Shown here: positions 1-56,883 of the stretch, piece by piece
Layout: each line of letters begins with the position of its first letter
Numbering within the stretch: position 1 is the stretch's first letter
Source of the DNA: an uncultured Oscillospiraceae bacterium
GTDB lineage: Bacteria > Bacillota > Clostridia > Oscillospirales > Oscillospiraceae
Direction of reading: 5' to 3'
DNA: 56,883 bases
Assembly (NCBI GenBank): GCA_947632005.1
Contig: CANRNU010000013.1
Location: 1 to 56,883 of the forward strand
Position numbers and translations under genes: made by a program
The notes under the pieces: generated by a model
The model's input: the letters and a program-made list of their open reading frames with translations, nothing else
Told to the model about the DNA's origin: nothing
The model's database searches: none

Positions 1-1289
1 GTCCAGCCGTTGGGGCACACGGCGTTCAGGGAGATCTTCTCGCCGTTGTACTCGCGGATGCCGTCGCCGTCCTCATCCATGAGGCCAGCCTCGTCCAGCA
101 GGGCGTTGGCGCCGTCAATGTCGTTGCCGGTCCACTGCAGGTCGGCCACAGCGTCGTGGTCATAGAGGGCCTGCTCGCCGTCGGTGGGGTTCATCAGAGA
201 ACGGGGCACGTCGGCGAAGGAGGGGGACTGGTTGGTCATGGCATTGGCGATGATGGAGTCATAGTCCACAGCCATGGCGATGGCCTTGCGCAGGGCGGGG
301 TTCTCGGCGATGACGGGGATGTTCATGTTGTACCAGGCGGTGGGCATGGTCAGGCACACGCCGTAGGGAGCCTCTTCATAATAGGTGGAGATGGGCAGGC
401 CGTCCTCCAGCCACAGGTCCTGGATGTTGCCGATGAACTGCTGGCACACGTCCACTTCGCCCTCCTTGAGAGCGACCTCACCGGCGGGGTTGTCGGCGTA
501 GATGGTGTGGGCGATGTACTTGGGAACAGGCAGCTTGCCCCACATGGAGGCGTCCTGGCCCCAGTAGTTGTCGTCGCGGATGAACACGACCTTCTGGTCA
601 TCGTCGAAGTAGCGGGTGTAGGGGCCGGTGTAGGGCACTTCCAGCTCGCCGTCGTCGTTCAGGCCGTCGTCGTTCAGGATGGCGGTGGCGTCGCCCTCGC
701 AGGACTCATAGACCTGGTCGATCCAGTCGGCGTTGGCGATAACGCACAGCTCCAGGAAGTCAAGGATCTTCAGGGGGTTGACGGGCTGGCCCTCGTCATT
801 GAGCTTGGCGTTGATGGTCACGCTCTTGCCCTCGCCCTCGATGGAATCGATGAAGGGGCCATAGCTGGAGCCGGTGCCGTTGGCGATCTCCACGCTCACG
901 TCGAAGGTACGGATGACGTCCTCAGCGGTCACGTCGGAGCCGTCGTTCCACTTGGCAGCGTCCTTGATGGTGAAGGTCAGGGCGGTCATGTCGTCGTTCC
1001 AGGCGTAGTCGTCATTGGCCAGCAGGCCATACAGCTTGCCGTCCAGCACGTTCCACATGTAGAGCGTCTCGAACATGATCTCGCGCTGACCGGCGCCGGC
1101 GGCGATGGCCATGGCGTTGTTCTGGTTGGTACCGATGGGGTTCCAGCTGTTGACGGTGCCCCACTGCTGGCCGGCGAAGTACAGAGTCTCCTCCCGGGGC
1201 AGCACGACGTCGCCCTCAGCAGCGAACGCGGTGACCGACAGGCCGAGGACCATGATCACAGCGAGCGCCAGTGCGATGAGCTTCTTCAT
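1..1289 (-). CDS. ABC transporter substrate-binding protein, family 5 (partial, C-terminus missing)
   Basis: Reading leftwards from an ATG at 1289, an open frame of about 429 codons runs off the window edge. The N-terminus MKKLIALALAVIMVLGLS followed by VTAFA is a signal peptide with a signal-peptidase-I style end and no lipobox cysteine. The body matches the SBP_bac_5 (Dpp/Opp-like) fold: ETLY and NPIGT near the mature N-terminus, WNDGSDVTAEDV and the ALRKAIAMAVD helix. A good RBS (CAGGAGG) precedes the ATG. Established knowledge: this family binds peptides, but several members bind cello- or manno-oligosaccharides. It sits 125 bp downstream of a lacI-type gene and next to a mannosidase, so I infer an oligosaccharide importer. 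The permease genes would lie beyond base 1. Confidence 0.88.
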   Translation of the reverse strand, partial: MKKLIALALAVIMVLGLSVTAFAAEGDVVLPREETLYFAGQQWGTVNSWNPIGTNQNNAMAIAAGAGQREIMFETLYMWNVLDGKLYGLLANDDYAWNDDMTALTFTIKDAAKWNDGSDVTAEDVIRTFDVSVEIANGTGSSYGPFIDSIEGEGKSVTINAKLNDEGQPVNPLKILDFLELCVIANADWIDQVYESCEGDATAILNDDGLNDDGELEVPYTGPYTRYFDDDQKVVFIRDDNYWGQDASMWGKLPVPKYIAHTIYADNPAGEVALKEGEVDVCQQFIGNIQDLWLEDGLPISTYYEEAPYGVCLTMPTAWYNMNIPVIAENPALRKAIAMAVDYDSIIANAMTNQSPSFADVPRSLMNPTDGEQALYDHDAVADLQWTGNDIDGANALLDEAGLMDEDGDGIREYNGEKISLNAVCPNGW

Positions 1290-1324
1290 TGTGTTTCCTC
1301 CTGTAAAATAGATTTTTATTTTTT

Positions 1325-1401
1325 GGCCCGTTCCCGGGCCTGGTTCACAACTCCTCATCATGGGATAGGGACTATCCCATGACAAAGCGGGTACCCGCTT
1401 T
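1325..1401. other. Three consecutive stem-loops between lacI-type gene and SBP gene
   Basis: The 125-bp gap holds three inverted repeats back to back. 1325-1340 is GGCCCG/CGGGCC with a 4-nt loop. 1359-1381 is CATGGGATAG/CTATCCCATG with a 3-nt loop. 1384-1401 is the perfect palindrome AAAGCGGGTACCCGCTTT. None is followed by a clean T-run on the minus strand, so these may be RNA-stabilising or attenuating structures, or protein-binding sites, rather than simple terminators. No consensus promoter for the SBP gene is visible here. Confidence 0.6.
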
Positions 1402-1414
1402 CGATTTTATCCTC

Positions 1415-2425
1415 TCACGCCAGCCGCTTCACAGTCTGGCCCGGGAGCAGTTCGCCGGGGATGACCACCCTGGCGGGCAGATACGCCTTCCCCTCGCTGA
1501 CCGCTCTGGCCAATTCCTCCGCCGCCCGGACGCCCATCAGGTCCGCGTCCTGCCGCATGGTGGTGAGCCTGGGCCGGAGGAGCTGACTGAGGAAGATGCC
1601 GTCATAGCCCGCGGCGGACACATCTTCCGGCACCGCGAGGCCCATCTCCTCCAGGACCTTCAGCCCCCCGAGATAGGAGATGTCGTCCGGATAGAGGATG
1701 CAGGTGGGCCGCGATCGCAGGGCCATCAGCCGTCGCGTGGCCTCTCCTGAGGAGGGCGGGTCGTGGAACACCGCCGGCTGCACATATTCCTCCGGCACCT
1801 GCAATCCCAGGTCGGCGCAGGTCCGGTAAAAGCTCGCCACCCGGATGCGGGTGACCGCCGTGTTCTCTCCGTGGATGAAGGCGATCCGCCGGTGGCCCAT
1901 GCCGTACACATATTCCACCAGGTCCCGCACGCCCTGAACGTTGTCCGACAGCACGCATCCGCAGCCGTGAAACTCGTCGTCCACCGTCACCGTGGGGATG
2001 CCGCTCTCGATCAGTTCCCGGACCTGGGGCTGCTCGTAGATGGCGGTGATGACCGCTACGCCGTCATAATGACGGTAACGGACATGGCCGGTGTAGGTCA
2101 GTTCCTGCTCTCCCAGACGGGAGCTGATGAAGGAGATGTCGTAGCCCAGCTCCTCCGCCCGGCGCTTGAAGCCGTTGAGCATCAGGCTGAAAAACTCGTG
2201 GGCCAGGCCCGCCTGGGACGCCTCCTTGAACAGGACGCCGAAGCTGTATGTACGGGCGGTCTTCAGGGTCCGGGCGGCGGCGTTGGGGATATAGCCCATC
2301 TCCGCGGCGGCGGCCCGTATCCGCCGCACCATCTCATGGCCCACGTCCGGCGCCCCGTTGAGAGCCTTGCTCACCGTGGCCGGCGAGCAGCCGCACCGCT
2401 CCGCAATGGCTCTGATCGTGACCAC
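1415..2425 (-). CDS. LacI-family transcriptional regulator
   Basis: 336-residue repressor. The N-terminal helix-turn-helix reads TIRAIAERCGCSPATVSKAL, with the hinge helix PNAAARTLKT. It is followed by a periplasmic-binding-protein-like sensor domain (YSFGVLF..., DGVAVI, DNVQGVRDLVEY, MGHRRIAFI, ILYPDDISYLGG, TTMRQD). I chose GTG at 2425, preceded by GGGAGGAAG. An in-frame ATG at 2467 would add 14 unlike-LacI residues and lies inside the -10 hexamer of the gene's own promoter, so it is unlikely. The gene is divergent from the beta-mannosidase, whose leader carries a LacI-type palindrome. Inferred role: sugar-responsive repressor of the hemicellulose genes. Confidence 0.92.
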   Translation of the reverse strand: MVTIRAIAERCGCSPATVSKALNGAPDVGHEMVRRIRAAAAEMGYIPNAAARTLKTARTYSFGVLFKEASQAGLAHEFFSLMLNGFKRRAEELGYDISFISSRLGEQELTYTGHVRYRHYDGVAVITAIYEQPQVRELIESGIPTVTVDDEFHGCGCVLSDNVQGVRDLVEYVYGMGHRRIAFIHGENTAVTRIRVASFYRTCADLGLQVPEEYVQPAVFHDPPSSGEATRRLMALRSRPTCILYPDDISYLGGLKVLEEMGLAVPEDVSAAGYDGIFLSQLLRPRLTTMRQDADLMGVRAAEELARAVSEGKAYLPARVVIPGELLPGQTVKRLA

Positions 2426-2465
2426 AGACAGACTTCCTCCCGCACAAAAACGATTTCGTAGCCAC

Positions 2466-2495
2466 ATTATACAACCAAATTAACACGGTTGTCAA
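2466..2495 (-). promoter_or_regulatory. Promoter of the LacI-type regulator
   Basis: On the minus strand TTGACA (2490-2495) and TATAAT (2466-2471) are separated by 18 bp. The predicted transcript starts near 2459, giving a short leader before the GTG start at 2425. Confidence 0.8.
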
Positions 2496-2605
2496 TACGC
2501 TCAAAACCGTAAAAATCGAGGGGTCATTTTTGCGCATTTTGCTGATTTCCAATTTTTTGAAATCAAAAACTGGCAAATCCTCCCCCAAATCTTCGGCGGA
2601 AATTG

Positions 2606-2634
2606 TTGACATCTACCATACTTTACTTTATAGT
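2606..2634 (+). promoter_or_regulatory. Promoter of beta-mannosidase
   Basis: TTGACA (2606-2611), a 17-bp spacer and TATAGT (2629-2634) form a near-consensus sigma-A promoter. Transcription would begin near 2641, just upstream of the palindromic operator. Confidence 0.8.
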
Positions 2635-2657
2635 AAAAGTGCTGAGATCAACCATAT

Positions 2658-2671
2658 CGAAAACGTTTTCG
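2658..2671. promoter_or_regulatory. LacI-type operator overlapping the RBS
   Basis: CGAAAACGTTTTCG is a perfect 14-bp palindrome centred on CG, the classic form of a LacI/GalR-family operator. It lies downstream of the promoter at about +18 to +31 and its last base is the first base of the GGAGG ribosome binding site (2671-2675). Binding there would block early elongation. The divergent lacI-type gene is the obvious candidate partner. Confidence 0.75.
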
Positions 2672-2682
2672 GAGGAATGGAT

Positions 2683-5181
2683 ATGAAGACTGTCTCTCTC
2701 AACGGCTCCTGGACCCTGGACGTGACAGACGGCCTGTTTTCCGCCGTCCCCGCCCAGGTGCCCGGCTCGGTCTATCACGATCTTCTCACCGCCGGTCTCA
2801 TCCCCGACCCCTTTTACCGGGACAACGAGACCGAGGCGCTCCGGCTCATGGACCACGATTTTCGCTACAGCCGCACCTTTGACGCGGAGGAGGCCCTTCT
2901 GGCCTGCGACCGGGTGTATCTGCGCTGCGAGGGGCTGGACACCCTGGCGGAGATCACCGTCAACGGCCAGTGTGCCGGCCACGGGGACAACATGCACCGG
3001 ACATGGGAATTCGACGTAAAGGACCTGCTCCGCCCCGGGGAGAACCGCATCGAGGTGCTCTTTTCCTCCCCCACCCGGTTCATCAAGGAGGCATACGCCA
3101 AGGACCCGGCGGACGGCTCCTCCGACGCCATGGTGGGCTTCCCCCTTCTGCGCAAGGCCCACTGCATGTTCGGCTGGGACTGGGGTCCCCGGCTGCCGGA
3201 CGCGGGCATCTGGCGGGACATCTCCCTCATCGGCGCGGACACCGCCCGCATCCGTGACGTGCTGGTGCTCCAGCACCACGAGGCTGGGGCCGTCACCCTG
3301 GAGATACATACCCATCTGACCCGCATCACCGACGGGGAGGCAGCACCGGCGGTCACCGTCACCGCCCCGGGCGGGGAGACCTTCACCGCCACCGGCGATG
3401 TTTGCTCCATCCCCATCCCCGACCCCCAGCTCTGGTGGCCGGCGGGCCTGGGGGACCAGCCTCTCTATACTGTCCGTGTCTCCCTGAACGGCGCGGACGG
3501 GGAGCTGGACGTCTGGGAAAAACGGGTGGGCCTTCGGACCATGACCGTGAGCCGCCGGAAGGATGCCTGGGGCGAGAGCTTCAGCCACTGCGTCAACGGG
3601 GTGGATGTGTTCGCCATGGGCGCGGACTACATCCCCGAGGACAACCTCCTGCCCCGGGTGACCCCCGAGCGGACCCGCCGCCTGCTGGAGGACGCCCGGG
3701 CCGCCAACATGAACTGCATCCGGGTCTGGGGCGGCGGTCACTACCCCAGCGACGCCTTTTACGACGCCTGCGACGAGCTGGGCCTGCTGGTGTGGCAGGA
3801 CTTCATGTTCGCCTGCGCGGTCTACAACCTGACGGAGGGATTCGAGGCCAACATCACCGCGGAGTTCGTGGACAACATCCGCCGGCTCCGCTCGCACCCC
3901 TCCCTGGCCCTCTGGTGCGGCAACAACGAGATGGAGCAGTTCGTGGCCGTGGGCGAGTGGGTATCCAGCTGCCGCCAGAAAGCGGATTATATCAAGATGT
4001 ATGAGTACATCATCCCCAAGGTCCTGAAGTCAGAGGACCCCCAGGCATTTTACTGGCCGGCCAGCCCCAGCAGCGGCGGCAGCTTCGACGCCCCCCAGGA
4101 CCCGGACCGGGGCGACGTGCACTATTGGGACGTGTGGCACGGGCTGAAGCCCTTCACCGACTACCGGAACTACCTGTTCCGGTATGTGTCCGAGTTCGGC
4201 TTCCAGTCCTTCCCCTGCCTGACCACCATCGAGAGCTTCACGGAGCCCGGCGACCGGAACGTGTTCTCCTATGTGATGGAAAAGCACCAGCGAAACGCCT
4301 CCGCCAACGGGCGTATCGTGTCCTATCTGTCCCAGATGTACCTCTATCCCCACGACCTGGACGGGCTCGTCTATGCCTCCCAGCTCCTGCAGGCCCAGGC
4401 CATGCAGTACGGCGTGGAGCACTGGCGGCGGCACCGGGGCCGGTGCATGGGCGCGGTGATCTGGCAGCTCAACGACTGCTGGCCCGTGGCCAGCTGGTCC
4501 AGCATCGACTATTACGGCCGCTGGAAGGCCCTGCATTACTACGCCAGGCGGTTCTTCGCCCCGGTGCTCCTGTCCTGCCATGAGGAGGGCGTGCTGAGTC
4601 AGAACACCAATGTGAATGCCGAGCCGTTCCCGCTGAAAAAATCCGCCCGTCTGAACGTGTCCAACGAGACGATGGAGGAATTCCGGGGCACGGTCCGCTG
4701 GAGCCTGCGCCGGTCGGACGCCTCCGTCATCCTGGAGGGCTCCGAGACCGTGACCGTCCCCGCCCTGTCGGCGGAGTGGCTGCCGGAGCAGGACTTCTCC
4801 GACCAGGACACCTACGGCTGCTATTACGCCTATGAGCTGGCCAACGAGGCCGGGGAGACCGTGAGCGAGGGCACGGTACTGTTCTGCGCGCCCAAGCACT
4901 TCCCCTTTGAGGACCCCAAACTGGAGGCCCACATGGAGGGGGACGAGGTGGTGGTCACCGCCCACGCCTACGCCCGCAGCGTAGAGCTGCAGTGCGGTCC
5001 GGACACGGTGCTGGCCGACAACTTCTTCGACATGAACGCCGGCACCCGCCGGGTGAAGGTCCTCCGGGGCGCTGTCCCCGCCGCGGAAGCCGCCCCGCCC
5101 CGCCGGCTTGGGCTGTTCCGCCGGAGCGCCCCGGCTGCCGCTGTGTCCGTCCCCGTCCGGAGCGTCTATGATATCAGATAA
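2683..5181 (+). CDS. Beta-mannosidase (glycoside hydrolase family 2)
   Basis: 832 residues, cytoplasmic (no signal peptide). It would release mannose from non-reducing ends of beta-manno-oligosaccharides. The family-2 order is visible: a sugar-binding jelly roll (NGSWTLD, VPGSVYHDLL, RVYLRCEGLDTLAEITVNG, FGWDWGPRLPD), an immunoglobulin-like domain, then a TIM barrel. GNNEM places the acid/base glutamate near residue 416, and VSEFGFQSFP places the nucleophile near residue 504. RVWGGGHYPSDAFYD and WQLNDCWPVASWSSIDY are typical of mannosidases rather than galactosidases. The ATG at 2683 sits 7 nt after GGAGG; an ATG at 2677 is too close to it. A weakly conserved Arg/Pro/Ala-rich tail ends the protein. 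Confidence 0.93.
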   Translation: MKTVSLNGSWTLDVTDGLFSAVPAQVPGSVYHDLLTAGLIPDPFYRDNETEALRLMDHDFRYSRTFDAEEALLACDRVYLRCEGLDTLAEITVNGQCAGHGDNMHRTWEFDVKDLLRPGENRIEVLFSSPTRFIKEAYAKDPADGSSDAMVGFPLLRKAHCMFGWDWGPRLPDAGIWRDISLIGADTARIRDVLVLQHHEAGAVTLEIHTHLTRITDGEAAPAVTVTAPGGETFTATGDVCSIPIPDPQLWWPAGLGDQPLYTVRVSLNGADGELDVWEKRVGLRTMTVSRRKDAWGESFSHCVNGVDVFAMGADYIPEDNLLPRVTPERTRRLLEDARAANMNCIRVWGGGHYPSDAFYDACDELGLLVWQDFMFACAVYNLTEGFEANITAEFVDNIRRLRSHPSLALWCGNNEMEQFVAVGEWVSSCRQKADYIKMYEYIIPKVLKSEDPQAFYWPASPSSGGSFDAPQDPDRGDVHYWDVWHGLKPFTDYRNYLFRYVSEFGFQSFPCLTTIESFTEPGDRNVFSYVMEKHQRNASANGRIVSYLSQMYLYPHDLDGLVYASQLLQAQAMQYGVEHWRRHRGRCMGAVIWQLNDCWPVASWSSIDYYGRWKALHYYARRFFAPVLLSCHEEGVLSQNTNVNAEPFPLKKSARLNVSNETMEEFRGTVRWSLRRSDASVILEGSETVTVPALSAEWLPEQDFSDQDTYGCYYAYELANEAGETVSEGTVLFCAPKHFPFEDPKLEAHMEGDEVVVTAHAYARSVELQCGPDTVLADNFFDMNAGTRRVKVLRGAVPAAEAAPPRRLGLFRRSAPAAAVSVPVRSVYDIR

Positions 5182-5187
5182 AAAGCC

Positions 5188-5210
5188 GGGGCGGCGCCAA
5201 GCGCCGCCCC
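5188..5210. terminator. Hairpin terminator between converging genes
   Basis: A 10-bp GC-only stem GGGGCGGCGC/GCGCCGCCCC has a 3-nt loop. On the minus strand it is followed by GGC and a T5 run, so it best fits as terminator of the SGNH esterase gene. The plus strand has no T-run. Confidence 0.7.
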
Positions 5211-5226
5211 ATCCCGATATGCCGCT

Positions 5227-6327
5227 CTATATCAGCTTTTTCAGCACTTCCTCCGCCATCCGCACTCCGCCCAGGGGGCCGGGATGCAGGTGGTCCCCGC
5301 TGTCCCAGCTCATCTCCATCCGGTCCGGATGCCGGCTGTCCCGGAGCACGGCGTCAAAGTCCAGCACCCGGTCGAAGCCGGAGCCCTCCTGCTGCCGGAC
5401 CCAGCGGTTGAAAGCGGTCCTCTCCGCCTCCTGAAGGGCCCCAAAGCCCTCGCAGCCCATGCAGGGCGGCACCGTGGCCCCGTAGACGGTCAGGCCCTTT
5501 TCCCTGGCCTGCCGGGCCATATCCGCAAACGCCGCAGCCAGCATCTGAGCCGTCACCCACTCCGGGTGGCCCGGGTCGGCGATGTGGCCGAAGTCGTTGG
5601 TACCGATGGCCAGGACCACCGCCGCCGCGCCCGCTTCCTCCAGCACGTCCCGTCCGAACCGCTCCATGCCCGCCCGGCCGTACCGGGCCGTCTCCGCCGA
5701 GAGGGGGCCGTGAAGCAGCCGGTTGCCGCCGATGCCCTTGTTGACCAGGGCGAGCTCTCCGGGCCGCCGGCGCGAGAGCTCTCCGGCCAGAGGCTCGGTC
5801 CACATGCCCATCTGGGTGATGGAGTCCCCGAAGCAGACCAGCGCTCCGGCGCCGCCGCTGGCCAGGACCTCTATGGAGGCCGCCGCCGGTACCGGCGGAC
5901 CGCCCGGCATCCGCACTGTATCGAAGGACCCGCCGCCGGTAAAATCCCCGGGCACGCTGGCATGTACCTCTGCCCGCACGGTGTTGCCGGAGCCCACCGG
6001 GCTTTGAAACGCCAGCCGCAGACGCAGGCAGTCCCCCTGCCTCACCGGCGTGTCCAGCGCGTCCGCGTATATCTCCCGGCCGGGCGCGAGGCGCACCGCC
6101 TCCTCCCCGCCGAAGGATAGCCGCACCGGCTCTGCCTCCCCCACGGCCACCGAGGCCCCGGTCACGGTCATGGGCCGGCGGCCCTCCCGGTTGGACAGGC
6201 GCACCCGCAGCGCCGTGCCGTCCAGGGCGCTGCGGACGGTCAGAAGGCAGGTCCTGCCCCGCCAGCCGGGCCGCATCCCCCGGATATCGGTGTGCGCCTG
6301 GCCCCAGACGCTGACCCAATGCGACAT
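5227..6327 (-). CDS. SGNH/GDSL-family esterase, probable carbohydrate acetylesterase
   Basis: 366 residues, no signal peptide. Residues 1-155 form a beta-rich N-terminal domain (VRLSNREG, RLRLAFQSPVG). The SGNH hydrolase follows with block I CFGDSIT (Ser169), GIGGNR (block II Gly), GTND (242-245, Asn in block III) and DHLH (Asp345-His348 of block V). A beta-rich domain before an SGNH domain is seen in xylan- and pectin-acting acetylesterases. Its place between a mannosidase and a GH3/GH51 pair supports deacetylation of hemicellulose oligosaccharides, which is inference. ATG 6327 is 7 nt from an AGGGGG RBS; ATG 6333 is also in frame but directly abuts it. Confidence 0.85.
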   Translation of the reverse strand: MSHWVSVWGQAHTDIRGMRPGWRGRTCLLTVRSALDGTALRVRLSNREGRRPMTVTGASVAVGEAEPVRLSFGGEEAVRLAPGREIYADALDTPVRQGDCLRLRLAFQSPVGSGNTVRAEVHASVPGDFTGGGSFDTVRMPGGPPVPAAASIEVLASGGAGALVCFGDSITQMGMWTEPLAGELSRRRPGELALVNKGIGGNRLLHGPLSAETARYGRAGMERFGRDVLEEAGAAAVVLAIGTNDFGHIADPGHPEWVTAQMLAAAFADMARQAREKGLTVYGATVPPCMGCEGFGALQEAERTAFNRWVRQQEGSGFDRVLDFDAVLRDSRHPDRMEMSWDSGDHLHPGPLGGVRMAEEVLKKLI

Positions 6328-6364
6328 ATCCATTCCCCCTGATATTTCTTTCAGCGACCATTAT

Positions 6365-6387
6365 GCGCAACGCCCACGGCGTTTCGC
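6365..6387. other. Inverted repeat in the SGNH esterase leader
   Basis: GCGCAACGCC (6365-6374), CAC, GGCGTTTCGC (6378-6387) pair with one mismatch. The repeat lies between the SGNH promoter and its start codon, so it could be an operator or a leader hairpin. Confidence 0.5.
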
Positions 6388-6399
6388 CATCAGATAATC

Positions 6400-6428
6400 A
6401 TTATACATTTCCATTCCTGAAATGGCAA
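6400..6428 (-). promoter_or_regulatory. Promoter of SGNH esterase with internal inverted repeat
   Basis: On the minus strand TTGCCA (6423-6428), 17 bp, TATAAT (6400-6405). The spacer holds an inverted repeat CATTTC-N7-GAAATG (6406-6424), a plausible operator in the region shared with the divergent GH3 gene. Confidence 0.65.
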
Positions 6429-6455
6429 ATATGCGTACATACAAGGAGGTCCCCC

Positions 6456-8864
6456 ATGAAAAAGTGGACGCGCGCACTGTACCAGCCCAACCTGCCCCTC
6501 ACCCCCGACGGCTATGTGACCGCCAGCGCCGGACACATCGCCCTGTCCCGAAAGGCGGCCCGGGAGGGCATGGTGCTTTTGAAAAACCACAACGCCCTTC
6601 TGCCCCTGGACCCGGCCCGGCCCGCGGCCCTGTTCGGCAAGGGCAGCTTTGACTATGTGAAGGGCGGCGGCGGCAGCGGCGACGTGACCGTGGCCTACGT
6701 CCGGAATCTTTACGACGGGCTGAAGGAACAGGGCGTGCCCCTGTACGAGCCCCTCTGTGACTATTACCGGGACTATGTGACGGCGCGCTATGCCGCCGGG
6801 GACCAGCCCGGCATGATGGCCGAGCCCCCTCTGCCCGCCGAATTGCTGGCCGGCGCCCGGCAGGCGGCGGACACGGCCATCGTGGTCCTGAGCCGGTTTT
6901 CCGGGGAGGGCTGGGACCGTTCGGACGTGGAGTTCACCGACCCGGACAATCCCTGGCCCCACGAGGTGTCCATGCCTCAGATCGCCGGACAGATATTCCC
7001 CCGGGGGGATTTTTACCGCTCCCAGGCGGAGACCGCCATGATCGAGGCGGTCTGCGCCGCCTTCGACCGGGTGGTGCTGGTGCTGAACGTGGGCGGCGTG
7101 GTGGACGTGTCCTGGCTGCAGGACGACAGCCGCATCGGCGCGGCGCTGCTGGCCTACCAGGGCGGCATGGAAGGCGGCGCGGCGGCGGCAGAGCTTCTGA
7201 CCGGCAAAGCCACCCCCTGCGGCAAGCTGCCGGACACCTATGCCCGGGACATCGGCGACTGGCCCTCCACGGAGGGCTTCCACGCCTCTCCCTTCTATGT
7301 GGATTATACCGAGGACGTCTATGTGGGCTACCGGTACTTTGCCACCCTGCCCGGGGCGGCGGAGAAGGTGTGCTATCCCTTCGGCTACGGCCTGTCCTAC
7401 ACCACCTTCTCCCTGGAGACCGTCTCTTCGGCGGCAGAGGCCGGCAGCGTCTGTCTCGCCGTCCGGGTGACCAACACCGGCGCCCGCCCCGGAAAAGAGG
7501 TGGTCCAGGTCTATTTCAGCGCCCCCCAGGGAAAACTGCAAAAGCCCGCCCGGGCCCTGGCCGCCTTCCGGAAGACCCGGGAGCTGGCCCCCGGGGAGAG
7601 CGAGACCGCGGCGCTGACCTTCCCTCTCGCCGCCATGGCCAGCTTCGACGACCTGGGCAAGGTCCAAAAGTCCGCCTGGGTCCTGGAGGCAGGTACATAC
7701 CGGTTCTATGTGGGCGCTTCCCTGGCAGACGCCAAGGCGCTGGACTTCACCTGGGAGCAGGCGCAGGATGAGGCCGTCTCCCAGCTGGAGAGCCGCCTGG
7801 CCCCCTCCCATCTGACCAAGCGCCTGCTGGCGGACGGGACATACGAGGCTCTGCCCGCCGCCCCGGCGGTGGACACCGACGCCAGCGTCCTGCCCCCGCT
7901 GAACACCACCATGGAGGGGGTGTGCCCCGCCGTCCGGGGCCGGGACCGGGGCTTTCTCTTCCGGCCCTATGCCGAGGGCGTCCGTCCTCTGGAGGACGTG
8001 GCGGCAGGCGCGCTCAGCCTGGACGATTTCCTGGCCCAGCTCAGCGACGGGGACCTCATCCATCTGCTGGGCGGCCAGCCCAACACCTCCGTGTCCAACA
8101 CCTTCGGCATGGGCGCTCTGCCGGAGTACGGCATACCAGACGTGACCACCGCCGACGGCCCGGCGGGCCTGCGCCTCCAGCCGGATACCGGCGTTTGCAC
8201 CACTGCCTGGCCCTGCGCCACCCTTCTGGCAGCCACCTGGGACGAGGAGCTGACCTGGGCGGTGGGAGCCGCCGCCGCAGGCGAGGTGAAGGAGAACAAC
8301 ATCGCCGTCTGGCTGGCCCCGGCGGTGAACATCCACCGCAATCCCCTCTGTGGCCGGAATTTTGAGTACTGGTCCGAGGACCCCCTGCTGGCGGGGAAGC
8401 TGGCCGCCGCCATGGTCCGGGGCATCCAGTCGCAGCATGTGGCCGCCACGGTGAAGCACTTTGCCTGCAACGACAAGGAGACCAACCGGAAGCAGTCGGA
8501 CTCCCGCCTGTCTGAACGGGCCCTGCGGGAGGTCTATCTGCGGGCCTTTGAGATCATCGTAAAGGAGGCCCAGCCCTGGGCCATCATGAGTTCCTACAAC
8601 ATCATCAACGGCCGCCGCGCTTCCGAGAGCCGGGAGCTCCTCACGGACATCCTCCGGGGCGAGTGGGGCTTCCAGGGTCTGGTGATGACCGACTGGTGGA
8701 ACCGGGCGGAGCACTACAAGGAGGTCCTGGCCGGCAACGACCTCAAGATGGCCAACGGCTATCCCGAGCGTCTGGCAATGGCCATGGAGAAGGGCGTTCT
8801 CACCCGGGCAGACCTTCTGGTCTGCGCCCGCCGGGTGCTGGAGCTCATTTTGAAGATCGACTGA
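6456..8864 (+). CDS. Glycoside hydrolase family 3 beta-glycosidase with swapped domain order
   Basis: 802 residues, cytoplasmic. The usual GH3 order is reversed. The alpha/beta sandwich (SRKAAREGMVLLKN, LPLDP, VVVLSRFSGEG, VVLVLNVGG) and fibronectin-like domain (FGYGLSYTTF, VVQVYFSAP) come first, at residues about 25-450. The catalytic TIM barrel (GIPDVTTADGPAGLR, NIHRNPLCGRNFEYWSEDP, VKHFACNDKETNR, VMTDWW) follows at about 540-802. Asp746 in TDW is the expected nucleophile. Swapped GH3 enzymes are known from ruminal and gut Firmicutes. Substrate is likely a beta-glucoside or beta-xyloside; sequence alone does not decide. ATG 6456 follows AAGGAGG by 7 nt. Confidence 0.92.
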   Translation: MKKWTRALYQPNLPLTPDGYVTASAGHIALSRKAAREGMVLLKNHNALLPLDPARPAALFGKGSFDYVKGGGGSGDVTVAYVRNLYDGLKEQGVPLYEPLCDYYRDYVTARYAAGDQPGMMAEPPLPAELLAGARQAADTAIVVLSRFSGEGWDRSDVEFTDPDNPWPHEVSMPQIAGQIFPRGDFYRSQAETAMIEAVCAAFDRVVLVLNVGGVVDVSWLQDDSRIGAALLAYQGGMEGGAAAAELLTGKATPCGKLPDTYARDIGDWPSTEGFHASPFYVDYTEDVYVGYRYFATLPGAAEKVCYPFGYGLSYTTFSLETVSSAAEAGSVCLAVRVTNTGARPGKEVVQVYFSAPQGKLQKPARALAAFRKTRELAPGESETAALTFPLAAMASFDDLGKVQKSAWVLEAGTYRFYVGASLADAKALDFTWEQAQDEAVSQLESRLAPSHLTKRLLADGTYEALPAAPAVDTDASVLPPLNTTMEGVCPAVRGRDRGFLFRPYAEGVRPLEDVAAGALSLDDFLAQLSDGDLIHLLGGQPNTSVSNTFGMGALPEYGIPDVTTADGPAGLRLQPDTGVCTTAWPCATLLAATWDEELTWAVGAAAAGEVKENNIAVWLAPAVNIHRNPLCGRNFEYWSEDPLLAGKLAAAMVRGIQSQHVAATVKHFACNDKETNRKQSDSRLSERALREVYLRAFEIIVKEAQPWAIMSSYNIINGRRASESRELLTDILRGEWGFQGLVMTDWWNRAEHYKEVLAGNDLKMANGYPERLAMAMEKGVLTRADLLVCARRVLELILKID

Positions 8865-8876
8865 CCGAAAAAAGAT

Positions 8877-8916
8877 CGGGGCCCTGGCGGCATATGCCGT
8901 CAGGGCCCCGGTTTTT
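8877..8916. terminator. Bidirectional intrinsic terminator between GH3 and GH51 genes
   Basis: The halves 8877-8891 and 8896-8910 pair over 15 bp with one G-U and an ATAT loop. GTTTTTG follows on the plus strand, and a T6 run follows on the minus strand (AAAAAA upstream on the plus strand). It can stop both converging genes. Confidence 0.9.
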
Positions 8917-8923
8917 GTTCGTC

Positions 8924-10411
8924 TCATTCCCCGTCCGCCCGCCCGGGCAGCCGGATCATGTTCCAGGAGGCGGGCGGCAGCGTCACGCATCCCTTCGGGC
9001 CGGTCCGTGTCACCGTCTTCCGGATGCAGGTGCCCTCCGGCGTATTGACGCTGTCCAGGGCCGGCGCCGTGAGGCTGGTGAGCTCTCCGGTCCGGACCGG
9101 CGTATCCAGGGTGCAGACCATCTCCTCCGTCAGACTCTTGTTCACCACGAACAGGGTGAGCCCGTCCCCCGCCGGCGCCAGCACCGCCGCGCAGTCCAGA
9201 TAGGGCACGTCCCGTCCCGCCGCACAGTCGTAGGCCGGGCAGTCCACCTCCGCCCGGAGGGCCGTCCCCCGTCCGCAGCGGGAGGTGAGGAGGAAGGGAG
9301 CATATGTGGTCTGTACCCAGGCCCGGCCCCCGGGCTGGGTGGAGATGGGCGCCAGCACATTCACCAGCTGGGCGAGACAGGCGATCTTCACCGTGTCGGC
9401 GTTGTTGATGAGGGTCGTGAGAAGTCCGCCCACCGCCAGCGCGTCGGCAAAGTTATACCGCTCCTCCTCTATGGGCCGGCCCACCACCCAGCGAGGCGCG
9501 TCCCCTCCCTCGTTCTGCCAGTGATACCACACGTTCCACTCGTCAAAGCTGAGGCCGATGGGCTTCTCCCGCCCGGTCTCGGTCTGGTATTCCCGGCAGA
9601 TGGCTGCCACCTCCCGGATAAAGCCGTCCATCTGGCCGGACCGGGCCAGGAGGGACGGGACGTCCCCGTCGTCGCAGCGGTAATACTGGTGCAGAGACAG
9701 GTAGTCGATGTACTGCCCGCAGTGGCGCAGCACGGTCCGCTCCCAGTCCCCGAAGGTCGGCATCTCCCGGTTGGAGCTGCCGCAGGCCACCAGCTCGATG
9801 GACGGGTCCATCCACTTCATCATCTTGGCGGTCTCGCAGGCCAAGCGGCCATATTCCTCCGCCGTCTTGGCGCAGATCTGCCAGGGGCCGTCCATCTCAT
9901 TGCCGAGGCACCACAGCTTCACGCCGTGAGGCGCCTCCCACCCATGGCTCCGGCGCAGGTCGCTGAGATACGTCCCCCCGGGCACGTTGCAGTACTCCAC
10001 CAGGTCTGCCGCGGCCTGGGCGTCCCGGGTCCCCAGATTCACCGCCAGCATGGGCTCCGCGTCCACCTTGCGGCAGAAATCCATAAATTCGTTGGTCCCC
10101 ACCTGATTGGGCTCCAGCGCCATCCAGGCCAGGTCCCGCCGGACGGGCCGGCTCTCCCGGGGGCCCACGCCGTCCTCCCACCGGTAGCCGGAGACAAAGT
10201 TCCCGCCGGGATAGCGGATATGCGCCAGGCGCAGCGGTCGGATCAGCTCCGCCACATCCTCCCGGAACCCATCCCCGTCCGCAGACGGGTGCCCCGGCTC
10301 ATAGATGCCCGTGTAGACCGCGCGGCCCATATGCTCCACAAAGGAGCTGTACAGCCGCTCGTCGATGGGCGAGATCACATCGTCCCGGGATACGCGGATG
10401 GCCGCTTTCAT
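8924..10411 (-). CDS. abfA: Alpha-L-arabinofuranosidase (glycoside hydrolase family 51)
   Basis: 495 residues, no signal peptide. It would remove alpha-L-arabinofuranosyl side chains from arabinoxylan or arabinan fragments inside the cell. Family-51 marks: ERLYSSFVEHMGRAVYTGIY, RYPGGNFVSGYRWEDG, CLGNEMDGPWQ (acid/base Glu172), HQYY, and SFDEWNVWYH (nucleophile Glu291), then a C-terminal beta domain. The start ATG follows an AGGAGGCGACGTAT spacing. A stem-loop CCCGGCGG/CCGCCGGG (10432-10451) lies just upstream, between it and the membrane-protein gene. It converges on the GH3 gene and shares its terminator. Confidence 0.94.
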   Translation of the reverse strand: MKAAIRVSRDDVISPIDERLYSSFVEHMGRAVYTGIYEPGHPSADGDGFREDVAELIRPLRLAHIRYPGGNFVSGYRWEDGVGPRESRPVRRDLAWMALEPNQVGTNEFMDFCRKVDAEPMLAVNLGTRDAQAAADLVEYCNVPGGTYLSDLRRSHGWEAPHGVKLWCLGNEMDGPWQICAKTAEEYGRLACETAKMMKWMDPSIELVACGSSNREMPTFGDWERTVLRHCGQYIDYLSLHQYYRCDDGDVPSLLARSGQMDGFIREVAAICREYQTETGREKPIGLSFDEWNVWYHWQNEGGDAPRWVVGRPIEEERYNFADALAVGGLLTTLINNADTVKIACLAQLVNVLAPISTQPGGRAWVQTTYAPFLLTSRCGRGTALRAEVDCPAYDCAAGRDVPYLDCAAVLAPAGDGLTLFVVNKSLTEEMVCTLDTPVRTGELTSLTAPALDSVNTPEGTCIRKTVTRTGPKGCVTLPPASWNMIRLPGRADGE

Positions 10412-10504
10412 ATACGTCGCCTCCTGTTCTCCCCGGCGGGAAGCCGCCGGGCAACTGTTCCTGTACCTCTGTCTTATGGATCGTTCGATGGCGAAGCGCC
10501 GCCC

Positions 10505-11236
10505 TCACAGGACCAGCATGGCCAGCCCGGACAGGGCCATCATCCCATAGACCGCCCGGCGGATAAAGCCGATGTCCACCCGTTTGAACGCCCAGACCCC
10601 CAGCAGATTTCCCAGCAGCAGACCACCAAATCCCACCGCCGTCGCGCGCAGCACATCCCCTGTCATGACGCCGTTGGCCGCCCGCAGGGCCACCACATAA
10701 AAGTTCGTGATCATGAAGTACCCCTGGATGGTGGCCAGATACTCCTCCTTCGTCTCCGTGGTGGCGGAGAAATAAAGGCTGGCAGGCGGTCCGCCCGTGG
10801 CGAACAGGCCGCTCATGATGCCACCCAGCGTCCCGGCGATCAGGCCGTTCCGCACCCCCGCTCTCATCCGCACCCGCTTGGCGATGAAGATGAAATAGAC
10901 GCTCAGCGCCGTGAGAAAGCCGCCCAATATCCGCTTCATGAGCTGGCTGTCCAATCCCACCGCGACGCGCACGGCCAGAAAGCTGGCGGCAAAATACGCC
11001 GCCAGGGGGACCAGCAGCAGCTTCCAGCGGATGTGCCGCCGGTAGCGGAGGGCCAGGTATGTGGACTGAAAAAAGGTGATGATGTTGATGACGGATGCCG
11101 CCTGCACGGTCGACCCCAGCAGATAGGGCATGAACATCATGCAGATCACCCCAAAGCCAAAGCCGCAGATCGTATTGAGGGCGCACCCCACCGCACACCC
11201 CAGCAAAATGACAAGGTTTTCCATGGGGCAAATCAT
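10505..11236 (-). CDS. TauE/SafE (TSUP) family membrane protein
   Basis: About 243 residues and almost entirely hydrophobic, with roughly seven to eight membrane segments. The sequence CALNTICGFGFGVI near the N-terminus and GLFATGGPPASLYF at mid-length are the two glycine-rich repeats of the TSUP (DUF81) family. The family exports sulfite, sulfoacetate or other small organosulfur or carboxylate anions; the substrate here is unknown. ATG 11236 has only a G-rich weak RBS; ATG 11224 (MENLVILLG) is an alternative. Gap to the downstream GH51 gene is 93 bp, so co-transcription is possible but no functional link is evident. Confidence 0.85.
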   Translation of the reverse strand: MICPMENLVILLGCAVGCALNTICGFGFGVICMMFMPYLLGSTVQAASVINIITFFQSTYLALRYRRHIRWKLLLVPLAAYFAASFLAVRVAVGLDSQLMKRILGGFLTALSVYFIFIAKRVRMRAGVRNGLIAGTLGGIMSGLFATGGPPASLYFSATTETKEEYLATIQGYFMITNFYVVALRAANGVMTGDVLRATAVGFGGLLLGNLLGVWAFKRVDIGFIRRAVYGMMALSGLAMLVL

Positions 11237-11298
11237 ACCACACCCCCACCCCCTGCGCAAGAGAAAACATCGGAAATCCCAAAGTTTGACAGCAGGGC

Positions 11299-11327
11299 TT
11301 GAATCCTCTCTGCATATGAAATATAAT
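11299..11327 (+). promoter_or_regulatory. Promoter of feoAB fusion
   Basis: TTGAAT (11299-11304), 17 bp, TATAAT (11322-11327). I saw no convincing Fur box around it. Confidence 0.75.
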
Positions 11328-11380
11328 AGACCCGCTCTGCCCCGGGCACAAACGAGAGAAGAAGGGGGAAACACCTCAAA

Positions 11381-13741
11381 ATGACCCTGCGCGAGCTCCC
11401 CATAGGAAAAACCGCCGTCATCTCCGCCGTAGGCGGCGAGGGCGCCCTGAGACAGCACTTCCTGGACATGGGCGTCATCCCGGGTTCCAACATCACCCTG
11501 ATCAAATACGCCCCGCTGGGCGACCCCATGGAATTCATGATCCACGGGTATGAGCTGACGCTGCGGGTGGCAGACGCGGAAAAGATCGACATCGAAAACG
11601 TCCGGGACCCGGAGGACGCCGGGAAGACCGGGCGGCGCGAATACAGCGGGCGGCGCATCGCCCACCCGGGTCTCGGCGAACCGGGCAAATACCACGAAAA
11701 GGCCACGGAGAATCCCCTGCCGGAGGGCACGCTTTTGACCTTCGCCCTGGCGGGGAACCAAAATTCCGGCAAGACCACCCTGTTCAACGCCCTCACCGGC
11801 TCCAACCAGCACGTCGGCAACTTCCCCGGCGTGACCGTGGACAGGAAGGACGGCGTAATCAAAAACCACGCCGACACCCGCATCACGGACCTGCCCGGCA
11901 TCTACTCCCTGTCCCCCTACACCAGCGAGGAGATCGTCACCCGGGCCTTCATCCTGGACGAAAAACCCCGGGGCATCATCAACATCGTGGACGCCTCCAA
12001 CATCGAGCGGAACCTGTACCTGACCATCCAGCTCATGGAGCTGGACGTGCCCATGGTACTGGCCCTGAACATGATGGACGAGGTCCGGGGCAACGGCGGC
12101 TCCGTCAAGATCAACGAGATGGAGCACCTGCTGGGCATCCCCGTAGTCCCCATCTCCGCGGCCAAAAACGAGGGCATCGACGAGCTGGTGGACCACGCCC
12201 TGCATGTGGCCAAGTTCCAGGAGCCGCCCCGGCGCATCGACTTCTGCCGGGAGGACAAAAACGGCGGCGCCGTCCACCGGTGTCTGCACGCCATCATGCA
12301 CCTCATCCAGGACCACGCCCAGCGGGCGGGCATCCCGGTGCGTTTTGCCGCATCCAAGCTGGCGGAGGGCGATAAGAGCGTCCTCGCCGCGCTGGACCTG
12401 GACCAGAACGAGACGGAGATGGTGGAACACATCATCTGTCAGATGGAGACGGAGAGCGGCATGGACCGGGCCGCCGCCATCGCGGACATGCGCTTTTCCT
12501 TCATCAAGGACCTGTGCGCCGGGACGGTGGTAAAGCCCCGGGAGAGCCGGGAGCGGTCCCGCAGCGCCCGCATAGACCAGGTGCTCACGGGCAAATATAC
12601 CGCCATCCCCTGCTTCATTGCCATCATGGCCCTGGTGTTCTGGCTGACCTTCGACCTGATCGGCGCGCGGCTGCAGGACCTGCTGGACATGGGCATCGGC
12701 GCCCTGGCCGGGCAGGTGGATTCCTGGCTCGCCGCCATCCGCGCCGGAGACGTGCTGCGCTCGCTGGTAATGGACGGCATCTTCGCCGGGGTGGGCAGCG
12801 TGCTGAGCTTCCTGCCGGTGATCGTGGTGCTGTTCTTCTTCCTGTCCCTGATGGAGGACAGCGGCTACATCGCCCGGGTGGCCTTCGTGATGGATAAGCT
12901 GCTGCGAAAGCTGGGTCTTTCCGGTCGGAGCATCGTGCCCATGCTGCTGGGCTTCGGCTGCACCGTGCCCGGCATCATGGCCACCCGGACCCTGCCCTCC
13001 GAGCGGGACCGGAAGCTCACCATCCTGCTGACCCCCTACATGAGCTGCAGCGCCAAGCTGCCGGTCTACGCCTTTTTCACCGCCGCCTTCTTCCCCTCCC
13101 ACCGGGGCGCCGTGATGATCGGGCTGTACCTGCTGGGCATCGCCCTGGGCATCCTGCTGGCCTTTCTCATGAAGGGCACGGTCTTCAAGGGCGAAGCGGT
13201 CCCCTTCGTGATGGAGCTTCCCAACTACCGCATGCCGGGGGCCAAAAACGTGGGCCATCTCATGTGGGACAAGGCGAAAGATTTTCTCCAGCGGGCCTTC
13301 ACCATCATCTTCCTGGCCTCCATCGTCATCTGGTTTTTGCAGACCTTTGACTTCCGTCTGAACATCGTCACCGACTCCCGCGGCAGCATGCTGGCAGTCC
13401 TGGCGGGATACATCGCGCCGCTGCTGGCCCCGCTGGGGCTGGGGGACTGGCGCATCTGCGTCGCCCTCATCACCGGCTTCATCGCCAAGGAGAGCGTGGT
13501 GTCCACCCTGTCGGTGCTCTTCGGCGCAGGCGCCGCCATCCAGGGCGTTCTCACGCCTCTGGCCGCGGCCAGTCTTCTGGTGTTCTGCCTGCTGTATACC
13601 CCCTGCGTGGCGGCCATCGCCGCCGTGCGCCGGGAGCTGGGGGGTAAGTGGGCCGCCGGCATCGTACTGGAACAGTGCGCCGTTGCCTGGGTCGCCGCCC
13701 TTGTCGTCCGGGTCATCGGACATCTGCTGGGCATGGTGTGA
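11381..13741 (+). CDS. feoB: Ferrous iron transporter FeoA-FeoB fusion
   Basis: 786 residues. Residues 1-72 are a FeoA-type SH3-like domain (LPIGKTAVISAVGGEG, FLDMGVIPGS, PLGDPMEFMIHGYELTLR). FeoB follows: a G domain with G1 GNQNSGKTT (125-133), G2 region NFPGVTVD, G3 DLPG (170-173), G4 NMMDE and G5 SAAK, then the membrane core with GFGCTVPGIMATRTL and CSAKLPVYAFF. It takes Fe(II) across the cytoplasmic membrane using GTP. FeoA and FeoB are usually separate genes; here FeoA is fused to the N-terminus, a known but less common form. Start ATG 11381 follows AAGGGGG by 12 nt. Strong terminator downstream. Confidence 0.96.
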   Translation: MTLRELPIGKTAVISAVGGEGALRQHFLDMGVIPGSNITLIKYAPLGDPMEFMIHGYELTLRVADAEKIDIENVRDPEDAGKTGRREYSGRRIAHPGLGEPGKYHEKATENPLPEGTLLTFALAGNQNSGKTTLFNALTGSNQHVGNFPGVTVDRKDGVIKNHADTRITDLPGIYSLSPYTSEEIVTRAFILDEKPRGIINIVDASNIERNLYLTIQLMELDVPMVLALNMMDEVRGNGGSVKINEMEHLLGIPVVPISAAKNEGIDELVDHALHVAKFQEPPRRIDFCREDKNGGAVHRCLHAIMHLIQDHAQRAGIPVRFAASKLAEGDKSVLAALDLDQNETEMVEHIICQMETESGMDRAAAIADMRFSFIKDLCAGTVVKPRESRERSRSARIDQVLTGKYTAIPCFIAIMALVFWLTFDLIGARLQDLLDMGIGALAGQVDSWLAAIRAGDVLRSLVMDGIFAGVGSVLSFLPVIVVLFFFLSLMEDSGYIARVAFVMDKLLRKLGLSGRSIVPMLLGFGCTVPGIMATRTLPSERDRKLTILLTPYMSCSAKLPVYAFFTAAFFPSHRGAVMIGLYLLGIALGILLAFLMKGTVFKGEAVPFVMELPNYRMPGAKNVGHLMWDKAKDFLQRAFTIIFLASIVIWFLQTFDFRLNIVTDSRGSMLAVLAGYIAPLLAPLGLGDWRICVALITGFIAKESVVSTLSVLFGAGAAIQGVLTPLAAASLLVFCLLYTPCVAAIAAVRRELGGKWAAGIVLEQCAVAWVAALVVRVIGHLLGMV

Positions 13742-13759
13742 GCATACCGGCACGACAGG

Positions 13760-13799
13760 ACCCCGGAAGCCCTTTCGGATGGGCTTCCGGGGTCTTTTT
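13760..13799 (+). terminator. Intrinsic terminator after feoB
   Basis: A 13-bp stem ACCCCGGAAGCCC/GGGCTTCCGGGGT (13760-13772 with 13781-13793) has an 8-nt loop and is followed by CTTTTTC. Confidence 0.92.
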
Positions 13800-13809
13800 C
13801 TGTCCATTT

Positions 13810-14454
13810 TCAGTCCATTACCCGCTCGATGGCCCTGCGCACCACAGGCGCTGCCGCCGCATAGCCTGCGGCGTTTGGATGGAGCCCGTCGTCGGAATAG
13901 CGCCCGTCCAGACGCCCGTCCTCGGCCTGCAGGGCCGGGAACACGTCCGCGTACTGGTAATTCAGCTCCTTCGCCCACGCCTCCAGGCAGGCGTTCACCT
14001 CCCGGATGACGCCGGTGAAATACAGCTCCTCCCCCTCCGCCACAGGATAGACGGACTGGACCACGACCTTCGTCCGGGGCAGCTCTTCATGGATGCTCTG
14101 TACGATGCGGCGCAGGTTCTCCTTTACCTCGTCCCCGCCCCAGCCCAGGAGGATGTCGTTGATGCCCCCATGGACCACCACGATCTCCGGCTGGGCGGCA
14201 TATACCCGGTCCAGCCTGTCCAGCATGCCCGCGGTCGTATCCCCGGCAATGCCCTGATTGACCGTCTCCAGTCCCGGATAACAGGCCGGCAGGTCGCAGA
14301 ATTCGGTGATGCTGTCTCCCAAAAAGACCACCGCCCCTTCCGGCACAGGCCGGGCCGGTCGGGAACTCTCCCAGAAGAGCAGCCCGCCGATGCCTGCCAG
14401 CGTGACCGCCGCCAGGCATTTGGCCGCCGTCAGTCCCCTGCGTCTCTTCCCCAT
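13810..14454 (-). CDS. SGNH/GDSL-family hydrolase, membrane-anchored or secreted
   Basis: 214 residues. A short basic start (MGKRRRG) and one hydrophobic segment at residues about 10-27 suggest an N-terminal anchor or uncleaved signal. The catalytic fold shows FLGDSIT (Ser48), NQGIAGDTT (block II), GGIND (Asn99, block III) and DDGLHPN (Asp189, His192). It resembles lysophospholipase/acylhydrolase TesA-like members; the natural ester is unknown. RBS AAGGAGAGGAC precedes ATG 14454. The start lies 35 nt after the stop of the kinase gene on the same strand, so the two are probably co-transcribed. Confidence 0.87.
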   Translation of the reverse strand: MGKRRRGLTAAKCLAAVTLAGIGGLLFWESSRPARPVPEGAVVFLGDSITEFCDLPACYPGLETVNQGIAGDTTAGMLDRLDRVYAAQPEIVVVHGGINDILLGWGGDEVKENLRRIVQSIHEELPRTKVVVQSVYPVAEGEELYFTGVIREVNACLEAWAKELNYQYADVFPALQAEDGRLDGRYSDDGLHPNAAGYAAAAPVVRRAIERVMD

Positions 14455-14489
14455 GTCCTCTCCTTCCCGGGAGCGTCCCTGTGGTCCGC

Positions 14490-17400
14490 TCAGGCAAACA
14501 GCTCCGACGTCCACTGGCCCGGCACCAGCCCGCCCGGCAGATAGGCGGCGTGGATGACGGTCTTTCCGCTCAGATAGCTGTCCACCTGCCCATAAAACGC
14601 CTCCAGGTCCGCATCGCTGATCTCGCCCGCCTCGTTGGGCTGCGTATATCCCTCGCCGACGCCCAGCCAGGCCGTCGGGCACCGGTTGCCGTATCTGTCC
14701 AGCCAGAAGGTCTCCACCTCCAACGTGCCCCAGCCGGTCCACATCGCGTTGGTATACTCGATGAGAAATGCCTCGCCGGTGCTCTGGTCGGTGGTCAGAT
14801 ACAGGTTGAGGGTCCCGCCGTGGGGCATATCCGAGCCGTACGCGATCTCAAACTTCTGCACGGCGCCGTCCGCCACCGTGAGCACGTTCGCGGTGAGCAT
14901 GACGTCGTCGGCGTCGCTGATGACATAGACCAGATCGGTGATGCCGTCATGGGTCACATCCGCCCGGGCGGCCTCGCAGTCGGCGTTGACATTGCTCTGC
15001 CAATAGCTGCGTATCATCCCCCAGCTCTCCTCCTCGGTGACGCCCGCGCTGACGGTCTGGCTGGCGATGGCCATGGGGTCGTCGACGTACTCGTAGGAAT
15101 AGGTGGTGGTCTCCGTGGCCTGTCCGTTCTGCACCACGGTGACCTGGGTCAGGTTGCCGTTCTCGTCGTAGGTGTTCTCATACACTATGTCGTCCTCCCC
15201 GGTGAAACCGGACTCCGGCAGGAATCTGGACGTCATGGAGGTCATATTCCCGTAGCCGTCGTAATACGTCGTCCGCTCCGACGGGTCGGAGATGGGGTCG
15301 CCCGGGTAGTAGGTGCTGGACAGGGCGCCGCTGCCGTCATAGGTGTATTCCTCCACCGCCGCATAGGACTCCCAGCCCGGCTCCAGGGATGTGGGCATGT
15401 CGGTGGGAACATAGCACACCCGTCCGGTGATGCGGTCGTTGTCATCGTACTCATAGGAGTAGGCCAGGGTCACGAACAGCATGCCGTCATAGCTGGCCCA
15501 GCTGATCTCCTCCGACAGCCGGTTCCTCTCGTCATAGGTATAGTCCGTGTACTCCCAGTCACCGGTGCGCCGGCGCACCAGCTGGTCCGCCGCGTCATAC
15601 TCATAGGTGACGGTATAGAGCAGTTCCTCTCCGCTGTCAATGTCGGTCCGATAGACGTCCTCCGACGTCAGTTTGCCGTACTGGTCATAATGGCACACCG
15701 TCCGGGTATCCACGCCGTCCCCCTGCAGGATCTGGGTGCTGCTCTCGGTCTTCCGCCAGATCTTCGGGATCGTCGGGTCGCCCACCGGCACGGGCACCAT
15801 CCCGTCCATCGTCTCTTCTTCCGGCACAGCCTCTTCTTCCGGCATGGCCTCTCCCTCCGGCACGGGCTCCATCGGCGTCTCCGGCTCAGCCGTCTGGGTC
15901 TGTCCGGTCCCATCGCCGGTGGTGTACTGCCCCAGCTGTTCCTCCAGGTCCCGGATGCGGTCCTCCATCTCCTCCACCTTCTGCTGCAAGGTGTCCTTTG
16001 CCTCGCCGCTCATGGTATCGCTGCCGGTACCGGCCAGCAGTTCTTCCAGCAGGTCCCGGTAATGCTCGGCGTTGGTCAGGTCTCCGTTGTTTGCATATGT
16101 ATCGCCGGCGATGCCGTAGCTGTTGCCCGGTCGGTCGCCGGTCAGGCAGTCAGGTTCGATGCTCCCCGCCTTGTCATAGTCCGCGGCGGCGTGCAGGAAC
16201 TTGTCCTCTGCCTCGTCGGTCATCTCCACGGACATGTCGGGATTCAGCTCCATCTCCTCCTCGCCCCAGCTGTAATAGGCCTCCGCCCGGTTCAAATAGG
16301 CGTCCGCCTGGGAGGGGTCCATCTCAATGGCGTCGGTAAAGGACGCCACAGCGTCCTCATATTTCTGCTGCTGCAAGTATTTCAGCCCCAGGTCCATGGC
16401 CTCCTGCCGGGCCTTTCCGCCCCCGGAAGACCGGAAAAAGAGGAAGTACGCCGCCGTGGCCAGCACGATCAGCCCCACCACGCCCGCGGCGGCCACAAGG
16501 CCAACGATGAGCCCGGTATTCGATTTCTTTTTCACCGGCGCCGCGGGGACCGGGACCTGCACCGGCTGGACAGGCGGTCTGGGCGGGGCCTGGTATGGGG
16601 CCTGATACGGGGCCTGGCGCGGCGGTCGGACGTTTGCCTGGGCCTGCATCAGGACGGGGATATCCTCCTCAACGACCGTCGGCGACGGCATGCCTGCCGC
16701 GCTCCCCGGCCCGGCGGCGCCGCCCCGGGCGGCCAGGAGGGCATTTTTCATCTGGGTGGGGCTGTCAAAGCGGTCATCCGGCAGGAAGGCGGTCGCCTTG
16801 GCGATCACCGCCGCCAGTCTCCCCTTGGCGTCGCAGGGCAGCGGCAGGGGCTCCCCCCGCAGGCGGCGCTCCTGGGCGCTCTCCACGACGGAGTAGTTGA
16901 ACGCCTCCGGAGACACCGGGAAAAAGGGCAGCCGCCCCTGGTTCATCATCTGGTACAGTACCAGCCCCAGGGAATACATGTCCGCCCGGGCCTCATACCG
17001 CTGGCCCCGGTAAACCTCCGGCGCCATATAGTTGCACGTCCCCTTCCGGCTCATGACGCTGCCCGTCTGGGCCATGGTCCGGGCGATGCCGAAGTCCCCC
17101 AGCTTGAAGTCCCCGTTCTTGGACACGAAGATATTCTCCGGCTTGATATCCCGGTGCAGGATCCCGTATTTCCCGCACAGTTCCAGCGCCTGGCAGATAT
17201 CCGCCCCCAGGCGGATGACATCCTCCTCGTCCAGCTTCCGCTGCTGAAGATAGACGTTCAGCGGCGTCAGAAGCTCCATGCGGATGAGGATGTCCCAGCC
17301 GGAGCCGTCCTCCCGGGGCACCACCTTGTGGTCCTCATAGCTGACGATATGGCTCGTACCCTTCAGCTCGGCCATGAGGGATATCTCCTTGACGAAGTCC

Positions 17401-17633
17401 TCCACCATGGAGCGGAAGTATCCGTCTGTCTCCGCCTCGGTCAGGCCGCTGCTGCGAATGGCGCTGCGCTCCGCAGCCGACGGCGGCACGGAGATCACCT
17501 TCAGCGCCGCCTCATACACGCCGCCGAATTCCTCTCTCTCGATGCGCCAGACCTTGCCGAAGCTGCCCTCGCCCAGCTTCTCGCAGATCTTCCAGTCTCC
17601 CATCACATATTCGCCGATCTGATATGTACTCAT
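14490..17633 (-). CDS. Membrane Ser/Thr protein kinase with TPR and YD-repeat extracellular region
   Basis: 1047 residues. The kinase domain covers 13-305: GEGSFG (21-26), Lys45, HRDIKPEN (160-167), DFG (180-182), KGTCNYMAPEVY. A Pro/Gln-rich linker (306-367) leads to a single membrane segment (about 373-400). Outside are TPR-like helices (410-530), a short coiled coil (541-568) and an acidic Pro/Glu linker (580-620). A tract of YD/RHS-type repeats follows (about 645-850: YDQYGKLTSE, YEYDAADQLVRR, YDERNRLSEE, YDGYGNMTSM, YDENGNLTQV), then a C-terminal FG-GAP-like segment with DVTHDGITDLVYV. Bacterial Hanks kinases more often carry PASTA sensors; a YD-repeat ectodomain is unusual. Upstream is an extended -10 (TGATACAAT). 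The gene is followed closely by an SGNH hydrolase. Confidence 0.9.
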   Translation of the reverse strand: MSTYQIGEYVMGDWKICEKLGEGSFGKVWRIEREEFGGVYEAALKVISVPPSAAERSAIRSSGLTEAETDGYFRSMVEDFVKEISLMAELKGTSHIVSYEDHKVVPREDGSGWDILIRMELLTPLNVYLQQRKLDEEDVIRLGADICQALELCGKYGILHRDIKPENIFVSKNGDFKLGDFGIARTMAQTGSVMSRKGTCNYMAPEVYRGQRYEARADMYSLGLVLYQMMNQGRLPFFPVSPEAFNYSVVESAQERRLRGEPLPLPCDAKGRLAAVIAKATAFLPDDRFDSPTQMKNALLAARGGAAGPGSAAGMPSPTVVEEDIPVLMQAQANVRPPRQAPYQAPYQAPPRPPVQPVQVPVPAAPVKKKSNTGLIVGLVAAAGVVGLIVLATAAYFLFFRSSGGGKARQEAMDLGLKYLQQQKYEDAVASFTDAIEMDPSQADAYLNRAEAYYSWGEEEMELNPDMSVEMTDEAEDKFLHAAADYDKAGSIEPDCLTGDRPGNSYGIAGDTYANNGDLTNAEHYRDLLEELLAGTGSDTMSGEAKDTLQQKVEEMEDRIRDLEEQLGQYTTGDGTGQTQTAEPETPMEPVPEGEAMPEEEAVPEEETMDGMVPVPVGDPTIPKIWRKTESSTQILQGDGVDTRTVCHYDQYGKLTSEDVYRTDIDSGEELLYTVTYEYDAADQLVRRRTGDWEYTDYTYDERNRLSEEISWASYDGMLFVTLAYSYEYDDNDRITGRVCYVPTDMPTSLEPGWESYAAVEEYTYDGSGALSSTYYPGDPISDPSERTTYYDGYGNMTSMTSRFLPESGFTGEDDIVYENTYDENGNLTQVTVVQNGQATETTTYSYEYVDDPMAIASQTVSAGVTEEESWGMIRSYWQSNVNADCEAARADVTHDGITDLVYVISDADDVMLTANVLTVADGAVQKFEIAYGSDMPHGGTLNLYLTTDQSTGEAFLIEYTNAMWTGWGTLEVETFWLDRYGNRCPTAWLGVGEGYTQPNEAGEISDADLEAFYGQVDSYLSGKTVIHAAYLPGGLVPGQWTSELFA

Positions 17634-17728
17634 CGCTTCATTCCCCTATCCTGTTTGGTGATGGTCTCTTCCGATCATATTGTATCAAAACCCGCCCCGA
17701 TGTGCAACCCGCAGCGTTCATGAGCCGC

Positions 17729-17758
17729 GGGACAGGGCGGGTATGCCCGCCCTATCCC
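17729..17758. terminator. Stem-loop at the end of the serpin gene
   Basis: GGGACAGGGCGGG and CCCGCCCTATCCC pair with one mismatch around a TATG loop. The serpin stop codon is in the stem. There is no T-run, so read-through into the kinase gene is possible. Confidence 0.5.
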
Positions 17759-18999
17759 ACCTGGGTCATCGCGCCGATAAACAGCGGGACCTGGTGCTCA
17801 CAGTCCAGGAGCAGATAGAGGAACGGTCTGTCCAGCGTCACCGTCCTGACCGGGCCCGGCATGGACATGGCCACAAAATCCACCGCGATGGCGGCCCCTG
17901 CCTCGGTGCCCTCCTCATTTACCGAGATATAGGTCCTGTGCTGGACCTGGTCGATACGCAGTTCGCCTGCCGCCGCCTCTGCCAGCCGGGAAAAATCCGC
18001 CTTTTGGCCGTCAAAGGCGTCGGTCATGCCCAGCGCACCCAGCACGCCGGTCAGGTCCGCCCCATACCCGGCCGTGAACTTGGGGATATCCGCCTCCACA
18101 AGGGTCCTCTCCCCCTCTGCCAGCAGAGCCCGCAGCCGCTCCCCTGTCAGGGATGCCACGTAATCCTGCAGCGGGACGCCCTCCTCCGGCAGCAGCGCCG
18201 CAAAGGCGTAATCCCGGCCTTCGTAATATTTCACGAATCCGACGGCGTCCGTATCCTGCAGATATACCTCCTCTGTGGAGTGCATCAGCTCCACGTCCTG
18301 GCTCTCACCGTTCCCGGCGGTAAAGGTCCCGGCCTGTACCTGATCCTCCCGGTAGATGTTCTCCCACTGCCCGTCAAAGGCCAGGGCGTTGACCAATATC
18401 ATCACCTTGTCCGGCGACAGCTCATCCAAAATGCCGTCGATCCGGCCACCGGTATTGTCCGACACCCAGGCGTTGACAGCGTCCCGCGTATCGCTGTCAA
18501 AGACCGTCTCAAAGGCGCCGGCTCCATACCAGCGCTCATTGGCCTGCAAAAACTCCGGGCGTACCTTCAGACCGCTCTCGCTGTTGACCCAGATCCCATT
18601 GGCCAGATGGACCCCGTTCCCCTCCTCCGAGGGCAGGGCCTGCACATAGTCGTGCAGACAGGCGTTCAGCTGTTCCGTCCGGATGCCCAGGACCTCCTCC
18701 ATCTGCGCCAGGGTCTGCCCATCCGCGCCGTTGGCCGCCATGGCCAGCGCCTCCACCGCGGACAGCGGCGAGACCAGCGTGTTGTCCCCCTGAAAGCACG
18801 CCTGAAACAGCTCCATGCCGAAGCCGGCCACCGCGTTCTCCCAGGGTACGGCCTCCGCCGTCTCCTCTGCCTGTCCCGCGCCGGACGTCTCCGCCGGGGG
18901 CGGCGGTTCCACTCCCTGGCCCACCTGGTCCCGGCTCCCGCACCCGGTCATGAACAGCGCCAGCGCCAAGGTCAAAAAGCCTGCAGATATGCGCTTCAT
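17752..18999 (-). CDS. Lipoprotein serpin (serine protease inhibitor)
   Basis: 415 residues. The signal peptide ends in a lipobox with Cys20 (LALFMTGC), so it is anchored at the cell surface. The serpin fold follows: NTLVSPLSAVEALAMAANGA, ILVNALAFDGQWENIY, FAALLPEEG, TLVEADIPKF, and DRPFLYLLLD near the end. The reactive loop is complete: hinge EEGTEAGAAIA (P17-P7, residues 362-372), then VDFVAM-SMPGP. Counting from the hinge gives P1 Met378 and P1' Ser379, the same pair as human alpha-1-antitrypsin. That predicts inhibition of elastase-like proteases; this is inference. The alanine/glycine-rich hinge suggests an inhibitory rather than a storage serpin. RBS AGGGGTG precedes ATG 18999. Confidence 0.93.
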   Translation of the reverse strand: MKRISAGFLTLALALFMTGCGSRDQVGQGVEPPPPAETSGAGQAEETAEAVPWENAVAGFGMELFQACFQGDNTLVSPLSAVEALAMAANGADGQTLAQMEEVLGIRTEQLNACLHDYVQALPSEEGNGVHLANGIWVNSESGLKVRPEFLQANERWYGAGAFETVFDSDTRDAVNAWVSDNTGGRIDGILDELSPDKVMILVNALAFDGQWENIYREDQVQAGTFTAGNGESQDVELMHSTEEVYLQDTDAVGFVKYYEGRDYAFAALLPEEGVPLQDYVASLTGERLRALLAEGERTLVEADIPKFTAGYGADLTGVLGALGMTDAFDGQKADFSRLAEAAAGELRIDQVQHRTYISVNEEGTEAGAAIAVDFVAMSMPGPVRTVTLDRPFLYLLLDCEHQVPLFIGAMTQVG

Positions 19000-19129
19000 C
19001 GCAAACACCCCTTTTCCTGTATTCTGTCCCATTAGACGGCAAATTTGTAAAAAAGTTTCCGGTCCGCGTTTTTTAAGGGTATGACCCCCGCATCCTCCCG
19101 GCGGCAAAAGCGCCCGGGCCGGACCTGTC

Positions 19130-19158
19130 TTGACAGCCGGCTGGGGCCGTGGTACCAT
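19130..19158 (+). promoter_or_regulatory. Promoter of the folate cyclo-ligase gene
   Basis: TTGACA (19130-19135), 17 bp, TACCAT (19153-19158). Confidence 0.65.
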
Positions 19159-19191
19159 CCGCTTATCCGAAGGATAGGAGGCGCCGGACCG

Positions 19192-19764
19192 ATGAATGAA
19201 CGGAAACAACAGCTTCGCCGGGACGCCGCGGAGCGGATATCCTCCCTGCCGGAGGGTTATCTCCAAGAGGCAGGATTGACCATCGCCCGGCGCATCGCCG
19301 CCCTGCCGGAATATGCCCGCGCCGGGACGGTGCTGGCCTTCGCCGGAACGGACCGCGAGATCGACACGCTGCCTCTTCTGCGCCGGGTGCTGGCAGACGG
19401 AAAGCGGCTGGCGCTCCCCCTCTGTACCGGCCCGGGCCGGATGGAGGCCCGCCTCGTCTCCGACCTCGCCCGGCTCCGTCCCGGGGCTTACGGCATCCCC
19501 GCGCCGCCGCCGGAGGCCGACCTGCTCCCGCCAGGGGATATAGATCTTGTGGTCGTGCCCTGTGTGGCCTGCGACCGGACAGGCCGGCGGCTGGGCCACG
19601 GCGGCGGCTACTATGACCGCTGGCTGGCCGCCTATCCCGGTCCCGCCGTTCTGGCGTGTCCGCAGGCGCTGGTGCTGGACGCTATCCCCCAGGGCCCTCT
19701 CGACGCCGCCGTCCCCCTCGTGGTGACGGAACAGGCTGTGTACCGGGAGGGCAGGCCGATATGA
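19192..19764 (+). CDS. 5-formyltetrahydrofolate cyclo-ligase
   Basis: 190 residues. It converts 5-formyl-THF to 5,10-methenyl-THF with ATP, returning folate to one-carbon metabolism. Motifs: an N-terminal basic helix (KQQLRRDAAERI), VLAFAGTDREIDT (substrate loop), and the C-terminal ATP/phosphate loop GRRLGHGGGYYDRW. The length is normal for the family (about 180-200). ATG 19192 lies 12 nt after AGGAGG, a little long; no better start exists. Single-gene unit, divergent from the serpin. Confidence 0.93.
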   Translation: MNERKQQLRRDAAERISSLPEGYLQEAGLTIARRIAALPEYARAGTVLAFAGTDREIDTLPLLRRVLADGKRLALPLCTGPGRMEARLVSDLARLRPGAYGIPAPPPEADLLPPGDIDLVVVPCVACDRTGRRLGHGGGYYDRWLAAYPGPAVLACPQALVLDAIPQGPLDAAVPLVVTEQAVYREGRPI

Positions 19765-19765
19765 A

Positions 19766-19805
19766 CAGAGTGAGACTGCGGCTTCCCGCCCGCGGTCTCA
19801 CTCTG
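19766..19805. terminator. Long hairpin between converging genes, weak T-tract
   Basis: 19766-19781 pairs with 19790-19805 over 16 bp with one U-G. The following bases (TATCGTTCTGTATCGCTCTG) carry short repeats but no T-run. It probably serves as a terminator or mRNA 3' end for the folate ligase gene. Confidence 0.55.
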
Positions 19806-19831
19806 TATCGTTCTGTATCGCTCTGTCCCAC

Positions 19832-20791
19832 TCAGTATGCCGTGTTCTCCGGGTCCAGATACTCCTCTGCGTTTTCCGCCGAGATCAGCGCCGTGGGGAC
19901 CACGGTGGACGCCTCCGCCCCCGTGCCGTTGAGCACATTGACGGCAACCTGAATGGCATTTTCTATCATGATGGGGCTGTACAGCGCGGTGGCAAGGTCA
20001 ATGGCGGCATACTCTTCGCCGTCGATCATGCCCAAAAACTCCTGGCATCCACCGCCGCCGGTCAGGACCTTCACATCTCCCCGTCCGGCCTGGGTGATGG
20101 CGTCGATGGCTCCCATGGCCAGCTCATCGTCCATGGCAAACACCGCGTCGATGCGGTCGTAGTCATCCAGGGCGAACGCCATGGCGTCCGTCCCCTCCTC
20201 CCGGGAGAAGCCCCCGGCCTGTACCTCAAAGACATTGGTGGTATCGTAGCCCAGCTGTGTCAGATAGTCATAAAATCCCTGCTTGCGCTGCTCGCTGACG
20301 GACCCGGCGGAGGGCACGTCCATCACCGCGACGATCGCGCCGTTGCCCACCGCGTCGACGATATACCTGGCGCTGCTGCTGCCCACGCCCTGGTTGTTGC
20401 CGGCGACCTTATAGATCCCCTCGCAGGCCACATCCATGCCCAGATTCACCACCCGGATCCCGGCATCCAGGACGCCCTGCACGGCCTCCTCCAGCTCGGT
20501 CCACTGGGGATACATGACGATGGCCGTGGCGCCCCAGCTCGTCAGCGACCGCAGCGCGCTCTTCATGTCCGCGGCGCTGGCGGCCTTCTCGATCTGGTAC
20601 TCCAGGTCGTTGTCCTGGCAGTATTTCTCGGCATAGTAGGCCGCACCGGCGGCCCATCCGGTCTCCGCATCCGGGACGGCCACGCCGATCTTGATGACAG
20701 GCGGCGCCGGCTCCTCTTCCTCCGCAAATGCGACCGCCGCAAAAGACAGCACCATGATCACGGCAAGAGCAAGCGCGACAGCTTTCTTCAT
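19832..20791 (-). CDS. Sugar-type periplasmic binding protein (RbsB-like), orphan
   Basis: 319 residues. The signal peptide MKKAVALALAVIMVLSFAAV ends in AFA without a lipobox. The mature part is a type-1 binding fold: IKIGVAVPDAETGWAAGAAYYAEKY, AIVMYPQWTELEEAVQGVLDAGIRVVNLG, YIVDAVGNGAIVAVMD, EQRKQGFYDYL, DAVFAMDDELAMGAIDAI, KVLTGGGGCQEFL. It should bind a monosaccharide or autoinducer-2-like ligand. No permease or ATPase gene is near, so it either serves a transporter elsewhere or feeds a sensor. RBS AAGGAGGACC precedes the ATG. It ends with ENTAY, a normal end for the family. Confidence 0.88.
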   Translation of the reverse strand: MKKAVALALAVIMVLSFAAVAFAEEEEPAPPVIKIGVAVPDAETGWAAGAAYYAEKYCQDNDLEYQIEKAASAADMKSALRSLTSWGATAIVMYPQWTELEEAVQGVLDAGIRVVNLGMDVACEGIYKVAGNNQGVGSSSARYIVDAVGNGAIVAVMDVPSAGSVSEQRKQGFYDYLTQLGYDTTNVFEVQAGGFSREEGTDAMAFALDDYDRIDAVFAMDDELAMGAIDAITQAGRGDVKVLTGGGGCQEFLGMIDGEEYAAIDLATALYSPIMIENAIQVAVNVLNGTGAEASTVVPTALISAENAEEYLDPENTAY

Positions 20792-20838
20792 AGCAGGTCC
20801 TCCTTATCGTCCCATCTCTGTAATACTTTACTGATTTG

Positions 20839-20867
20839 AATATAGCATACGGTCAAATCTGTGTCAA
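20839..20867 (-). promoter_or_regulatory. Promoter of the orphan sugar-binding protein
   Basis: On the minus strand TTGACA (20862-20867), 17 bp, TATATT (20839-20844); strong consensus. Confidence 0.8.
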
Positions 20868-20942
20868 GGCAAAGGCGGTCTGAAAAAACGCGCCGCGCCC
20901 TCTCCCGCCGGGCCGCCCGCCGGAAATCCCCGGAAGCGGGGA

Positions 20943-20971
20943 TTGACTTTTTACTTATTTAAAGTTATGAT
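20943..20971 (+). promoter_or_regulatory. Promoter of the ATP-grasp gene
   Basis: TTGACT (20943-20948), 17 bp, TATGAT (20966-20971), then AAGGAGG and ATG at 20995. The leader is very short, under 20 nt. Confidence 0.8.
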
Positions 20972-20994
20972 AGGCAAAAGCAAGGAGGCACACT

Positions 20995-22185
20995 ATGAAC
21001 TTTGTCTTTATCTCTCCCAATTTTCCCGAGGCCTACTGGCATTTTTGCGCCTGTCTGGCCGACAACGGCGTGACGGTCCTGGGCGTGGGAGACGCCCCTT
21101 ACGACGCGCTGGTCCCGGAGCTTCGGAACGCCCTGACCGAGTACTATCGGGTGGACAGCCTGGAGAACTACGACCAGGTCTACCGGGCGGTGGCCTTTTT
21201 CTCCTTCCGCTACGGGAAGATCGACTGGATCGAGTCCAACAACGAGTATTGGCTGGAGCAGGACGCACGCCTGCGCACAGATTTCAATGTGACCACCGGT
21301 CTGAAGAGCCATGAGATCGAAAAATACAAGAGCAAATCCCTCATGAAGGCATATTACCGAAAGGCCGGCATCCCGGCGGCCCGATGGGCCCGCGTGACGG
21401 ACCTGACCGCCGCCCGGGCATTCATCGCGGAGGTGGGCTATCCCGTGGTGGTCAAGCCGGACAACGGCGTGGGCGCCACCGCAACCTATAAGCTGTCCTC
21501 CGACGCCGATACCGCCGCCTTCTTTTCCATGCCGCCGGACGCCGCCTATGTGATGGAGGAATTCGTCCCCGGCGTGGTCACCACCTATGACGGCATCTGC
21601 AACTCCAAAGGTGAGGTGCTCTTTGCCGCCAGCCACATCTCCCCCACCTCCATCATGGACATGGTCAACGACCACAACCCCTGCTCCTACTATGTGAGCA
21701 AGCAGATACCCCCGGAGGTAGAGGCCGCCGGCCGGGCCACGCTGAAGGTCTTTGGGGCCTCCAGCCGGTTCTTCCACCTGGAGTTCTTCCGGCTGACCGC
21801 CGACAAGGAGGGGCTGGGCAAGACCGGGGATATCGTGGCGCTGGAGGTCAACATGCGCCCCGCCGGCGGTTTTACGCCTGACATGCTCAACTTCAGCCAG
21901 AGCGCCGACGTATACCAGCTCTGGGCGGATATGATCGCCTTCGACGAGGCCCGGCACATCTATGACGGCCCCCGCAGCTACTGTGTCTTTGCAGGCCGGC
22001 GGGACGGGTGCGATTATGTGCTCACCTCTGAGCAGCTGGAGCAGCACTACGCCGCCAACGCCCGGCTGTTCACCCGCATCCCGGACGCTCTGTCCCCCGC
22101 CATGGGCAACCAGGGAGCCATCTGCTGCTTCAACACCGAAGAGGAGGTCTTTGATTTCCTCCACACCGCCTTCGCGGTCAAATAA
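20995..22185 (+). CDS. ATP-grasp carboxylate ligase-like protein
   Basis: 396 residues, cytoplasmic. A Rossmann-like pre-domain (NFVFISPNFPEAYWHFCACLADNGVTVLGVG begins it) is followed by the ATP-grasp fold. This shows KSKSLMKAYYRKAGIPAARW (hinge helix), GYPVVVKPDNGVGATATYKL (ATP-binding strand and loop), YVMEEFVPG, and the metal-binding end DIVALEVNMRPAGGFTPDML (Glu, Asn, Arg). This subgroup resembles carbamoyl-phosphate-synthase-like or carboxylate-amine ligases whose products are mostly unknown. It stands alone with its own promoter and terminator. The acyl and amine substrates cannot be read from sequence. ATG 20995 is 7 nt after AAGGAGG. Confidence 0.85.
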   Translation: MNFVFISPNFPEAYWHFCACLADNGVTVLGVGDAPYDALVPELRNALTEYYRVDSLENYDQVYRAVAFFSFRYGKIDWIESNNEYWLEQDARLRTDFNVTTGLKSHEIEKYKSKSLMKAYYRKAGIPAARWARVTDLTAARAFIAEVGYPVVVKPDNGVGATATYKLSSDADTAAFFSMPPDAAYVMEEFVPGVVTTYDGICNSKGEVLFAASHISPTSIMDMVNDHNPCSYYVSKQIPPEVEAAGRATLKVFGASSRFFHLEFFRLTADKEGLGKTGDIVALEVNMRPAGGFTPDMLNFSQSADVYQLWADMIAFDEARHIYDGPRSYCVFAGRRDGCDYVLTSEQLEQHYAANARLFTRIPDALSPAMGNQGAICCFNTEEEVFDFLHTAFAVK

Positions 22186-22202
22186 ACATACATCCTCCCA
22201 GG

Positions 22203-22245
22203 AAAAGGGAAAGGGCTTCGCCCCAGGCGAAGCCCTTTCCCTTTT
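22203..22245. terminator. Bidirectional intrinsic terminator
   Basis: A 20-bp perfect stem, 22203-22222 with 22226-22245, has a CCA loop, begins with A4 and ends with T4. It serves both the ATP-grasp gene and the converging zinc-ribbon gene. Confidence 0.9.
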
Positions 22246-22251
22246 ATGCTG

Positions 22252-23517
22252 TCACTGCTCCGGTATCTGCGCCGGGACGGCCTTCACATACTCTCCGGAC
22301 ACATACCCCTCGCTGCCCTTATAGATCACCTGATACCAGCCGTCCTTCTGGCCCACATAGACCAACTGGGTCCCCTTGCTCACCGTGCCGAGCCGGTCGT
22401 GCTCCGTGCCGGGCCCTGTACGCACGTTCAGCTCCGCGGAGGCGGCGGCCACGCCGGCTGTTCCGTCCTCCGGGACGAGCCGCACGAGCTTTTCGGAGAC
22501 GTAGCCCACAGCGCCCTCGTATTCCACCTGATACCAGCCGTCCTCTTCGCCGGCACAGGCCAGCACCGTCCCAAGGGCAGCCGTCCCGAGGACCTCGCTG
22601 TCCGCATCCGGCGCGGACTGCACATTCACCTCCGCCGGGGCGATGAGCCAGGTCCCCTCCGCCGGGACCGCTTCCTCCGGGGCCCGGTCATGGCGGCCCG
22701 TCTCCAGTACCGGCTGACCGGCAGCACCGCCGCGCCTGTCCATGGGGACGCTGTCATTGCCGAAAAAGACGCCCTCGTCCCGGTCCACCCGAAGGTAGCT
22801 GTGCTGAAAATAACCGGTCCCCTCCAGCACATAGGCATCGGACCCATCCCACCGGACGCCGGGGCTGAAATAGCTCTCCGCCGGTCCTTCACAGGACGAG
22901 ACCGTATCGGTATAGACGATCTGGCCGCTCACCGCGCCGTCAGAAAAGTCAGCGATCTCCAGCTGCATATACCTGGCGCCGGGACCGGCGGTCTGTTCCG
23001 TCCACGTCCCCGACAGCGCCGTCCAGTCCTCCGTCTCGTCCAGGACCTCCGGCTCAGACTGGGCCGCCCAGGCGCTCTTGGCATAGCGGAAGGTCACTCG
23101 CTCCGTCCGCTCCACATCGCAGTATGTATGGGTCTCGGGATAGCGGTACTCCATCACCTGCACCCGGCCGCGGTCCTCCTCATGGCGCCCCAGCAGCTCT
23201 GTCCCCGCCGGCAGCATGGCCAGGGCCTCCTCGTCGGTAAGGGCGGGCGGCGCGCTGGACAGGACCACCACCGCCGTCACCGCCACGACCGCCACCGCGG
23301 CCAGGATCGCCAGCAGCACCATCCGCCCATGGGACAGCCGGGGCTTCCCGCTCTCCGGCTCCGGCACAGTTTCCAGCTCCGGCACAGCCTCCGGCCCCGG
23401 CACGATCTCCGGCTCCGATACAGTCTCCGGCTCCGGCGCAGCCGTCAGGGGCGCGCCGCAGTTGGCGCAGAACGCCGCATCCTCTATATTCTCCGTCCCA
23501 CAGCTCTTACAGATCAT
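22252..23517 (-). CDS. Zinc-ribbon, single-pass membrane protein with two SH3 domains
   Basis: 421 residues. Residues 1-21 are a zinc ribbon (CKSCG...CANCG). A low-complexity Pro/Glu-Val region with a repeating PEPE-type unit spans 27-56, and a membrane segment 66-88. A domain of unknown function follows (about 90-285), ending near FFGNDSVPMDRRGG. Two bacterial SH3 domains close the protein (about 300-350 and 360-415), each with DGWYQV...GYVS. SH3b domains usually bind cell-wall peptides, so the C-terminus is likely outside, with the zinc ribbon inside. It overlaps the upstream TPR lipoprotein gene by 4 bp (ATGA), so the two are translationally coupled and probably work together. Confidence 0.82.
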   Translation of the reverse strand: MICKSCGTENIEDAAFCANCGAPLTAAPEPETVSEPEIVPGPEAVPELETVPEPESGKPRLSHGRMVLLAILAAVAVVAVTAVVVLSSAPPALTDEEALAMLPAGTELLGRHEEDRGRVQVMEYRYPETHTYCDVERTERVTFRYAKSAWAAQSEPEVLDETEDWTALSGTWTEQTAGPGARYMQLEIADFSDGAVSGQIVYTDTVSSCEGPAESYFSPGVRWDGSDAYVLEGTGYFQHSYLRVDRDEGVFFGNDSVPMDRRGGAAGQPVLETGRHDRAPEEAVPAEGTWLIAPAEVNVQSAPDADSEVLGTAALGTVLACAGEEDGWYQVEYEGAVGYVSEKLVRLVPEDGTAGVAAASAELNVRTGPGTEHDRLGTVSKGTQLVYVGQKDGWYQVIYKGSEGYVSGEYVKAVPAQIPEQ

Positions 23518-25289
23518 TCCGCATCCTCCATCGTCTCCGGCGCGGTGTCCGACACGACCGGCGCGTACGCCGTCCCACAGAATACGTAGGTGCTCCCGGC
23601 AGTCTGGCCGTACACGATGCCGTCAGACAGGAGCGTCATGTAAAGGCTCTCCCCCATGGGGACCACCTCATACCGGTACGTCCCGGGCTCGTAGCCCTCG
23701 GCGGCCATGGTCATCGCCAGTTCCTGACCGTCCACGGCATACTCTCCGCTCTGCCGGCCAGAGGGCGTCCCGGGGAAATACCCTCCCTCGTCGGTGCAGG
23801 TCATGTCCCCCCCGAAGCGGATCGTCAGGGCAAACACCTCGGTGCTGTAGCCCATATCCATCAGCCCGGTCCAGCTGTCCCCGCTCAAGTGTCCGCACAG
23901 CGCCTCGTCTGCCGCGGTCACGTCCGCACCCAGCGTCAGCGGCGTCCCGAACACGAACTGCCCCGCCTCGTCAGCCAGCAGGGCTCTGTTCCCGTCCTCT
24001 GTCTGCTCCTGCAGCACACAGCCGGGCAGGCACAGGTACAGCCGCCCGTCCCGGAAGAAATGGTCCACATCCTCCAGTTTTTCCCATGTCCCGAAGCCGT
24101 CCGCCTCCGCCGGGACGGTCAGCTGTTCCTCGTCCAGCACCCATCCGGTCAGGAGCCGGAAGTAGTCCAGCAAAGCGTCCTCGCCCACCGGGAACAGCTC
24201 ATCCAGCACCGTATCGGCCCCGGCGGTATCCTCCGGCAGATGGCCCAGCATCGAGGCGGCGAGCTGCTCTGCCTGCCCGTAGCTCTCCCAGGTGCCGGTG
24301 GCGCCCTTCTCCTGGAGCGACGCGCGGTGATCCCGCGCCGCGGCCAGACCGGCGGTCTCCTCCTCGGTCAGGTCCTTCTCCACTGTCCAGGCCAGGGCCT
24401 CCATGAGGCCGTATGCCCTCTCATAGAGGGCCCCGGCGCCCGCCGCCTGGGTATCCTCTGTCCAGTTCAGCCGTCCGTCGGCCGCCTCACCCAGCAGCCC
24501 CCGCTGCCAGCGCTCATACATCTGCCGGTACGGGGTCTCCGCCAGCCGAAGCTCCAGTTCCCCGCCCTCCGCCGGTCCGGAGGCAAGCTGCGTGTAATAG
24601 CTGCCCCGGTCCGGGTCATAGGTCCAGTCATAGGTCCCGCCGTCCTCCGCCGTGATATGCAGGGCAAAGCCCTTGTTGTCATAGGTCAGCGGCTCCACGG
24701 CCCCTGTCTCCGGGGCCATGACACGGCCTGTGCCGTCCGGAAGGAACGCATAGTACCGGCTGTCCGGCGCGTCCATATACCAGGCGGACGCCGTCAGGAT
24801 CTCGCCCGTCAGCTCCGCCGCCTGGTCCCGGACCTGTTCCGCGTCCTCATCGGAGGCGGCGGCCATGGCGGTGCGCAGGTAGCTGAGCGCCTCGTCGATG
24901 GCGCCGGCGTCCAGCGCCGCCGTCCCCAGGGCCGTATAGACCTCATAAATATGCTCCCCCTGGGAGGGGTCCAGCTCCAGGGCTATCTCATAGTCCCGGA
25001 GGGCCAGACTCTTCATGTCGGGGCCGTCCTCCGCCTGTTCCTCCGCCAGGGCCATATAGCTGTCGGCACGGCCCAGATAGGCCGCGGCCTGGTCGTCTCC
25101 GGCCTCGATGGCCCGGGAAAACGCCTCCACAGCACTGGCATAGTCCCCCTGCCTCATAGCCTTTGTCCCGTCCTCGCGATAGGCCGGCGCCGGCGTGGCC
25201 TCGGGCGGCTGCGTCTCCGCCGTCCCGCCGCAGCCGGCCAGCCCCAGCGCCAGACAAAGCGCGGACAACAGTGCCAGTGTTTTCCTCAT
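23514..25289 (-). CDS. TPR-containing lipoprotein of unknown function
   Basis: 591 residues. Lipobox LGLAGC (Cys20). Residues about 38-160 hold TPR-like helix pairs (GTKAMRQGDYASAVEAFSRAIEAGD, LRDYEIALELDPSQ, AIDEALSYLRTAM). Beyond that is a long unrecognised region that includes beta-rich stretches with YYAFLPDGTGRVM and TYDWTYDPDRGSYYT. These resemble lipocalin-like META/expression-level domains, and a second such stretch near the C-terminus contains GTYRYEVVPMGESLYMTLLSDG. I do not recognise a named family. It is surface-anchored and is the first gene of a two-gene unit with the zinc-ribbon/SH3 protein. Its promoter is clear (25363-25391). Confidence 0.8.
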   Translation of the reverse strand: MRKTLALLSALCLALGLAGCGGTAETQPPEATPAPAYREDGTKAMRQGDYASAVEAFSRAIEAGDDQAAAYLGRADSYMALAEEQAEDGPDMKSLALRDYEIALELDPSQGEHIYEVYTALGTAALDAGAIDEALSYLRTAMAAASDEDAEQVRDQAAELTGEILTASAWYMDAPDSRYYAFLPDGTGRVMAPETGAVEPLTYDNKGFALHITAEDGGTYDWTYDPDRGSYYTQLASGPAEGGELELRLAETPYRQMYERWQRGLLGEAADGRLNWTEDTQAAGAGALYERAYGLMEALAWTVEKDLTEEETAGLAAARDHRASLQEKGATGTWESYGQAEQLAASMLGHLPEDTAGADTVLDELFPVGEDALLDYFRLLTGWVLDEEQLTVPAEADGFGTWEKLEDVDHFFRDGRLYLCLPGCVLQEQTEDGNRALLADEAGQFVFGTPLTLGADVTAADEALCGHLSGDSWTGLMDMGYSTEVFALTIRFGGDMTCTDEGGYFPGTPSGRQSGEYAVDGQELAMTMAAEGYEPGTYRYEVVPMGESLYMTLLSDGIVYGQTAGSTYVFCGTAYAPVVSDTAPETMEDAE

Positions 25290-25362
25290 ATCCTGTTCCC
25301 CCTGTATCTATCCCGGGATGTACGCCCGCCGGGGCGCACAGCGTTCGCATTTACATAATATT

Positions 25363-25391
25363 ATCGTACCACAACCGCTGGTATTCGTCAA
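25363..25391 (-). promoter_or_regulatory. Promoter of the TPR lipoprotein unit
   Basis: On the minus strand TTGACG (25386-25391), 17 bp, TACGAT (25363-25368). Confidence 0.7.
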
Positions 25392-25420
25392 GATTCGCCG
25401 GTCCCGGACAAACGGCAAGA

Positions 25421-25441
25421 GCCTGCCGGTCCACGGCAGGC
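25421..25441 (-). terminator. Hairpin after the opp operon
   Basis: GCCTGCCG/CGGCAGGC with a 5-nt loop lies 28 bp downstream of the last opp gene. On the minus strand it is followed by TCTTGCCGTTTG, a poor T-tract, so termination may be incomplete or Rho-dependent. Confidence 0.55.
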
Positions 25442-25468
25442 CCTATCCGATTCACCGGCCAGGGCCGG

Positions 25469-26401
25469 TCAGTTCCAGGCGCTGAACTCCTGGTCGGTGC
25501 ACTTGACGTAGTGGGTGCCCTCCACCAGGTGATAGACGCCCTGGTCATAGTCGATGCCGGAGGTCTTGTAGTCATAGCTCTCCGCCACCCGCTGCTTCTC
25601 CACCACCGGGTTGGGGGCCGGGATGGCCGACAGCAGGCTCCGGGTATAGGGGTGGACAGGATGGGCGAAGATCTCCTCCGTGGTCCCCGTCTCCAGCAGA
25701 TGCCCCAGGTGGAGCACGCCGATGCGGTCGGAGATGTACTTGACCATGCTCAGGTCATGGGCGATGAACAGGTAGGCCGTGCCGGTCTCTTCCTGGATGT
25801 CCTTCATCAGGTTCACCACCTGGGCCTGGATGGACACGTCCAGGGCGGAGATGCACTCGTCGGCAATGATGAGCTTGGGGTTCATGATGAGCGCCCGGGC
25901 GATGCCCACCCGCTGGCGCTGGCCGCCGGAGAACTGGTGGGGATAGCGGCTGGCGTGCTCGGGAGCAAGGCCCACCTTGGCCAGGATGGCCCGGATCATC
26001 TCGCTCCGCTCGGCAGAGCTCTTATACATATGGTGGATGTCCAGCCCCTCGCCGATGATGTCCTCCACCTTCTTCCGGGGGTTCAGGGACGCCATGGGGT
26101 CCTGGAAAATCATCTGCATCTGGGTGCGCAGGTTTTTCTGGTCGGCGCTCTTCATTTTGCCGGAGATGTCCATGCCGTTGAAGCGGATGGTCCCGGCTGT
26201 GGGGTCATACAGCCGGATGACGCTCCGGCCAATGGTGGACTTGCCCGACCCGGACTCGCCCACCAGACCGTAGGTCTCTCCGGGGTATATCTCGAAATCC
26301 ACGTTTTCCACGGCCTTCACGGTAAAGGTACGGCTGACCCGGAAATACTGCTTCAGGCCCTTCACCTGCAGAAGGGGTTCGGCGTTATAGTTCACTGCCA
26401 T
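25469..26401 (-). CDS. oppF: Oligopeptide ABC transporter ATP-binding protein OppF-like
   Basis: 310 residues. Walker [11 protein letters not shown]-loop MIFQDPMASLNPR, signature FSGGQRQRVGIARAL, Walker B LIIADECISALD, switch His in FIAHDLSM. The C-terminal extension HPVHPYTRSLLSAIP is the oligopeptide-type TOBE-like tail. It powers peptide uptake together with OppD. In the Walker B segment the usual DEP reads DEC, a common variant in this subfamily. The start overlaps the oppD end by 17 bp, RBS AGGAGG. Last gene of the operon. Confidence 0.95.
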   Translation of the reverse strand: MAVNYNAEPLLQVKGLKQYFRVSRTFTVKAVENVDFEIYPGETYGLVGESGSGKSTIGRSVIRLYDPTAGTIRFNGMDISGKMKSADQKNLRTQMQMIFQDPMASLNPRKKVEDIIGEGLDIHHMYKSSAERSEMIRAILAKVGLAPEHASRYPHQFSGGQRQRVGIARALIMNPKLIIADECISALDVSIQAQVVNLMKDIQEETGTAYLFIAHDLSMVKYISDRIGVLHLGHLLETGTTEEIFAHPVHPYTRSLLSAIPAPNPVVEKQRVAESYDYKTSGIDYDQGVYHLVEGTHYVKCTDQEFSAWN

Positions 26402-27479
26402 GCTTGCGTGCCTCCTCCTTCATCCGTTCGATGCGTGCCTTCAGCTCCGGGGGCATCTCCACCTTGGGCGCGCGCGGGTCAAGCAGCCAGCTGGCCACGA
26501 AGTGGTCCTCGGTGAGCTGGAACATGGGCGGCTCCGCCTTGTCATCCACCTTCAAAGCGTACCGGTTCCGGGGCGCAAAGGCGTCGCCGGTCTTCTCATA
26601 CAGCAGGTTGGGCGGCGAGCCGGGGATGGTGTAAAGCCGCTCGTCCGCCGTATCCAGGTCCGGCATGGCGGACAGCAGGCCCCAGGTATAGGGATGGCGG
26701 GGATCATAGAAGATCTCGTTGATGGTGCCCTTTTCCACGATCTTGCCCGCATACATCACGTTCACATAGTCGGCCACCTTCGCCACCACGCCCAGGTCAT
26801 GGGTGATGTAGATGACGGAGATGCCCCGCTCCTTCTGGAGCCGGCGGATGAGCTCGATGATCTTGGCCTGGATGGTCACATCCAGGGCCGTGGTGGGCTC
26901 GTCGCAGATGAGAAGGTCCGGGTCGCAGCTGAGGGCGATGGCGATGACCACCCGCTGGCGCATGCCGCCGGAGAGCTGATGGGGATAGTTCTTCATCCGC
27001 TTTTCCGGATCGTCGATGCCCACTTCTTTCAAAAGGTCGATGGCCTTCTGCCACGCCTCCGCCTTGGGCGTCTTATAGTGCCAGATCATGCCCTCCATGA
27101 TCTGCTTGCCGATGGTCATGGTGGGGTTCAGGCTGGTCATAGGGTCCTGGAACACCATGGCGATGCGCCGGCCATTGATGTGGCTGCGTATCCACTTCTT
27201 GTCCTTGGTCAGGATGTCCACGCTGGCGGGAGAGCCGTCGGCCAGGTGGTGGTAGTTGAACTGGATGGTGCCCCGGTTCACGGTGGCGTTGCTGGCCAGG
27301 ATGCCCATGGCCGCCTTCATGGTGACGGATTTTCCCGAGCCGGACTCCCCCACGATGGCCACGGTCTCCCCTTTGTACAGGTCGATGTCCACGCCTCGGA
27401 TGGCATGGACCGTGCCAGCCGTGGTCCTGAAGGAGATGTCCAGGTCCTTTATATCAAGTATCTTTTCTTTCTCAGCCAT
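26385..27479 (-). CDS. oppD: Oligopeptide ABC transporter ATP-binding protein OppD-like
   Basis: 364 residues from ATG 27479 (GAGGT RBS); a GTG two codons upstream is possible. Walker [24 protein letters not shown], signature [15 protein letters not shown], Walker [13 protein letters not shown], switch YITHDLGV. C-terminal [13 protein letters not shown] and IPGSPPNLL are the peptide-transporter tail; cysteine residues of the 4Fe-4S type seen in some DppD proteins are absent. It forms the ATPase heterodimer with the downstream OppF-like protein. Confidence 0.95.
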
Positions 27480-27488
27480 GGTCACACC

Positions 27489-28553
27489 TCACATTTCCTT
27501 CATCTTGGGGTCCAGGGCCTCCCGCAGACCGTCTGCCACCAGGTTGAAGCTGAACATGAGAAGCGCCATCACCACCACCGGCGGGATGATCTGATAGGGG
27601 TGGGTGGTGAAGCTGTTGTAGCCGTCGGAGATCAGCGAGCCCAGAGAGCAGCGGGGCACGGGGATGCCCAGGCCAACGAAGCTCAAAAATGCCTCGGTGA
27701 AGATGGCGGTGGGGATGGAGAACATCACCTGGGTGATGATGGGGCCGATGATGTTGGGCAGGATCTCCTTGAAGATGATGAAGAATTTGCCCGCCCCCAG
27801 GGTCCGGGAGGCCAGGACGAACTCCTGTTCCTTCAGCTTCAGCATCTCCGCCCGGGCGATGCGGCTCATGCCCACCCATTCCGTGAGCATCAGGGCAAAG
27901 ATGATGGTCAGCATGCCCGGCTCCAGCACCAGCAGCAGCAGCGTCACGATGACCAGCCGGGGGATGCCGTTCATGATCTCCAGGAACCGCTGCATGAGCA
28001 TATCCACCTTGCCGCCGAAGTAGCCGGAGATGAGGCCGTAGCTCATGCCGATGACCATGTCGATGAGGGCCGCGGCGGCGGCGATGATGAGGCTGACCCG
28101 GGTACCGGACCAGGTACGGGTCCAGATATCCCGGCCGAAGTTGTCGCTGCCGAACCAGTAGTAGACATCCTCAAAGCCCTTGTCAAGATAGTTGTTGACG
28201 GACTTGGAGCCGGTGGTGGTGCGCATGGTCTCGCTGCCGTCCATGATCCCGAACTTCTCCAGCGCGGCCACCCGGGGCGCCAGGTTCTTCTGGGTCAGGG
28301 TCTGGCCGGAGTAGGTGTACTCGTTCATGCCGGGTCCCACCACCGCCATGAGGGTGATGATGATAATGAGCAACATGCCCAGCACGGCGCTCTTCTTCCG
28401 GAAGAAGCGGATGAAAACGTCCTTCCAGTAGCTCTGGGAGGCAAAGTTGGAGTCCAGGGCCAGCTCGCCGTTTTCATTTTTCAGGACGAAGTCCTCGGCC
28501 ACAGGCACATAGGGCACAGCCGCCACGGCCATAGCCGGTCGTTTGTTCTCCAT
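27489..28553 (-). CDS. oppC: Oligopeptide ABC transporter permease OppC-like
   Basis: 354 residues. A cytoplasmic N-terminal stretch (about 50 residues) precedes the first membrane helix (SAVLGMLLIIIITLMAVVGPG). An external loop then carries WFGSDNFGRDIWTRTWSGTR, the hallmark of OppC/DppC. The EAA-like loop reads EMLKLKEQEFVLASRTLGAG...HILPN-type (here FKEILPNIIGPI). I use ATG 28553 (MENKRPAM), 1 bp after the oppB stop; its GGAGGG RBS is inside oppB. The next upstream in-frame start would lie well inside oppB. Confidence 0.95.
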   Translation of the reverse strand: MENKRPAMAVAAVPYVPVAEDFVLKNENGELALDSNFASQSYWKDVFIRFFRKKSAVLGMLLIIIITLMAVVGPGMNEYTYSGQTLTQKNLAPRVAALEKFGIMDGSETMRTTTGSKSVNNYLDKGFEDVYYWFGSDNFGRDIWTRTWSGTRVSLIIAAAAALIDMVIGMSYGLISGYFGGKVDMLMQRFLEIMNGIPRLVIVTLLLLVLEPGMLTIIFALMLTEWVGMSRIARAEMLKLKEQEFVLASRTLGAGKFFIIFKEILPNIIGPIITQVMFSIPTAIFTEAFLSFVGLGIPVPRCSLGSLISDGYNSFTTHPYQIIPPVVVMALLMFSFNLVADGLREALDPKMKEM

Positions 28554-28554
28554 A

Positions 28555-29490
28555 TCAGTCGCCCTCCTTTGCCAGCCGGATGCGGGGGTCGATGATGCCG
28601 TAAAGGATATCCACAACCAGCATGATGCCGATGTACATGGCCGAATAGATGAAGCTCAGGGAGATGACCACATTGTAGTCGTTGGATTGGATGGCGTTCA
28701 CCAGAAGGCTGCCCACGCCGGGGATGGCGAAGATCTTCTCCACCACCAGCGAGCCGGTCATCAGGTCCACGATCAGGGGCGCCAGCACGGTCACGATGGG
28801 GATGAGGGCGTTTCGCAGGGCGTGGCGGAAGATGAGCGCCGGCCCGGAGATGCCCTTGCTCTCCGCCAGGAGCATATAGTCGCTGTCCAGTACCTCCAGC
28901 ATCTCCGTACGGGTGAACCGGGCGATGGACGCCATGGTGAACATAGAAAGGGCGATGCTGGGCAGCACGCTGGACTGGGTGGCCAGCTGGGCGTTATAGA
29001 GCATGGGGAACCACTGCATGCGGAATCCCAGCACATAGCTCAGGCCCAGGGCGAACACATAGGAGGGCACCGACACGCCGATGACGGAGATGATGGTCGC
29101 CAGGGTGTCCCAGAATGTATCGTGCTTCAGCGCGGCGATGAGGCCCAGGATCAGCCCCAGGATCGCTCCCAGGGACACCGCCGCGCCGCCGATGCCGATG
29201 GAGATGGGCAGGCGGGTCTCGATGAGCTGGGAGATGGGGGTGTTCTTGGAGATGTTGTAGCTGACGCCGTAATCTCCTTTCAGCATGTTCCCCACATAGC
29301 GGAAGAACTGCACGACCACCGGCTGGTCCAGTCCGTACTTGGCGTACAGGGCCGCCCGCTGGTCATCGTTCAGCTTCTCGTCGTTGAAGGGGGAGCCGGG
29401 CATCAGCTGCATCAGGATGAACAGCACCAGCAGGATCGCCAGCAATGTGAACAGCGATGTCAGCAGCCTCTTGAGGGTGTATTTCTTCAC
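28555..29490 (-). CDS. oppB: Oligopeptide ABC transporter permease OppB-like
   Basis: 311 residues with the OppB/DppB pattern: an N-terminal helix (LKRLLTSLFTLLAILLVLFIL), MPGSPF, YGLDQPVVVQFFRYVGNMLKGDYGVSY, ETRLPISIGIGG, and the EAA loop ARFTRTEMLEVLDSDYMLLAESKG...HALRNALIP. It makes the translocation pore with OppC. Start ATG follows AAAGGAGGCAACCGTG. A 141-bp gap full of stem-loops separates it from the upstream binding-protein gene. Confidence 0.95.
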   Translation of the reverse strand: MKKYTLKRLLTSLFTLLAILLVLFILMQLMPGSPFNDEKLNDDQRAALYAKYGLDQPVVVQFFRYVGNMLKGDYGVSYNISKNTPISQLIETRLPISIGIGGAAVSLGAILGLILGLIAALKHDTFWDTLATIISVIGVSVPSYVFALGLSYVLGFRMQWFPMLYNAQLATQSSVLPSIALSMFTMASIARFTRTEMLEVLDSDYMLLAESKGISGPALIFRHALRNALIPIVTVLAPLIVDLMTGSLVVEKIFAIPGVGSLLVNAIQSNDYNVVISLSFIYSAMYIGIMLVVDILYGIIDPRIRLAKEGD

Positions 29491-29504
29491 GGTTGCCTCC
29501 TTTT

Positions 29505-29625
29505 GGCTTGTCGGAAGAATGGCAACATGCCTCCGGGGGAGGTTGCCATTTTTCAGACAAGCCCTTATGAAAAGGCCGCGCCAAAGTTATCCACTTCGGC
29601 GCGGCCGGACTTTAACACTTCGTGT
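29505..29625 (-). other. Stem-loop cluster between oppA-like and oppB-like genes
   Basis: Three structures are visible. A compound hairpin has an outer pair GGCTTGTC/GACAAGCC, an inner pair AATGGCAAC/GTTGCCATT and a core CCTCC/GGAGG, at about 29505-29572. A second is GGCCGCGCC/GGCGCGGCC, at about 29574-29606. A small one, AACAC/GTGTT, lies at about 29613-29625. On the minus strand they follow the binding-protein stop. Such structures commonly hold up 3' decay and lower read-through, so the binding protein is made in excess over the permease. That role here is inferred. Confidence 0.65.
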
Positions 29626-29631
29626 TGGATT

Positions 29632-31257
29632 TTAGCCCTCTTTGACCACGTTCTTGAACACGCGGTTCAGAGCGCAGGGGTGATGCTCGATGCCGGTGAC
29701 GGAGGAAGAGATCATCTCCGCGTTGGCCTGGGTGTACAGGGGGAAGATCACGGCATCGGCCATGACCAGCTCCTCGGCGTCGTACAGAGCCGCCCAGCGG
29801 CCTTCGGGATCGGTGCAGAGGTCGCCGGTGGTGCACTCGTCGATGATGGCGTCATAGTCAGCGTTGCTCCAGAAGCCGTAGTTGTTGGAGTTGTCGGTGA
29901 CCCACATGCCCAGATAGGTCATGGGATCGGCATAGTCGGGACCCCAGCGGGTCAGACCCAGCTGGAAGTTGCCGTTCTGCATATCCTCCACGCGCTGCTT
30001 CTTGGGCTCCACGGTCAGGTTGACGGTCAGGCCGGGCAAGGTGGTCTCCCACTGCTCCTTCAGCACGGCGGCGACCTTCTGGGGGGCGTCATCCGCGTCC
30101 ACGACCATATCCAGCTCCAGGGAGTCGATGCCCAGCTCCTCCAGGCCGGCAGTCCAGCACTCGGCGGCCTTCTCGGCGTCGTCGGCGCAGTAATCGGCGA
30201 ACTTGGTCTGGTCACCGGAGAAGTCGGAGCCGTCCGGGCCGGTGGCGAACTGCAGAGGCACAGCGGTGTAGGTGGGGATGGAGCCGTCCATCAGGACAGA
30301 CTCGGTGATGGCCACGCGGTCGATGGCGTAGGTCAGAGCCATGCGGATGTTCAGGTTGGCCAGCTCAGGCACGTCCTTGATGTTGGGGCTGACATACCAC
30401 AGGTAGCCGGCGCCCACGGTGAGGAACTCGGGGTCGTCCTTGACCTGCTCCACCTGCTCGCCGTTGACGAGAACGGTGTCAAGCGCGCCGGTCTGATAGC
30501 TCATAAGAGCCTGCTGGGAATCCTGGATGAGCTGATAGCTCACGCCGGCGATCTGGATCTTATCGGCGTCGTAGTAGTCGGGGTTCTTGGTCATGTGGAA
30601 GGCGGTGGCGGCGGGCTCATAGGAGTCCAGCACGAACGCGCCGTTGGAGAGGACCGTCTCGGGGCTGGTGCCGAAGGTGTCGCCCACCTCGTTATAGAAG
30701 GCCTCGTTCACGGGGTAGAAGGTGGGGAAGTACATCAGGCTCAGGAAGTAGCTGACGGGCACGTTCAAGGTGACCTCCAGGGTATTCGCGTCCACAGCCT
30801 TGACGCCCAGCTCGCTGACGTCCTTTTCGCCGGCGATGATCTCGGCGGCATTGACCACCTGGCCGATGTCGCTGAGCATGTAGGAATACTCAGATGCGTT
30901 GGCGGGGTCCACAGCGCGCTGCCAGCCAAAGACGAAGTCGGCGGCGGTGACAGGCTCGCCGTTGCTCCACATCGCGTCCTCGCGGATATGGAAGGTGTAG
31001 ACGGTGCCGTCGTCGGAGATATCCCAGCTCTCAGCAATGGCGGGGATAGCGCCGCCCTCGGCGTCCATCTGGGTCAGGCCGTCGGTGTAGCCGGCGATGA
31101 CCTCGAAGGAGGTGCCGTCGGTGGCGATCTGGGGGTCCAGGGACTCCACGGGGGTCTCGATCATCACGTTCAGATCGGAGCCCTCGTCGGCCATAGCCAC
31201 GACGCCCAGAGACAGGACCATCGCGAGAGCCAGGACCAGAGAGAGAAGCTTCTTCAT
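29632..31257 (-). CDS. oppA: Oligopeptide ABC transporter substrate-binding protein OppA-like
   Basis: 541 residues. The signal peptide MKKLLSLVLALAMVLSLGVV ends in AMA-DE with no lipobox cysteine. SBP_bac_5 fold: VESLDPQIATDGTSFEVIAGYTDGL, DGTVYTFHIREDAMWSNGEPVTAADFVFGWQR begins the family signature, NIRMALTYAIDR, LGLTRWGPDYADPMTYLGMW, and WAALYDAEELVMADAVIFPLY. This profile is close to OppA-type peptide binders. It heads the operon with oppB, C, D and F. RBS GGAGGAACC precedes the ATG. Confidence 0.94.
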   Translation of the reverse strand: MKKLLSLVLALAMVLSLGVVAMADEGSDLNVMIETPVESLDPQIATDGTSFEVIAGYTDGLTQMDAEGGAIPAIAESWDISDDGTVYTFHIREDAMWSNGEPVTAADFVFGWQRAVDPANASEYSYMLSDIGQVVNAAEIIAGEKDVSELGVKAVDANTLEVTLNVPVSYFLSLMYFPTFYPVNEAFYNEVGDTFGTSPETVLSNGAFVLDSYEPAATAFHMTKNPDYYDADKIQIAGVSYQLIQDSQQALMSYQTGALDTVLVNGEQVEQVKDDPEFLTVGAGYLWYVSPNIKDVPELANLNIRMALTYAIDRVAITESVLMDGSIPTYTAVPLQFATGPDGSDFSGDQTKFADYCADDAEKAAECWTAGLEELGIDSLELDMVVDADDAPQKVAAVLKEQWETTLPGLTVNLTVEPKKQRVEDMQNGNFQLGLTRWGPDYADPMTYLGMWVTDNSNNYGFWSNADYDAIIDECTTGDLCTDPEGRWAALYDAEELVMADAVIFPLYTQANAEMISSSVTGIEHHPCALNRVFKNVVKEG

Positions 31258-31323
31258 AGTGGTTCCTCCAAAATAAAATATGTGGAACAGGGGTCAAAGC
31301 GCCCCGGGTCCTCAGAGAACATC

Positions 31324-31365
31324 GTTTGTGTTACAGACACAAACGCAAGTGGGACGTCCCACTTG
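31324..31365. promoter_or_regulatory. Two adjacent palindromes in the oppA leader
   Basis: 31324-31344 is GTTTGTGT/ACACAAAC with a 5-nt loop. 31346-31365 is the perfect 20-bp palindrome CAAGTGGGACGTCCCACTTG. They lie between the promoter and the gene, in a leader of about 130 nt, and could be operators or leader hairpins. Confidence 0.6.
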
Positions 31366-31396
31366 GCGGGAATAGCTGCAATTTTAGTTATATACA

Positions 31397-31426
31397 ATGG
31401 TAGCGCTTTAGTGTATTAATTGTCAA
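31397..31426 (-). promoter_or_regulatory. Probable promoter of the opp operon with cre-like site
   Basis: On the minus strand TTGACA (31421-31426), 18 bp, TACCAT (31397-31402). The -10 overlaps TGGTAGCGCTTTAG (31398-31411), an imperfect match to a catabolite-responsive (CcpA) element. Peptide uptake under carbon control would fit, but the match is partial. Confidence 0.5.
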
Positions 31427-31549
31427 TATCACTTTATAACAAATAAAAATCACCCATGCGGACAAATTCGGGACAAAACGTCAAAACAACCCCGAAAACG
31501 GCATTGAGCCGTTTTCGGGGCTGTCCCTGTCTATCCGTTTATTCCGCTT

Positions 31550-32698
31550 TCACTGCGTTCTTTCCAGTTCCAGTGCCCGGCGCAGAAATCCCTTGCTATA
31601 CTCGATCTTCTCCGCCAGCCGGGCATCCACGGGTTCGAAATCGATCTCCTTTTGCAGCACCTTTGCGGCGCCTGCGGCATCACGCTGCAGCCGTTCCTCC
31701 AGCCCCACTGTCCCCAAAAGATCAGAGAGCCTGGCATTCAGACGAGAGCTCTTGTTCCCATTCTTACGCTCCAGCGCACAAAAGTCCTTGTGAAAAAGGA
31801 GCGAAAAGACCGCGCCATGAAAGGAATCGGTGATGACATATCTGGCATCGTGCAGCAGTGTCAGAAAGTCGACCGGGGATGCGCTCAGCGCCCACTTTCC
31901 ATGCAACAACAGTACCTCTCGGTGCAGCCACATCGTTCCAAAGGGGATCATCACCACCCGTAGATGCAGTGTTTTCGCCACAGACTGGACCATACGGTAG
32001 TTCTGTTCCGACATTCCCAGCAGATACACAAATATATAATCGTTCTTCCGCTTCCCGGGCTGACACAATTCTTCCCACTTCTCTTTTGACAGCAGGAGCG
32101 TCGGGTCCAGCACACAGCACACATCTTTGTGCACACGGCCCGTCAGTATCGTCACCGCCGACGGTTCCCGGACGCTGACTGCATCCAGCCGGTCGACCAG
32201 GGGGACCATATATTGAAGAAATTCCTCCTCCACCGAATCCACGCCAATACTGGCGGCATAGGATATCTTCCTGTGCCTGTCATCCACGAATTTCAGGAAC
32301 GTACTGTCGGAGCTGAAATTTGGATTCCACACCTGGTCGCTCCCCGTGATAAAACAGTCATACCGGTCGTTCGCCTCATGGAGGTTGGCATCTGTATACA
32401 CCGTGTCAGAGGCGGAAAAGGCATCCCGCATAAAGCGATCATATGCCTTTTTCCTCCGTGCCAACAACAAGTTTTTCAGATAGGAGCATAGTTTTACATA
32501 TATGGTGTGGGGCAGTGACCCTTTTGGTTTTTCCTTCTCTTGCCCTCTGCGAAACCCGGCAGAGTTCTTTCGATCCATGCGCAAAACATCACTTTCGACT
32601 CCCATCTCCAGTAAGCAGTTTTGCAATGCGTATGCCTGAAGTACCCCCCCATAGTTGTAGTTGCCGTGAAACAGCGTCACAATGGCAGTCTTTTTCAT
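31550..32698 (-). CDS. Polysaccharide pyruvyl transferase family protein
   Basis: 382 residues. The N-terminal TLFHGNYNYGGVLQAYALQN is the family signature, followed by DCFITGSDQVWNP, ISYAASIGV, VREPSAV, and the second half with DPTLLL, YLLGMSEQN, TDSFHGAVFSLLF. The family adds ketal pyruvate from PEP to sugar residues of surface glycans. It is 22 bp downstream of an F420-dehydrogenase-beta-like gene; that pair is a recurrent unit in exopolysaccharide clusters. Here no glycosyltransferase accompanies it. Base composition is clearly more AT-rich than neighbours, suggesting transfer. RBS in AGAGCG is weak (GGGGAAGAGCG). Confidence 0.9.
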   Translation of the reverse strand: MKKTAIVTLFHGNYNYGGVLQAYALQNCLLEMGVESDVLRMDRKNSAGFRRGQEKEKPKGSLPHTIYVKLCSYLKNLLLARRKKAYDRFMRDAFSASDTVYTDANLHEANDRYDCFITGSDQVWNPNFSSDSTFLKFVDDRHRKISYAASIGVDSVEEEFLQYMVPLVDRLDAVSVREPSAVTILTGRVHKDVCCVLDPTLLLSKEKWEELCQPGKRKNDYIFVYLLGMSEQNYRMVQSVAKTLHLRVVMIPFGTMWLHREVLLLHGKWALSASPVDFLTLLHDARYVITDSFHGAVFSLLFHKDFCALERKNGNKSSRLNARLSDLLGTVGLEERLQRDAAGAAKVLQKEIDFEPVDARLAEKIEYSKGFLRRALELERTQ

Positions 32699-32720
32699 CG
32701 CTCTTCCCCACCTGTTCTTA

Positions 32721-33908
32721 TCAGCAAAGTCCCAGCCTGTGCAAAACTCGCCACACCCGCCGCCGGAATGTAGCAGAATTGTTGGAATATTTCTGGATCA
32801 GCAGATCAAAGGACATCCTGTCCAATTTCCGGAATACCTTGTCACGCCGGGGAGGGCGGGATGCAGACTTGACCGCCATGGGATTGTGGCGCAGTGCTTC
32901 CTCCCCGTCTATCGCCTGCCAGCGACAGTTTTCCTTTACCTGTTCAAAAAGTGTCTGTCCCCGGTCGCCGCGGACCATCAGGAGAGATACGCCTTTGTCA
33001 TCGTTCCACTCCGGCAAAACAGCATTCAGCCCCCACAAATCACCTATGGTGACATCAGCTATCCGACAGGTGCCCTTAAAGGAGCATTGATAGCAGCATG
33101 GCCGAAGAGCGATCCTCCGCTGGAATGCCCGCATGTACAAGTTTTCTGACTGCTTTTCGCTGTGAATATCGCCGCCAGCAAATTCCACCGTCAGGGAGGA
33201 ATTTGCCCAGCCGCTTATTTTGTCCCGAAAAATGACTTTGCGCACAGGTGCACCAGTCTGCTCTTCCCGGTAATGTATGTATCGTTCCCACAGTTTTGGA
33301 GACGGAACACCAAAGCAGATGATATCCGCACACCACAGGCCTGGATAATCTTCTCCCAGAAAGCCTTTCAAGCCCTCAATCTGGCAGGCCGTACCGGTAA
33401 AGAGTACCTGTCGCCCTGCTTTCAGCAATTTCTCTGCTTGCTGATAGCACGTGCCCATATCGCTTTGCACATACTTGCTCCTGCGCAGCTTCTCAAGACC
33501 CACCTCGTCCTCCACGCAGATGTGCTCTACTTTCCGGCAGTCCGCAGATAGTGCCGCGCCGAACACCGCGCCGCCCTCCGACAATATCTTCTGGGCAAAA
33601 AGGGTGAACGCGCCGCCGGAAGAGCTCGCTGCCAACACCTCCCGGTCGTTATTGACGACCGCATAGAATGCAGGGCCCTCCTCCGCTCTATCTGCCTTTT
33701 GGTCCTTGGCTCGCAGTACCGGACAGACCCGTGCACACTTTCCGCAGTCTGTGCACAGACTCTTATCTGCCATGACCGGGTAGAGGAACCCCTCCCCGTC
33801 CGGTTCCATCCGGATGGCCCCGGTGGGGCACCCCGCGCAGCACGCACCGCAGCCGCAGCACTCGTCCTTCGGCACAACAGTATACACTTGTCCGCCTATA
33901 TCTCCCAT
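32721..33908 (-). CDS. Coenzyme F420 hydrogenase/dehydrogenase beta-subunit-like ferredoxin protein
   Basis: 395 residues from ATG 33908 (GAGGGGAAC RBS). The N-terminus carries two 4Fe-4S clusters: CCGCGACCAGCP (Cys 17-27) and CTDCGKCARVCP (Cys 52-62). The FrhB-type domains follow (AASSSGGAFTLFAQKIL, FTGTACQIEGLKGFL, DIICFGVPSPKLWERY, CSFKGTCRIADVTIGDLWG). Members of this branch occur in Firmicutes that lack F420 and accompany pyruvyl transferases; their reaction is not established. It lies directly after the tsf terminator with no clear promoter of its own; a weak TATCAT lies about 40 bp upstream of the start. AT-richer than the surroundings. Confidence 0.9.
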   Translation of the reverse strand: MGDIGGQVYTVVPKDECCGCGACCAGCPTGAIRMEPDGEGFLYPVMADKSLCTDCGKCARVCPVLRAKDQKADRAEEGPAFYAVVNNDREVLAASSSGGAFTLFAQKILSEGGAVFGAALSADCRKVEHICVEDEVGLEKLRRSKYVQSDMGTCYQQAEKLLKAGRQVLFTGTACQIEGLKGFLGEDYPGLWCADIICFGVPSPKLWERYIHYREEQTGAPVRKVIFRDKISGWANSSLTVEFAGGDIHSEKQSENLYMRAFQRRIALRPCCYQCSFKGTCRIADVTIGDLWGLNAVLPEWNDDKGVSLLMVRGDRGQTLFEQVKENCRWQAIDGEEALRHNPMAVKSASRPPRRDKVFRKLDRMSFDLLIQKYSNNSATFRRRVWRVLHRLGLC

Positions 33909-33953
33909 TTGTTCCCCTCTTCTGTCCTCCCGGCAGGAGATGAATGATACAAA

Positions 33954-33999
33954 AAGGTCCCTGAGACAGAGGGACGTTCCCACCGTCATCAGGGACCTT
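33954..33999 (-). terminator. Intrinsic terminator after tsf
   Basis: AAGGTCCCTGA (33954-33964) pairs with TCAGGGACCTT (33989-33999). On the minus strand the stem ends in TTTTTG. The 24-nt loop contains a further small GGGA/TCCC pair. Confidence 0.85.
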
Positions 34000-34007
34000 G
34001 AACTAAC

Positions 34008-34925
34008 TCAGCCGATCATTTTGGCGACTTCGGCGGCCAGGTCGTCCTGGCGCTTCTCGATGCCCTCGCCCTTCTCGAAGCGGAGGTAGCCCTTCACCGT
34101 GATGGGGGCGCCCACTTCCTTGGCGACGGCGGCCACATGGGCGGCCACATCCTCGCCCTCACCCTTGACATAGGCCTGCTGGAGAAGGCAGATCTCCTTG
34201 TAATACTTCTCGATGCCGCCCATGACGATCTTTTCGATGATGTTCTCGGGCTTCTTGGCATTCTTCGGGTCCTGCTTGGCCTGGGCCAGACGGACCTCCT
34301 TCTCATGGGCGATGAACGCCTCGTCCACCAGGGACTTGTCCAGATACTGGGGCCGCATGGCGCAGATCTGCATGGCCACGTCCTTGCCCAGCTCCACGGC
34401 GGCGTCGGCGGTGCTGGCGGTGTCCAGGGTCACCAGCACGCCCACCTTGCCGTTCATGTGCACATAGGGCACGTTCAGGCCCTCGTCCACCCGGGCAAAG
34501 CGGCGGATCTGCATGTTCTCCCGCAGGGCCAGGAACACCTCGTTCTTGGCGTCGGCCACGGTCATGGTCCCGTCCACCCACTGGCAGGCCTGCAGGGCCT
34601 CCACGTCGGCGGGGTCTTCCTTGGCGATGACCTTGGCCAGGTCCTTCACAAAGCCGGTGAATTTCTCGTTGCTGGCAACGAAGTCGCTCTCGCAGTTGAC
34701 CTCGACCACCACGCCCACGCCGTCGATGACGGTGGCGTAGGCCATTCCCTCGGCAGCCACGCGGCTGGCCTTCTTGCCGGCGCTGGCCAGGCCCTTCTCC
34801 CGCAGATAATCGACGGCCTTGTCCATATCGCCGTCGCAGGCCACCAGGGCCTTCTTGCAGTCCATCAGTCCCGCGCCGGTACTCTGGCGCAGGTCATTCA
34901 CCATTTTCGCGGTAACAGCAGCCAT
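34008..34925 (-). CDS. tsf: Translation elongation factor Ts
   Basis: 305 residues. It exchanges GDP for GTP on EF-Tu. N-terminal UBA-like domain (VTAKMVNDLRQSTGAGLMDCKKAL, with the TGAG-MDCKKAL signature). The core signature VGVVVEVNCESDFVA is clear, followed by AMQICAMRPQYL and the C-terminal coiled part with the KGYLRFEKGEGI tail. Length is typical. Its ATG shares one base with the rpsB stop (TAATG), so translation is coupled. Confidence 0.98.
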   Translation of the reverse strand: MAAVTAKMVNDLRQSTGAGLMDCKKALVACDGDMDKAVDYLREKGLASAGKKASRVAAEGMAYATVIDGVGVVVEVNCESDFVASNEKFTGFVKDLAKVIAKEDPADVEALQACQWVDGTMTVADAKNEVFLALRENMQIRRFARVDEGLNVPYVHMNGKVGVLVTLDTASTADAAVELGKDVAMQICAMRPQYLDKSLVDEAFIAHEKEVRLAQAKQDPKNAKKPENIIEKIVMGGIEKYYKEICLLQQAYVKGEGEDVAAHVAAVAKEVGAPITVKGYLRFEKGEGIEKRQDDLAAEVAKMIG

Positions 34926-35677
34926 TATTCCTCTTCCTCCTTAGCGATCTGTTCTTCCGTGGCCACGGGAGCCTCAGCTTCCGCCTCGGCGTCCTGGCCC
35001 TGACGGCCCTCCTGCACGGCGTTGGCCATGGCGTTGGAGATGAGCCGGATGGCGCGGATGGCGTCGTCGTTGCCGGGGATCACATAGTCGATCTCGTCCG
35101 GGTCGCAGTTGGTGTCCACGATGGCCACGATGGGGATGTGCAGCTTGCGGGCCTCGGCGATGGCGTTGTGCTCCTTGCGGGGGTCGATGACGAACAGCGC
35201 GCCGGGCAGCTTCTTCATGTCCTTCACGCCGCCCAGGTACTTCTCCAGCTTGGCCTGCTCGCCCATGAGCTTCATGACTTCCTTCTTGGGCAGCATATCA
35301 AAGGTGCCGTCCTCGGCCATCCGCTTGAGCTGGTTGAGCCGGTCCACGCGGGTACGCATGGTCTTGAAGTTGGTGAGCATGCCGCCCAGCCAGCGGGCGT
35401 TCACATAGTACTGGCCCACCCGGCTGGCCTCCTCGGCCACCGCGTCATGGGCCTGCTTCTTGGTGCCCACGAACAGGATGGACTGGCCGCTCTCGGCGAG
35501 GGAGCGCACGAAGGCGTAGGCCTCCTCCAGCTTCTTCGCGGTCTTCTGCAGGTCGATGATATAGATGCCGTTGCGCTCCAGGTAGATATACTCCGCCATC
35601 TTGGGGTTCCAGCGGCGGGTCTGGTGACCAAAGTGGACGCCAGCCTCCAGGAGCTGCTTCATTGTTACGACTGCCAT
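34925..35677 (-). CDS. rpsB: 30S ribosomal protein S2
   Basis: 250 residues. [20 protein letters not shown] and [20 protein letters not shown] are the S2 signature; [16 protein letters not shown] and [20 protein letters not shown] follow. A Glu-rich tail ([16 protein letters not shown]...) ends the protein, as in many Firmicutes. First gene of the rpsB-tsf operon, with AAGGAGG RBS and a strong promoter. Confidence 0.98.
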
Positions 35678-35724
35678 TACGTTTTTTCCTCCTTGTTTAT
35701 TCAGTTTTTACCCTCCGGACGCCT

Positions 35725-35776
35725 CACCCTTGCGGCCACCCTTGCGGGACCAGGCCGTGCGTCAGCATCCGTGCGT
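35725..35776 (-). promoter_or_regulatory. Repeat-bearing leader of rpsB
   Basis: The leader (about 110 nt) holds two direct-repeat pairs. On the plus strand CACCCTTGCGG occurs at 35725-35735 and 35737-35747; CCGTGCGT occurs at 35755-35762 and 35769-35776. Leaders of ribosomal-protein operons often bind their own product; whether this one does is inference. Confidence 0.45.
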
Positions 35777-35793
35777 AATAGGCAAGCTCAAGT

Positions 35794-35822
35794 ATTATAA
35801 CAGAGAGAACCCAGCATTTCAA
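35794..35822 (-). promoter_or_regulatory. Promoter of rpsB-tsf
   Basis: On the minus strand TTGAAA (35817-35822), 17 bp, TATAAT (35794-35799). The -35 overlaps the stop end of the ylmC/ymxH gene. Confidence 0.85.
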
Positions 35823-36112
35823 GTATTTTTTCCCGCAAAACCCTGTCTTTTGGGCCTTTTTTCCCGCCGCACGGCGTGCTCGGACTCTACCAGGATGATG
35901 TCGTCCCCGATGCGGCTGATGCTCTCCCAGGGCAGCACATAATCCTCGTCCCGGCCGAACATGCCCAGAATGCGGGGCCTGCCCGGCACGATGAGGGCCG
36001 TGATACGCCCCTCGGGACTGGTGAACTCCGCGTCGCACACATACCCCAGCCGGGACCCGGTGCGGACGTTGATGACCTCTTTGTAGCGAAAATCGGAAAA
36101 TCTGCTCAGCAT
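35819..36112 (-). CDS. YlmC/YmxH family PRC-barrel sporulation protein
   Basis: 97 residues from ATG 36112 (GGGAGGGATAGGT). LSRFSDFRYKEVINVRTGSRLGYV begins the PRC-barrel; GRPRILGMFGRDEDYVLPWESISRIGDDIILV is the conserved second half of the YlmC/YmxH family. These small proteins are kept in endospore-forming Firmicutes and are linked to sporulation; the exact role is unknown. A basic tail (RREKRPKRQGF) ends the protein. Confidence 0.92.
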   Translation of the reverse strand: MLSRFSDFRYKEVINVRTGSRLGYVCDAEFTSPEGRITALIVPGRPRILGMFGRDEDYVLPWESISRIGDDIILVESEHAVRREKRPKRQGFAGKNT

Positions 36113-36170
36113 ACCTATCCCTCCCGTAGACTGTATGCAAAGGATGTCGAAACTATTCCCCGCCCTATTG

Positions 36171-36278
36171 GCCCCCTTGTGCAAAGGGGGCTGGCACGGC
36201 GCAGCCGTGACTGGAGGATTGTCTGACAACCCCTCCGCCTCGCTGTCGCTCGGCACCTCCCCTTACACAGGGGAGGCT
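36171..36278. repeat. Hairpin-rich dispersed intergenic repeat (MITE/REP-like)
   Basis: About 108 bp made of successive inverted repeats. GCCCCCTTGTGCAAAGGGGGC (36171-36191) is a 7- to 8-bp hairpin. GCACGGC/GCCGTG forms the second. GGAGG...CCTCC encloses GTCTGAC. CCTCCCCT/AGGGGAGG (about 36256-36276) with loop TACAC is the last. The layout and the words CTCCGCCTCGCTGTCGCTCGGCACCTCC (in parts) match a repeat family I recognise as common between genes of gut Clostridia. It codes for nothing. Copy number needs a genome search. Confidence 0.7.
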
Positions 36279-36301
36279 TATTTTTCCCCGTGCCCTAATT
36301 T

Positions 36302-36339
36302 TTATCGAAATTCAATAAATTTTTATTGACTTTCGGTAA
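36302..36339. promoter_or_regulatory. Extended palindrome over the DUF2975-Xre promoter
   Basis: TCAATAAA (36312-36319) and TTATTGA (36323-36329) form the core, flanked by CGAAA and TTTCG and then TTA/TAA, with one or two unpaired bases. The right arm covers the -35 element, so a dimeric repressor here would block transcription. The Xre protein of the same unit is the likely ligand. Confidence 0.6.
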
Positions 36340-36354
36340 TATCCGTGTTATCCT
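36326..36354 (+). promoter_or_regulatory. Promoter of the DUF2975-Xre-DUF4173 unit
   Basis: TTGACT (36326-36331), 17 bp, TATCCT (36349-36354), followed by GGAGGTGACC and ATG at 36380. Confidence 0.7.
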
Positions 36355-36379
36355 GGGACCACATCGGAGGTGACCTGTC

Positions 36380-36859
36380 ATGAAACAGAAAGAGCTCTCC
36401 ATCCTTTTGCGCATCGTGGTGGTCCTGTGCGGACTGGTGTGGCTGTTCTTTTTCAACTGGTTCGGAAAAAACTTCATTCTGTCCCTGATCGAGCCGGACT
36501 ACATTTTTGTGGCCAACGCTTTGCCGTTCAGCATTCTGATACCCGTGCTGATCGCCATGATCGACGCCTGGCATATCCTGACCCGGATCGGCAAAAACAA
36601 CAGCTTTTGTGTGAAAAATGCCCGGGGCCTTCGGCGCATCAGCTTCTGTGCCCTGATCGACACGGGACTGGTCATTCTGTGGGGCTTTTATTCCTATTTT
36701 CACGACCATGTGCCGTTTGCGAACGGAAACGAGTGGTTCTATGTGCTCCTGCTGGTCATCGCCGTGGTGGGCGTCGCCGCCACCGCCGCGGCTGCGGCAT
36801 TGAGCCACCTGACATTGAAGGCCGCCCACCTCCAGGACGAGAACGACCTGACCATCTGA
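36380..36859 (+). CDS. DUF2975 family membrane protein
   Basis: 159 residues with four membrane segments (about 8-28, 47-65, 88-108, 122-145). The pattern IGKNNSFCVKNARGLRRISFCALID between helices 2 and 3 is characteristic of DUF2975. This family is almost always next to a small Xre regulator, as here (10 bp apart), and is thought to form a membrane-linked regulatory pair. The biochemical role is unknown. GGAGGTGACCTGTC precedes the ATG. Confidence 0.88.
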   Translation: MKQKELSILLRIVVVLCGLVWLFFFNWFGKNFILSLIEPDYIFVANALPFSILIPVLIAMIDAWHILTRIGKNNSFCVKNARGLRRISFCALIDTGLVILWGFYSYFHDHVPFANGNEWFYVLLLVIAVVGVAATAAAAALSHLTLKAAHLQDENDLTI

Positions 36860-36869
36860 AGGTGAGTAT

Positions 36870-37085
36870 ATGATTTATGTCAACCTTGATGTGATGCTGG
36901 CCAAGCGGCGCATGAGCCTGACCCAGCTGTCGGAGAAGATCGGGCTCACCATCGCCAACCTGTCGGTCCTCAAGACCGGAAAGGCCAAAGCCGTGCGGTT
37001 TTCCACGCTGGACGCCATCTGCCGGGCCCTGGACTGCCAGCCCGGGGATATCCTGGAGTTCCGGGAGGATGAGGACGATGGATGA
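36870..37085 (+). CDS. Small Xre/Cro-type transcriptional regulator
   Basis: 71 residues. The helix-turn-helix covers most of the protein: LDVMLAKRRMSLTQLSEKIG, LTIANLSVLKTGKAKAVRF, then LDAICRALDCQPGDILEF. This is the YozG-like form that partners DUF2975. It probably binds the palindrome at 36302-36339 and controls its own unit. RBS AAGGTGAGTAT. Confidence 0.93.
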   Translation: MIYVNLDVMLAKRRMSLTQLSEKIGLTIANLSVLKTGKAKAVRFSTLDAICRALDCQPGDILEFREDEDDG

Positions 37086-38436
37086 GAAAAAGGAAAATAA
37101 TATTATGGAAACCAATCCGCCGTCCCCTCCCCCGCCTTTGACCTGGCGGGACGGGGCCATTCCCCTGCTGGCACTGGCCCTTTCTGCCATCTTCTGGGCA
37201 GATTTTGGCCCGGAGCGGATGGATTGGCCCCACTGGGGCGTGCCGGCACTGGTGGCCGCCCACTTCGGCGCGGTACTGGCGGTACTGGGCAGACAGGTCC
37301 GCATCAACGCGGGCGGCGTCATCTGCACGGCGGCGGCCCTGGTCCTGGGCCTCTGCTGCGCTCTGTACAAGTCCGGCGAATTTCTCATCATAAACTGCTT
37401 CGCCATCCTGCTGGTGGCCGCCATGGGCACCTTCGCCCTGTCCGGCCACATGGACTGCGGCGCCGGCAGCGCCGTCCCGGACGCCATCCGGCTGTCCTTT
37501 CTGGCCGCGTTCACCCGCCTGAGCCGCCCCTTCCGGGCCGTTGCCCGGGCCTTTCGGACCGGGAGAAAGCGCACCGCCCAGGCAGTTCTGGCCGTACTGA
37601 TCGCCCTGCCGGTGCTGGCGGTGGTGCTGTGGCTGCTGACCTCGGCGGACGCGGTATTCGCCGGCCTTTTCGACGGCCTGCGCCTGACCGCCCCGCCGGA
37701 GGACGCGGTGATGCGGGTGGTGCGGGTGCTGGTCCTGGCCCCATTCCTGGCCTCCGCCCTATACTATATCCGGGAGGTCCCTGCTCCCACGCCCGCGGCA
37801 AAGCCGGCCCGGGACAGCCAGGCGGCCCTGTTCCTGCCGGTGACGGCGCTGTTGGATGGAGTTTACATAATATTCTGTATCATCCAGGTCCGATATCTGT
37901 TCGGCGGCGCGTCGGACGCGGCCATGGCGGGCGGCTGGGCGGAATACGCCCGCTCGGGTTTCTTTCAGCTGGCGGCCGTGGCGGCCATTGACCTGGGACT
38001 GTGCCTGCTGGCCACGGGTGAAAAACGCTTTCAAAGCCCCGGCGGCAGGGCTCTGCGGGCGCTGCTGGGGCTGCTCCTTGCCCTGACGGCGGTCATCCTG
38101 CTCTCGGCCTTCTGGCGGATGCGGCTGTACATCGGCGTCTTCGGCATGAGCGTGCTGCGGCTGCTGACCCTGTGGGCCATGGCGGTGACCGCGGCGGGCA
38201 TCCTGGCGGCGGCCCGGAAGCTGGCCCGGCCCGGCTTCGGCTTTTTCCGGACAGCGGGGACCTTTGCCCTGGCCCTGTGGTGCGCGCTGAATCTGGCAGG
38301 ACCGGTGCGGCTGATCGCGGACTACAACGTGGACCGGTACCTCTCCGGGGACCTGGCAGAAATGGACACAGCCTATCTCCGCTCCCTGGGCCCCGATGCC
38401 CAGGCCGCCCTGGACCGGCTGGACAGCATGAAATGA
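37078..38436 (+). CDS. DUF4173-like polytopic membrane protein
   Basis: 452 residues, about ten to twelve hydrophobic segments. The centre contains YLFGGASDAAMAGGWAEYAR followed by SGFFQLAAVAAIDL, and the end has RLIADYNVDRYL; both recall the DUF4173/DUF4153 family. Function unknown. ATG 37078 overlaps the Xre gene by 8 bp; ATG 37069 is also in frame but directly abuts the GGAGG. The overlap makes it part of the DUF2975-Xre unit. A poly-Pro stretch (PPSPPPP) precedes the first helix. Confidence 0.82.
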   Translation: MDEKKENNIMETNPPSPPPPLTWRDGAIPLLALALSAIFWADFGPERMDWPHWGVPALVAAHFGAVLAVLGRQVRINAGGVICTAAALVLGLCCALYKSGEFLIINCFAILLVAAMGTFALSGHMDCGAGSAVPDAIRLSFLAAFTRLSRPFRAVARAFRTGRKRTAQAVLAVLIALPVLAVVLWLLTSADAVFAGLFDGLRLTAPPEDAVMRVVRVLVLAPFLASALYYIREVPAPTPAAKPARDSQAALFLPVTALLDGVYIIFCIIQVRYLFGGASDAAMAGGWAEYARSGFFQLAAVAAIDLGLCLLATGEKRFQSPGGRALRALLGLLLALTAVILLSAFWRMRLYIGVFGMSVLRLLTLWAMAVTAAGILAAARKLARPGFGFFRTAGTFALALWCALNLAGPVRLIADYNVDRYLSGDLAEMDTAYLRSLGPDAQAALDRLDSMK

Positions 38437-38478
38437 CTGCCGCGGCAAGGACCGTCTCTCCGTCTTGCCTGGCCGGGC

Positions 38479-38507
38479 TTGCATTCTTCCTGGGCGTGTG
38501 CTATGCT
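38479..38507 (+). promoter_or_regulatory. Promoter of the small unknown gene
   Basis: TTGCAT (38479-38484), 17 bp, TATGCT (38502-38507), with ATGCT/AGCAT around the start point. Confidence 0.55.
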
Positions 38508-38553
38508 CGTAGCATGCCGCACGATAAATCAGAGGAAGCAAGGAGAAGCGATC

Positions 38554-38964
38554 ATGGGACTGTTTGACAGATTCAAAAAGGAGCCGCCGCTCAACAAGGA
38601 AGAGAAGGCGATCCAGGTCATCACCCAAATGTTGAGGGCTTTTCACGCAAAAGAGTATGAAAAAGCCATGACATATGTGGATGAATCGGAAGAAAACGAT
38701 CTGACGGAATTGTTTGAACGCGTAGACGCGACTTTGGCAGACAACGGCTTTGACCGTATCGACGAATACGGCACGCCCTGCAATTTCCATCCGCAATATG
38801 AATACTCTCAGCTGTCGATCTACGAATTCAACGATAACAGCGGTTTTGCCGCCGACTATGATATGACCTCCCATTCCGAACTGGTCGATCTGACCCTGCA
38901 ATTGAAATTCATATACACGAACAGAGGGCTGAAAACGGTCTTTCTGGGGATCGACCCGTCATAA
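38554..38964 (+). CDS. Small conserved-looking cytoplasmic protein of unknown function
   Basis: 136 residues; I do not recognise the family. It starts MGLFDRFKKEPP, as many small Firmicute proteins do, and has an amphipathic helix (EKAIQVITQMLRAFHAKEYE) and no membrane segment. The second half is beta-rich (YSQLSIYEFNDNSGFAADYD, LQLKFIY). The composition is acidic and less GC-rich than its neighbours. RBS AAGGAGAAGCGATC. Good promoter and terminator flank it, so it is a genuine single-gene unit. Confidence 0.8.
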   Translation: MGLFDRFKKEPPLNKEEKAIQVITQMLRAFHAKEYEKAMTYVDESEENDLTELFERVDATLADNGFDRIDEYGTPCNFHPQYEYSQLSIYEFNDNSGFAADYDMTSHSELVDLTLQLKFIYTNRGLKTVFLGIDPS

Positions 38965-38974
38965 GACAGGACCC

Positions 38975-39018
38975 AAAAGAGCCGCATCCTTTCCCATGGG
39001 AAAGGATGCGGCTCTTTT
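38975..39018. terminator. Perfect-palindrome bidirectional terminator
   Basis: A 44-bp perfect palindrome starts with AAAAGAGCCGC and ends with GCGGCTCTTTT. It can terminate both the small unknown gene and the end of the purine operon arriving from the right. Confidence 0.92.
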
Positions 39019-39031
39019 CTTGTATCAGCGC

Positions 39032-40120
39032 TTATTTCAGGATCTGTATCTCCGTGATGCAGGTGTCCTCGAACCGGGTCCCGGCCACCGCGCCGGTGAT
39101 CGTCAGGGTGACGGAGTCCGTCTCCACAGGCCGGTCGAACAGGACGTACTCGTAGCTTTCCTCCGCGGTGCCGTATTCCGGCTCGCTGCCGATCAAATAC
39201 ATGGCCGTGAAGGAACCGTCGGAAAACGAGATGATAAAATCGGTGGGACGGCCATTCTGCTGGTACGTATCCTGGTTCTTCCAGTAGCCGGGCAGCACGG
39301 AGACGCCGTAGACCGTCTCCGGCCCGTCAAAGGAAAACGTAATGCTGCTGCCCACGCCGGTCCCGGACTCCCCCTCGACCCAGGCCGTGGCAAAGTTCTG
39401 GTCGAAGGCGTTCCCGGGCACATAGGTGTTCCCCGACTGGGGGGCCAGCACGGAGCTCGCCGTGATGTCCCGGACGCTCCTGTCCAGCTCCCGGACCGAC
39501 AGGGACGCGACGGAGTACCCGTTGAAAACACTGTTGGCGTTTTTCTGCAAAAGGGCCTCGAACTTGTAAAACGACTCGGCGTAGTCGATGCTATAGGATA
39601 TGTGCATGAATCCCTGGAGCGTCATCGTATCGCCGGCGACGGTCACCCCGGTGATATCCGCCTCGGGGTAATAGATCGCCATGTCGCCGGTCGCATAGGG
39701 TCCGGTGTACTGGCCGCCAGCATGGGTCAGGTAGCCCTCCCCCGTTATGACCTCCTCCGCCGGCATCGGCCCGCCGGTCAGGGAGTCAAAGAGCCTCGCC
39801 ATGTCCCCGTCCGAGACGGAAAAGCTGCTTCCCATCTGCCGCGTCATGGCCTTGACCGCCGGGATGCTCCCGTCGTTCAGCAGGATCTGGATAAGCCGCA
39901 CCTGGACCTCCTCGGTCAGGACGACATCCCCCGCCGGGGACGAGGAACACCACCACAGCTTCCCCAGAACATTTTCAAACACTTCCCTGTCCGTGACCGT
40001 CAGCTCGGCGTCCTGGGTCCCCAGCAGGTCCACATGGTCAGTCGCCGGAGCCCAGCCAAGGGTCAGGGACAGCATCAGGCACGACGCGAGGATAAAGGCG
40101 ATCTTTTTCACAGTTCGCAC
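39032..40120 (-). CDS. Secreted protein with C-terminal discoidin/NADase-type glycan-binding domain
   Basis: 362 residues. An N-terminal signal peptide (KKIAFILASCLMLSLTLGWA) precedes an unrecognised helical and beta region (about 30-215). The C-terminal 135 residues look like a carbohydrate-binding jelly roll of the discoidin/NADase-type glycan-binding kind: NAFDQNFATAWVEGESGTGVG, ITFSFDGPETVYGVSVLPGY, NGRPTDFIISFSDG, EDTCITEIQIL. The start is GTG 40120 (AGGAG RBS); a GTG 9 bp further in is an alternative. It begins 17 bp after the purL stop with no promoter visible, so it appears to be the last gene of the purine operon. The reason for that link is not evident. Confidence 0.8.
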   Translation of the reverse strand: MRTVKKIAFILASCLMLSLTLGWAPATDHVDLLGTQDAELTVTDREVFENVLGKLWWCSSSPAGDVVLTEEVQVRLIQILLNDGSIPAVKAMTRQMGSSFSVSDGDMARLFDSLTGGPMPAEEVITGEGYLTHAGGQYTGPYATGDMAIYYPEADITGVTVAGDTMTLQGFMHISYSIDYAESFYKFEALLQKNANSVFNGYSVASLSVRELDRSVRDITASSVLAPQSGNTYVPGNAFDQNFATAWVEGESGTGVGSSITFSFDGPETVYGVSVLPGYWKNQDTYQQNGRPTDFIISFSDGSFTAMYLIGSEPEYGTAEESYEYVLFDRPVETDSVTLTITGAVAGTRFEDTCITEIQILK

Positions 40121-40137
40121 GCTCCTTCTCCTGAATT

Positions 40138-43100
40138 TTAATCTCCCGTGAAATACCGCACAGCGGCGCGGAAAATACCCATGTCATACTGGCCGGGCAC
40201 GTTCTCATAAAGGCCCGGGCCGACGCGCTCGGAGTGGCCCATTTTGCCCAGCACCCGCCCGTCGGGGCTGGTGATGCCCTCGATGGCATAGACGGAGCCG
40301 TTTGGATTGTCGTCCGTGTCCATGGAGGGAACGCCGTCCAGGTCCACGTACTGGGTGGCGATCTGGCCGTTCGCCGCCAGGGTCCGCACCAGCTCCTCCG
40401 AGGCCAGGAACCGGCCCTCCCCGTGGGAGATGGGCACGGCATACACCTGGCCGGGCCGGGTCTCCGCCAGCCAGGGGGATCTGTTGGAGGCGACACGGGT
40501 CCGCACGATCCGGGACTGGTGCCGGCCAATGGTGTTGTAGCTCAGGGTGGGACAGTTCTCGTCGGTGTCGATGATCCTGCCGTAAGGTACCAGTCCCAGC
40601 TTGATGAGGGCCTGGAAGCCGTTGCAGATGCCCAGCATCAGGCCGTCCCGCTCCTCCAGGAGCCTTGTGACCTGTTCCCGGACCGGGCCGCTGCGGAAGA
40701 AGGCGGCGATGAATTTGGCGCTGCCCTCCGGCTCGTCGCCCCCGGAGAAGCCCCCGGGCAGCACGATCATCTGAGCCCGCTCGATGGCCCTGGCCGCCCG
40801 CTCCACGCTCTGGGCCGCGTCCGACGCGGTCAGATTGCGCACCACCAGGATCTCCGCCTCGCCGCCGGCCTCCAGCACCGCCCGGGCGGTGTCATACTCG
40901 CAGTTGGTTCCGGGAAATACCGGGATCAGCGCCTTGGGCCGGACGCTCTTCACCGCCGGGGCCGTCCGCTCCGGCGCGGTATAGGAAAACGCCTCCACAG
41001 AGCCGGTCTCGCCGGTCCGGGTGGGATACACATCCGCCAGCACGCCCTCGTTCAGGGCCAGCAGCTCGTCGATGGAGGCCCTGTCCGCCCCCAGGTCGAT
41101 AACGGGCTCCGCGGTAGTGACGCCCACACGCCGGGCATAGGCGCAGTCGATATCCTCTGTCAGTTCCGCCGCGACGGCCCCGTAAAACGGGATATGCCAC
41201 ATATCCCCCGTCATCTCTTCGTTAGCCTTGAAGCCAACGCGATTTCCGAAGGACATCTTCATCACCGCCTCGGCGGCGCTCTCCTCGATGGCCCAGGCGG
41301 CCTTCACCCTGCCCTGTCGGCAGAGGTCGTGGAACGCCTCCCAGGCGGCCTTCGTGTGCTCCGGCACGTCGCCGCCGAACACATACACCGGATGGCCCGC
41401 CTGCTTGAACTCCGTTGAGAGCAGCTCCTCTGCCTGGATGGGGGCGATGGCAAAGGAGATGAGGGTGGGCGGCACGTCCCTGTCCATGAAGGAGCCGGAC
41501 ATGGAGTCCTTGCCGCCGATGGCGGCGCAGCCGTAGTCCAGCTGGGCCTCCAGGGCCCCCAGCAGCGCGGCAAAGGGCTTGCCCCAGCGCTCCGGGTCGT
41601 CCCGCAGCTTTTCAAAAAACTCCTGAAGGGTCAGATAGGCTTTCTTATAGTCCGCCCCGGCCGCCACGATCTTGGTCAGTGACGTGACCACGCTGTCCAT
41701 GGCCCCGGCGTAGGGGTCCGCGGACAGCCTGTCCGGGTCGCATCCCCAGGCCATGACGCTGGCCTGGTCCGTGCTCTGGCCCGGCAGTACCGGCAGCAGC
41801 GCCGCCATGGCCTGGGCCGGGCTGGTCTGGGTCCGGCCGCCGAAGGGCATCAGCAGGCTCCCGGCGCCGATGGTGCCGTCGAACCGCTCCGTGAGGCCCC
41901 GGCGGGAAGCGCACTTCAGGCTCCCGGCCATTTCCCGCAGGCTGGTGAACCGGGGCTGGCCCATGACCGCCCGGTCCTTTTCCGGGACGGACACCGCCGC
42001 GTGCTTCACCGCGCCGTTGGTGTTCAAAAACGCCCGGCTCAGGTCGGCAACGGTCTGCCCCTTCCAGGTCATGACCATCCGGGGGCTCTCGGTGACCACC
42101 GCCACCCGGTAGGCCTCCAGATTCTCCGCCTGGGCGGCTGTGATGAAGGCTTCCTCGTCCTGGGGGGCCACCACCACGGCCATGCGCTCCTGGCTCTCCG
42201 ATATGGCCAGTTCCGTGCCGTCCAGACCCTCGTATTTCTTCCGCACGGCGTCCAGGTCGATGGCCAGGCCGTCCGCCAGCTCGCCGATGGCCACGCTGAC
42301 GCCGCCGGCGCCGAAGTCGTTGCACCGCTTGATGAGACGGGTGACGTTCCCGTCCCGGAAGAGCCTCTGTATCTTCCGCTCCTCGGGGGCGTTGCCCTTT
42401 TGCACCTCGGAGGCCATGGTGACCAGGGACTTGGCGTTGTGGCTCTTGGAGGAACCGGTGGCGCCGCCGATGCCGTCCCGGCCGGTCCGGCCGCCCAGCA
42501 ATATGACCACGTCGCCCGGTACGGGCTCCTCCCGGCGGACGTTCTCCGCCGGGGCCGCGGCCACCACCACGCCGCACTCCAGCCGTTTGGCCACATAGCC
42601 CTCGTGATACATCTCCGCCACATGGCCGGTGGCCAGGCCGATCTGGTTGCCGTAGGAGGAATAGCCCGCCGCAGCCGTCTGAGCCAGCTTCCGCTGGGGC
42701 AGTTTGCCGGGGATGGTCTTGTCCAGCGCCGCCCGGGGGTCGCCGCCGCCGGTCACCCGCATGGCCTGGTGCACATAGGCCCGGCCAGACAGGGGGTCCC
42801 GGATGCAGCCGCCGATGCAGGTGGCCGCGCCGCCGAAGGGCTCGATCTCCGTGGGGTGGTTGTGGGTCTCGTTTTTGAACATGAGAAGCCAGTCCTGCTC
42901 CTGGCCGTCCACCTGGGCGGGCACATGGATGGAACAGGCGTTGATCTCCTCGCTCTCGTCCAGTTCGGGCAGCGCTCCCCGCTTTTTCAGCACCTTGGTC
43001 CCCAGGGTAGCAATGTCCATCAGGGTCCGGGGCCGCGCCGCGGCCTTCTCGGGCCCATAGACCTCCTCCCGGGCCGCCAGGTACCGCTCATAGGACGCCC

Positions 43101-43836
43101 GGACCTTCCCGTCGGCGATGTCCACGCTGTCGATGTGGGTGGAGAAGGTGGTGTGGCGGCAGTGGTCGGACCAGTAGGTGTCCACCACCCGCACCTCGGT
43201 GATGGTAGGGTCCCGGTGTTCCTCGTTTTTGAAGTAGTCCTGGAGGAATCTCAGGTCGTCCAGATCCATGGCCAGCCCCAGAGAGTCCAGCAGGGCGGCC
43301 AAAGCCGCCTCGTCCATGGCGGTAAAGCCCTCCACCGTCTGCACCCGGTCCGGCACCGCATAGGTCCGCGCCAGGGTCTGGGGTTTTTCCATGGACGCCT
43401 CCCGGCTCTCCACCGGGTTAATCACATAGCCTTTGATCTTTTCCAGCTCCTCCGGAGAAAGCGCTCCCCGGAGCAGATACACCTTGGCGTAGGACACCAG
43501 TGGCCGTTCCACCCCGGCCATGAGCTGGATGCACTGGGCGGCGGAGTCGGCCCGCTGGTCGAACTGCCCTGGCAGGGCCTCCACCGCCAGAACGGTCCAC
43601 GGCCCCTCCGGCACAGGGAACGCCTCGTCATAGCTCACATCCACCTGGGGCTCGGAAAAGACCACGGCCTTGGCCCGGTCAAAGACCTCCCGGTCGATGT
43701 GATCCACATCATAGCGGTTCAGGATGCGCACATCCTCCAGGGCCCGCACGCCCAGAAAATCCCGCAGGCCGCTGAGCAGCCCGGCGCTCTCCGGGGATAT
43801 CCCCGGCCTTTTTTCCACGTATACGCGATATACCAT
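40138..43836 (-). CDS. purL: Phosphoribosylformylglycinamidine synthase, single-chain (PurL with fused PurQ)
   Basis: 1232 residues. It turns FGAR and glutamine into FGAM with ATP. The synthetase part shows DTYWSDHCRHTTF, FKNETHNHPTEIEPFGGAATCIGG, GDVVILLGGRTGRDGIGGATG, GKDSMSGSF. A class-I glutaminase closes the chain: IPVFPGTNCEYDTARA, LPGGFSGGDEPEGSAK, the nucleophile LGICNGFQAL, and ISHGEGRF. It is the large one-piece form found in Proteobacteria and many Clostridia; purS and separate purQ are absent. Last biosynthetic gene of the operon, 18 bp after purD. Confidence 0.97.
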   Translation of the reverse strand: MVYRVYVEKRPGISPESAGLLSGLRDFLGVRALEDVRILNRYDVDHIDREVFDRAKAVVFSEPQVDVSYDEAFPVPEGPWTVLAVEALPGQFDQRADSAAQCIQLMAGVERPLVSYAKVYLLRGALSPEELEKIKGYVINPVESREASMEKPQTLARTYAVPDRVQTVEGFTAMDEAALAALLDSLGLAMDLDDLRFLQDYFKNEEHRDPTITEVRVVDTYWSDHCRHTTFSTHIDSVDIADGKVRASYERYLAAREEVYGPEKAAARPRTLMDIATLGTKVLKKRGALPELDESEEINACSIHVPAQVDGQEQDWLLMFKNETHNHPTEIEPFGGAATCIGGCIRDPLSGRAYVHQAMRVTGGGDPRAALDKTIPGKLPQRKLAQTAAAGYSSYGNQIGLATGHVAEMYHEGYVAKRLECGVVVAAAPAENVRREEPVPGDVVILLGGRTGRDGIGGATGSSKSHNAKSLVTMASEVQKGNAPEERKIQRLFRDGNVTRLIKRCNDFGAGGVSVAIGELADGLAIDLDAVRKKYEGLDGTELAISESQERMAVVVAPQDEEAFITAAQAENLEAYRVAVVTESPRMVMTWKGQTVADLSRAFLNTNGAVKHAAVSVPEKDRAVMGQPRFTSLREMAGSLKCASRRGLTERFDGTIGAGSLLMPFGGRTQTSPAQAMAALLPVLPGQSTDQASVMAWGCDPDRLSADPYAGAMDSVVTSLTKIVAAGADYKKAYLTLQEFFEKLRDDPERWGKPFAALLGALEAQLDYGCAAIGGKDSMSGSFMDRDVPPTLISFAIAPIQAEELLSTEFKQAGHPVYVFGGDVPEHTKAAWEAFHDLCRQGRVKAAWAIEESAAEAVMKMSFGNRVGFKANEEMTGDMWHIPFYGAVAAELTEDIDCAYARRVGVTTAEPVIDLGADRASIDELLALNEGVLADVYPTRTGETGSVEAFSYTAPERTAPAVKSVRPKALIPVFPGTNCEYDTARAVLEAGGEAEILVVRNLTASDAAQSVERAARAIERAQMIVLPGGFSGGDEPEGSAKFIAAFFRSGPVREQVTRLLEERDGLMLGICNGFQALIKLGLVPYGRIIDTDENCPTLSYNTIGRHQSRIVRTRVASNRSPWLAETRPGQVYAVPISHGEGRFLASEELVRTLAANGQIATQYVDLDGVPSMDTDDNPNGSVYAIEGITSPDGRVLGKMGHSERVGPGLYENVPGQYDMGIFRAAVRYFTGD

Positions 43837-43854
43837 AAACGCAGGTATCTCCCT

Positions 43855-45123
43855 TTATTGATCGAGCGCCTTCAGCGCCCGGGCTCCGATGTCGCGGCGG
43901 TAATAGGCGTTGCCGAAGTGGACCTTCTCCACGTCGGCGTAGGCGGCCCGGATGGCCGCGGGCAGGGTGTCCGCCACCGCGGTGACGCCCAGCACCCGGC
44001 CGCCGCTGGTGAGCAGCTTTCCGTCCTCCAGCTTCGCCCCGGCCACATATACCTGGGCGGAAACGCCCTCGTCATAGGTGATCTCATAGCCCTTCTCGTA
44101 TTTCTCCGGATAGCCGGCGCTGGCCGCGATGACGCAGCAGGCGTTTTTCTCCGAAAAACGGATGTCGGTCTTATCCAGGGTCCCGTTCCGGCAGGCCAGC
44201 ATGGCCGTGAGCAGGTCGCTCTCCATCAGCGGCAGGACCACCTGGGTCTCCGGGTCGCCGAAGCGGCAGTTGTACTCGATGACCTTGGGCCCGTCGGGGG
44301 TGAGCATCAGGCCGAAATAGAGGCAGCCCTGGAAGGGGCGGCCCTCCGCGGCCATGGCGTCGATGGTGGGCTGGAAGATGGTCTTCATGCACACCTCGGC
44401 AATGTCCCTGGTGTAGTAGGGGTTGGGGGCCACGGTGCCCATGCCGCCGGTGTTCAGGCCCTGGTCGCCGTCATGGGCCCGCTTATGGTCCATGGAGGAC
44501 ACCATGGGCTTGACGGTCTTTCCGTCGGTGAAGGCCAGCACGGACACCTCCGGGCCGGTCAAAAATTCCTCCACCACGATCTGGTCGCCGCTGGCGCCGA
44601 ACTGCTTATCCTCCATGATGGTCCGTACCGCCTGCTCCGCCTCGGCGTGGGTCTGGGCGATGAGCACGCCCTTGCCCAGGGCCAGGCCGTCGGCCTTCAC
44701 CACCGTGGGCACAGGGGCCGTCTTCACATATTCCAGCGCTGCCGCCGCGTCCGTGAACACCTCATAGGACGCGGTGGGGATGCCGTATTTTTTCATCAGG
44801 TCCTTGGCAAAGACCTTGCTGCCCTCGATGATGGCGGCGTTCTTCCGGGGACCGAAACAGGGCACCCCCGTCGCCTCCAGGGCGTCCACCATCCCCAGCA
44901 CCAGGGGATCGTCAGGGGTGACCACGGCAAAGTCGATGGCATTGTCCCCGGCAAAGCGCACCGCGCCGTCGATATCCTTGGCACCCACGTCCACGCATAC
45001 CGCGTCCGCGGCTATGCCCCCGTTGCCGGGCAGGGCATATATCTCCGTGACGTCAGGATTCTCTCTCAGCTTGCGGATGACGGCGTGTTCCCGACCGCCC
45101 CCGCCGATGACCATGATCTTCAT
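43855..45123 (-). CDS. purD: Phosphoribosylamine-glycine ligase
   Basis: 422 residues from ATG 45123 (GGGGAGAGACGAT). MKIMVIGGGGREHAVIRKL opens the Rossmann-like domain; the ATP-grasp part has FAKDLMKKYGIPTA, VVKADGLALGKGV, FLTGPEVSVLAFTDG, and YNCRFGDPETQVVLP (metal-binding end). It joins glycine to phosphoribosylamine, the second step of the pathway. It starts 14 bp after the end of the AICARFT gene. Confidence 0.97.
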   Translation of the reverse strand: MKIMVIGGGGREHAVIRKLRENPDVTEIYALPGNGGIAADAVCVDVGAKDIDGAVRFAGDNAIDFAVVTPDDPLVLGMVDALEATGVPCFGPRKNAAIIEGSKVFAKDLMKKYGIPTASYEVFTDAAAALEYVKTAPVPTVVKADGLALGKGVLIAQTHAEAEQAVRTIMEDKQFGASGDQIVVEEFLTGPEVSVLAFTDGKTVKPMVSSMDHKRAHDGDQGLNTGGMGTVAPNPYYTRDIAEVCMKTIFQPTIDAMAAEGRPFQGCLYFGLMLTPDGPKVIEYNCRFGDPETQVVLPLMESDLLTAMLACRNGTLDKTDIRFSEKNACCVIAASAGYPEKYEKGYEITYDEGVSAQVYVAGAKLEDGKLLTSGGRVLGVTAVADTLPAAIRAAYADVEKVHFGNAYYRRDIGARALKALDQ

Positions 45124-45137
45124 ATCGTCTCTCCCCA

Positions 45138-46316
45138 TCAATGGTGGAACAGCCGCATGCCCGTGAAGGCCATGACGATGCCGTACTTATCCGCGGTCTC
45201 GATGACATTGTCGTCCCGGATGCTGCCGCCGGGCTCGGCGATATAGGCCACGCCGGACTTCCGGGCCCGCTCCACGTTGTCCCCGAAGGGGAAGAACGCG
45301 TCGCTGCCCACGGTCACGCCGGACTGGGTGGCGATCCACGCCTTTTTCTCCGCCGCCGTCAGGGGCTCGGGCCTCTCCGTGAACACGTTCTGCCAGGCGC
45401 CGTCGGCCAGCACGTCCTCGTACTCGTCGGAGATGTACACGTCGATGGCATTGTCTCGGTCAGGCCGGCGGATGCCGGGCTTGAAGGGCAGGCTGAGGAC
45501 CTTCTCATGCTGCCGGAGGTACCAGTTGTCCGCCTTATTGCCGGCCAGCCGGGTGCAGTGGATGCGGCTCTGCTGGCCCGCGCCCACGCCGATGGCCTGA
45601 CCGTCCTTCACATAGCAGACGGAGTTGGACTGGGTGTACTTCAGGGTGATGAGGGCCACGGTCATGTCGGTCCGGGCCTCGTCGGGCAGGTCCTTGTTCT
45701 TGGTGACGATGTTGGCAAAGGTGTCCGCCGTCACCTTATACTCATTTCTCCCCTGTTGGAAGGTGATGCCGTACACATCCTTCCGCTCCACCGGGGCAGG
45801 CACATAATCCGGGTCGATCTCCACCACATTGTAGTTGCCTTTTTTCTTGGTCTTGAGGATGGCCAGGGCCTCGGGGGTATAGCCCGGGGCAATGACGCCG
45901 TCGGAGACCTCGTCCTTCAGATACCGGGCCGTGGCCTCGTCGCAGACCTCGGAGAGGGCCGCCCAATCCCCGTAGGAGCACAGCCGGTCTGCGCCCCGGG
46001 CCCGGATATAGGCGCAGGCGATAGGGCTCAACTCCGCGTCCGGGTCCACGAAGTATATCTTCTTATCCGTCTCGGAAAGGGGCTTGCCCACGGCGGCTCC
46101 CGCCGGGGACACATGCTTGAAGCTGGCAGCGGCGGGCAGGCCCGTGGCCTGCTTGAGCTCCTTCACCAGCTGCCAGGAGTTGAACGCGTCCATAAAGTTG
46201 ATGTAGCCGGGCTTGCCGTTCAACACCCGGATGGGCAGCTCGCTCCCGTCTGCCATGAAGATGCAGGAGGGCTTCTGGTTGGGGTTGCAGCCGTATTTCA
46301 GTTCCAATTCTTTCAT
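45138..46316 (-). CDS. purH: Stand-alone AICAR transformylase (PurH without the cyclohydrolase domain)
   Basis: 392 residues against about 510 for usual PurH. The MGS-like IMP cyclohydrolase part is absent; the chain starts directly with LKYGCNPNQKPS, the transformylase entry. AASFKHVSPAGAAVG carries the catalytic Lys-His, and the rest is normal (IACAYIRARGADRL, TLKYTQSNSVCYVKDGQ, GQQSRIHCTRLAG, AEPGGSIRDD, FTGMRLFHH end). It formylates AICAR with 10-formyl-THF. The missing ring-closing activity is supplied by the PurO-like gene immediately upstream. RBS AAGGAGAGGAAC. Confidence 0.94.
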   Translation of the reverse strand: MKELELKYGCNPNQKPSCIFMADGSELPIRVLNGKPGYINFMDAFNSWQLVKELKQATGLPAAASFKHVSPAGAAVGKPLSETDKKIYFVDPDAELSPIACAYIRARGADRLCSYGDWAALSEVCDEATARYLKDEVSDGVIAPGYTPEALAILKTKKKGNYNVVEIDPDYVPAPVERKDVYGITFQQGRNEYKVTADTFANIVTKNKDLPDEARTDMTVALITLKYTQSNSVCYVKDGQAIGVGAGQQSRIHCTRLAGNKADNWYLRQHEKVLSLPFKPGIRRPDRDNAIDVYISDEYEDVLADGAWQNVFTERPEPLTAAEKKAWIATQSGVTVGSDAFFPFGDNVERARKSGVAYIAEPGGSIRDDNVIETADKYGIVMAFTGMRLFHH

Positions 46317-46329
46317 GTTCCTCTCCTTC

Positions 46330-47037
46330 TCAGGCTTCGTGTTTGTTGACGATGACCGTGTCCCGCTCGCCGGTCTTCAGGTCGATGTAGGACACATACA
46401 GGGACACCTTGTTGGCCTCGTTGAGCCCCGCCCAGACCTGCTCGCTGAGGGTTTTCGCGTCGGGGGCGGCGATGGTCACAGGGGCAGGCTCCCCCTGATA
46501 GGAGGGCAGCGGGGCCCCGTCGGCGGCGTAGGTGTGGATGATGTGGCCCAGGCCGGCCCGGGGTTTATCGTACTCATAGAAATACCGGCAGCAGCAGGCC
46601 GGGTCCCCGTCCAGGCTCTTGAGGATGGAGAGCTTATAGCTGCCGTCCGGGCTCACCAGGCCGGAGATGCGGGGGGTCCAGTTGGGCCCGTCCGGCTCGA
46701 ACTCCCGGGTGCGCAGGGCAGCGGCAAAGGTCTGCCCCGCCAGCAGGGCGTCCCGGATGGTGTCGGTCTGGTCCCCGTTGGTGACCACGGTGCCACGGCC
46801 CGCTGTCCGGACCGGATGGTAGATGATGAGGCTGGGGTCCGACATCTTGGCCGGGTCGTGGGCCTGGGTGCGGATGCCGTCCTCGGTCTCGGTGAACACC
46901 CGGTTGCGGCTGTTGACGCTGCGGCCCATGATGAAGTAGACGATGACGGCTTTCTTTCCATCGGCGCTGCGGCCCAGGGCGATGCCCCGGCCGGGATAGG
47001 TCCTCTCGCTGAGATAGGCTTTCAGATCAGTCGGCAT
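46330..47037 (-). CDS. purO: IMP cyclohydrolase, PurO type
   Basis: 235 residues. PGRGIALGRSADGKKAVIVYF and MGRSVNSRNRVF are the signature of the archaeal-type IMP cyclohydrolase (PF07826 family). YHPVRTAGRGTVVTNGDQTD and PNWTPRISGLV fit the same family. It closes the IMP ring from FAICAR, replacing the N-terminal half of PurH. It overlaps purN by 11 bp (RBS AGGAAAGAGC inside purN) and ends 13 bp before the transformylase. Together they form a split version of PurH. The family call is by pattern, not search. Confidence 0.88.
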   Translation of the reverse strand: MPTDLKAYLSERTYPGRGIALGRSADGKKAVIVYFIMGRSVNSRNRVFTETEDGIRTQAHDPAKMSDPSLIIYHPVRTAGRGTVVTNGDQTDTIRDALLAGQTFAAALRTREFEPDGPNWTPRISGLVSPDGSYKLSILKSLDGDPACCCRYFYEYDKPRAGLGHIIHTYAADGAPLPSYQGEPAPVTIAAPDAKTLSEQVWAGLNEANKVSLYVSYIDLKTGERDTVIVNKHEA

Positions 47038-47647
47038 GCTCTTTCCTTTCTGCGATCTCCGCGGCGACCATCTCCACCGCCTGGGGCAGGATGATCCACT
47101 CCGCCTGTTCCATGACCCGCCGCTGCAATACCTCCGGCGTGTCTCCCTCTTCGACCATGACGGGCTTCTGCAGGAGGATGCGTCCCCCGTCCGGTATCTC
47201 GTTGACAAAATGCACCGTGGCGCCGGTGACCTTCACGCCCCGCTTCAGGGCCTCCTCGTGGACCTTGAGGCCGTAAAACCCCTTGCCGCAGAAGGAGGGG
47301 ATCAGCGCCGGGTGGACGTTCAATATCCGCTCCGGGAACCGGTCAGTGAAGTCCTGGCTCAGGATGCTCATGAAGCCCGCCAACACGATCATCTCCGCGC
47401 CGCAGGCGTCCAGGGCCTTTAAGATGGCGGCCTCGAAGGCCTCCTGGCCCCCCAGCTCCTTCCGGGAGCAGACCACGGCCGGCACCCCGGCCTTTTCCGC
47501 CCGGGTCAGGGCATAGGCCCCCGGCTGGCTGGACACCACCAGCACGATCTCTCCCGACCGGAGCTTTCCCGCCGCCTGGGCGTCCAGCAGTGCCTGGAGA
47601 TTGGTGCCGCCGCCGGAGACGAACACGGCGATACGCGTTCTCGTCAT
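47027..47647 (-). CDS. purN: Phosphoribosylglycinamide formyltransferase
   Basis: 206 residues. IAVFVSGGGTNLQALLDA (phosphate loop), MIVLAGFMSILSQDF, the catalytic set RILNVHPALIPSF (Asn, His) and VTGATVHFVNE...GG (substrate loop; Asp in PDGG). It formylates GAR with 10-formyl-THF. The ATG shares ATGA with the purM stop. Confidence 0.97.
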   Translation of the reverse strand: MTRTRIAVFVSGGGTNLQALLDAQAAGKLRSGEIVLVVSSQPGAYALTRAEKAGVPAVVCSRKELGGQEAFEAAILKALDACGAEMIVLAGFMSILSQDFTDRFPERILNVHPALIPSFCGKGFYGLKVHEEALKRGVKVTGATVHFVNEIPDGGRILLQKPVMVEEGDTPEVLQRRVMEQAEWIILPQAVEMVAAEIAERKEHAD

Positions 47648-48690
47648 ACCATCTGCACCCTCTCTCCGCCGGAGACGATCCGGCCCAGCACATAGGCGTC
47701 CTCCCCGCCGGCCCGGAGGACGTCCAGGGCCCGGTCCGCGTCCGCCGCGGCCACGGTCACGGTCATGCCCACGCCCATGTTAAAGGTGTTGAACATGTCC
47801 CGCTCGGGGATGGAGCCGGTCTTTTGGATGAGCCCGAAGATGGCCGGTGTCTTCACCGCGGCCTTCTCGACCCGGGCGGAAAGCCCCTGGGGGATGCTCC
47901 GGGGGATGTTCTCATAAAATCCGCCCCCGGTGATGTGGCTGACGCCCTTCACGGTCACGGCCTCCATCAGGGCCAGCAGAGGCTTGACATAGATGCGGGT
48001 GGGGGTCAGCAGGGCCTCCCCCAGCGTCCCGCCCAGCTCGTCCCGCTGCTCGTCCAGCACCTGGGGATGCTCGTCCAGCCCAAAGACCTTCCGCACCAGG
48101 GAGAAGCCGTTGGAGTGGACGCCGCTGGAGGGCAGGGCCAATATCACGTCCCCGGCCTCCATGGAAGAATTATCCAATATTTTGCTCTTGTCCACCGCGC
48201 CCACGGTGAAGCCCGCCAGGTCGTAGTCATCCGGGGGCATGACGCCGGGGTGCTCGGCGGTCTCGCCGCCCACCAGGGCACAGCCGGCCTGGACGCAGCC
48301 CTCCGCCACGCCGGAGACAATGGCGGCGATGCGCTCGGGCACATTTTTGCCGCAGGCGATATAGTCCAGGAAGATGAGGGGCTTTGCCCCGGCGCAGACC
48401 ACGTCGTTGACGCACATGGCCACGCAGTCGATCCCAATGGTGTCGTGCTTGTCCAGATACTGGGCGATCCGCAGCTTTGTGCCCACGCCGTCGGTGCCGG
48501 AGATGAGCACGGGGTGGGCCATGCCGGTCACGTCCAGCTCAAAAAGCCCCCCAAAGCCGCCGATGCCCCCCAGCACGCCGGGGATGGCGGTGCGGGCGAT
48601 GTGGCTCTTCATCAGCTCCACCGCCTTGTACCCGGCGGTGATGTCCACGCCGGCGGCGGCGTAACTGGCGGAATAGCTGTCCTCAGGCAT
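47644..48690 (-). CDS. purM: Phosphoribosylformylglycinamidine cyclo-ligase (AIR synthetase)
   Basis: 348 residues from ATG 48690. SYAAAGVDITAGYKAVELMK at the start, HPVLISGTDGVGTKLRIAQ, DCVAMCVNDVVCAGAKPLIFLDY, ALVGGETAEHPGVM and HITGGGFYENIPR are the PurM motifs. It closes the imidazole ring of AIR. It overlaps the purF end by 8 bp. TTG/GTG starts further up inside purF are unlikely. Confidence 0.97.
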   Translation of the reverse strand: MPEDSYSASYAAAGVDITAGYKAVELMKSHIARTAIPGVLGGIGGFGGLFELDVTGMAHPVLISGTDGVGTKLRIAQYLDKHDTIGIDCVAMCVNDVVCAGAKPLIFLDYIACGKNVPERIAAIVSGVAEGCVQAGCALVGGETAEHPGVMPPDDYDLAGFTVGAVDKSKILDNSSMEAGDVILALPSSGVHSNGFSLVRKVFGLDEHPQVLDEQRDELGGTLGEALLTPTRIYVKPLLALMEAVTVKGVSHITGGGFYENIPRSIPQGLSARVEKAAVKTPAIFGLIQKTGSIPERDMFNTFNMGVGMTVTVAAADADRALDVLRAGGEDAYVLGRIVSGGERVQMV

Positions 48691-50131
48691 CGTCGTCGGG
48701 CCTCCCCTCGCTGATCTTATACTCGAACCGGCTCTTGGCGCTGTTCTTGGGAACGGCGGTGGGATAGTTGTTGGTGAAACAGGCATCGCAGAAGCCCTCA
48801 CAGTTCTCTCCGCCCAGCAGCCAGGGCAGGTCCTCCACCGGCAGATACCCCAGCGTGTCCGCGCCGATGATGGTGCAGATCTCCTCCACGGAATGGTGGC
48901 AGGCGATGAGGTTCTCCCGGGAGTCGATGTCCGTGCCATAGTAGCAGGGATTCAAAAACGGCGGCGCGGAGATGCGCATATGTACCTCTGCGGCCCCGGC
49001 CTCCCGCAGCAGATTCACGAACCGACCGCTGGTGGTGCCCCGGACGATGGAGTCGTCCACCACCACCACCCGCTTGCCCCGGACCACGCTGGCCACGGGA
49101 TTGAGCTTGATGCGCACCAGGTCCTCCCGGGTGCTCTGGCCCGGGGCGATGAAGGTGCGGCCCACATATTTGTTTTTGATGAAGCCCACGCCGTAGGGGA
49201 TGCCGGAGCGGCGGGCATAGCCCAGGGCGGCGTCCAGGCCGGAGTCCGGCACGCCCACCACCACGTCCGCCTCCACGGGATGGCGGATCGCCAGGCGCTC
49301 CCCGGCCCGGGCCCGGGCCTCATGGACGCTGACGCCGTCAAGGACGGAATCCGGGCGGGCAAAATAGATATGCTCGAAGATGCACAGCTTCTTCGGCGCC
49401 TTGCCGCAGTGGTCCCGGATGCTCTGGATCCCGTCTCTGGAGAACACCACGATCTCCCCCGGGTCCAGGTCCCGGATGAACTTGGCGTTGACCGCCTCCA
49501 GGGCGCAGGACTCCGAGGCCACCACATAGGTCCCATCCTCCCGCTGGCCGTAGCACAGGGGCCGGAAACCGTTCTCATCCCGGACGGCCAGGAGCTTGGA
49601 GGGGCTCATGACCACCATGGAATAGGCACCCTTCACCAGGAACATGGCCTGATTGACCGCCTGCTCGATGGAGGGCGCGGTGAGCCGCTCCTTGGTGATG
49701 ACGTAGGAGATGACCTCCGTGTCGCTGGAGGAGTGGAAGATGGAGCCCTGCAGTTCCAGGGCCTTCCGCAGCTCGCCGGAATTGACGATGTTGCCGTTGT
49801 GGGCCAGGGCCATGCGGCCCTTGATGTGGTTGACCACCATGGGCTGGCAATTCTCCCGGCCGCTGCAGCCGGTGGTGCCGTAGCGGACATGGCCAACGGC
49901 CATGTTTCCCTCCGGCAGATGGTTCAGAACGCGGTTGGTAAAGACGTCGCTCACCAGCCCCAGGTCCTTGTAAAAGCTGAAAAGGCCGTCGTCATTGACC
50001 ACGATGCCGCAGCTCTCCTGGCCCCGGTGCTGGAGGGCGTACAGGCCGTAATAGGCCATGGATGCAAGAGGCATGCGCTCCGGCGCGAACATGCCGAACA
50101 CGCCGCATTCCTCATGAAGATTCCCGCTCAT
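48683..50131 (-). CDS. purF: Amidophosphoribosyltransferase
   Basis: 482 residues. A short propeptide (8 residues) precedes the catalytic Cys9 of the N-terminal glutaminase (ECGVFGM); YALQHRGQESCGI, VGHVRYGTTG and LAHNGNIVN follow. The phosphoribosyltransferase half has VVGVPDSGLDAALGYARRSG and VVVVDDSIVRGTTS (PRPP site). Four cysteines typical of the Fe-S form are placed plausibly (CYYGTD, CHHSV, GENCEGFCDACF), as in Bacillus PurF. It commits PRPP to purines. Confidence 0.97.
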   Translation of the reverse strand: MSGNLHEECGVFGMFAPERMPLASMAYYGLYALQHRGQESCGIVVNDDGLFSFYKDLGLVSDVFTNRVLNHLPEGNMAVGHVRYGTTGCSGRENCQPMVVNHIKGRMALAHNGNIVNSGELRKALELQGSIFHSSSDTEVISYVITKERLTAPSIEQAVNQAMFLVKGAYSMVVMSPSKLLAVRDENGFRPLCYGQREDGTYVVASESCALEAVNAKFIRDLDPGEIVVFSRDGIQSIRDHCGKAPKKLCIFEHIYFARPDSVLDGVSVHEARARAGERLAIRHPVEADVVVGVPDSGLDAALGYARRSGIPYGVGFIKNKYVGRTFIAPGQSTREDLVRIKLNPVASVVRGKRVVVVDDSIVRGTTSGRFVNLLREAGAAEVHMRISAPPFLNPCYYGTDIDSRENLIACHHSVEEICTIIGADTLGYLPVEDLPWLLGGENCEGFCDACFTNNYPTAVPKNSAKSRFEYKISEGRPDDDA

Positions 50132-50154
50132 AAGCCTTGCTAAGCTCCTTATTT

Positions 50155-50862
50155 TTACCCCAGGATGCGCTTCATCATCTCGGCGTAGGCGTCCTCCACC
50201 CCGCCCAGGTCCCGGCGGAAGCGGTCCTTGTCCAGCTTCTCATGGGTGGTGCTGTCCCAGAACCGGCAGGTGTCGGGGCTGATCTCGTCGGCCAGGACCA
50301 GCTTGCCGTCGGAGGTCTTGCCGAACTCCAGTTTGAAGTCCACCAGATCCACGTTCACCGCCTTGAAAAAGGCTTTCAGCACGTCGTTGACCTTGAAGGC
50401 CATGGCCTTGATGGTCTCCAGCTCCTCCGGGGTGCACAGGCCCAGGGCCAGGGCGTGATAGTCGTTGATGAGGGGGTCTCCCAGCTCGTCGTTTTTATAG
50501 GAGGTCTCAAAGGTGGGCGCGGCGAACACGATGCCCTCCTCCACGCCGTAGCGCTTGGCAAAGCTGCCGGCGGAGATGTTGCGGATGATGACCTCCAGAG
50601 GCACGATGGAGACCTTCCGGACCACGGTCTCCCGGTCGTTCAGTTCCTCCACGAAGTGGGTGGGCACGCCCTCGGCCTCCAGCCGCTGCATCAGATAGTT
50701 GGTGACCCGGTTGTTGATGGCGCCCTTGCCGGCGATCTGGCCCTTTTTCAGGCCGTTGAAGGCCGTGGCGTCGTCCTTGTAGGAGACGATCACCAGATCG
50801 GGGTCCTCGGTGGCGTAGACCTTCTTGGCCTTGCCCTCATAGAGCTGTTCTTTCTTTGTCAT
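50155..50862 (-). CDS. purC: SAICAR synthetase
   Basis: 235 residues from ATG 50862, preceded by [83 protein letters not shown] and [14 protein letters not shown] are diagnostic. It adds aspartate to CAIR. It lies 25 bp after purE. The length and domain content are normal. Confidence 0.97.
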
Positions 50863-50887
50863 GGGAATATCCTCCATTTGATCGTTG

Positions 50888-51382
50888 TCAGTTGTTGAAT
50901 CTAGCTTCCACGGCGGCGTTCTTGGCCAGGACCTTCTCCGTCCCTTCAGCCCGGGCCCGGTCCAGCCTGGCAGCCAGGTCCTCGTCGCCGAGGGCCAGGA
51001 TCTCCGCCGCAAGCAAAGCGGCGTTGACGGCTCCGTCAATGCCCACGGCGGCGACCGGGATGCCGGAGGGCATCTGCACCGTGGACAGAAGAGCGTCAAC
51101 GCCGTCGAGGGCTTTTGATTTTAACGGGATGCCCACAACGGGCAGGGTGGTATTGGCGGCCATGGCCCCGGCCAGGTGCGCCGCCATCCCGGCGGCGGCA
51201 ATGATCACACCGAAACCATTTTCCCGGGCGCTCCGGGCAAAATCCCGGGCCTGGTCCGGCGTGCGGTGGGCAGAATACACGTGCACCTCATAGGGCACGG
51301 CATATTCCGTCAGTTTCTCCACCGCTTTTTCCACCACGGGCAGATCGCTGTCGCTGCCCATGACGATGGCGACTTTCTTCAT
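50888..51382 (-). CDS. purE: N5-carboxyaminoimidazole ribonucleotide mutase
   Basis: 164 residues. [96 protein letters not shown]: the class-I PurE set. A PurK partner is not in the window; either purK lies elsewhere or CO2 is used directly. First gene of the operon, with a structured leader. Confidence 0.97.
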
Positions 51383-51500
51383 CCGTACTCTCCCTTAAAG
51401 CAGTTAGAGCAGTCCTATTCTCTCGCAAATAGAACTGCCCAGGCGGTCGGCGCTTTGGGTCCGGCGGCTTCCGTCTGCCGGATCATGCCTGTTTCCTTGT
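51383..51500 (-). ncRNA. Structured purE leader with a ZTP-riboswitch-like 3' motif
   Basis: The predicted transcript starts near 51500, giving a leader of about 118 nt. In the RNA sense CAGGC pairs with GCCUG, enclosing UCCGGC/GCCGGA. CCGCCUGGGCA (51436-51446) equals the conserved 3' box of ZTP (pfl) riboswitches. A 13-bp hairpin (51407-51419 with 51428-51440, two wobbles) follows, and its GCAGUU could instead pair with AACUGC at 51400-51405, a switch-like alternative. The usual 5' half of the ZTP motif is not seen, so the class is uncertain. It could be a divergent ZTP element or a different RNA. Confidence 0.45.
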
Positions 51501-51506
51501 GCCTAT

Positions 51507-51536
51507 ATTATAACAATAGGGGAAAGTTGAAGTCAA
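51507..51536 (-). promoter_or_regulatory. Promoter of the purine operon
   Basis: On the minus strand TTGACT (51531-51536), 18 bp, TATAAT (51507-51512). Confidence 0.8.
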
Positions 51537-51607
51537 TCGCTTCCGTCTCCCGGGAGAAGACATTTTTCCCGCGAACAATTGGGAATTTTTAGCTATTCTG
51601 CATAGCT

Positions 51608-51637
51608 TGTGGGCGCATCGCCGCCGATGCGCCCACA
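51608..51637 (-). terminator. Hairpin after the dipeptidase gene
   Basis: TGTGGGCGCATCG/CGATGCGCCCACA is a 13-bp perfect stem with a 4-nt loop. There is no T-run on the minus strand. It isolates the dipeptidase from the purine promoter. Confidence 0.6.
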
Positions 51638-51661
51638 AATCGCAGTTTTGACTATCTTTCC

Positions 51662-53077
51662 TTATAATGACCGGGCCCCGCAGATATCCATGACAGCCTG
51701 GGCGAAGATCTCCGCCGCGGTGATAAGATCGTCCACAGGGATGCGCTCGTTGGCCCCGTGCATACGCACATCCACGCCCGGCATGACCGCGCCGAAGGCC
51801 ACGCCGCCGGGCACATCGTGCACATAGGTCCCGCCGCCCATGGCATAGCAGCCGCCGGGATTGCCGGAATAGGTCTCATAGGCCCGGTTCAGAGTCTGGA
51901 TAAATTCTCCTTCCGCCGGCGTGTGGTGGGGCGGGACCATCTCTCCCCCGGTCTCATATCCCAGGGCGGTCATCGTCCTGTCCGCCACCGCCTTGCAGTT
52001 ATCGTCGCTGGCGCACACAGGCACACGGCAGTCGCACAGTCCCTCCAGGCCCGCGGGGGTGAAGTCGATCTGGGTGAAGGAGCAGGTCAGCGCCCCGGTC
52101 ACCTCGTCGGCCTGGGCGATGCCCAGGGCCTTGCCGTAGTAATCCCCGTGGGGCAGGACCTTGTCCAGCTCCCGGATGGCCCTGGTAGAGGCGCAGTCCG
52201 CCAGGGGCAGACCCGCCAGCACCCGGAGAAGGGCCGTATTGGCGTTGTTGCCGGTCTCCGGCTGGGCTGCGTGACAGCCGGCGGCCACCACGGTGAGCTT
52301 CACGCCCTCCGGCGTCTCCTCCGCCCGGCAGGAGGCGCCGATCTCCGCGGCCAGGGGCATGGCCCCCGCCAGCAGGGCGTTCCTGTCCACACCGGCCACC
52401 ACGGCGTATGCCTCGCCGGGCACCACGTTCACCCGGAAGCCTCCGTGCAGCTCTCTCACCCGGGGCAGTCCGCTCTCCGGTCCCCAGGTCTTGGTAAAGC
52501 GCAGACGGTAAAAGCCCTTTTCCGCGTTGCACACGGGAAACTCCGAGTCCGGCGTGAAGGTGTGGGGCGCGGGCTTCACCCGCTCATAGTACCAGGCCAC
52601 GTCGCTGGAGCCGTTTTCCTCGTCGGTGCCCAGGATCAGCCGGCACCGGCCGGTCAGGGGCAGGCCCAACTCCTGTACGCACCGCATGGCATACAGCGCC
52701 GCCACAGCGCCGCCCTTGTCGTCCGCCACGCCCCGGCCATAGATGCATCCGTCCGGCTGCACCACCGGCTCAAAGGGGTCCGTGTCCCATCCGTCACTGG
52801 GCCCCACCACATCCAGGTGGGCCAGCATGTCCAGAAGGGGCGCCTCCGGCCCCATGTCCGCCGTCATGACCCGGTCCCCGTGGTTCGTCACGGAAAAGCC
52901 ATACCCGGCGCACATCTCCATGGCCTTCTCCAGCACCCGCTTCGCCTCCCGGCCATAGGGGGCGCCCGGTTCCGGGGCCGTTCCCATGCTGGGGATGCGG
53001 CACAGTGTCTTCAGATCCTCCAAAAACGCCTCCCGATGTTCCTCCATCCAGGAGACGATACGCGCGTCTTTTTCCAT
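51662..53077 (-). CDS. M20 family (PepV/Sapep-like) metallodipeptidase
   Basis: 471 residues from ATG 53077, 6 nt after AAGGAG; an ATG 18 bp upstream has no RBS. LLDMLAHLDVV gives the first metal His; GRGVADDKGGAVAALYA the bridging Asp; LGTDEENGSSD the catalytic Glu pair; FTPDSEFPV the next Asp; and HDVPGGVAFG a distal metal-site region (the last His is in GGGTYVHD). This is the Sapep/PepV subgroup, which cleaves dipeptides (Xaa-His, beta-Ala type) with two metals. Cytoplasmic. It would complement the opp transporter, though it is a separate unit. Confidence 0.93.
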   Translation of the reverse strand: MEKDARIVSWMEEHREAFLEDLKTLCRIPSMGTAPEPGAPYGREAKRVLEKAMEMCAGYGFSVTNHGDRVMTADMGPEAPLLDMLAHLDVVGPSDGWDTDPFEPVVQPDGCIYGRGVADDKGGAVAALYAMRCVQELGLPLTGRCRLILGTDEENGSSDVAWYYERVKPAPHTFTPDSEFPVCNAEKGFYRLRFTKTWGPESGLPRVRELHGGFRVNVVPGEAYAVVAGVDRNALLAGAMPLAAEIGASCRAEETPEGVKLTVVAAGCHAAQPETGNNANTALLRVLAGLPLADCASTRAIRELDKVLPHGDYYGKALGIAQADEVTGALTCSFTQIDFTPAGLEGLCDCRVPVCASDDNCKAVADRTMTALGYETGGEMVPPHHTPAEGEFIQTLNRAYETYSGNPGGCYAMGGGTYVHDVPGGVAFGAVMPGVDVRMHGANERIPVDDLITAAEIFAQAVMDICGARSL

Positions 53078-53110
53078 GATGTGCTCCTTAGACATTTCAT
53101 CTTTCAGTCA

Positions 53111-53138
53111 TCCCCGGAGAGCGTTCGCCCTCCGGGGA
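53111..53138 (-). terminator. Stem-loop after the SLH protein gene
   Basis: TCCCCGGAG (53111-53119) pairs with CTCCGGGGA (53130-53138), 10-nt loop, no T-run. The dipeptidase gene begins just beyond, so partial read-through is possible. Confidence 0.55.
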
Positions 53139-53149
53139 CAGGTCTCAAA

Positions 53150-55366
53150 TCATTCCTCCGGACCATCCTCCGGGAGGGGATCCGGGTCTACCGGATCCGG
53201 GTCCTCCGGGTCCGGATCGGTGGTGGGGGTATCCGGCTCGGTGGTGCCCGGCGAGGGTTGGGTCACTTCGCTGCCCGTGGGGGTTGGGTCGACGGTCTCG
53301 CCGCCCGTGGGGGTTGGGTCGACGGTCTCGCCGCCTGTGGGGGAGGGTTCGATGATCTCGCCGCCATCGGTGGGCGTAGGCGTCAGGGACCCCTCAAAAT
53401 TCTCCTTGGGGATGGTGTAGGTGACCACGCTTCCCGCCCGGGAGCCGGTCAGATACGTGATCGTCACCAGGATGGTACCGTCTCCATTGTCGGAATATGT
53501 GATGGTGTAGTCGACGCCCTCTACCAGCGAGTTGCCGTTCTCATCCATGAAGAGGTCATCGTTGTTCTCTTCCTCTTCACCGAAGATGTCGCCGCCGCCG
53601 GGCATGACAGCTGATGTATCGCCGGGGAAGAAATAGATGGCATAGGAATGTCCCCGCCTCTGTTTGAACATATCCCGTCCCGGCCGGATAGGGCTGCGGC
53701 CATGGGCGCCCGTCCGGTACGCCCAGTCCAGCTCCACGTCATAGATATATTCATCCGGGTCGATCTGCCGCTGTGCCGCAGGCAGCTTTGCCTGGTTATT
53801 CACGTCGATGTCGTCGAGCTCCGCGCCGTGGTCGATCATGACCCATGCGTGCTGGGCGTTGTTCTCATTGACGCCGCCCACCACCGGATAGGCCTGGAAG
53901 CCCAGCCGGCGGGCCAGGTACAGGAAGGAGGCCGCCCAGTAATAGCAGGAGCCGCGCTTCGTGGCATACATCTCCTTGGCGCACCGCAGCGACCAGCCGG
54001 TACTTCCCCGGATCCATCCGGTACGCCGGTTCATATAGTCATAGTCACCGAACAAGATGGCGTTATACGCCTCCCGCAGCTTGTCCTCCCGCAGCAGATT
54101 CGCGGTGTTTCCCTGGATGATTGGGTTCATGATGGCGTCCACATAGCCGTCCACCTCCACGTCTCCGGAGGTGTACCGTCCGTTCTCCCCGAAGTGGAGA
54201 TAGCCATAGTCATAATTCGAGACGAAGGGTCCGTCCTCTTTCTCCACATAGAACAAGGAACCGTCCAGCTCCTGCAGACCGGGCTTGCTCCGCTGCAGGA
54301 AGTACCCGTTATCCGGCGCGTAGTACACGCCGTCGCTTTCCAGCCCGTCGGTGATGGTATGGAAGCCCTTCTGGAAGTAGTCCAGCTTCTTCTCCGCGTT
54401 GATATGGCACAGGTCGTCGCCCAGAATGATGAATCCTTGCTGGGCATCCGGCACCTCGCCCATGATATAGGCCATCAGCTCACTGGAGAAGGACACATCC
54501 ACGATGTCATAATAGGCCCAGCTCTTCTTGGACACATCCCGATAGGGGGACGTCTCGCAGACAAGGTCAATGGCGGTCTTGTTGGGCGTCTTGCCCAAAG
54601 CCCGGTTGATGAGCACCACGGCCTCCGCTCTGGTCAGGGGCGCGTCGGGGTAGAAGTCGCCGTCCTCATAGCCCGTCAGCCAGCCCTTGGCCATGGCCGC
54701 GGCCACGTTCCCCATGGTCCAGTCCTTTGTATCCACATCCTCAAAGGCCTTCGCCACGATCTCGTCCACATCCATCACCCGGCAGAGGACCGTTACCATC
54801 TCGCCCCGGGTAATGGGCGAATCCGGGCGGAAGGTCCCGTCCGCGTAGCCCGTCATGAGACCCAGGGAAGCGGCCTCTTCCACGCTGTCGTAGGCCGCGT
54901 CGGTCCTTGTCACATCGGAAAACGTCCCGGTATCGCCGGGGGTATAGCCGCTGTCTTCCACCAGATTGCAGATGACCTGCGCCGCTTCCGCTCTGGTCAT
55001 ATCATCGTTGGGACGGAACTTATTGTTCTCCCCCGTCATGTACCGCACATGCTCCGACCGCACCGTCACGGGGGCCTGGGCATAGACCGCCATGTCCTCC
55101 GTCACCGCCAGGGTCGCAAAATCCACTGTGTGGCCCGCCTCATCCCGCCACTTCATCCCTTCCGGGACATTGGAGACCCGCTCGCCCTGCTTCACGGCCA
55201 GCTCCTGACTGACCATTCCGTTTTCATAGAAGGTCACTGTATGATATTCCGCCGCCTCGCTGGTATGTGCCCCCTGCCGCTCCGCCGCCTCGCGGCTGAT
55301 GCAGGACGCCATCACACACAGGAGAAGACTGAAACAAACAAGCATTATCGCATAGGAACGCTTCAT
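53150..55366 (-). CDS. SLH-domain surface protein with transglutaminase-like domain
   Basis: 738 residues from ATG 55366 (GGAGG 7 nt upstream). Signal segment with a possible lipobox (VMASC). An InlB-type beta repeat (about 42-95) comes next. Three SLH modules follow (about 105-270: KFRPNDDMTRAEAAQVICNL, YADGTFRPDSPITRGEMVTVL, YEDGDFYPDAPLTRAEAVVLI), which hold proteins to the wall. The middle has a transglutaminase-like core: GSCYYWAASFLYLARRLGF (Cys), NAQHAWVMID (His), and an Asp soon after. The C-terminal third is acidic and ends in a Pro/Thr/Asp-rich tail with repeats (PTPTGGETVD). Possible cross-linking or peptidase activity on the wall is inference. Confidence 0.88.
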   Translation of the reverse strand: MKRSYAIMLVCFSLLLCVMASCISREAAERQGAHTSEAAEYHTVTFYENGMVSQELAVKQGERVSNVPEGMKWRDEAGHTVDFATLAVTEDMAVYAQAPVTVRSEHVRYMTGENNKFRPNDDMTRAEAAQVICNLVEDSGYTPGDTGTFSDVTRTDAAYDSVEEAASLGLMTGYADGTFRPDSPITRGEMVTVLCRVMDVDEIVAKAFEDVDTKDWTMGNVAAAMAKGWLTGYEDGDFYPDAPLTRAEAVVLINRALGKTPNKTAIDLVCETSPYRDVSKKSWAYYDIVDVSFSSELMAYIMGEVPDAQQGFIILGDDLCHINAEKKLDYFQKGFHTITDGLESDGVYYAPDNGYFLQRSKPGLQELDGSLFYVEKEDGPFVSNYDYGYLHFGENGRYTSGDVEVDGYVDAIMNPIIQGNTANLLREDKLREAYNAILFGDYDYMNRRTGWIRGSTGWSLRCAKEMYATKRGSCYYWAASFLYLARRLGFQAYPVVGGVNENNAQHAWVMIDHGAELDDIDVNNQAKLPAAQRQIDPDEYIYDVELDWAYRTGAHGRSPIRPGRDMFKQRRGHSYAIYFFPGDTSAVMPGGGDIFGEEEENNDDLFMDENGNSLVEGVDYTITYSDNGDGTILVTITYLTGSRAGSVVTYTIPKENFEGSLTPTPTDGGEIIEPSPTGGETVDPTPTGGETVDPTPTGSEVTQPSPGTTEPDTPTTDPDPEDPDPVDPDPLPEDGPEE
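53275..53364. repeat. Tandem 30-bp repeat inside the SLH protein gene
   Basis: Two identical 30-bp units and a third degenerate one encode PTPTGGETVD-type decapeptides. It is a coding minisatellite in the Pro/Thr-rich stalk. Confidence 0.85.
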
Positions 55367-55465
55367 ACATATCCTCCAGATCATGCGTCAACAGGTTCTT
55401 TCCGGCTGTCATGCCGTCCGCTTCCGGCGGGCACAGCCTGTGCTCTGCCGTCCACATTCTTTGGC

Positions 55466-55471
55466 ATTATA
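55466..55471 (-). promoter_or_regulatory. Extended -10 promoter of the SLH protein gene
   Basis: On the minus strand TGTTATAAT (extended -10); no good -35 is seen. The rest of the 303-bp gap 55367-55669 is AT-rich and carries only this and the promoter of the GTPase gene. Confidence 0.55.
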
Positions 55472-55572
55472 ACACACCCACACAAAATATGCTATAGCCA
55501 AATGTTCATTCAGCCATATCTATCAAAGAAATGTGCGTTTTTCCTTTTCTTTATGGAAAAAATGTGTTATAC

Positions 55573-55600
55573 TTGACGATTGGGAATAACTTATTATATC
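55573..55600 (+). promoter_or_regulatory. Promoter of the G3E GTPase genes
   Basis: TTGACG (55573-55578), 16 bp, TATATC (55595-55600). GGGAATAA...TATATCCC across the spacer and -10 is an imperfect inverted repeat that might be a metal-regulator site. Confidence 0.5.
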
Positions 55601-55669
55601 CCAGCAGTCACCAATTTTTGTGAACAGATTATTATTTTTATCCTACCCAACATCAGAAAGGCGGCACAC

Positions 55670-56812
55670 ATGACAAGGATCGACATCTTTTCCGGCTTTT
55701 TGGGCGCCGGCAAGACCACTCTCATCAAAAAGCTCCTGGCCGATGGCTATCAGGGCCAGAAGCTGGTGCTCATTGAAAACGAGTTCGGCGAGATCGGCAT
55801 CGACGGCGGCTTTCTGAAGGACGCCGGGGTCATCGTCAATGAGATCGAGTCCGGCTGCATCTGCTGCAGCCTCACCGGCGATTTCAGGGAAGCCCTCAAA
55901 ATGGTGGCGGAGCAGTACGCTCCCGACCGCATCCTCATCGAGCCCTCCGGCGTGGGAAAGCTCTCGGAGATCGTGGCGGCGGTCCAGTCCGCCGGAGACC
56001 AGTTCGTCCTGGGCGGGCTCACCACTGTGGTGGACGCGGCCAAGGCCAAAATATATATGAAGAATTTCGGTGAGTTCTTCAACAACCAGGTACAGTCCGC
56101 CAACTGCATCGTCCTCAGCCGCACCGCCGGCATGAGCCAGGAAAAGCTGGCCCAGGCCGAGGCCCTTCTGCGGGAAAAGAACCCCGACGCGGTCATCATC
56201 TCCACCGACTGGGACGCCATCTCCGGCCAGCAGATCCTGGACGCCATCGACAAGAAAAACTCCATCTCCGCGGAACTGGCCGCTCTGCTGGAGGAGCACT
56301 ACCGGGAAGAGGAAGAGGAGTGCGACGACCCGGACTGCGAGTGCCACCACCATCATCACCATCACCATGATCACGATGAGGACGAGCATGAGCACGAGCA
56401 TCACCACCATGATGACGAGGAAGACGAAGACGAGCACGAGCATCACCATCATCATGACGAGGAGCACGAGTGCTGCCACCATGACCATGACGGGCACCAT
56501 CATCACCACCATCACCATCATCACGGCCACGACGCGGACGAGGTGTTCCAGAGCTGGGGCGCAGAGACCTCGAAGAAATATGATGCCGCCGCCATCGGCG
56601 CCATCCTGGACAAGCTGACGGACGATGAGACCTACGGCTTCGTGGTCCGGGCCAAGGGCTATGTGCCCGCCTCCGATGGGAGCTGGGTCCATTTTGACTA
56701 TACCCCCGGGGAAAAGGACGTCCGCACCGGTCCCGCCAACGTGGCCGGCCGGGTGTGCGTCATCGGCGCGAATCTGAAGGAAGACGCTGTGAAGGAGCTG
56801 TTTGGGCTGTGA
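55670..56812 (+). CDS. CobW/CobP47K-type G3E GTPase with His-rich metal-binding insert
   Basis: 380 residues. P-loop GFLGAGKTTL (12-17 GAGKTT), ENEFGEIGIDGGFL, GCICCSL (CxCC, 63-66, the metal-handling motif). The insert 226-288 is almost only His, Asp, Glu, with long His runs. The C-terminal CobW_C domain follows (TYGFVVRAKGYV, WVHFDYTPGE). The usual NKxD guanine-recognition motif appears as SRTA (LSRTAGMS, 150-153). COG0523 proteins deliver Zn, Co or Ni to client enzymes; the cargo here is unknown. The start ATG has a modest RBS (AAAGGCGG). Overlaps the next gene by 4 bp. Confidence 0.92.
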   Translation: MTRIDIFSGFLGAGKTTLIKKLLADGYQGQKLVLIENEFGEIGIDGGFLKDAGVIVNEIESGCICCSLTGDFREALKMVAEQYAPDRILIEPSGVGKLSEIVAAVQSAGDQFVLGGLTTVVDAAKAKIYMKNFGEFFNNQVQSANCIVLSRTAGMSQEKLAQAEALLREKNPDAVIISTDWDAISGQQILDAIDKKNSISAELAALLEEHYREEEEECDDPDCECHHHHHHHHDHDEDEHEHEHHHHDDEEDEDEHEHHHHHDEEHECCHHDHDGHHHHHHHHHHGHDADEVFQSWGAETSKKYDAAAIGAILDKLTDDETYGFVVRAKGYVPASDGSWVHFDYTPGEKDVRTGPANVAGRVCVIGANLKEDAVKELFGL

Positions 56813-56883
56813 ACCAGGTACCGGTCTATCTCTTCACCGGCTTTTTGGAGGCCGGCAAGACCAAGTTCATCCAGGAGACCCTG
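56809..56883 (+). CDS. Second G3E (CobW-like) GTPase, partial at window edge
   Basis: A GTG at 56809 overlaps the stop of the first GTPase gene (GTGA). The 25 visible codons read VNQVPVYLFTGFLEAGKTKF and go on to the window end; GFLEAGKTK is the P-loop of another COG0523-type GTPase. The tandem arrangement suggests paired metallochaperones in one operon. Its 3' part lies beyond the window. Confidence 0.8.
   Translation, partial: MNQVPVYLFTGFLEAGKTKFIQETL

Follow-up and report, generated by a model that had tools for sequence, protein, structure and literature searches.

The gene at positions 14490..17633 (− strand) of the window, as we call the whole 56,883-nucleotide stretch of DNA analysed here, encodes a receptor-type Ser/Thr kinase of 1047 aa that, judged from sequence, is a member of a family joining a conserved kinase to exchangeable outer domains. 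The predicted protein is a single-pass receptor kinase, in which an intact kinase is followed by a single membrane helix and by an outer part that combines a TPR/coiled-coil segment with YD repeats and a beta domain. It is probably an orphan member of a T7SSe/j-like receptor-kinase family, and likely one of a number of interchangeable sensors at the cell surface.

Domain layout of the window kinase

The reading frame contains no internal stop and begins with a Hanks kinase domain (residues 13–301, 16731..17597, − strand), which matched Pfam Pkinase at 5.5e-37 over residues 16–238 (128 bits, cut-off 31.7). Residues K45, E83, H160, D162, N167 and D180 are all present, thereby including the catalytic K45, HRD D162 and DFG D180 that define a Hanks-type kinase. 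A Pro-rich linker leads to the single strong hydrophobic maximum of the protein, at about residues 374–400 (16434..16514, − strand), which we take as the transmembrane helix. This helix is directly preceded by KKK, which by the positive-inside rule puts the N-terminus inside, and the kinase is accordingly predicted to be cytoplasmic with the remainder of the protein outside. On that outer side follow a TPR repeat (residues 414–455, 16269..16394, − strand) found with both TPR_16 and TPR_11 (35.9 bits, cut-off 26.8, residues 416–455), a coiled coil recognized by eye at about residues 547–570 on the same strand, a Glu/Pro-rich spacer (residues 581–619, 15777..15893, − strand), seven YD-type repeats (residues 645–850, 15084..15701, − strand) and, delimited by sequence comparison, a C-terminal beta domain (residues 857–1038, 14520..15065, − strand). 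The initial annotation, which had proposed an intact Hanks kinase with one membrane helix, TPRs and a coiled coil, was thus borne out by Pkinase, hydropathy and TPR_11, with the coiled coil seen by eye. With the model for the MAD6 defence kinase (NF047741), the window protein scored 99 bits against a cut-off of 460. A promoter-like site lies ahead of the kinase gene; two such sites occur in the region with 1.4 expected, which is no evidence for a promoter.

YD repeats and C-terminal domain

The initial annotation had also read the outer part as YD/RHS-type repeats followed by an FG-GAP-like end, and profile searches supported the first of these proposals and not the second. The whole window protein passed two curated cut-offs, with 26.5 bits for Pfam RHS_repeat (PF05593, cut-off 22) and 29.0 bits for NCBIfam YD_repeat_2x (cut-off 15.8); in the control for the RHS_repeat search, 8 of 14 control genomes gave a match at E ≤ 1 and 2 of the 14 gave one above cut-off. 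Seven YD motifs start at residues 649, 679, 700, 729, 765, 791 and 822 (span 649–828). Their occurrence by chance was ruled out, since 5000 shuffles of residues 640–860 contained 0.09 motifs on average and never more than 2, using a motif pattern that had been drawn up after the sequence had been seen. For the C-terminal domain, no FG-GAP or VCBS model matched the window protein in Pfam at E ≤ 1, so that the FG-GAP reading is left without profile support. Its sole basis is a D-x3-DGxxD loop, invariant in the four aligned sequences, and the C-terminal stretch that the relative L065 has in common with the window protein gave 15.7 bits for FG-GAP_3, below the cut-off of 26.9.

The window protein thus resembles Rhs/YD-repeat proteins in passing the RHS_repeat and YD_repeat_2x cut-offs. 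Unlike these, however, it has seven repeats in about 200 residues, carries a kinase joined to them and gave no toxin family among its Pfam matches at E ≤ 1, and we do not identify it as an Rhs toxin. With DUF3836/DUF4595 and small YD proteins it shares a short YD array, but it scored below cut-off on both of these models. When an ectodomain profile was compared with the PDB, it gave weak matches to an Rhs protein at E 0.0079 and, at E 0.12, to an uncharacterised protein of 109 aa. An AlphaFold model of residues 600–1047 displayed a strand ladder in the YD part, at a mean pLDDT of 43.7 and from three sequences, because of which we make no claim about the fold of this region. The whole window protein had no match in a set of genome contigs, the ectodomain alignment found two loci in the same set, and among 300 genomes of the taxonomic family the ectodomain gave two matches, of which one was in the own genome and the other was weak. 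The viral collection contained no relative of the ectodomain, and a viral origin was accordingly rejected.

Several proteins carry the outer modules in the absence of a kinase. L063 and L065 could be aligned over both the YD part and the C-terminal part, L020 over the C-terminal part alone; none of the three has a kinase, and by eye they look secreted. L063 scored 15.9 bits for YD_repeat_2x (cut-off 15.8), while L065 reached 14.3 bits with that model and 25.9 bits with RHS_repeat (cut-off 22). In the own genome, L019 has a zinc ribbon where the kinase would be and FMN_bind behind it, aligns with the TM-TPR part of the window protein (residues 335–556, E 3e-18) and passes YD_repeat_2x with 16.4 bits; Pfam found no TPR in it at E ≤ 0.01. 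Two small YD proteins with N-termini that by eye are signal-like are encoded on contigs C8 and C28 of the same genome, in which, besides the window protein, short YD proteins were the only ones above the RHS_repeat cut-off. Short YD arrays in small, apparently secreted proteins imply that a YD array need not mean a toxin cocoon, and in this lineage the YD block has the look of an envelope module put to repeated use.

A kinase family with exchangeable ectodomains

Relatives of the window kinase are patchily distributed. At E ≤ 1e-40 they were found in 34 of 394 genomes of the order, where the first few candidates per genome were scored for both the kinase and EssC. A phylum sample gave 3 of 398 genomes and a relatives set 7 of 60 (E < 1e-50), with the own genome included in both. 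Across the 59 family kinases, K45 and D162 are kept in all and D180 in 58, the remaining one having a gap at this position. The outer parts are of many types, comprising RCC1, LRR, BspA-LRR, Ig-like, NPCBM, PASTA, YARHG, LytR-CpsA-Psr, TctC and YD. Pfam analysis of 53 of the 59 kinases (set A1, which omits one member of 1852 aa and five that were short or cut by a contig end) gave LRR_8 in 12 members, LRR_5 in 9, Big_2 in 7, RCC1_2 in 6, Zn_Ribbon_1 in 5 and NPCBM in 3, and scans of single members added YARHG, DUF6273, LytR_cpsA_psr, TctC, SH3, InlB-type repeats, PASTA and Cu_amine_oxidN1. As far as sequence comparison can tell, the family retains its kinase and exchanges its ectodomain.

The own genome encodes six close paralogs of the window kinase, whose matches to it end near residue 395–405 in five cases and at residue 301 in one, with none extending into the YD part. 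Two kinases of this genome, L015:3081 and L016:7411, are 98.2% identical in the kinase domain and 58% identical in the linker/TM segment, and beyond the membrane helix no similarity between them was found. L016 and L053 have kinases with 46% identity and hold in common a C-terminal part, consisting of the TM helix and outer domain, at 42% (E 2e-43). With L052, which comes from the same genus, the window protein has linker, TM, TPR and YD parts in common at 29% (E 4e-49), a match that stops at residue 847; L052 scored 21.2 bits for YD_repeat_2x (cut-off 15.8), with RHS_repeat absent at E ≤ 0.01.

The nearest kinases to that of the window, at 53–54%, are those of L107 and L108, whose arrays score as DUF2963 (63.2 and 25.8 bits, cut-off 22.6). 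We call these arrays YD-like, since RHS_repeat in L107 remained below cut-off (19.7 bits versus 22) and YD_repeat_2x had no match in either protein at E ≤ 0.05. Between L107 and L108, the kinase is 92.6% identical with a dN of 0.043 and the YD-like part 44.8% identical with a dN of 0.50, with PP2C being intermediate (68.0%, dN 0.22). Outside the kinase dS was saturated or not computable, and positive selection is not claimed.

Kinase trees were calculated from 56 of the 59 members and then, for the AU test, from 38 of the 59, without long, distant or partial rows; ectodomain labels on the first tree came from Pfam matches and by eye. A single clade of the four YD or YD-like kinases (window, L052, L107 and L108) was rejected with a p-AU of 0.008, a clade of window and L052 was borderline (0.036) and one of window, L107 and L108 was not rejected (0.076), the tested clades having been picked by ectodomain after the first tree had been seen.

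Neighbouring signalling and secretion genes and the possible role of the kinase

The 59 family kinases lie in 51 stretches, after exclusion of 5 of 56 (L139, L140, L141, L144 and L145) in which the kinases were under 180 bits. Of the 51, 19 have PP2C no more than 3 kb away, 10 have an FHA protein no more than 6 kb away and 8 have a T7SS gene no more than 10 kb away, these last 8 representing seven contigs, as L126 and L129 share one. Neighbours confirmed with Pfam (WXG100, YukD, FtsK, vWA-FHA, an FHA-ABC transporter or PP2C) were found for L017, L052, L053, L055, L057 and L060. In Firmicutes, however, a PP2C gene commonly adjoins that of a Hanks kinase, and such adjacency therefore says little about T7SS.

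A T7SSe/T7SSj-like cluster is present on contig C4 of the own genome (G000:C4). It contains a paralogous kinase with RCC1-type repeats, an Ig-like protein of 1579 aa, an FHA protein, an FHA-ABC transporter with its permease, PP2C, a second FHA protein, YukD, EssC (an FtsK ATPase with FHA) and WXG100. Compared with the T7SSe set, its parts scored above cut-off except for DUF6382 in the second FHA protein (17.0 bits, cut-off 26.7), and TseH, TseK and a second WXG100 were not identified in the cluster. By eye, the GR, H and NGT-type residues are for the most part retained in the helper FHA domains, and the FHA domain of EssC is without the usual phosphothreonine-binding residues. In the window itself, none of PP2C, FHA, YukD, WXG100 and EssC was found with the seeds used.

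Over the 394 order genomes, EssC was present in 13 of the 34 with the kinase compared with 17 of the 360 others (both 13, kinase alone 21, EssC alone 17, neither 343; Fisher p = 6e-8). Collapsed to genus, the kinase occurred in 17, EssC in 20 and both in 9 of 169 (p = 1e-5), the Fisher tests taking account of relatedness only by this collapse. The association is partial, with no EssC found in 21 of the 34 kinase genomes and no family kinase in 17 of the 30 EssC genomes; in the genus of the window, 4 of 35 genomes have the kinase family, 7 have EssC and 3 have both.

These features bring the family close to the TsxD kinases of T7SSc/d/e/j. In Garrett, Higginson and Palmer 2024 (PMC11217815), T7SSc-j are described with membrane kinases having a variable C-terminal part, PPM phosphatases and FHA proteins, control of T7SS by phosphorylation is suggested and Rhs proteins are named as candidates for substrates of T7SS variants. 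Like those TsxD kinases, the window kinase appears to combine an intact active site in the cytoplasm with a membrane helix and a variable outer C-terminal part, some of its relatives adjoin PPM phosphatase, FHA, WXG100, YukD or EssC, and the outer TPR recalls that described for TsjD. Unlike TsxD, the window gene lies outside any T7SS cluster seen and has a YD ectodomain, with the paralog at G000:C4 being the one located in a cluster, and the likeness is drawn to the published description (PMC11217815). Carbohydrate or surface-contact sensing, as raised in the initial annotation, is conjectural. In suggesting a kinase of an undescribed kind, the initial annotation went too far: the protein belongs to a membrane-kinase family with exchangeable ectodomains, some members of which lie in T7SS/PP2C/FHA clusters. 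A literature search of titles and abstract openings found neither a bacterial kinase-YD fusion nor this ectodomain-swapping kinase family.

We lean, with slightly better than even confidence, towards the window kinase being a surplus sensor that belongs to a T7SSe/j-type kinase family and probably signals by way of FHA/PP2C partners. A ligand or neighbouring protein would bind the YD part and bring kinases together, and the kinases so assembled would first phosphorylate one another and next a partner protein read by FHA domains, with PP2C reversing this phosphorylation. One output may be control over either T7SS or the FHA-linked ABC transporter, and the window gene would be an additional sensor feeding the same FHA/PP2C hub.

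The kinase could instead sense the cell wall or envelope in the manner of PASTA kinases, unrelated to T7SS, acting on growth or wall enzymes and binding a wall polymer through its YD part, which we regard as unlikely though deserving of weight. PASTA kinases (PknB, PrkC and Stk1) and mycobacterial PknD with its propeller, as covered in PMC6213207, share with the window protein a single-pass Hanks kinase and an outer sensor part. The best PDB matches of the window kinase domain were indeed PknB, PASTA matched in two relatives (28.6 and 20.1 bits, cut-off 23.2) and LytR_cpsA_psr in one, and 28 of the 51 stretches had none of PP2C, FHA or T7SS genes, partly as contigs end. Unlike PASTA kinases, however, the window protein has YD repeats and no PASTA match and reached 133.8 bits with NF033483 (PknB_PASTA), far below the cut-off of 450, and the co-occurrence of the family with EssC also argues against this explanation.

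It is improbable, in our judgment, that the YD ectodomain acts as a kin or contact sensor that recognizes either the YD/Rhs proteins of adjacent cells or substrates of T7SS. The fast divergence of the YD-like part beside a constant kinase in L107 and L108 would fit such a role, as would the weak PDB match to an Rhs protein and the proposal of Rhs proteins as T7SS substrates (PMC11217815), but with saturated dS the fast change is no proof of selection, and in the own genome (77.6% complete) the other RHS_repeat matches above cut-off were the short YD proteins only.

The kinase might also work as one envelope unit with its neighbours, a possibility to which we give very little credence. The initial annotation had correctly noted these co-oriented genes: on the same strand, a serpin with a lipoprotein-like N-terminus (17752..18999, − strand; Serpin 274.6 bits) lies upstream across a gap of 118 bp, and an SGNH/GDSL hydrolase with an N-terminal hydrophobic stretch (13810..14454, − strand; Lipase_GDSL_2 114 bits) starts, at 14454, 35 bp after the kinase stop. 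In another genome of the genus (G017, L158), however, the SGNH hydrolase (65%), serpin, 5-FCL and ATP-grasp genes are retained in window order with the serpin adjoining the SGNH gene and no kinase, and among 19 serpin loci of relatives (flanks ≤1.5 kb) SGNH was adjacent in 1 and a kinase relative in none. The kinase gene would thus have been either gained here or lost in G017, and, going by this one same-genus genome, its serpin/SGNH context looks incidental. Least probable of all is an assembly artefact of the draft genome (90 contigs, 77.6% completeness, 5.1% contamination), as the fusion is encoded in a single open frame and its kinase-TM-TPR-YD order recurs in L052.

Taking the surplus-sensor reading further, one could imagine a receptor repertoire in which one kinase is re-used with many outer domains through duplication and swapping, several receptors per genome converge upon a shared FHA/PP2C hub gating T7SS, and the YD version recognizes YD/Rhs proteins of neighbours; we consider this speculative and rather doubtful. 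What the findings point to is a family of bacterial receptor kinases whose kinase domain can remain near constant with the outer domain exchanged wholesale, even between paralogs of the same genome. Such a family would be a natural series for learning how very different outer folds drive one kinase, and may allow one to ask whether the kinase, phosphatase and FHA set beside poorly known T7SS variants controls secretion.

Divergence of YD-like ectodomains and other ectodomain types

Comparing the two kinases closest to that of the window, encoded at L107:4355-7450 and L108:6583-9456, we found that their kinase domains were 92.6% identical, whereas the YD-like ectodomains shared only 44.8% identity, with a dN more than 10 times that of the kinase (dS being saturated or not computable outside the kinase). 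Elsewhere in the family, the receptor kinase was joined to a TctC solute-binding domain (L014:8372-11455) or to a LytR-CpsA-Psr domain (L061:3403-5553), and a kinase of 1852 aa (L058:1096-6654) matched RCC1_2 in 20 stretches.

Zinc ribbons and the TM-TPR-YD module

In the same genome as the window (L019:5239-7521, G000:C2), a single protein combined a zinc ribbon, a Pro-rich linker, a TM helix, a TPR-like part, YD repeats and FMN_bind; it is the TM-TPR-YD module of the window kinase with a zinc ribbon where the kinase would be. Three family members in genome G055 and one in G351 carried a zinc ribbon N-terminal to the kinase. Within the window, a protein with a zinc ribbon and two bacterial SH3 domains (22252-23517) adjoins a TPR protein having a lipoprotein-like start (23514-25289).

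Neighbouring genes

When 25 genomes of the genus were searched for the serpin at 17752-18999 of the window, 19 of them, the window's own among these, carried a relative. At the family loci L017, L057, L109-L111, L113 and L134, the kinase adjoins a protein that is, or strongly matches, an FHA-ABC transporter, a possible second output.
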